A DNA stretch of 20,902 nt from a virus, in the IMG/VR virus record IMGVR_UViG_3300032245_000052, positions 1 through 20,902 of that record; one strand, given 5' to 3'. Positions 1 through 20,902 of the stretch are shown piece after piece (positions within the stretch are counted from its first letter, which is position 1; every line of letters starts with the position of its first letter). A program made the translations under genes and the position numbers. Under the pieces are notes generated by a model, which had not been told where the DNA came from, did not search any database, and saw only the letters and a list, made by a program, of their open reading frames with translations.

Positions 1-14
1 AAGGAGAAGAACAC

Positions 15-224
15 ATGACAATCGACATGAAAAAAATATGGTTTGTAGATGGACAAATCATTGAGGAACAAATACCTGAAGAAAAAATTTATTGGCAAAG
101 CCTTACCAAAACAGATATTGACAAGGCATGGGAATGGGCACAAAAAAGCTCACCTTACGGGGTAACCCGTATCGAAACATTTGCCAGAGCTATCGAAGCC
201 AAGCTGAAAGAAAAGAATGGATAA
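15..224 (+). CDS. Small hypothetical phage protein, 69 aa
   Basis: I do not recognise this protein. It starts at ATG 15, with an AAGGAG Shine-Dalgarno sequence at bases 1-6 and 8 bases of spacing. A second in-frame ATG at 27 is less well placed. The product is mixed-charge and soluble, with no signal peptide or membrane segment. The C-terminal half looks helical and ends in a Lys/Glu-rich tail. The stop codon overlaps the start of the next gene (ATGGATAA), which argues for co-translation in the small-gene block. The gene is real by start signal, spacing and overlap, but its function is unknown. Confidence 0.7.
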   Translation: MTIDMKKIWFVDGQIIEEQIPEEKIYWQSLTKTDIDKAWEWAQKSSPYGVTRIETFARAIEAKLKEKNG

Positions 225-411
225 GTTTCAACAAGCAACAACAGACCAATTATATTTTCGTGATCCAGATATAGAGCCACCGCCACGGGGTACGAGCATG
301 CTGTTACTGAACCCTAATGGCGTGTGCGTGATCGGTGTGTGGGACGATAGTTGTTTAGGTTGGTGTCCTAAACCTAAAATTCCTAAATCATTAAAGGTTA
401 AAAATGTTTGA
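217..411 (+). CDS. Small hypothetical phage protein, 64 aa
   Basis: The function is unknown. The ORF overlaps the preceding gene by 8 bases and the following gene by 8 bases, a spacing typical of co-translated phage genes. The Shine-Dalgarno sequence is weak (an A/G-rich GAAAGAAAAG just upstream), so translation is probably coupled to the gene before. The product has a Pro-rich stretch near residue 21, then a hydrophobic beta-like segment (about residues 27-42) and a Trp/Cys-containing stretch, and ends with a basic tail. It could be a small beta protein; no catalytic motif is visible. Confidence 0.6.
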   Translation: MDKFQQATTDQLYFRDPDIEPPPRGTSMLLLNPNGVCVIGVWDDSCLGWCPKPKIPKSLKVKNV

Positions 412-769
412 CGAATTCTGGAAACTATACCCGCGCAAGGTTAGCAAGCGAGTTGCTCAGAAGATTTGGGAACGTATGCCTAAAGACGAACAACAAGCGG
501 CTTTAGAAGCTTTGCCAGCGCATATAAAGTATTGGCGGCTAAAGGAAACACATACAGAGTTTATTCCTCACGCTGCGACCTGGTTAAACCAAGGGCGTTG
601 GGAAGATGAATTAGATATGCAGGAAAAGAAACCGCCATCATTGCCTTGGTATTCGGACGAGCAGCTTACTTTAGCAAAGGCTAGGGAAGTAGGCGTTAAT
701 TCATTGCCAGGTGAGAGTTTTAGCGAATTGCGTAAACGTATTTCAGAAAAGATTAGAGCGTTAGCGTAA
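404..769 (+). CDS. Stand-alone domain resembling the C-terminus of phage replication proteins
   Basis: The N-terminal motif FDEFWKLYPRKVSKRVAQKIW (residues 2-22) closely resembles the FW-x-YP-(R/K)K-x-K-x-A-x-x-W signature often found at the C-terminus of phage replication-initiation or helicase-loader proteins. A further conserved-looking stretch (HIKYWRL, then FIPHAATWLNQGRWEDEL) follows at about residues 41-69. Usually this region is the tail of a larger protein with a DNA-binding or helicase-loading part. Here it is a separate 121-aa product. The start overlaps the previous stop and has a weak AAAGGT site at about 394-399. The C-terminal third is basic and helical. I infer a role in replication, possibly by helicase contact. 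The parent gene, if any, lies upstream of the window. Confidence 0.55.
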   Translation: MFDEFWKLYPRKVSKRVAQKIWERMPKDEQQAALEALPAHIKYWRLKETHTEFIPHAATWLNQGRWEDELDMQEKKPPSLPWYSDEQLTLAKAREVGVNSLPGESFSELRKRISEKIRALA

Positions 770-1455
770 TGACTTGGGAAGTTTTAAGAATAAAACCAGA
801 AGAAACTTATTCATGGTTAATAAAATTGCATTATGCAAAACGGATACCTTCTATTTCTTACGCTTTTGGTTTGTATATCAATGGCGTATTAACTGGGATA
901 GTTACTTATGGAACGCTTTCTTCATCAACTTTAAGAAATGGAATTTGTGGAGAACAAAACAGTAATTATGTTTTAGAGTTAAACAGATTGTGTTTTGACA
1001 TTTATGTAAAGAATGGCGCAAGTTATTTAGTTGCTAACAGCTTAAAACATTTACCAAAACCTTCTATTGTTGTTAGTTATGCAGACATAAATCAAGGTCA
1101 TGTCGGCTATATATATCAGGCATGCAACTTTATTTATACAGGTTTAACAGCTAAACGAACCGATTGGAAAGTTAAAGGTCTTGAGCATTTGCATGGTCAA
1201 ACAATAGCTGACATGAGTAGAAACATTAATGGTGTTATGACCAGAAGCGAGTACATGAGAAAAAAATTTGGCAATGATTTTTATTTGGAAGATCGGGTTA
1301 TAAAACACAGGTACATTTATTTTGTTGGAAATAAATATCAAAAAAGCAAATTATTAAATGATATTAAATACAATATTGAAGCGTATCCCAAAGGCGAATC
1401 TAAAAAATATGAAATAACTGAAACTGCCGAAAAACAAAGTTTGTTGCAGTTTTAA
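769..1455 (+). CDS. mom: Mom-like adenine modification protein (GNAT fold)
   Basis: This looks like the Mom family, named for phage Mu Mom, which converts target adenines to a carbamoylmethyl-type base and so protects phage DNA from restriction. Conserved-looking stretches are HYAKR (21-25), the hydrophobic FGLYINGVLTGIVTYG (33-48), ELNRLC (70-75), VVSYAD (101-106), GYIYQA (113-118) and a C-terminal HRYIYFVG (180-187). Together they suggest a GNAT-like fold. At 228 aa it is about the length of Mu Mom. The start ATG 769 overlaps the previous stop (TAATG). The gene is strikingly AT-rich: 60-base lines I counted range from about 15 to 37% GC, against about 48-52% for lines in the coat and gp10 genes, suggesting acquisition. 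No Com-like activator gene precedes it. The identification comes from remembered family motifs, not a search. Confidence 0.8.
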   Translation: MTWEVLRIKPEETYSWLIKLHYAKRIPSISYAFGLYINGVLTGIVTYGTLSSSTLRNGICGEQNSNYVLELNRLCFDIYVKNGASYLVANSLKHLPKPSIVVSYADINQGHVGYIYQACNFIYTGLTAKRTDWKVKGLEHLHGQTIADMSRNINGVMTRSEYMRKKFGNDFYLEDRVIKHRYIYFVGNKYQKSKLLNDIKYNIEAYPKGESKKYEITETAEKQSLLQF

Positions 1456-1456
1456 A

Positions 1457-1648
1457 ATGAACGACAGCGAAGAATTTCGGCATCAATGCGAAGTTAGATA
1501 CGTGTTGAAACTGCGCATGTTAGGTAGGCAACCAATGCTTGATTACTTTGCGGAAGTAAAGAAATGGCGTAGTACGGACAAATTAGAGAAAGATGCGCGA
1601 GAACAATGGAACAAAGGTAACAGAGGAAACGAAGGGGATTGGCGATGA
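1457..1648 (+). CDS. Small hypothetical protein, 63 aa (possibly DUF7696-like)
   Basis: The ORF starts one base after the Mom-like stop. Its N-terminal half, F-R-H-Q-C-E-V-R-Y-V-L-K-L (residues 7-19), resembles a family of short phage proteins with an HxCEVR-type motif that I associate with DUF7696; this is a low-certainty memory. The rest is charged and helical (KKWRSTDKLEKDAREQW), with a Gly/Asn-rich end. There is no catalytic motif. Its stop overlaps the next ATG (ATGA at 1645-1648), pointing to coupled translation. The function is unknown. Confidence 0.6.
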   Translation: MNDSEEFRHQCEVRYVLKLRMLGRQPMLDYFAEVKKWRSTDKLEKDAREQWNKGNRGNEGDWR

Positions 1649-1980
1649 GTTTAGATAAAAACTTGACTGAGGATAGAGTAGAACAAGCTTTAATTGTATT
1701 GGCGCAAACTGACAAGCAACACGCAGAGTTAGAAGGTGAATTAAAACGTAGCGAGATGGCCTTAAAACAAGCTAAGGCGCACGTATTTTTACAAGTTACT
1801 GGTACGGTTGCAGAAAGAGAAGCAAAAGCAGAGGCAAGCGATGAATACGCCAAAGCTGTTAATACATGGGTTGAGAATTACACGCAATTTAAACTTTTGC
1901 ATAATGAGCGACAGCACGAAATTTTAGTCTCGCAAATATGGCAAACATACTCCGCTAACCGCAGAAAGGGTTCATTATGA
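1645..1980 (+). CDS. Hypothetical coiled-coil protein, 111 aa
   Basis: I chose ATG 1645 over the upstream TTG 1639. GAAGGGG at 1631-1637 sits 7 bases before it, and the ATGA overlap with the previous gene is the pattern used throughout this block. The product is almost wholly helical, with heptad-like Leu/Ala spacing between about residues 12 and 70 and many Glu/Lys residues, so a coiled coil is likely. There is one Trp-containing segment (TWVENYTQF) and a basic C-terminal end (SANRRKG). No known domain is recognised. Its position between the modification and recombination genes hints at a DNA-metabolism accessory role, but this is only inference. Confidence 0.65.
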   Translation: MSLDKNLTEDRVEQALIVLAQTDKQHAELEGELKRSEMALKQAKAHVFLQVTGTVAEREAKAEASDEYAKAVNTWVENYTQFKLLHNERQHEILVSQIWQTYSANRRKGSL

Positions 1981-2189
1981 GACCGACACACGTTGACAAT
2001 CAATTATTAGACTTTTTACGTCGTGAACTTGATATGCACACAGACAGAGAAATAGCTGAATTGTTACAATTAGGGGTTCCGACCATAAGCAAAATTAGGC
2101 ATGGTGCACCTGTATCAGATACGGTTATTTTAAGAATTCACGAACGCACAGATATACCGGTGCGAGTTATTAGAGATCAGCTTGAATAA
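1977..2189 (+). CDS. Small helix-turn-helix DNA-binding protein, 70 aa
   Basis: The protein carries a Cro/phage-repressor-like helix-turn-helix at about residues 22-43: TDREIAELLQLGVPTISKIRHG, with the Ala-x-x-Leu first helix, a Gly in the turn and an S/T-x-I-x-K-I-R recognition helix. A basic C-terminal segment follows. Small single-domain proteins like this are typical transcription regulators in phage early regions. The gene starts at ATG 1977 in an ATGA overlap with the previous stop. No obvious palindromic operator was found nearby. It could be a repressor of its own operon or a switch from early to late transcription; the sequence does not decide. Confidence 0.7.
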   Translation: MRPTHVDNQLLDFLRRELDMHTDREIAELLQLGVPTISKIRHGAPVSDTVILRIHERTDIPVRVIRDQLE

Positions 2190-2199
2190 ATTTGAAGAT

Positions 2200-2361
2200 A
2201 TGGAACCAGCCAAAGACAACACAACTGGCGAAAGGTATTGCAGCAATTGCGGGTTGACTAAGAAAACAGTCGGCGGTTATTGGAAGATCGCAGCTAACGG
2301 CAAAACAAGACGTTGGCTGTGCGCACCATGTAGCACAAAGCGATTAAATGTCAAAAAATAA
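2200..2361 (+). CDS. Short zinc-ribbon protein, 53 aa
   Basis: This reading frame is under 60 codons. It fills the otherwise empty stretch between the helix-turn-helix gene and the Ref-like gene, and overlaps the latter by 14 bases. The translation has two CxxC knuckles, C14-SN-C17 and C41-AP-C44, separated by 23 residues that include GGYWKIAANGKTRRWLC, as in small zinc ribbons. The start is uncertain. ATG 2200 has only a GAAG two bases away; an in-frame TTG at 2182 would add six residues and overlap the preceding stop. The knuckles suggest nucleic-acid or protein binding. Mu Com, the zinc-binding activator of mom translation, also has two CxxC pairs, but the spacing and gene order differ. 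Confidence 0.65.
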   Translation: MEPAKDNTTGERYCSNCGLTKKTVGGYWKIAANGKTRRWLCAPCSTKRLNVKK

Positions 2362-2620
2362 AAAGCATTACGGCAGAGTTGCTGACTTAGGCTGCATTTT
2401 GTGTAAGAAGCTTAATTTTGAGGGTACGCCTTGTGAAATCCATCATATACGCAGGGCCGGTATTCGTAATGATTCGCCTGTTATTGGTCTTTGCGTTCTT
2501 CACCATAGGGGCCGGTTTGGCGTACATGGTATGGGCCGGAAGGCGTTTGAGAGGTATCACCAAACGACAGAGGAAGAATTATTAGCATGGACGGAGGAAC
2601 TGCTTGGTAGTCATATTTAA
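2348..2620 (+). CDS. ref: Ref-family recombination-enhancement nuclease (HNH-like)
   Basis: This matches the C-terminal nuclease domain of phage P1 Ref, a RecA-dependent HNH-superfamily endonuclease that nicks within D-loops. Visible landmarks are C16-IL-C19, EIHHIR at 30-35, VIGLCVLHHRG at 45-55, and GVHGMGRKAF at 58-67, followed by an acidic helical tail. At 90 aa it is about half of P1 Ref (186 aa), corresponding to the globular nuclease part without the long basic N-terminal arm. Such short versions are common in phages. It overlaps the zinc ribbon upstream and the RusA gene downstream (17 bases). Whether it still needs host RecA is unknown. Confidence 0.85.
   Translation: MSKNKKHYGRVADLGCILCKKLNFEGTPCEIHHIRRAGIRNDSPVIGLCVLHHRGRFGVHGMGRKAFERYHQTTEEELLAWTEELLGSHI
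2593..2606 (+). promoter_or_regulatory. Strong ribosome binding site deciding a TTG start for rusA
   Basis: GGAGG lies at 2593-2597, with 6 bases to TTG 2604, inside the end of the Ref-like gene. There is no ATG or GTG that would keep the conserved RusA N-terminus (NLPLPPSVN), so TTG with this near-perfect site is the likely start. Confidence 0.7.
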
Positions 2621-2969
2621 TTTGCCGTTGCCGCCTAGTGTAAATACTTATTGGCGAGCTTTTAGGGGAAGAACGATATTGTCAAAAGCTGGCAGACAAT
2701 TTAAAGCTGACGTATCTGAACGAGTTATTGAACAAAATGTGCCGAAATTGGGCAATGCAAGGCTTGATGTGACCATTTTTTTGCATCCAAGGGATAAGCG
2801 CAAGACCGACTTAGATAATCGCCTTAAAAGCTGTTTAGACGCTATTCAGGATGCTGGCGTATATGATGACGATGAACAAATTGATAGTTTGACTATTCAT
2901 CGTGGTGCTATAAAATCAGGTGGTGGCGTTGTGGTAGCTATCAGAACTATTGACAAGCCATTAACTTAA
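2604..2969 (+). CDS. rusA: RusA-family Holliday junction resolvase
   Basis: RusA proteins are dimeric, metal-dependent endonucleases that resolve Holliday junctions and branched DNA before packaging. The N-terminus LPLPPSVNTYWR (7-18) is typical of the family. The catalytic pattern D69-x-D71-N-x-x-x-K75 and the later acidic cluster YDDD (87-90) correspond to D70, D72, K76 and D91 of E. coli RusA, shifted by one. The length of 121 aa matches the usual 120. The start is TTG, with GGAGG 6 bases upstream, and the gene overlaps the Ref-like nuclease by 17 bases. The pair therefore looks like a co-expressed recombination/branch-processing unit. All key residues are present, so it should be active. 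Confidence 0.92.
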   Translation: MVVIFNLPLPPSVNTYWRAFRGRTILSKAGRQFKADVSERVIEQNVPKLGNARLDVTIFLHPRDKRKTDLDNRLKSCLDAIQDAGVYDDDEQIDSLTIHRGAIKSGGGVVVAIRTIDKPLT

Positions 2970-3010
2970 GTTAATAATTGTATTCAAATTTCTTTGCAAA
3001 GGAAAAAATC

Positions 3011-3229
3011 ATGGGCAAGATGGACAGTATGAAAGGCGTGAAAAGCACTACTGGTGCAACAGCACCAAAAGGCGCAAGCATGGCTGATATGTCAGGCGAG
3101 CGTAAGGGCAAGATTGTTGGTGGCGTAGCAATGGGTAAAGAAGATGCGGTCGGTATGGACAAAGAGTTTAATACTGGCAAGACTGCTGGCGTTTGCTATA
3201 CACATAGTCGCAATTCTTACGGTCAATGA
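3011..3229 (+). CDS. Hypothetical Gly/Lys/Met-rich protein, 72 aa
   Basis: I chose ATG 3011, which has AAAGGA at about 2998-3003 and 7 bases of spacing, over an upstream TTG at 2978. The product is rich in Gly, Lys, Met and Ala and looks low in hydrophobic core, so it may be largely disordered. There is a single Cys near the end (GVCYTHSRNSYGQ). I recognise no family. It ends in an ATGA overlap with the GroES-like gene, so the two are probably translated together. A role with the co-chaperonin is possible but unsupported beyond proximity. Confidence 0.6.
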   Translation: MGKMDSMKGVKSTTGATAPKGASMADMSGERKGKIVGGVAMGKEDAVGMDKEFNTGKTAGVCYTHSRNSYGQ

Positions 3230-3504
3230 TCCGACTGTTACAAGACAGGGTGCTGGTTAAACCCAGCATCCGACAACTTTCCGAAGTCTTGATTGTTAAT
3301 AATCGGGAATCTTTCAACATGGGTACGGTGGTAGCTGTTGGGCCTGGTAAACGTGATAAGCGTGGCAATGTAAAGCCATTAGATGCCAAAGTCGGCGATG
3401 AAATACGTTACGGCAACGGTGATTATCTGAAATGGCCTACAGTTAAGCTGAAGGGCGAGGAATATCAGATTATCCAAGAGGCAGATATTTGCTGGATAGA
3501 GTAG
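3226..3504 (+). CDS. GroES-like co-chaperonin (Cpn10 family)
   Basis: The 92-aa protein lines up with GroES (97 aa) along its length. LLQDRVLVK (4-12) matches the first beta strand. VLIV (21-24) sits where the GroEL-binding hydrophobic tripeptide of the mobile loop lies. GTVVAVGPGKRDKRGNVKPL (33-52) matches the core and roof loop, VGDEI (56-60) follows, and the end EEYQIIQEADICWI matches the GroES C-terminus. By analogy with T4 gp31 it would cap host GroEL to help fold capsid proteins. No GroEL gene is visible. It starts in an ATGA overlap, just before the packaging genes, which fits a role in head assembly. Function is inferred from family resemblance. Confidence 0.85.
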   Translation: MIRLLQDRVLVKPSIRQLSEVLIVNNRESFNMGTVVAVGPGKRDKRGNVKPLDAKVGDEIRYGNGDYLKWPTVKLKGEEYQIIQEADICWIE

Positions 3505-3587
3505 GGAAAGCGGATGCTATTGCGCCACTTTGCTAAAAAGCTACTGTAATGCGAATAGACGCAGCGAGTACCTTAATTGGAGCATAT

Positions 3588-3728
3588 ATGCCATTAAAAC
3601 ATAGTAAATCTGACAAGGCTTTTAAAGAAAACATAAAAACTGAAGTAAAGACAAAACCTATCAAACAAGCGGTAGCGATAGCTTATGCAGTAAAACGTGC
3701 AGCAGAGAAACCTAAGAAAAACAAATAG
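3588..3728 (+). CDS. Small basic protein, 46 aa (DUF6496-like)
   Basis: This short ORF fills most of the gap between the GroES-like and small terminase genes. The start MPLKHSKSDKAFKENIKTEV and the later KQAVAIAYAVKRAAEK follow a pattern I have seen in short phage/bacterial proteins (MPLKxGKS...KQAVAIA), associated with DUF6496. ATG 3588 has TTGGAG at 3577-3582 with 5 bases of spacing. An in-frame ATG at 3549 would add 13 residues but lacks family resemblance. The protein is very basic (13 Lys) and amphipathic-helical. It may bind DNA, but the function is unknown. Confidence 0.65.
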   Translation: MPLKHSKSDKAFKENIKTEVKTKPIKQAVAIAYAVKRAAEKPKKNK

Positions 3729-3749
3729 TTAATAGTTAAGGCAATTTAA

Positions 3750-4025
3750 ATGGCAGGTGGCGCACCAATAGGGAACAAGAACGGAACAAAGGGCAAATTG
3801 TTCTATGAGCAGTTGCGCAAGATTTCCGTTCAGCAGCCAGACAGATTAAGGAATGTGGCTGAAACTCTATTCTCCGCCGCTGAGTTAGGCGAGCCTTGGG
3901 CAGTCAAGGAATTGATCGATAGGTTTGATGGCAAAGCAGTTCAGCAAACAGAACTAACCGGCGCAGATGGTGAATCATTGTTGACAGGCATTCAGGTTAC
4001 ATTCGTAAAGCCACAGCATGACTGA
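3750..4025 (+). CDS. Putative small terminase subunit
   Basis: The assignment rests mainly on position: it lies directly upstream of and overlaps the large terminase by 8 bases, where P22-like phages carry the DNA-recognition subunit. The N-terminus MAGGAPIGNKNGTKGKLF is a Gly/Asn/Lys-rich motif common at the start of proteins in this position. The middle (about residues 30-66) is helical, with WAVKELIDRFDGKAVQ resembling the end of TerS-like or DUF5681-like proteins. At 91 aa it is shorter than P22 gp3 (162 aa). The start ATG 3750 has AAGG at about 3738-3741. It could instead be an unrelated small DNA-binding protein. Confidence 0.55.
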   Translation: MAGGAPIGNKNGTKGKLFYEQLRKISVQQPDRLRNVAETLFSAAELGEPWAVKELIDRFDGKAVQQTELTGADGESLLTGIQVTFVKPQHD

Positions 4026-5295
4026 TGTTGTAACTCAAGCTATAGGTAGGGCAGAGTTTCCCGAAAAACTTGCGTGTTTGTTTGAAAAGTCGCGTTATAA
4101 AGTGTTGTTCGGTGGACGCGGCGGGGCAAAATCTTGGGGGGTATCTCGCGCCCTTCTTATCCTAGCGGCACAAAATCCTTTGCGCATACTATGTGCGCGT
4201 GAATTCCAAACTTCCCTAAAAGACTCAGTTCATAAGCTATTGTGCGACCAGATTGTAGAGCTTGGTCTTGATACCTTCTACGATATAACCGCAGCTACCA
4301 TTAGGGGCAAGAACGGTTCAGAGTTTAACTTTGTCGGCCTAAAGAACAACGTTGCCAATGTTAAGTCTTATGAGGGCGTTGACATTTGTTGGGTAGAAGA
4401 AGCACAGACTGTTAGCCGGTCAAGCTGGAATACGCTTATTCCTACCATCCGTAAAGAGCAATCAGAGATTTGGATAACGTTTAACCCTGAGCTAGAAACT
4501 GACGAAACATTTCAGCGGTTTGTGGTTCATGCGCCTGATAACGCTATAGTTCGCAAGATCAACTGGTCTGATAACCCTTGGTTCCCAAAGACCCTGCGCG
4601 AAGAAAAAGACCAGCTAAAAGCTAGGGATGTTGCAGCCTACAATAATGTTTGGGAAGGCTTATGCAGGGTTACGGTTGATGGTGCTATCTTTGCCGAACA
4701 AATGCAGCAAGCAGAGTTTGATGGCAGGATTACCAAAGTTCCGTATGACCCAACCAAACCAGTTCACGCTGTATTCGATCTTGGGTGGGCAGACCATACT
4801 GCAATTTGGTTTGTGCAATATATCGGCATGGAAATAAGATTGATAAGGTTTTTGCAAGACACGCAAAAGACCATGACGCATTACTTAGCTACATTGCAGA
4901 CGTTTGGCTATGTGTACGACACAATCTGGCTACCGCATGATGCCAAAGCCAAGACGCTTGCAGCGGCTGGAATGACCATAGAAGAAATCGTTAGGAACGC
5001 AGGGTATAAAACTAGAGTTTTAGATCGTGTTCCAACTGTTGACAGTATTAATGCTGCGCGTACAATCTTCCCAAAATGTTATTTCGATCGTGAAAATACA
5101 GCCGATGGATTACAATGTCTGCGGCATTATCGTTACGAAGTTGACCCAGATACCAAGCAATTCGGCAGAACGCCGCTACACGATCATTACAGTCATGGCG
5201 CGGATTCCTTTAAATACGTTGCAATGATGGTAAGTGAACCAAGGCGCAGCCAACGCAGACAGATGCAAGCTGCGCCACAGCATTGGATGGCATAA
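4018..5295 (+). CDS. terL: Terminase large subunit (ATPase and nuclease)
   Basis: This is the DNA-packaging motor, which cuts concatemeric DNA and pumps it into the procapsid through the portal. Walker A is GGRGGAKS (32-39), Walker B is VDICWVEEA (121-129) with catalytic Glu, and the coupling motif is ITFNP (153-157). The C-terminal RNase H-like nuclease has D254 in FDLGWADH, HDAK with D308, and D396 in SHGADSFKY. The family is the PBSX/Terminase_3 type. The 425-aa length is normal for this group, and all catalytic residues are present. The gene overlaps the putative small subunit, and its stop is immediately followed by the portal start. The C-terminal tail (after 405) is basic and Gln-rich. 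Confidence 0.96.
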   Translation: MTDVVTQAIGRAEFPEKLACLFEKSRYKVLFGGRGGAKSWGVSRALLILAAQNPLRILCAREFQTSLKDSVHKLLCDQIVELGLDTFYDITAATIRGKNGSEFNFVGLKNNVANVKSYEGVDICWVEEAQTVSRSSWNTLIPTIRKEQSEIWITFNPELETDETFQRFVVHAPDNAIVRKINWSDNPWFPKTLREEKDQLKARDVAAYNNVWEGLCRVTVDGAIFAEQMQQAEFDGRITKVPYDPTKPVHAVFDLGWADHTAIWFVQYIGMEIRLIRFLQDTQKTMTHYLATLQTFGYVYDTIWLPHDAKAKTLAAAGMTIEEIVRNAGYKTRVLDRVPTVDSINAARTIFPKCYFDRENTADGLQCLRHYRYEVDPDTKQFGRTPLHDHYSHGADSFKYVAMMVSEPRRSQRRQMQAAPQHWMA

Positions 5296-7410
5296 ATGGC
5301 AGATAATCAAAAAGGCGTAGGCGACCCGATCATTACTGAGGCAATCGAGTTCCTCAAGTTTGCCAATGATGCCGACACAATGAACCGGCAAGAAGCCCTT
5401 GAAGATTTGAAGTTTGTGGGCGGCGACCAATGGCCTGTAGAGTTGCAAAACAGCCGTAACTTAGAATCACGCCCAATCCTGACAATCAACAAGCTTGATA
5501 CCTACTGCCGCCAAGTTGCTAACCAACAGCGTCAGCAGCGACCAAGAATCAAAGTTCACGCTACAAATACAGTTCAAGATTCAGCCGACGCTGAAGTAGT
5601 GCAAGGCGTTATTCGTCACATTGAAGTAGATTCCAACGCAGATCACGCTTACGACACAGCTTTTGATTACGCTGTGCGCATGGGTTGGGGCTTTATTCGC
5701 GTTAATTGCGATTATGTTTCTGAAGATAGTTTTGACCAGAAAGTAACAATCGAGCCAGTAGATAACCCATTTACTGTCTATTTTGACCCTAATTCAACTG
5801 CGCCCGATGGTTCTGACGCTGACCGTTGTCTAATCACAACCATGATGCCTAAGACTACGTTCCGTAAGCTTTACCCTGGCTATGACGATGGAGCAAGTTT
5901 TACGCAGCGTGGCACAGGCGATGCACAGAACGAATGGATTAGTAAGGAAGATATTCGCATCGCTGAATACTTCTACACATGGCGCAAGAAATCTAAGCTA
6001 TATCTGCTTTCCAATGGTCAACACGCTTTCGAGGAAGATTTGCCTTCCAAGGAAGATATGGCAGCGCAGGGCATCACAGTTATTAGCCGCCGCGACAGCT
6101 TCCGCAAGGTTATCAAGTGGGTAAAGCTGACCGCTTATCAGGTCATTGAAGAACGTGATTGGCCTGGCAAATATATTCCGCTAGTCCCTGTTTATGGTCG
6201 CGTGACCGTAACTGGCGACAAGCGCAAAAAGTTTGGCATGGTTCGTTTCGGCAAAGACCCGCAACGCATGTACAACTTTTGGCAGACAAGCCTGACTGAA
6301 AGCATTGCACTCGCACCAAAAGCCAAGTGGATTATGGCTGAAGGGCAAGACGAAGGTCATGAATCTGATTGGGCAATGGCTAACATTAAGTCAACGCCTT
6401 ACCTGCGCTACAAGCAAACGGATATTGAAGGCAGACCAGCCCCCGCACCGCAGAGGTTGCAGCCTGAACCACCACCAGCGGGAGTGATTACCGCTGCGCA
6501 GTCGGTAAATGACGATTTACAGGCCGTAATGGGCATATTTGACCCAAATCAGCTTGGTCAAGGCAATATTTCAGGCAAGGCTTTGAACGGTCAACAGCAA
6601 CAGGTTGATCTGACAAACTTCGACTATTACGACAACCTGACCCGATCAATTGGTCATGTGGGCAAGATTTGCCTTGATTTGATACCAAAGATTTACGACA
6701 CAGAGCGCGTCATGCGCATCATTGGCGACGATGGCAAACCGGAATTGCTGACGATTAACCAGCGCGACGCTGTTGGTCGTGTGATGAATGACGTAACTGT
6801 CGGCGAATACGATGTTGTGATGGAAACAGGGCCTGGCTACAACAGCAAGCGTCAGGAAGCAGTTGGCATGATGATGCCGTTGTTTGAAAGCAGCCCTGAG
6901 TTGCGTCAAGTTGCCGGCGATCTGCTGTTTAGGAATATGGACTTCCCGAACGCAGACATTATTGCCGACCGTCTTGCAGCTACCAATCCGTTAGCTAAGA
7001 TTGATGACAAGTCGGATGTGCCGCCGCAGGTTCAAATGGCTATGCAGCAAGCACAGCAACAAGTGCAACAAATGCAACAGGAAATGCAAGCAATGCAATT
7101 GGCTATGAAGTATCGTTCAGACGTTGAGCAGGTCAAGCAGGATGCAGAAACCAAGCGTGAACTTATGCGCCAGACCAGCAAAGCGCACAATACGGAAACA
7201 ATGGCTGAAGTTAAAGTCAATGACCAAAATACTAGAGCCATTACTAGCCAGAACAAGGTCGAAATTGAAGCGATTGTTCAAATGCTATTGCATCACATGG
7301 ACACAAACCGTTTGAACATGGAAATTGACCGTAGGAATGCGGAGCAAGCGCAGTTCGCTATGCAAGCTGCTTCAGACATAGATCAGGGGCAAAACCCGCT
7401 TGCACAATAG
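5296..7410 (+). CDS. Portal protein, P22 gp1-like
   Basis: Portal proteins form a dodecameric ring at one capsid vertex through which DNA enters and leaves. The 704-aa length is close to P22 gp1 (725 aa), and the N-terminal region (EALEDLKFVGGDQWP, RPILTINKL, then QVANQQRQQRPRIKV within residues 33-85) is the typical start of P22-type portals. The Gln/Met-rich stretch at about 574-605 (repeated QQAQQQVQQMQQEMQ) and the following charged helix predict a long coiled coil, like the barrel of P22 portal. It starts directly after the terminase stop with no gap. There is a Pro-rich segment near residues 380-397. No truncation is evident. Confidence 0.93.
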   Translation: MADNQKGVGDPIITEAIEFLKFANDADTMNRQEALEDLKFVGGDQWPVELQNSRNLESRPILTINKLDTYCRQVANQQRQQRPRIKVHATNTVQDSADAEVVQGVIRHIEVDSNADHAYDTAFDYAVRMGWGFIRVNCDYVSEDSFDQKVTIEPVDNPFTVYFDPNSTAPDGSDADRCLITTMMPKTTFRKLYPGYDDGASFTQRGTGDAQNEWISKEDIRIAEYFYTWRKKSKLYLLSNGQHAFEEDLPSKEDMAAQGITVISRRDSFRKVIKWVKLTAYQVIEERDWPGKYIPLVPVYGRVTVTGDKRKKFGMVRFGKDPQRMYNFWQTSLTESIALAPKAKWIMAEGQDEGHESDWAMANIKSTPYLRYKQTDIEGRPAPAPQRLQPEPPPAGVITAAQSVNDDLQAVMGIFDPNQLGQGNISGKALNGQQQQVDLTNFDYYDNLTRSIGHVGKICLDLIPKIYDTERVMRIIGDDGKPELLTINQRDAVGRVMNDVTVGEYDVVMETGPGYNSKRQEAVGMMMPLFESSPELRQVAGDLLFRNMDFPNADIIADRLAATNPLAKIDDKSDVPPQVQMAMQQAQQQVQQMQQEMQAMQLAMKYRSDVEQVKQDAETKRELMRQTSKAHNTETMAEVKVNDQNTRAITSQNKVEIEAIVQMLLHHMDTNRLNMEIDRRNAEQAQFAMQAASDIDQGQNPLAQ

Positions 7411-7438
7411 ATTAAGCCAAGTTAGTATTAGCAAAACC

Positions 7439-7462
7439 TTACCAGTTAGGCAAACTGGGTAA
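7439..7462 (+). other. Hairpin between portal and scaffold genes
   Basis: TTACCAGTT (7439-7447) can pair with AACTGGGTAA (7453-7462) across a 5-base loop, with one bulged G. No T-run follows, so it is not a standard intrinsic terminator. It could be an mRNA processing or stability element; the evidence is only the pairing and its place in a 68-base gap. Confidence 0.3.
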
Positions 7463-7478
7463 ATTCTTGAGGAAACTC

Positions 7479-8381
7479 ATGTCAGATGTAAGAGAAGCGT
7501 CAAACGTAGTAACGAGTGAAAATTTAGCTGAGTTTCATGCCCAAAAGCTTGGATTAGCTGCCGATGCACCAACTGAGGCCGTAGATGCGGAGCCGGTTGT
7601 AGAGCAAGCGCAGAGTGAGCCAGAGCCGGAAGTAGGGGAAGAAACGCAAGCGGAAGCAGAAGATAAACCGAAGAAGCAAAACCCAAAGCTTGAAAAACGG
7701 TTTTCTGAGTTAAGCAAAGCGCGTGATGCCGCAAAACAAGAAGCGGCTAATGAACGTCAGCAGCGCGAGGCTTTAGAGGCACGTTTGAGGGCGTTGGAGC
7801 AACAGCCTCAACAGCAGCAGACGGTTTCACATGATGAACCAATGCCTGAAAACTATAGCGATGCCTTTGAGTATGCAAAGGATTTAGCTAAGTTTGAAGC
7901 AAGGCGAATGATTGAAGCTGAAAAGCAGCAGGTTGAGCAAGCTAAGGCAGCAGAGCGTCAGAACGAAGTCATTAAGACTTGGACTGAACGAGTTCAGAAA
8001 GCCAAAGCTGAGATGCCAGACTATGACCAAATGGTAGCATCGTCAGACGTTGCGATACACGACGTTTTACGAGATGCCATTATCGAAAGCGACGTTGGGC
8101 CAAAGATTCTTTATCACTTGGCTGAAAACGAGGAATACGCTAAGAAGGTTGCCGGCATGCCGTTGCCCCAAGCACTTAAAGAATTGGGCAAGCTAGAAGC
8201 GCGTTACAGCGATTCGCCAGAGGAAAAATCTCCTGCGGTAAGAACGAGCAAAGCACCGCCGCCGATCAATCCGATTCGTGGTGCTACCAATATGGCAGAT
8301 GTTCCTATTTCTTCTAACGGAGAATTTACAGGCACACCGGCACAATGGAGAGCATTACGGCAAGCGGGTAAGATTCGGTAG
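7479..8381 (+). CDS. Putative scaffolding protein
   Basis: Placed between portal and coat, exactly where P22 has scaffold gp8 (303 aa), and of the same length (300 aa). I start at ATG 7479, with GAGG at 7469-7472 and 6 bases of spacing, not the TTG at 7467. Residues about 35-65 are very acidic and Ala/Pro-rich. Then comes a long Lys/Glu/Gln/Ala-rich helical region (about 65-175) with QQPQQQQ near 109-115, followed by a helical domain and a basic end (APAQ-type linker, then WRALRQAGKIR). Scaffold C-termini are often basic and bind coat. Sequence similarity to gp8 itself is not evident, so the role rests on position, length and composition. Confidence 0.8.
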   Translation: MSDVREASNVVTSENLAEFHAQKLGLAADAPTEAVDAEPVVEQAQSEPEPEVGEETQAEAEDKPKKQNPKLEKRFSELSKARDAAKQEAANERQQREALEARLRALEQQPQQQQTVSHDEPMPENYSDAFEYAKDLAKFEARRMIEAEKQQVEQAKAAERQNEVIKTWTERVQKAKAEMPDYDQMVASSDVAIHDVLRDAIIESDVGPKILYHLAENEEYAKKVAGMPLPQALKELGKLEARYSDSPEEKSPAVRTSKAPPPINPIRGATNMADVPISSNGEFTGTPAQWRALRQAGKIR

Positions 8382-8397
8382 CTAATCAATTTTTTTT

Positions 8398-8411
8398 AAG
8401 GAGTTACCATG
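8398..8411 (+). promoter_or_regulatory. Strong ribosome binding site of the coat gene
   Basis: AAGGAG at 8398-8403 lies 5 bases before ATG 8409, just after an eight-T run. It is among the best Shine-Dalgarno sites in the window, as expected for the most abundant virion protein. Confidence 0.7.
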
Positions 8412-9653
8412 AGTAATACTTTACTTACCATTAGCAAGATCACTAACGAGGCGTTAATGGTCTTAGAGAATGAATTGACATTCACAAGCGAAGTCGATCG
8501 TAACTATGACGATCAGTTCGCGGTAGTTGGCGGCAAGATTGGCGCAACGGTTAATGTACGTCGCCCAGGTCGTTTTATCGGTACTACTGGCCCTGCGCTG
8601 AATGTTGAAGATTTCAACGAAACTTCTGTACCTGTCACTTTGTCAACACAATTTCACGTTGACACACAGTTCACGACTCAAGACTTGGCTTTGTCTTTGG
8701 ACATGTTTTCAGATCGCGTTCTGAAGCCAGCGATTGCAGCTATTGCCAACAAAATTGACCGCGACGGTCTGTTGATGGCTAAAAACAATACCGCCAATAT
8801 TGTCGGTACTGCTGGCACGCCGCCAACTGGTTTGATTACATATCTGACCGCTGCTGCTTATCTTGATTCTGAAGGCGCACCGCGTGATGGTCGTCGTTCA
8901 TGTATCGTTGAGCCGTTCACTTCAGCTACTATCGTTGATAGCCTGAAGGGTCTGTTTGTTCCACAAGAAGCCGTTTCAGCACAGTACCGCAAGGGTTTGA
9001 TGGGTCGTGATTCTGGTGGCATGAACTGGAAGCTAGATCAGAACGTAGTAAACCAAACTTTTGGTTCATACGCTTCTGCTACTCTGTCATGCAACGTAAC
9101 GACTGCAACTGGCTTCCTGACAACTGGTTGGGCTTCTACTTCGTCAATCACTATTGGCGCAACTGGCGCAGCAGCTACTTTGAACCAAGGCGACGTTATC
9201 CAAATCGCTGGCGTTTACGCTGTCAACCCACAGAACCGCCAACCATACGGTTCAAACAAGCTGCGTAACTTTGTTGTTACTGCAACGACTGCTATTGGTT
9301 CCGGTGGTACTGCAACTGTTGTGGTTTCTCCTGCTGTTATTACAGCCGGTCAGTTCCAGAACGTGTCGGTTACTTCGTCTGGTTCACAGACTGTTACTCC
9401 TTTCAACAACACAGGTATCGTTTCGCCTCAGAACATTCTGATGCACCGCAACGCCTTTACGCTTGCAACGGCTGACCTGGAGTTGCCAGAAGGCGTTCAC
9501 TTTGCTGGTCGTGCAAGCGACAAGGAAATCGGTCTATCCATGCGTGTTGTGAGGCAGTATACGATTAATAACGATAGCATTCCGACAAGACTTGATGTGT
9601 TGTACGGTTGGGCTCCGTTGTATCCTGAACTCGCTTGCCGTATCGCGGCTTAA
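8409..9653 (+). CDS. Major capsid protein, P22 coat-like with I-domain
   Basis: The 414-aa length is close to P22 coat gp5 (430 aa). The N-terminal region (SKITNEALMVLENELTF at about 9-25, then GATVNVRRPGRF) and the later LATADLELPEGV and VRQYTINNDSIPTRLDVLYGW blocks fit the HK97-fold coat family of P22-like phages. Residues about 226-315 contain GDVIQIAGVYAVNPQNRQ and beta-rich Thr/Val stretches, matching the position of the inserted I-domain of P22 coat (about 223-345), which stabilises the subunit. The protein is translated from a strong Shine-Dalgarno site. It sits between scaffold and a small putative decoration protein. Confidence 0.9.
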   Translation: MSNTLLTISKITNEALMVLENELTFTSEVDRNYDDQFAVVGGKIGATVNVRRPGRFIGTTGPALNVEDFNETSVPVTLSTQFHVDTQFTTQDLALSLDMFSDRVLKPAIAAIANKIDRDGLLMAKNNTANIVGTAGTPPTGLITYLTAAAYLDSEGAPRDGRRSCIVEPFTSATIVDSLKGLFVPQEAVSAQYRKGLMGRDSGGMNWKLDQNVVNQTFGSYASATLSCNVTTATGFLTTGWASTSSITIGATGAAATLNQGDVIQIAGVYAVNPQNRQPYGSNKLRNFVVTATTAIGSGGTATVVVSPAVITAGQFQNVSVTSSGSQTVTPFNNTGIVSPQNILMHRNAFTLATADLELPEGVHFAGRASDKEIGLSMRVVRQYTINNDSIPTRLDVLYGWAPLYPELACRIAA

Positions 9654-9670
9654 TTTAAGGGGAAATTATT

Positions 9671-9973
9671 ATGGCACTCACTCCTATCACTTACACAAAC
9701 AACGGCCCAGCTTCTACCACTAGCCCGCATTATCTGATCGACGGTGATTCGACCGACGGTACAGCTATTGCCCCTAATGGTGGCCCTGTTAGCTTTTTCG
9801 GCGTTACTGCCGTAACTCAGCCTACAGCCGCTGGCAACACAACAACTGTGACCGCTGGTTCGACTACTGCTGTTTATGTAAACACTACGTTTACTGGCGG
9901 CACAGGCTCGACAGCTTACACAATTGGCGACGTTGTTAAGGCACTCAAATCCTTGGGTTTGATTGCTGCTTAA
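9671..9973 (+). CDS. Putative head decoration or head-fibre protein, 100 aa
   Basis: A small Thr/Gly/Ala-rich, beta-type protein directly after the coat gene, with AAGGGGA at 9657-9663 before ATG 9671. The end IGDVVKALKSLGLIAA looks like the C-terminal helix of proteins often annotated as phage head fibre or decoration proteins, where the motif GDVVxALKxLGLL recurs. The repeated Thr-rich centre (TTTVTAGSTTAVYVNTT) suggests a beta-structured outer part. A strong terminator follows it, so it shares its transcript end with the coat. The role on the capsid surface is inference from position and composition. Confidence 0.6.
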   Translation: MALTPITYTNNGPASTTSPHYLIDGDSTDGTAIAPNGGPVSFFGVTAVTQPTAAGNTTTVTAGSTTAVYVNTTFTGGTGSTAYTIGDVVKALKSLGLIAA

Positions 9974-9990
9974 TGTGAGCAAGTAAGATA

Positions 9991-10021
9991 AAAGGGGCGG
10001 CGTAAAAACCGCCCTTTTTTG
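9991..10021 (+). terminator. Intrinsic terminator after coat/decoration genes
   Basis: GGGCGG at 9995-10000 pairs with CCGCCC at 10009-10014 around an 8-base loop (CGTAAAAA), followed by six Ts (10015-10020). An A-run before the stem (9991-9993) could extend the pairing and make it work on the other strand too. It closes the head-gene transcript, which would favour high coat yield over the fibre genes. Confidence 0.88.
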
Positions 10022-10024
10022 TAT

Positions 10025-10049
10025 AAAACGCTTAAAATAGTGGCGTTTT
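10025..10049 (+). other. Second hairpin in the leader of the next gene
   Basis: AAAACGC (10025-10031) and GCGTTTT (10043-10049) form a 7-bp stem with an 11-base loop, ending in a T-run only 4 bases after the main terminator and 13 bases before ATG 10063. It may be a back-up terminator or a leader structure. No convincing promoter was found in this 89-base gap. Confidence 0.5.
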
Positions 10050-10062
10050 TAAAGGAAAAATC

Positions 10063-10410
10063 ATGGCAAATACCACCGTTTTCCGTCCAATTGGCCCAAC
10101 TTATGCGGCGAATATTACTTCAACGTCTATTTCTGCGTTGACAGTTACACCGATTGGCAACGATCAAATTAACTACTGCGGCTTTTTGAATACAAATAGC
10201 TTTCCGGTAGCTGTAAACATTGCTCCAACTTCTGCTGACGCTGCGGTTATGCCGACTGCTGGTTCGCCAACTAAAACTATTGTGTTGGGCGTTGCGATGC
10301 CTTCGCCGATGGTTGTTGCCGTACCACCTAATTCATTTTCGGTAACTGCTATAGCTTCTGGCGCAAGCACAGGCACTATTTACATTACACCTATGGCAGA
10401 TCAGTCGTAA
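10063..10410 (+). CDS. Small putative structural protein, 115 aa
   Basis: A beta-rich Thr/Ala/Pro/Val protein of unknown family. It has AAAGGA at about 10051-10055 before ATG 10063. The sequence alternates short hydrophobic strands (INYCGFLNTNSFPVAVNI, KTIVLGVAMPSPMVVAVPP) with Thr/Ser turns, like a compact beta-sandwich. It lies between the coat-decoration terminator and the fibre gene. I see no signal peptide or membrane segment. It could be a capsid decoration protein or a fibre-base accessory protein; composition and location both fit a virion part, but nothing is decisive. Confidence 0.6.
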   Translation: MANTTVFRPIGPTYAANITSTSISALTVTPIGNDQINYCGFLNTNSFPVAVNIAPTSADAAVMPTAGSPTKTIVLGVAMPSPMVVAVPPNSFSVTAIASGASTGTIYITPMADQS

Positions 10411-10419
10411 GGATTCGTT

Positions 10420-12579
10420 ATGACCAACGAAGTCGCCAAAAGCACCACAATTAATATTGTTCCGGTACAGGGCGTGTTTGGCCCTGAACCAAACTACACG
10501 TTGGTCAGTCTAATTGGCCCTGCCGGTAGCGAGTTTTACGCCAATATCAACCCAATTCAAAGCGGGTTGACAATCACAAACAGCACGATAAATAGCACAA
10601 CTATTGGGGCATCTAGCCCTTCTACTGCTGCGTTTACGTCTGGAACTGTAGCGGCTACGCCAATGCTTGCAACCGATATTGTGAACAAACAATATGTTGA
10701 TGCGTTTGCCGCCGGCATTACTTGGAAACAAGCAGTTCGTGCGGCTTCCACCGTTGACATTACGCCTTTGTCTGGCCTTCTGACGGTCGATACAATCACT
10801 TTGGTTGCTGGTGATAGGGTTTTGGTCAAGAACCAAGGCACAGCGTCCCAAAACGGCATTTACATAGCTTCTGCAAGCACATGGCAACGTGCAGAAGATG
10901 CAAACACATGGACTGAGTTTGTTGGCGCGATTACGTTTGTGGATGGCGGCAGTCAAGCGGGGTCTGCATGGTTTTGTACAGCCCAGCCTGGCGGTACAGT
11001 TGGCGTTACAGCAAACAATTGGTCAGTATTTAGCGTTTCAGCTACTTACAGCGCGGGAACTGGTCTTTCGCTAATTGGTTCTACGTTTAGCATTACAAAC
11101 ACCGGCGTTTCAGCTACAAATTACGGTTCTGCTTCGCAAGTCGGCACGTTTACTGTAAATGCGCAGGGTCAACTGACTGCGGCAAGCAACACAGCAATTG
11201 CTATCAACGGCAACCAGATTACGTCGGGAACTGTTGGCTCAAGCTATATCAGCGGTTCATACACAGGAATTACCGGCGTTGGCACTATTGCTGCTGGTAC
11301 ATGGAACGCAAACGCTGTAACGGTTGCTTATGGCGGCACAGGTGCTACAACATTTACAGCCGGTTATTTAAAAGCCAACGGCACAAATGCTTTTGGTACA
11401 GTTTCTAGCATTCCAAGTTCAGACATTACTGGCCTTGGCACTATGTCAACACAGAACGCTAATGCTGTTGCCATTACAGGCGGCACTATCAGCGGTCTAA
11501 GTTCTCCGCTTGCTGTTGCTTCTGGCGGTACTGGCGCGGCGACTTTAACTGGCTATGTAAAAGGTGCGGGAACTACGGCCTTTACTGCTTCGTCAACCAT
11601 CCCAAATACTGACATTAGTGGCTTGGGAACAATGTCAACGCAAAACGCCAATTCTGTTGCTATAACTGGCGGTACTGAAGCGGCTGTTTCTCATAGCGGC
11701 GACACTATTTCCGATTACTTGAATTTCACAAGCGTTGCTGCGCCAACTTATTCACAAGGTCGCGTTTGGTACGACAGCACAGCTAAAGCGTTATCTTATT
11801 ATAACGATGTAAGCACAGTAACTGCGCACATTGGGCAAGACCTTATATTTAAGGTCATAAACAATACTGGCTCAAGTATTGCTAATGGTTCGCCTGTTTA
11901 CATTACTAGCACAACAAGCGGTCAAACATATCCAAACATTGCGTTAGCTAAAGCTGATGTTGCTGGAACTTCGGCTGTTATTGGTTTAACAAATGGTGCA
12001 ATTGCAAATGGCGCAGTTGGTTATGTTACTTCTAGCGGAACAATTGACGGTGTAAATACTGGCTCATATACGGTTGGGCAAGTGCTGTATCTAAGCCCAT
12101 ATTCTGCCGGTCAGTTGATGAATACAATCCCGCCTACAGGGATTACCGTTCAGGTTGGCGTTGTTTCTTATGTTGATGCTTCGGCAGGAAAAATTTACGT
12201 TAAGCAAACAACTCCGTTAAACGTACCTGCGTCAATTATTAGCGGAACTGTTGCTGTTGCAAATGGTGGCACAGGGTTGGCTAATTATACCGTTGGCGAT
12301 GTTTTATACGCTTCAGGCACAACAACATTGACTAAGCTTGGCATTGGTACTGCTGGGCAGGTTTTGACGGTAAATGGCGGTGCTACAGCTCCTAGTTGGG
12401 CAACTCCAACAGCTTACGCAACGGTAACGGATGACACGACAACAAACGGCACACGTTATTTGATGTTTGCAAACCAAACAACAGGTAATTTGACAACAAC
12501 TTATGTTTCATCGACAAAGTTGAAATACAACCCTTCAACCGGAGCGTTGACCGCTTCACAATTAATTATTGCTCCTTAA
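10420..12579 (+). CDS. Tail fibre protein, 719 aa
   Basis: A long, Gly/Thr/Ala/Ser-rich, beta-repeat protein with AAGGA just before ATG 10420. Residues about 91-208 form a module common in phage fibres: YVDAFAAGITWKQAVRA, then TLVAGDRVLVKNQGTASQNG, then TWQRAEDANTWTEFVGA, ending near GVTANNWSVFS. After this come repeated short elements, each with a GGTG turn: VAYGGTGATTF (near 303), VASGGTGAATL (near 366) and VANGGTGLANY (near 614), plus two copies of GLGTMSTQNANxVAITGG (337-354, 401-418). A further beta module (about 480-600) includes GSPVYITST and GQVLYLSPYSAG. The likely role is host recognition. The C-terminus resembles the repeated unit rather than a chaperone domain. Confidence 0.85.
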   Translation: MTNEVAKSTTINIVPVQGVFGPEPNYTLVSLIGPAGSEFYANINPIQSGLTITNSTINSTTIGASSPSTAAFTSGTVAATPMLATDIVNKQYVDAFAAGITWKQAVRAASTVDITPLSGLLTVDTITLVAGDRVLVKNQGTASQNGIYIASASTWQRAEDANTWTEFVGAITFVDGGSQAGSAWFCTAQPGGTVGVTANNWSVFSVSATYSAGTGLSLIGSTFSITNTGVSATNYGSASQVGTFTVNAQGQLTAASNTAIAINGNQITSGTVGSSYISGSYTGITGVGTIAAGTWNANAVTVAYGGTGATTFTAGYLKANGTNAFGTVSSIPSSDITGLGTMSTQNANAVAITGGTISGLSSPLAVASGGTGAATLTGYVKGAGTTAFTASSTIPNTDISGLGTMSTQNANSVAITGGTEAAVSHSGDTISDYLNFTSVAAPTYSQGRVWYDSTAKALSYYNDVSTVTAHIGQDLIFKVINNTGSSIANGSPVYITSTTSGQTYPNIALAKADVAGTSAVIGLTNGAIANGAVGYVTSSGTIDGVNTGSYTVGQVLYLSPYSAGQLMNTIPPTGITVQVGVVSYVDASAGKIYVKQTTPLNVPASIISGTVAVANGGTGLANYTVGDVLYASGTTTLTKLGIGTAGQVLTVNGGATAPSWATPTAYATVTDDTTTNGTRYLMFANQTTGNLTTTYVSSTKLKYNPSTGALTASQLIIAP
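11428..11675 (+). repeat. Two diverged copies of an 18-residue fibre repeat
   Basis: Copies at about 11428-11481 and 11620-11673 encode GLGTMSTQNANxVAITGG. Of the 18 codons, 10 differ silently and only one changes the residue (Ala to Ser). The protein repeat has been kept while the DNA has drifted, so the duplication is old or the copies avoid recombination. Confidence 0.75.
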
Positions 12580-12588
12580 GGAAATGAC

Positions 12589-13191
12589 ATGGGTCAATTA
12601 GTCTTTCAAGCGGCTTTAGGCGGTCAGGTTAATCTGGTCGGGCCAAACACCGCATCTACATATAGCATTAATGTTCCTGCGGTTGCCGGCAACATGGTTA
12701 CTACTGGCGACACAGGCACAGTCACAACGACTATGCTTGCAGCTACTACAGGCAGCGGCAGCGTTGTTTTAGCTACTTCGCCAACGCTTGTAACTCCTGT
12801 TTTGGGAACGCCAACTTCGGGAACATTGTCTAGTTGTACGGTTGACGGAACCAACTCTGTAGGCTTTAGGAATGTTCCTATTAACAGCCAATCAGCAGCT
12901 TATACAACGGTTCTGACTGATTCTGGCAAAGCTATTCTGCATCCATCAACAGACGCAAACGCACGAACATTTACTATTGATAGTAATTCAAACGTGGCTT
13001 ATGCATTAGGAACTGTGCTGACGTTCATCAATATGACTAGCCAAGTGGTTACGATTGCAATCACTAGCGATACGTTGTATTTGGCTGGAACTGGCACTAC
13101 TGGCAGCAGATCATTAGCGCAGTACGGCATGGCAACTGCGATCAAGATGACTTCTACTACTTGGATTATTTCAGGTTCGGGATTGACCTAA
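12589..13191 (+). CDS. Fibre-associated structural protein, 200 aa
   Basis: It has an AAGGAA site over the previous stop and 7 bases of spacing to ATG 12589. The N-terminal 40 residues include NTASTYSINVPAVAGNMVTTG, a motif commonly seen in phage tail fibre proteins. The middle is Thr/Val-rich, with TLVTPVLGTPTSGTL. The C-terminal half has a recognisable fibre-tail pattern: FRNVPINSQSAAYTTVLTDSGKAI, NARTFTIDSNSNV, and IKMTSTTWIISGSGLT at the end. This looks like the head-distal part of a fibre that in other phages is fused to a longer protein. It may be a separate subunit of the fibre above or an attachment-domain relic. Receptor binding is inference. Confidence 0.75.
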   Translation: MGQLVFQAALGGQVNLVGPNTASTYSINVPAVAGNMVTTGDTGTVTTTMLAATTGSGSVVLATSPTLVTPVLGTPTSGTLSSCTVDGTNSVGFRNVPINSQSAAYTTVLTDSGKAILHPSTDANARTFTIDSNSNVAYALGTVLTFINMTSQVVTIAITSDTLYLAGTGTTGSRSLAQYGMATAIKMTSTTWIISGSGLT

Positions 13192-15131
13192 TGAGCGGAA
13201 TTCTTAATTTATTGTTGGGTAGTGCGGCTGGCGTTATAAAAGACGCTTACTTTAACCTTGTCACGTTGTTGCTAAATACAACTGCGACTAATGGCGCACA
13301 AAACAATACATTTTTAGATAGTTCGACTAATAACTTTAGTATCACCAGAAATGGCAATACTACGCAGGGAACGTTTACGCCTTTTAGCCAAACCGGTTGG
13401 AGTAATTACTTAGATGGTTCTGCTTCAACTTATTTATCGTTTCCTTCTAATACTGCGTTTGCATGGGGTACTGGCGCGTACACAGTAGAAGGTTGGGTTT
13501 ATCAAACAGCTAGAGCGACAAATGATGCTCTGTTTTTTGGTTCTGGTGGTAGCGGCGGAGCATTTCTTGCATATATAAAAGGTAACGGTGCTGTAAGTAT
13601 AGATAATTTTGGCGGCTCTACTGTAGCGACAGGTAGTGCTAACGATGTTCCTTTAAATACTTGGGTTCATCTTGCTTATGTAAGAAGCAGCACAGCGTCT
13701 AACGATACTAAAATTTATGTAAATGGCGTTTTAAAAGCTACTGGAACAGACGCAAACAATTGGACGAATTCTTCGTCTCCTATAATTGGAATGCTGACAA
13801 ACAATACTGACTATGCAATTAAAGGTTATATATCAAATTTTCGCGCTGTAAAAGGAACGGCAGTTTATACGTCTGCGTTTACGCCTCCAACAGCTCCATT
13901 GACTGCTATTTCTGGAACGTCAGCACTTACTTGCCAAAGTAATCGTTTTGTTGATAACAGCTCAAACAATTTTACAGTTACTCCTACTGGAACGGCATCC
14001 GTCCAAGCATTTAGCCCATTTGCTCCTACTGCTGCTTACAGCACAAGCTTAGTAGGTGGTAGTGGGTATTTTGATGGTAGTGGGGATTATTTATCTACGT
14101 CTAGCAATGCAGCCTTTGCTTTTGGTTTAAGTGATTTTGAAGTTGACTTCTGGATTTACGCTACAGCATTGCCAGCTTCTGATAACAACATATTAAATCA
14201 AAATTTATCTAGTGGAACTCCGCAATTTTATATTGATAGCACAGGAAAATTACAATACAGAAATGCTTTTATTGGTGCTGTTTTAACTTCAAATACAACA
14301 TTTAAAACCGGTCAATGGTATTACTGCGTTGTTTCTAGGGTTTCATTAACTGCAAGAATGTTTATTAATGGAGTATTAGATACTTCAGGAGCAGACGCTA
14401 ACAATTGGTCTAATACTGCTGGTTGGTATATTTCTAATAACAGCGGAAGTTTTACTGGTTACATATCAAATGTGCGTCTTGTTAATGGTTCAGGAATAAC
14501 TTCATCTACTGTACCAACAGCGCCATTAACGGCCATTACAAATACAGTATTACTTACAAACTTCACCAACGCTGGCATATACGACTCTGCTGCCAAAAAT
14601 GTTAATGAAACTGCGGGTAATGCACAGGTAAGCACAGCAACTGCGCAATTTGGCACAACGTCAATGTACTTTGATGGTACTGGTGATTGTTTGCAATTTC
14701 CAGCTACGCCTAATTTTTTGTTTGGCGGCGATTTTACTATTGAAGGTTGGTTTAACCGTGATAATGGCGCTGACAATTCAATTTTTGTAATGAATACAAG
14801 CGGCGCAAATTATTTTGCGATTAATGTTAATTCTGCTGGTTACAACATTTATTTAAATGGTTCAGGCCCTGCTTTTAGCCCGTCAGTTACTTTATCAAAT
14901 AACACTTGGTATTATTTTGCGTTGGTTAGAAGTGGATCAACAGTCACTCTTTATCACAACGGAAGCAGCGTAGGAACAACAAGTAATTCAAGTGTTTTGG
15001 GTTCATCAAGCGTTGTGGCTTATGTTGGTGGCATAAATGGCGGTTTAAAAGCTTATGTTGATGATTTAAGAATAACTAAATATGCAAGAACTATCACAGC
15101 AAGCCCAACCGCAGCATTCCCGATTCAATAG
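13191..15131 (+). CDS. Triple LamG-domain (lectin-like) tail protein, 646 aa
   Basis: I start at ATG 13191, in a TAATG overlap with the previous stop, not at TTG 13161. Three concanavalin-like LamG domains are visible, each starting with a Y(L/F)DG motif and followed by a G(Y/W)-type strand: NYLDGSAS near 72, YFDGSGDYL at 293, and YFDGTGDCL at 493. The motifs EGWVYQ, DFWIY and EGWFNR recur. Domains one and two share IYVNGVLKATGTDANNW and MFINGVLDTSGADANNW. Such domains bind carbohydrate or surface polymer, so this is a strong adhesin candidate. Local GC is about 35-42% in the 60-base lines I counted, lower than in the head genes. Confidence 0.88.
   Translation: MSGILNLLLGSAAGVIKDAYFNLVTLLLNTTATNGAQNNTFLDSSTNNFSITRNGNTTQGTFTPFSQTGWSNYLDGSASTYLSFPSNTAFAWGTGAYTVEGWVYQTARATNDALFFGSGGSGGAFLAYIKGNGAVSIDNFGGSTVATGSANDVPLNTWVHLAYVRSSTASNDTKIYVNGVLKATGTDANNWTNSSSPIIGMLTNNTDYAIKGYISNFRAVKGTAVYTSAFTPPTAPLTAISGTSALTCQSNRFVDNSSNNFTVTPTGTASVQAFSPFAPTAAYSTSLVGGSGYFDGSGDYLSTSSNAAFAFGLSDFEVDFWIYATALPASDNNILNQNLSSGTPQFYIDSTGKLQYRNAFIGAVLTSNTTFKTGQWYYCVVSRVSLTARMFINGVLDTSGADANNWSNTAGWYISNNSGSFTGYISNVRLVNGSGITSSTVPTAPLTAITNTVLLTNFTNAGIYDSAAKNVNETAGNAQVSTATAQFGTTSMYFDGTGDCLQFPATPNFLFGGDFTIEGWFNRDNGADNSIFVMNTSGANYFAINVNSAGYNIYLNGSGPAFSPSVTLSNNTWYYFALVRSGSTVTLYHNGSSVGTTSNSSVLGSSSVVAYVGGINGGLKAYVDDLRITKYARTITASPTAAFPIQ
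13407..15110 (+). repeat. Three tandem LamG-like domains in one gene
   Basis: Approximate spans are residues 73-240, 293-455 and 493-640. A linker motif FLDSSTNNF (near 42) recurs before domain two as FVDNSSNNF (near 258), and each is followed by F-x-PF. The leader and domain thus appear to have been duplicated together. Confidence 0.7.
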
Positions 15132-15138
15132 GTGACAA

Positions 15139-15438
15139 ATGTTTTCTAAAAACGGTTCTATTCCAAAGCCTGAAACTGACGGTACAGAAGGCTGGATTGA
15201 AGTTCCTGACCAACCTGAATGCCCTGAAGGTAAAGAGGTAGTTTGGTGGTATCCACCAGGTTGGATTATTCGCGACCCAAAACCAGAGGGCAATTGGTCA
15301 TGGTCGCAATCTACAGAACAATGGGTTGAACATGTTTTGCAGACAGAGCAAATTCAAGAAATAGTGCCAGAACAAATTCAGGTTATTGATTCAGTTCAAA
15401 TTGTTGCGTTGACTAGCCAAGATATTGGGGCTTTGTAA
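15139..15438 (+). CDS. Small Trp-rich protein, 99 aa
   Basis: An acidic protein with an unusual Trp/Pro cluster at about residues 32-40 (EVVWWYPPGWIIRD) and two further Trp-rich stretches (NWSWSQSTEQWVE). The C-terminal third has QIQEIVPEQIQVIDSVQIV, a repeated Ile/Val/Gln pattern suggesting helix or strand pairing. The Shine-Dalgarno sequence is weak (AGGTGA). It sits directly after the LamG gene and overlaps the next start by one base (TAATG). It could be an assembly helper or a small tail part; I do not recognise a family. Confidence 0.6.
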   Translation: MFSKNGSIPKPETDGTEGWIEVPDQPECPEGKEVVWWYPPGWIIRDPKPEGNWSWSQSTEQWVEHVLQTEQIQEIVPEQIQVIDSVQIVALTSQDIGAL

Positions 15439-15728
15439 TGTTTAATTGGACGATTACCGATATGCAAGCTGTGGATGGCGTAATTAAAAACGTCAAATAT
15501 CACGCTGAATTAGAGTTAAACGGCAAGAAAATAGAAACCGAAGGGTATTGTTACTTTGATTCAAGTGATGGCGTTCCTATTGAATCGTTGACAGAAGAAA
15601 ACGTCATTAATTGGGTCAAGGCTGCAATGCCTACTATTGAACCAAGATTGCAAGAGCAAATGAACGCACTAGAAATAACGTCTGTAAATTTGCCTTGGAA
15701 GCCAGCAACTTTTAAACTGTCGATATGA
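15438..15728 (+). CDS. Small hypothetical protein, 96 aa (DUF7936-like)
   Basis: The pattern FNWTITDMQAVDGVIKNVKYHAEL, followed by KKIETEGYCYF, then a helical ENVINWVKAAMPTIEPRLQEQMNAL and a final LPWKPATFKL, is typical of a recurring small phage protein family that I associate with DUF7936. Its function is not established. The protein is a compact beta-then-helix arrangement. The start overlaps the previous stop by one base and its own stop is overlapped by the next start (ATGA), so translation is likely coupled in this cassette. Confidence 0.65.
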   Translation: MFNWTITDMQAVDGVIKNVKYHAELELNGKKIETEGYCYFDSSDGVPIESLTEENVINWVKAAMPTIEPRLQEQMNALEITSVNLPWKPATFKLSI

Positions 15729-15877
15729 AAATAGTTAATTTACAATTTAGTCTGCAAGAGATGCAGATTATTGCGGAAGCTTTGCGGGAATTGCCTTATA
15801 AGACGGTCGCAGGATTATTGATAAAAATTGACCAGCAAGTGCAGCCGCAGCTAGTAGAACAACCCAAAGAGGAATAA
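15725..15877 (+). CDS. Small hypothetical helical protein, 50 aa
   Basis: This short ORF begins in an ATGA overlap with the preceding stop and ends just 3 bases before the gp4-like ATG. Residues 1-8 (MKIVNLQF) look like a strand, and 9-37 (LQEMQIIAEALRELPYKTVAGLLIKI) form one or two helices with regular hydrophobic spacing. The tail is Gln/Pro/Glu-rich. The sense frame has no internal stop, which supports a real gene. Function unknown; the amphipathic helix could mediate protein contacts. Confidence 0.6.
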   Translation: MKIVNLQFSLQEMQIIAEALRELPYKTVAGLLIKIDQQVQPQLVEQPKEE

Positions 15878-15880
15878 TTA

Positions 15881-16864
15881 ATGACAAAGCCGATCGAGAT
15901 CATTAGTGCCGCTTTAAAGGATATTGGTGCGCTCGAAGCTGGCGAAACACCAACACCGGAAGCGTCTGCGGATGCTTTATTCATGCTGAATGACCTAGTA
16001 GATCAATGGTCAAACGAAAATATGATGGTGTTTAATGTCACAGAAATTATCTTTACGCTGATTTCAGGGCAAGTTCAATACACTATCGGCCCTAACCCAA
16101 GCACACAGAACTTTGTTGGTGCGCAATTTACAGGGTCGATAAACAACGATATTTTGACGGTTAGTGGCATTTTGTCGGGTGCTGTTGCGCAGGGACAAAC
16201 TTTGTCAGGCACAGGCGTTAGTGCCGGCACAAAGATCATCAACAACATTACTGGTGCTGGCGGCAACGTAAACGAGCAAGGCACTTATCGCGTCAACATT
16301 CCGCAGACTGTAGCTTCCACAACGCTAACGGCTTATTACCAAAAGCCTTTATATATTGACTCTGCGTTTGTGCGGATTAACACAACGTCAAACGGTCAGC
16401 CTATACAGGGTGGCGGTTTAGATTATCCGGTGGCTATTCTTGCGCTTCAGCAGTACGAACAAATTGGCTTGAAAACGCTAAACGGCCCTTGGCCTAAAGC
16501 TTTGTACTTCAACCCGAACGAGGAATCAGGCAACCTGTTTGTTTGGCCTAATCCTGCGCAAGGTGAATTGCACATGTTTGCCAATACGATTTTTAATCGT
16601 TTTTCTACGGTTCAAGATGATTTCGTATTGCCGCAAGGCTACACAATGGCTTTGCGTTGGTGCTTGGCTGAACGACTAATGCCTATGTACGGCAAGAACT
16701 CACAAACACAGATTGCGATGATTACGCAGTTTGCGGCACAGGCTAAATCTACGCTCAAACGAACAAATATGTCGCCATTGCAGACTGCTAATTATCCAAG
16801 TTCGTTGATGGTCAGCAAGCAAAAGGATGCTGGTTGGATTCTTACTGGCGGCTTTTTTAATTAA
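15881..16864 (+). CDS. P22 gp4-like tail accessory/head-completion protein
   Basis: The start (EIISAALKDIGALEAGETPTPE, 6-27) and MLNDLVDQWSNENMMVF (35-51) are typical of the P22 gp4-like family, which binds the portal after packaging and starts tail assembly. Later parts fit too: PVAILALQQYEQIGL, KALYFNP, NLFVWPNP, and ALRWCLAERL. P22 gp4 is 166 aa; this is 327. The excess includes an inserted Gly/Thr-rich beta module at about residues 83-152 that recurs in the gp10-like protein. The Shine-Dalgarno sequence is GAGG at 15869-15872. The muramidase activity reported for some gp4 proteins is not evident from motifs here. Confidence 0.8.
   Translation: MTKPIEIISAALKDIGALEAGETPTPEASADALFMLNDLVDQWSNENMMVFNVTEIIFTLISGQVQYTIGPNPSTQNFVGAQFTGSINNDILTVSGILSGAVAQGQTLSGTGVSAGTKIINNITGAGGNVNEQGTYRVNIPQTVASTTLTAYYQKPLYIDSAFVRINTTSNGQPIQGGGLDYPVAILALQQYEQIGLKTLNGPWPKALYFNPNEESGNLFVWPNPAQGELHMFANTIFNRFSTVQDDFVLPQGYTMALRWCLAERLMPMYGKNSQTQIAMITQFAAQAKSTLKRTNMSPLQTANYPSSLMVSKQKDAGWILTGGFFN
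16127..16336 (+). repeat. Shared beta module, copy in gp4-like protein
   Basis: Residues 83-152 carry FTGSINNDILTVSG, GQTLSGTGVSAGTKII and GTYRVNIPQTV. The same order and spacing appear in the gp10-like protein (FTGSISGTTLTVTN ... GVGVTSETVI ... GTYTVNISQTV). Confidence 0.75.
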
Positions 16865-16873
16865 GGGTAAGCC

Positions 16874-19252
16874 ATGCCTGACTTCGGTTTTGTTGGCCCT
16901 TCTTATGAAGCACCTTCGATCTATCAAGATGCGCAGGAATGTATCAATTGGCGACCTGAGATTGACCCGCTAAAGCAGCCTGGTCAGCGTGGTGTGGTTG
17001 CGCTATATCCAACGCCAGGCTTAACTACCAAGGCTGTTTTAAGTGCTTTGGGCGAGGTTCGTGGCGTTCGCACGTTGTCCGGTGGCGAGTACATGATCGC
17101 TGTCTGCGGTGCGTCTGTTTACATTCTTACCAGTAACCTAACGCCTAGCATTATTGGTCAGCTAAACACTTCCACAGGAATTGTTGGCATTACTGACAAC
17201 GGTCAGAATGTCTATATTGTTGACGGTGCTTATCGTTATACATGGCGCATTTCTACGCCTAACACAGCTATTTTCACCGGCTCTATATCTGGCACGACCC
17301 TTACCGTTACAAACAAATCTAGCGGCACAATTGGCGTTGGTCAGGTTGTTTTCGGCGTTGGCGTTACTAGCGAAACTGTTATTACTGCGTTGGGGTCAGG
17401 TTCTGGTGGTGCTGGAACTTATACGGTCAACATTTCGCAAACAGTAACAGCGCGTGATATGAATACTGCGGCTGTGGCTGCAACCCTGACAGGTTCTATT
17501 TCTAGCGGCGTTAATTCCGTAACCATTACCAACCAAGGCAGTAGCTATTTAAACCCAATAGTTAGCTTTGGCACGTTATGGACTGCGACAACCGTTGTAA
17601 CTACTGGTCAGCAAATTTATTACGGTGCAAATCTATATACGGTTTCAACAGGTGGCACGACAGGTTCAACCGCTCCAACACATACAAGCGGTTCGGCATC
17701 TAATGGAACGTCAACGCTTACTTATGCCGGCGTTGTGGCTACCGGAGTTCCAACGCAGATCAGCGGCAAGATTACGGAAGTAACCATCACAAACAGGGGT
17801 TCTGGCTACACTACAGCCCCTACAGTCACGTTTGCTGACAGCCTTGGTGGTTCTGGTTCAGGCGCAGCGGGAACGGCTGTATTGGTCGCTAATTCGCTTG
17901 CTGTAACTGCTATTACTGGCACGTTATATTTAGGCCAAACTATCCAAGGCGCGGGTATTACGCCTAACACAATCATTACTGCGTTTGGTAGCGGTACAGG
18001 CGGGGTTGGAACGTATGACGTAAATTTTACGCAAGCAGTCGGCTCTGAAAGTATGTACGCGCTGAACTGGACGGTTTTGCCTTCTACGGACGGAGCATTT
18101 AGCGGCGGCAATACGGTTGGCACTTACGACAATTACTTTGTTTACAACAACCCAAACACGCAGCAATTTGGTGCTTCTGACCTTCTGTCCCCAATTTCTA
18201 ATGGCTTAAGCTTTGGCAGCAAAGACGGTTCGCCCGATGATCTTGTCGCTTTAATTATTGACCACCGCGAAATTTATTTGTTAGGTGAAACGTCTAGTGA
18301 AGTATGGGTTGACGTTGGTGCTACGCCATTTCCGTTTCAACGAATCCCAGGCACTTCTACGCAGCATGGTTGTGCGGCTAAGTTCTCGCTTGCAAGACTA
18401 GGCAATTCATTTGCTTATGTAAGCAGAAACAATCGCGGTCAGGGTCAAGTTATGCAAATGGATGGTTACAAGCCGACCCGCATATCAACTCACGCTGTAG
18501 AACAATCGCTGGTTAATCAGTACATTGACGATGCAATAGCTTGGACTTACCAATTAGAAGGCCATGAATGCTACGTTGTGACGTTCCCAACTATCGGCAT
18601 TACTTGGTCTTATGACAATGCATCGTCAATGTGGCACAAGATGCTTTATTTCAATAATGATGGCACTTATTCAAGGCATCGAGGCCAATGCGCTACATTG
18701 TTTCAGGGCATGGTTTTGGTTGGAGATTACGAAAACGGCAAGATATACGAATTAGATTCTGAAGCTTATACGGATGATGGTCAGACGATACGTCGTGCGC
18801 GTCGTGCGCCGCATTTGGTTGCTGATTTCCAACGTGAATATTTTGACGAGTTACAGATACAATTTCAGCCTGGCGTTGGTTTTACAGGGTTATCGATAAC
18901 CGATGGCACGTTAATACCAGGCGCGGTTTACCTTGGTGATAGCTACACAATCGCATCAACGCAAACTTTAACTATTCCGTTAGATGGCATCTACGTTATT
19001 GGAACGTCAACAACATTGACAGGAACCACAACCAATAACCCACAGGCAATGCTGCGCTGGTCAAATGATGGTGGTTCAACGTGGTCAAAAGAGTATTGGG
19101 TAAGTATTGGTTCGGTTGGTCGGTTTAAGAATCGTGCTATTTGGCGGCGTTTGGGCATGGCGCGTGATCGCATTTTTGAGGTTGCTGTGACTGACCCTGT
19201 TTGGGCTGTAATTGTGTCTGCAAACTTGAAATCTTCGGCTGGGGACAACTAA
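16874..19252 (+). CDS. P22 gp10-like tail hub/DNA stabilization protein with inserted modules
   Basis: gp10 of P22 forms the tail hub that plugs the filled head. The N-terminal region (FVGPSYEAPSIYQDAQECIN, YPTPGLTT, then the repeated short strands VRGVRTLSGGEYMIAV) and the C-terminal half (SYDNASSMWHKMLYF, EYWVSIGSVGRFKNRAIW, WRRLGMARDRIFEVAV) fit this family. P22 gp10 is 472 aa, and this is 792. The surplus is mostly a block at about residues 134-397, placed between RYTWRISTPN and LNWTVLP. The block holds two copies of the module also seen in the gp4-like protein, a module with YGANLYTVSTGG-TAPTHTSG, and two VTITNxGSxY repeats. It is translated directly after the gp4-like gene. Confidence 0.85.
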   Translation: MPDFGFVGPSYEAPSIYQDAQECINWRPEIDPLKQPGQRGVVALYPTPGLTTKAVLSALGEVRGVRTLSGGEYMIAVCGASVYILTSNLTPSIIGQLNTSTGIVGITDNGQNVYIVDGAYRYTWRISTPNTAIFTGSISGTTLTVTNKSSGTIGVGQVVFGVGVTSETVITALGSGSGGAGTYTVNISQTVTARDMNTAAVAATLTGSISSGVNSVTITNQGSSYLNPIVSFGTLWTATTVVTTGQQIYYGANLYTVSTGGTTGSTAPTHTSGSASNGTSTLTYAGVVATGVPTQISGKITEVTITNRGSGYTTAPTVTFADSLGGSGSGAAGTAVLVANSLAVTAITGTLYLGQTIQGAGITPNTIITAFGSGTGGVGTYDVNFTQAVGSESMYALNWTVLPSTDGAFSGGNTVGTYDNYFVYNNPNTQQFGASDLLSPISNGLSFGSKDGSPDDLVALIIDHREIYLLGETSSEVWVDVGATPFPFQRIPGTSTQHGCAAKFSLARLGNSFAYVSRNNRGQGQVMQMDGYKPTRISTHAVEQSLVNQYIDDAIAWTYQLEGHECYVVTFPTIGITWSYDNASSMWHKMLYFNNDGTYSRHRGQCATLFQGMVLVGDYENGKIYELDSEAYTDDGQTIRRARRAPHLVADFQREYFDELQIQFQPGVGFTGLSITDGTLIPGAVYLGDSYTIASTQTLTIPLDGIYVIGTSTTLTGTTTNNPQAMLRWSNDGGSTWSKEYWVSIGSVGRFKNRAIWRRLGMARDRIFEVAVTDPVWAVIVSANLKSSAGDN
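17273..17467 (+). repeat. Shared beta module, first copy in gp10-like protein
   Basis: Residues 134-198: FTGSISGTTLTVTN, GQVVFGVGVTSETVI, GSGSGGAGTYTVNISQTV. It matches the gp4-like insert in order and spacing. Confidence 0.75.
17519..17833 (+). repeat. VTITN-GS-Y beta repeats flanking a binding-module-like segment
   Basis: VTITNQGSSY (residues 216-225) and VTITNRGSGY (303-312) are near-identical strand-turn motifs. Between them (235-286) is WTATTVVTTGQQIYYGANLYTVSTGG and TAPTHTSG, resembling a small carbohydrate-binding module found in many phage fibres. Confidence 0.55.
17909..18064 (+). repeat. Shared beta module, second partial copy in gp10-like protein
   Basis: Residues about 346-397: AITGTLYLGQTIQGAGITPN, TAFGSGTGGVGTYDVNFTQAV. 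It lacks a clear FTGSIS start, but otherwise repeats the first copy. Confidence 0.65.
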
Positions 19253-19485
19253 TGAGCATTACGCAAAATACGTCAACAATTCAGCCGTACCCACAGACTG
19301 AGTTCCTAGACCAAACGACAAACCGACCGACAAGGGCTTGGCAACAGTTCTTTTTGAACTTGCTAAATTACTCTAGCGCACCTACGGCAAGTGCTGGAAC
19401 TGCGGCATTACCAACTGCGCCTGTTGGCTTTATAAATATTACCGTAGGCGGAAAACCGTTCAAGGTTCCGTATTACAATCCTTGA
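19252..19485 (+). CDS. Small phage protein after gp10, 77 aa
   Basis: I start at ATG 19252, in a TAATG overlap with the gp10-like stop. The C-terminus, PVGFINITVGGKPFKVPYYNP, is a recurring ending in short phage proteins found near the tail genes (GFI-x-V-x-(V/I)-x-G-x-x-x-K-V-P-Y-Y). The N-terminal part has Gln/Thr-rich and Trp-containing segments (TRAWQQFFLNLL) that look helical. In P22 this position is held by the tail needle gp26, but at 77 aa with no trimeric coiled coil it is not a convincing needle. Function unknown; a virion part is possible. Confidence 0.65.
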   Translation: MSITQNTSTIQPYPQTEFLDQTTNRPTRAWQQFFLNLLNYSSAPTASAGTAALPTAPVGFINITVGGKPFKVPYYNP

Positions 19486-19502
19486 AATTAGTGGGGAATT
19501 AA

Positions 19503-20902
19503 ATGGCTACTGCTCAACAACTTAGAGAAATAATTAACGGATTGGAAAGTGATTTTTACGATTCAAATCCTAGCGACCCTGGCTATCAACAAATAGCTGC
19601 ACAGCTTGCTAACGCTAGAAATCAATTAGAACAACTAAGTTCAGGACAATCTACGCCTATATCGCAAATGGCTCAACCTGCACCACAACCATCAAGCCCT
19701 AGAGATATTACGCCGCCGCCACCAGTTCAGCCAACTACACCTGTATCTCAGGTAGCTCCGCAATCAGCTTCTAGCGGCTATCAATTCCCTACGCTTAAAC
19801 AATCTATTATTGATGATCAGTTAAACAAACTAAAAACTAATGAGTTAACTTCTTTTAACTCTGATATTCGAGATCAAATTTATAACGCAGGTTGGAATCA
19901 AAAATCTGATGCTGTTCAAGTATTAAAAGGCGCTGCTGTTTATGGATTAGCAAAGCCAATAAATGCTGGCGTAATGGGCGTTCCTAGTTTCCAAAAGCCT
20001 AACGGACAAGCGGTTACCGATGCTGATTTTTTAAACGCCGCAAAATCTGCGGGAATTGACCCAAATGCATATTACAAAATGCAGCCTGGCAATATGGGTG
20101 CGCCAACTAAAACATTAGATAGAAATGCGCTTTACAACGCAATTAATGACAAAAGCAAAGATTTATATTCAATTACTAATGCTGTAGAGGGGGCTAAACG
20201 AGGTGATAAAGCCCTTCACGCAACTGCTTTGTATAAAGCAGACGGTAACGGCAATCTTGTTGTTCAAAACAATCCAATAACAGGTCAACCAGACGCTAAA
20301 TATTTCAGCACCGTAAGATATGCAAGCGACCCTGGCTTTTTAAGTGACTTCGGGCCTTTGCTTGGTTTGGCTGGCGTTGCGTTTGGATTACCTGCGCTTT
20401 CAGAAGCTTTTGGTATTGGCCCTGGCGTTATTGGTGCTGATCTTGGTGGCAGCGCATGGGGTGCTGCAAACGCTGCTACTGGATTAGGAACTGCTGCTGC
20501 TGGAACTCTTGCCCCTGATGTCGCCGCATTAATTGGTACTGGAACAAGCACTCTTGGAGATGTAACTGCAGCATTAAATTCTAGCAATGTTGCTGGTAGC
20601 GGCATGACTGCTCAACAATTACAAGACTTGTATGGCGTTGGGCAAACTTTAACACCGGAGCAATTAGCGGCTGCTCAACAAGCTTATGATGCTGCGGCAG
20701 CTACAACAGGCGGTATTACTGCTGATATGCTTCCTGGAATGAATGCAGCTGCTACAGCTGCTGGAATCAATACATTAACTGGCGGTTTAGGTTCAACTCT
20801 TAGTTCATTAGGAACTGGTGCTGGTGGTTTAACTTCAGCACAACAAGCGTTAGCTAATGCTTTTTCCAATAATGGGTTATATAACCTTTTAGGTTCTGGT
20901 GC
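19503..20902 (+). CDS. Putative ejection/internal virion protein, partial at 3' end
   Basis: The frame opens at ATG 19503, with GGGG at 19493-19496 six bases upstream, and runs without a stop to the window edge: 466 codons and still open. Residues 1-45 are helical, about 46-90 are Gln/Pro/Ser-rich with a PPPP run, and the next region (about 95-275) is mixed. From about 278 it becomes Gly/Ala-rich and hydrophobic (FGPLLGLAGVAFGLPALSEAFGIG, AAAGTLAPDVAALIG), with possible membrane-active segments. P22 places its ejection genes gp7, gp20 and gp16 after the tail genes, and such proteins form a conduit across the cell envelope. There is no catalytic motif in the visible part. Identity is by position and composition; a fibre or structural role cannot be excluded. 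Confidence 0.6.
   Translation, partial: MATAQQLREIINGLESDFYDSNPSDPGYQQIAAQLANARNQLEQLSSGQSTPISQMAQPAPQPSSPRDITPPPPVQPTTPVSQVAPQSASSGYQFPTLKQSIIDDQLNKLKTNELTSFNSDIRDQIYNAGWNQKSDAVQVLKGAAVYGLAKPINAGVMGVPSFQKPNGQAVTDADFLNAAKSAGIDPNAYYKMQPGNMGAPTKTLDRNALYNAINDKSKDLYSITNAVEGAKRGDKALHATALYKADGNGNLVVQNNPITGQPDAKYFSTVRYASDPGFLSDFGPLLGLAGVAFGLPALSEAFGIGPGVIGADLGGSAWGAANAATGLGTAAAGTLAPDVAALIGTGTSTLGDVTAALNSSNVAGSGMTAQQLQDLYGVGQTLTPEQLAAAQQAYDAAAATTGGITADMLPGMNAAATAAGINTLTGGLGSTLSSLGTGAGGLTSAQQALANAFSNNGLYNLLGSG

Follow-up and report, generated by a model that had tools for sequence, protein, structure and literature searches.

In the window, the whole 20,902-base stretch that we analysed and an entire IMG/VR virus record, a P22-type head module with the coat protein PF11651 is followed by virion genes and then by a gp4-like and a gp10-like gene. 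The gp4-like gene (15881..16864, + strand) encodes a head-to-tail adaptor of 327 aa, recognised by PF24175 (SU10_adaptor, 28.5 bits against a cut-off of 27), by phrog_12985 (E 5.7e-41) and by a structural match to P22 gp4. The gp10-like gene (16874..19252, + strand) encodes a nozzle, or head-closure Hc3, beta-propeller protein of 792 aa, recognised by phrog_578 (E 1.2e-92) and by a structural match to P22 gp10. Both are members of known families: the adaptor combines a curated profile match with the adaptor helix-bundle fold of P22 gp4 and SU10_adaptor, and the nozzle combines the match to the P22 gp10/Hc3 profile with the propeller core.

Both proteins contain a beta module of ~67 residues, present in the window in three copies, one in the gp4-like protein and two in the gp10-like protein. 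The gp4 copy spans residues 80-152 (16118..16336, + strand) and copy a of gp10 spans residues 131-200 (17264..17473, + strand), while copy b is made of two parts, residues 201-213 (17474..17512, + strand) and 340-397 (17891..18064, + strand). Likeness was measured as pairwise local scores between the three segments, each compared with 500 composition-preserving shuffles: the gp4 copy scored 118 with gp10a (z 11.1) and 80 with gp10b (z 7.9), and gp10a scored 133 with gp10b (z 15.3). A 52-row module profile, from which the third copy (gp10b) had been left out, matched exactly three places in the window, namely copy a (E 1.2e-27), the gp4 copy (E 4.0e-26) and the second part of copy b (E 2.8e-19). 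An earlier note on this DNA had proposed the same module in both proteins and an alignment of the three segments to check it; both the profile matches and the alignment, in which all pairs lie far above shuffled sequence, bear this out.

The same note had read residues 346-397 of gp10 as a partial copy, which turned out otherwise. Copy b runs as a full tandem copy without interruption in 72 relatives, and residues 201-213 of the window protein align with the first strand of that copy; in the window this strand (AATLTGSIS) is parted from residues 340-397 by about 126 residues, so that copy b is complete but split by nested modules. The nested insert (residues 214-339; 17513..17890, + strand), absent in the 72 relatives, consists of two GSGYxxAPTVTF-type units around a YYGANLYTV/TAPTHTSG unit, and its pLDDT is mostly under 50. 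Such a nest of about 126-127 residues of other modules sits in the first hairpin of copy b in the window and in five other loci of its lineage, and the same hairpin holds an 88-residue nest in 13 loci and an insert of 174 residues in one. A tailspike-like unit within the nest (residues ~228-286; 17555..17731, + strand) matches part of the receptor-binding domain of a cyanophage tailspike (7eea_A, E 6.7e-5 by phmmer), and phrog_6005 and phrog_5342 match gp10 residues 232-286. Likeness to a receptor-binding domain is confined to this nested unit.

In relatives that lack the module, both genes run uninterrupted across the site, so the segments are insertions and not native parts. The gp4 proteins of such relatives (Rhodoferax phage P26218 L081, L085-L088) are 234-238 aa long and read YTIGP...RPxxIDxA without the ~75-80 residues. 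At the gp10 site, NRYTLDVST-NTFTTLPNTDGAW of L082 aligns with YRYTWRISTP...NWTVLPSTDGAFSG of the window, where the dots stand for the ~268 aa of the whole insert (residues 131-398; 17264-18067), none of which is found in L082 or L081; the gp10 flanks around it are ~58-63% identical between L082 and the window. With empty sites in relatives of both genes, the claim of one module in two ring proteins that follow each other in a P22-type neck stands. The further claim that the hosts are longer than their P22 counterparts through inserts holds for the gp4 module and the gp10 insert, but part of the gp4 excess is native: module-less gp4 relatives carry a beta domain absent from P22 gp4, and the module makes up only ~75-80 residues of gp4's extra length. 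One could still suppose that Gly/Ser/Thr-rich beta segments resemble each other by chance, or that the segments belong to the native cores of gp4 and gp10, given that the module is Gly/Thr-rich and its motifs are short. The empty sites already refute native core parts, and z values of 8-15 against composition-preserving shuffles, with profile E values down to 1e-27, leave the chance explanation with next to no probability.

AlphaFold2 models of both proteins were built on alignments of the window and IMG/VR relatives (mean pLDDT 83.6 for gp4 and 81.6 for gp10). A common strand order is predicted for all three copies, with a long hairpin, two short strands and another long hairpin at pLDDT ~90, so that the structure-prediction check suggested for the two proteins also came out in favour of one module. 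The strands lie at residues 80-99, 107-109, 118-122 and 134-152 in the gp4 copy (pLDDT mostly ~90) and at residues 131-150, 157-161, 168-173 and 181-200 in gp10 copy a (pLDDT ~92); copy b has a strand at 203-210 in its first part, and its second part is modelled at pLDDT ~92. The gp4 model matches P22 gp4 chains with Z 14-15 over 111-126 residues, and the gp10 model matches P22 gp10 (8eap_D) with Z 38.7 over 449 of 471 residues and the P22, Sf6, Pan3 and Pam1 homologues with Z 35-39. Since the cores match P22 gp4 (Z 15) and P22 gp10 to this extent, the inserts are extra to both. The gp4 model also aligns over ~200-216 residues with the adaptors of N4, A4 and Moo19, which is consistent with a gp4 beta domain that P22 lacks. 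In the models, the gp4 insert falls in this beta domain, and the gp10 insert lies in the second full blade, ahead of its final strand, as read from strand order.

The module had no match above cut-off in Pfam or NCBIfam and seems to have no entry of its own in either. Assignment to an Ig family was rejected because the Big_6 scores of 14.9 and 18.3 bits fall under the curated cut-off of 27.6, and the other module copies gave no Ig match at all in Pfam; known glycan-binding families gave no significant match. Against PDB sequences, the 52-row module profile found nothing up to E 10, and a 7-row profile found only CD3 epsilon (E 1) and EF-Tu domain 2 (E 4.7). By structure, the modelled gp4 module alone (residues 78-154) matched 8eci_1 over 66 residues with Z 7.2, rmsd 2.3 and 23% identity (Foldseek probability 1.00, E 0.031), which we treat as a lead and not an assignment, as a Z of this size is in the range of common arrangements. 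A second module-only match, to eEFSec (model residues 57-152, Z 7.0), hinted at an EF-Tu-domain-2-like fold, which was dropped because module profiles gave no significant match in the PDB. Foldseek searches of predicted viral structures returned adaptor-like proteins of uncultured phages, with no function for the module among the matches. A tblastn search of the phage collection with a module consensus gave no matches, probably through masking by the low-complexity filter, and so does not speak for absence of the module there.

Among 250 records surveyed, the module is missing from both proteins in 82, confined to gp4 (one or two copies) in 42 and present in both in ~110. Four apparent cases of a gp10 module alone (L146, L154, L160 and L168) were discarded, as their gp4 genes are cut off at the locus edge. 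In a tree of the gp10 core, made without the insert, the lineages with a gp4 module form one clade (SH-aLRT 99), within which the lineages with a gp10 module again form one clade (support 95). Judged from this tree, the gp4 insertion arose once and the gp10 pair was gained once within that clade, and the nesting gives the order gp4 module, then gp10 pair, then nests and extra copies. The gp4 copy is kept, with its sequence conserved, in nearly every complete locus of this large and diverse clade, and the gp10 copies have likewise been kept since their single gain. No complete gp10 protein with the module has fewer than two copies, and all single-copy gp10 proteins are truncated. Relatives without a gp10 module retain the gp4 and gp10 gene pair (L082, L083 and ~40 IMG/VR loci).

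The module also occurs in many other tail proteins, in related and unrelated phages. It interrupts DUF3383 (phrog_205, sheath-like), Baseplate_J (phrog_6) and the PF23961 neck terminator, and is inserted in a phrog_2048 tail protein, a gpJ-like protein, tail fibres, a tailspike, a LamG protein and an adaptor other than the gp4-like one (phrog_637; L359). In phrog_3287 proteins it stands at four different positions; since hhalign gave no link between these proteins and gp10, we do not class them as gp10 homologues. Pairs of nearby tail genes with the module recur, with two tail proteins in L307 and a neck terminator and DUF3383 in both L338 and L422.

In-frame insertion in so many genes might suggest an element that moves as DNA, or an intein-like insertion. 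This is highly improbable, since the module DNA of different host genes does not, as a rule, exceed ~74% identity along the module, and the ~67 residues hold no recognisable splicing or nuclease domain. Recent DNA mobility was found only in the L307 pair, where the two modules are 81% identical in DNA and sisters in the module tree (99/88); by these sequences, two nearby tail proteins share a recent copy. By the low DNA identity between hosts, the module behaves less like a DNA element than like a promiscuous protein domain. How the copies reached gp4 and gp10 is a separate matter. The earlier note had hinted at a spread within this virion; in such a spread the gp4 copy would have been duplicated into gp10 and then in tandem. 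The L307 pair is a precedent for such copying, gp10 modules are restricted to the clade in which the gp4 module was already present, and AU tests on 67 columns do not reject joint origins (p 0.19-0.26), whether gp10a and gp10b are made one clade (p 0.19) or are joined by the gp4 single/N-terminal copies (p 0.19). In the best tree, however, the gp10a, gp10b and gp4 copies are separate groups, with gp10a (92/88) and gp10b (83/91) each a single group and the first or single gp4 copies largely together, while second gp4 copies cluster with modules from LamG, fibre and other proteins and not with their neighbour. Concerted evolution between module sites was not found either: copies within a genome are no more alike than copies between genomes (identity 0.484 vs 0.481, 0.461 vs 0.457 and 0.501 vs 0.498), which gives no sign of ongoing copying in the window lineage. 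With the AU tests undiscriminating, the spread within the virion was not upheld and is doubtful as the source of the gp10 pair; the grouping in the module tree suggests import from a pool.

Taken together, the module is probably a promiscuous all-beta domain of ~67 residues that sits in frame in exposed hairpins of virion proteins, leaves their cores intact and, where its copies point outwards, provides weak contact surfaces. Exposed hairpins of ring proteins would take up the folded module in frame without harm to the cores, the gp4 copy lying in the beta domain of the adaptor (of the fibre-dock type) and the gp10 pair, in tandem, on the outer rim of a propeller blade, and the modules would not touch the DNA channel. 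P22 gp4 is a dodecamer and P22 gp10 a hexamer; given this stoichiometry, the neck would be ringed by up to 12 + 12 knobs, formed by the copies presumed to face outwards. In the phage SU10, four Ig-like domains are inserted between blades 2 and 3 of the nozzle gp17, away from the channel; blades 1-3 are set off from the tail axis, and the beta domain of the adaptor serves as a fibre-dock region, as in T7 (PMC9509320). Because of these off-channel nozzle inserts and this fibre-dock region, we infer an exterior position for the modules. By analogy with the Ig-like decorations of phages, they would most likely act as weak, replaceable contacts to host-surface glycans and/or fibres.

The main rival to this contact-surface reading is that the modules brace the tail instead of binding the host. 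Like the Ig-like nozzle domains and the fibre-dock loops in SU10, they would dock fibres or tailspikes and make the nozzle stiffer or longer. The gp4 copy lies in a beta domain that corresponds to the fibre-dock domain absent from P22 and Sf6, the gp10 pair would, by strand order, lie near the insertion site of the SU10 nozzle domains, and the rule of at least two copies in complete module-bearing gp10 proteins implies that copy number is not free; the strong conservation of the gp4 copy could also reflect a structural role. The many loci that keep the gene pair without a gp10 module show, on the other hand, that gp10 modules are not required, and nested inserts that vary this widely are more easily reconciled with an exposed, variable surface than with a fixed joint, so that we regard bracing as possible but not the likelier function. 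It could also be that exposed hairpins tolerate any folded insert and that the module persists without a function. The many host proteins and sites, and the variable nests at a single point, are what such near-neutral accretion would produce, but the conserved gp4 copy in nearly every complete locus, and the retention of the gp10 copies since one gain, make it rather improbable. Going beyond the contact-surface reading, we tentatively suggest an unnamed hitchhiker beta domain that colonises exposed neck, tail and baseplate hairpins across tail types and tends to gather in neighbouring genes, with resident copies as landing sites for further modules; in this lineage a pair on each of six gp10 subunits would equal in number one module on each of twelve gp4 subunits, and together they may build an outer collar in two tiers.

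Adaptor and nozzle proteins generally count among the conserved core parts of the tail. Here, this conserved neck machinery has been repeatedly entered by one small module, as if phages bolt on ready-made parts, and since sister lineages keep the empty site, the gain, timing and cost of decorating a DNA-delivery machine become traceable and testable. Many environmental phage proteins that now pass as hypothetical would also be better annotated with a profile of the module.

Compared with known systems, the locus shares gene order, core folds and the PF11651 coat protein with P22, whose gp4 and gp10 have no modules and whose gp4 also lacks the beta domain that hosts the gp4 copy. SU10 likewise has extra beta domains in a gp10-type propeller and in the adaptor beta domain, and those of its propeller lie near the border of blades 2 and 3, as the gp10 insert of the window may by strand order; the SU10 nozzle insert consists of four Ig-like domains, whereas the window phage reuses one small module in both rings, and hhalign with the single sequences of SU10 gp17 and gp11 found no significant match to the window nozzle and adaptor. 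In phrog_21413, of unknown function, and phrog_38233, annotated as a tail fibre protein, the module makes up one segment of the profile; both match all module hosts tested, but are whole-protein families, not a module family, and give the module no function. The structural match 8eci_1 is a virion chain of Arthrobacter phage Bridgette, to which module profiles gave no sequence match. Promiscuous Ig-like domains are known on phage virions (Hoc and others; Fraser et al. 2006, as related in PMC10385173), and domain mosaicism is widespread in phages, with neck passage structures among the recent shuffling events (Smug et al. 2023, PMC10684548). The module resembles these in being a small domain common to unrelated virion proteins, and differs from Ig-like decorations in having no assigned Ig family, in lying inside core ring proteins and not at termini, and in carrying nests within one copy. 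It is thus an apparently undescribed family of a known phenomenon: domain mosaicism and Ig-like decorations were known already, and what is new is the module family, its place inside both rings, its stepwise gain and its nesting.

The module is present in two tail genes, one of phrog_2048 and one gpJ-like, of another phage (locus L307, positions 2360-3217 and 3725-5194). DNA identity between these two copies is 81%, including a run of about 44 bases that is apparently identical, and the pair is a clear case of copying inside one genome.

The adaptor of an isolated phage, Xanthomonas phage PBR31 (L084, 4486-5436), carries an insert at the site matching that of the gp4 module; it looks like a strongly diverged module, scoring under the profile threshold, and the gp10 of this phage has no such insert. 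The gp10-like protein of the window has a second, C-terminal insertion (residues 672-718, positions 18887-19027), which varies in length between relatives and is predicted with low confidence. Several relatives (L002, L003, L012, L015 and L082, the last without the module in gp10) have a gp4-gp10 gap wider by ∼0.5-1.8 kb, which in L082 (5535-6113) contains an annotated endonuclease.

Beyond these proteins, the module lies close to the N-terminus (residues 62-128) of a LamG-domain protein in locus L330 (2318-4561), and also in L365; the LamG protein of the window (13161-15131) resembles that of L330 but is without the module. A small number of module copies (L339, L340, L343 and L344) belong to bacterial genomes, in repeat-rich proteins that are possibly cellular.

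In loci L338 (2497-5313) and L422 (2794-5519), the module occurs in the neck terminator, of family PF23961 in L338, and in the adjoining DUF3383 gene. This pair parallels the gp4/gp10 pair of the window in another kind of tail.
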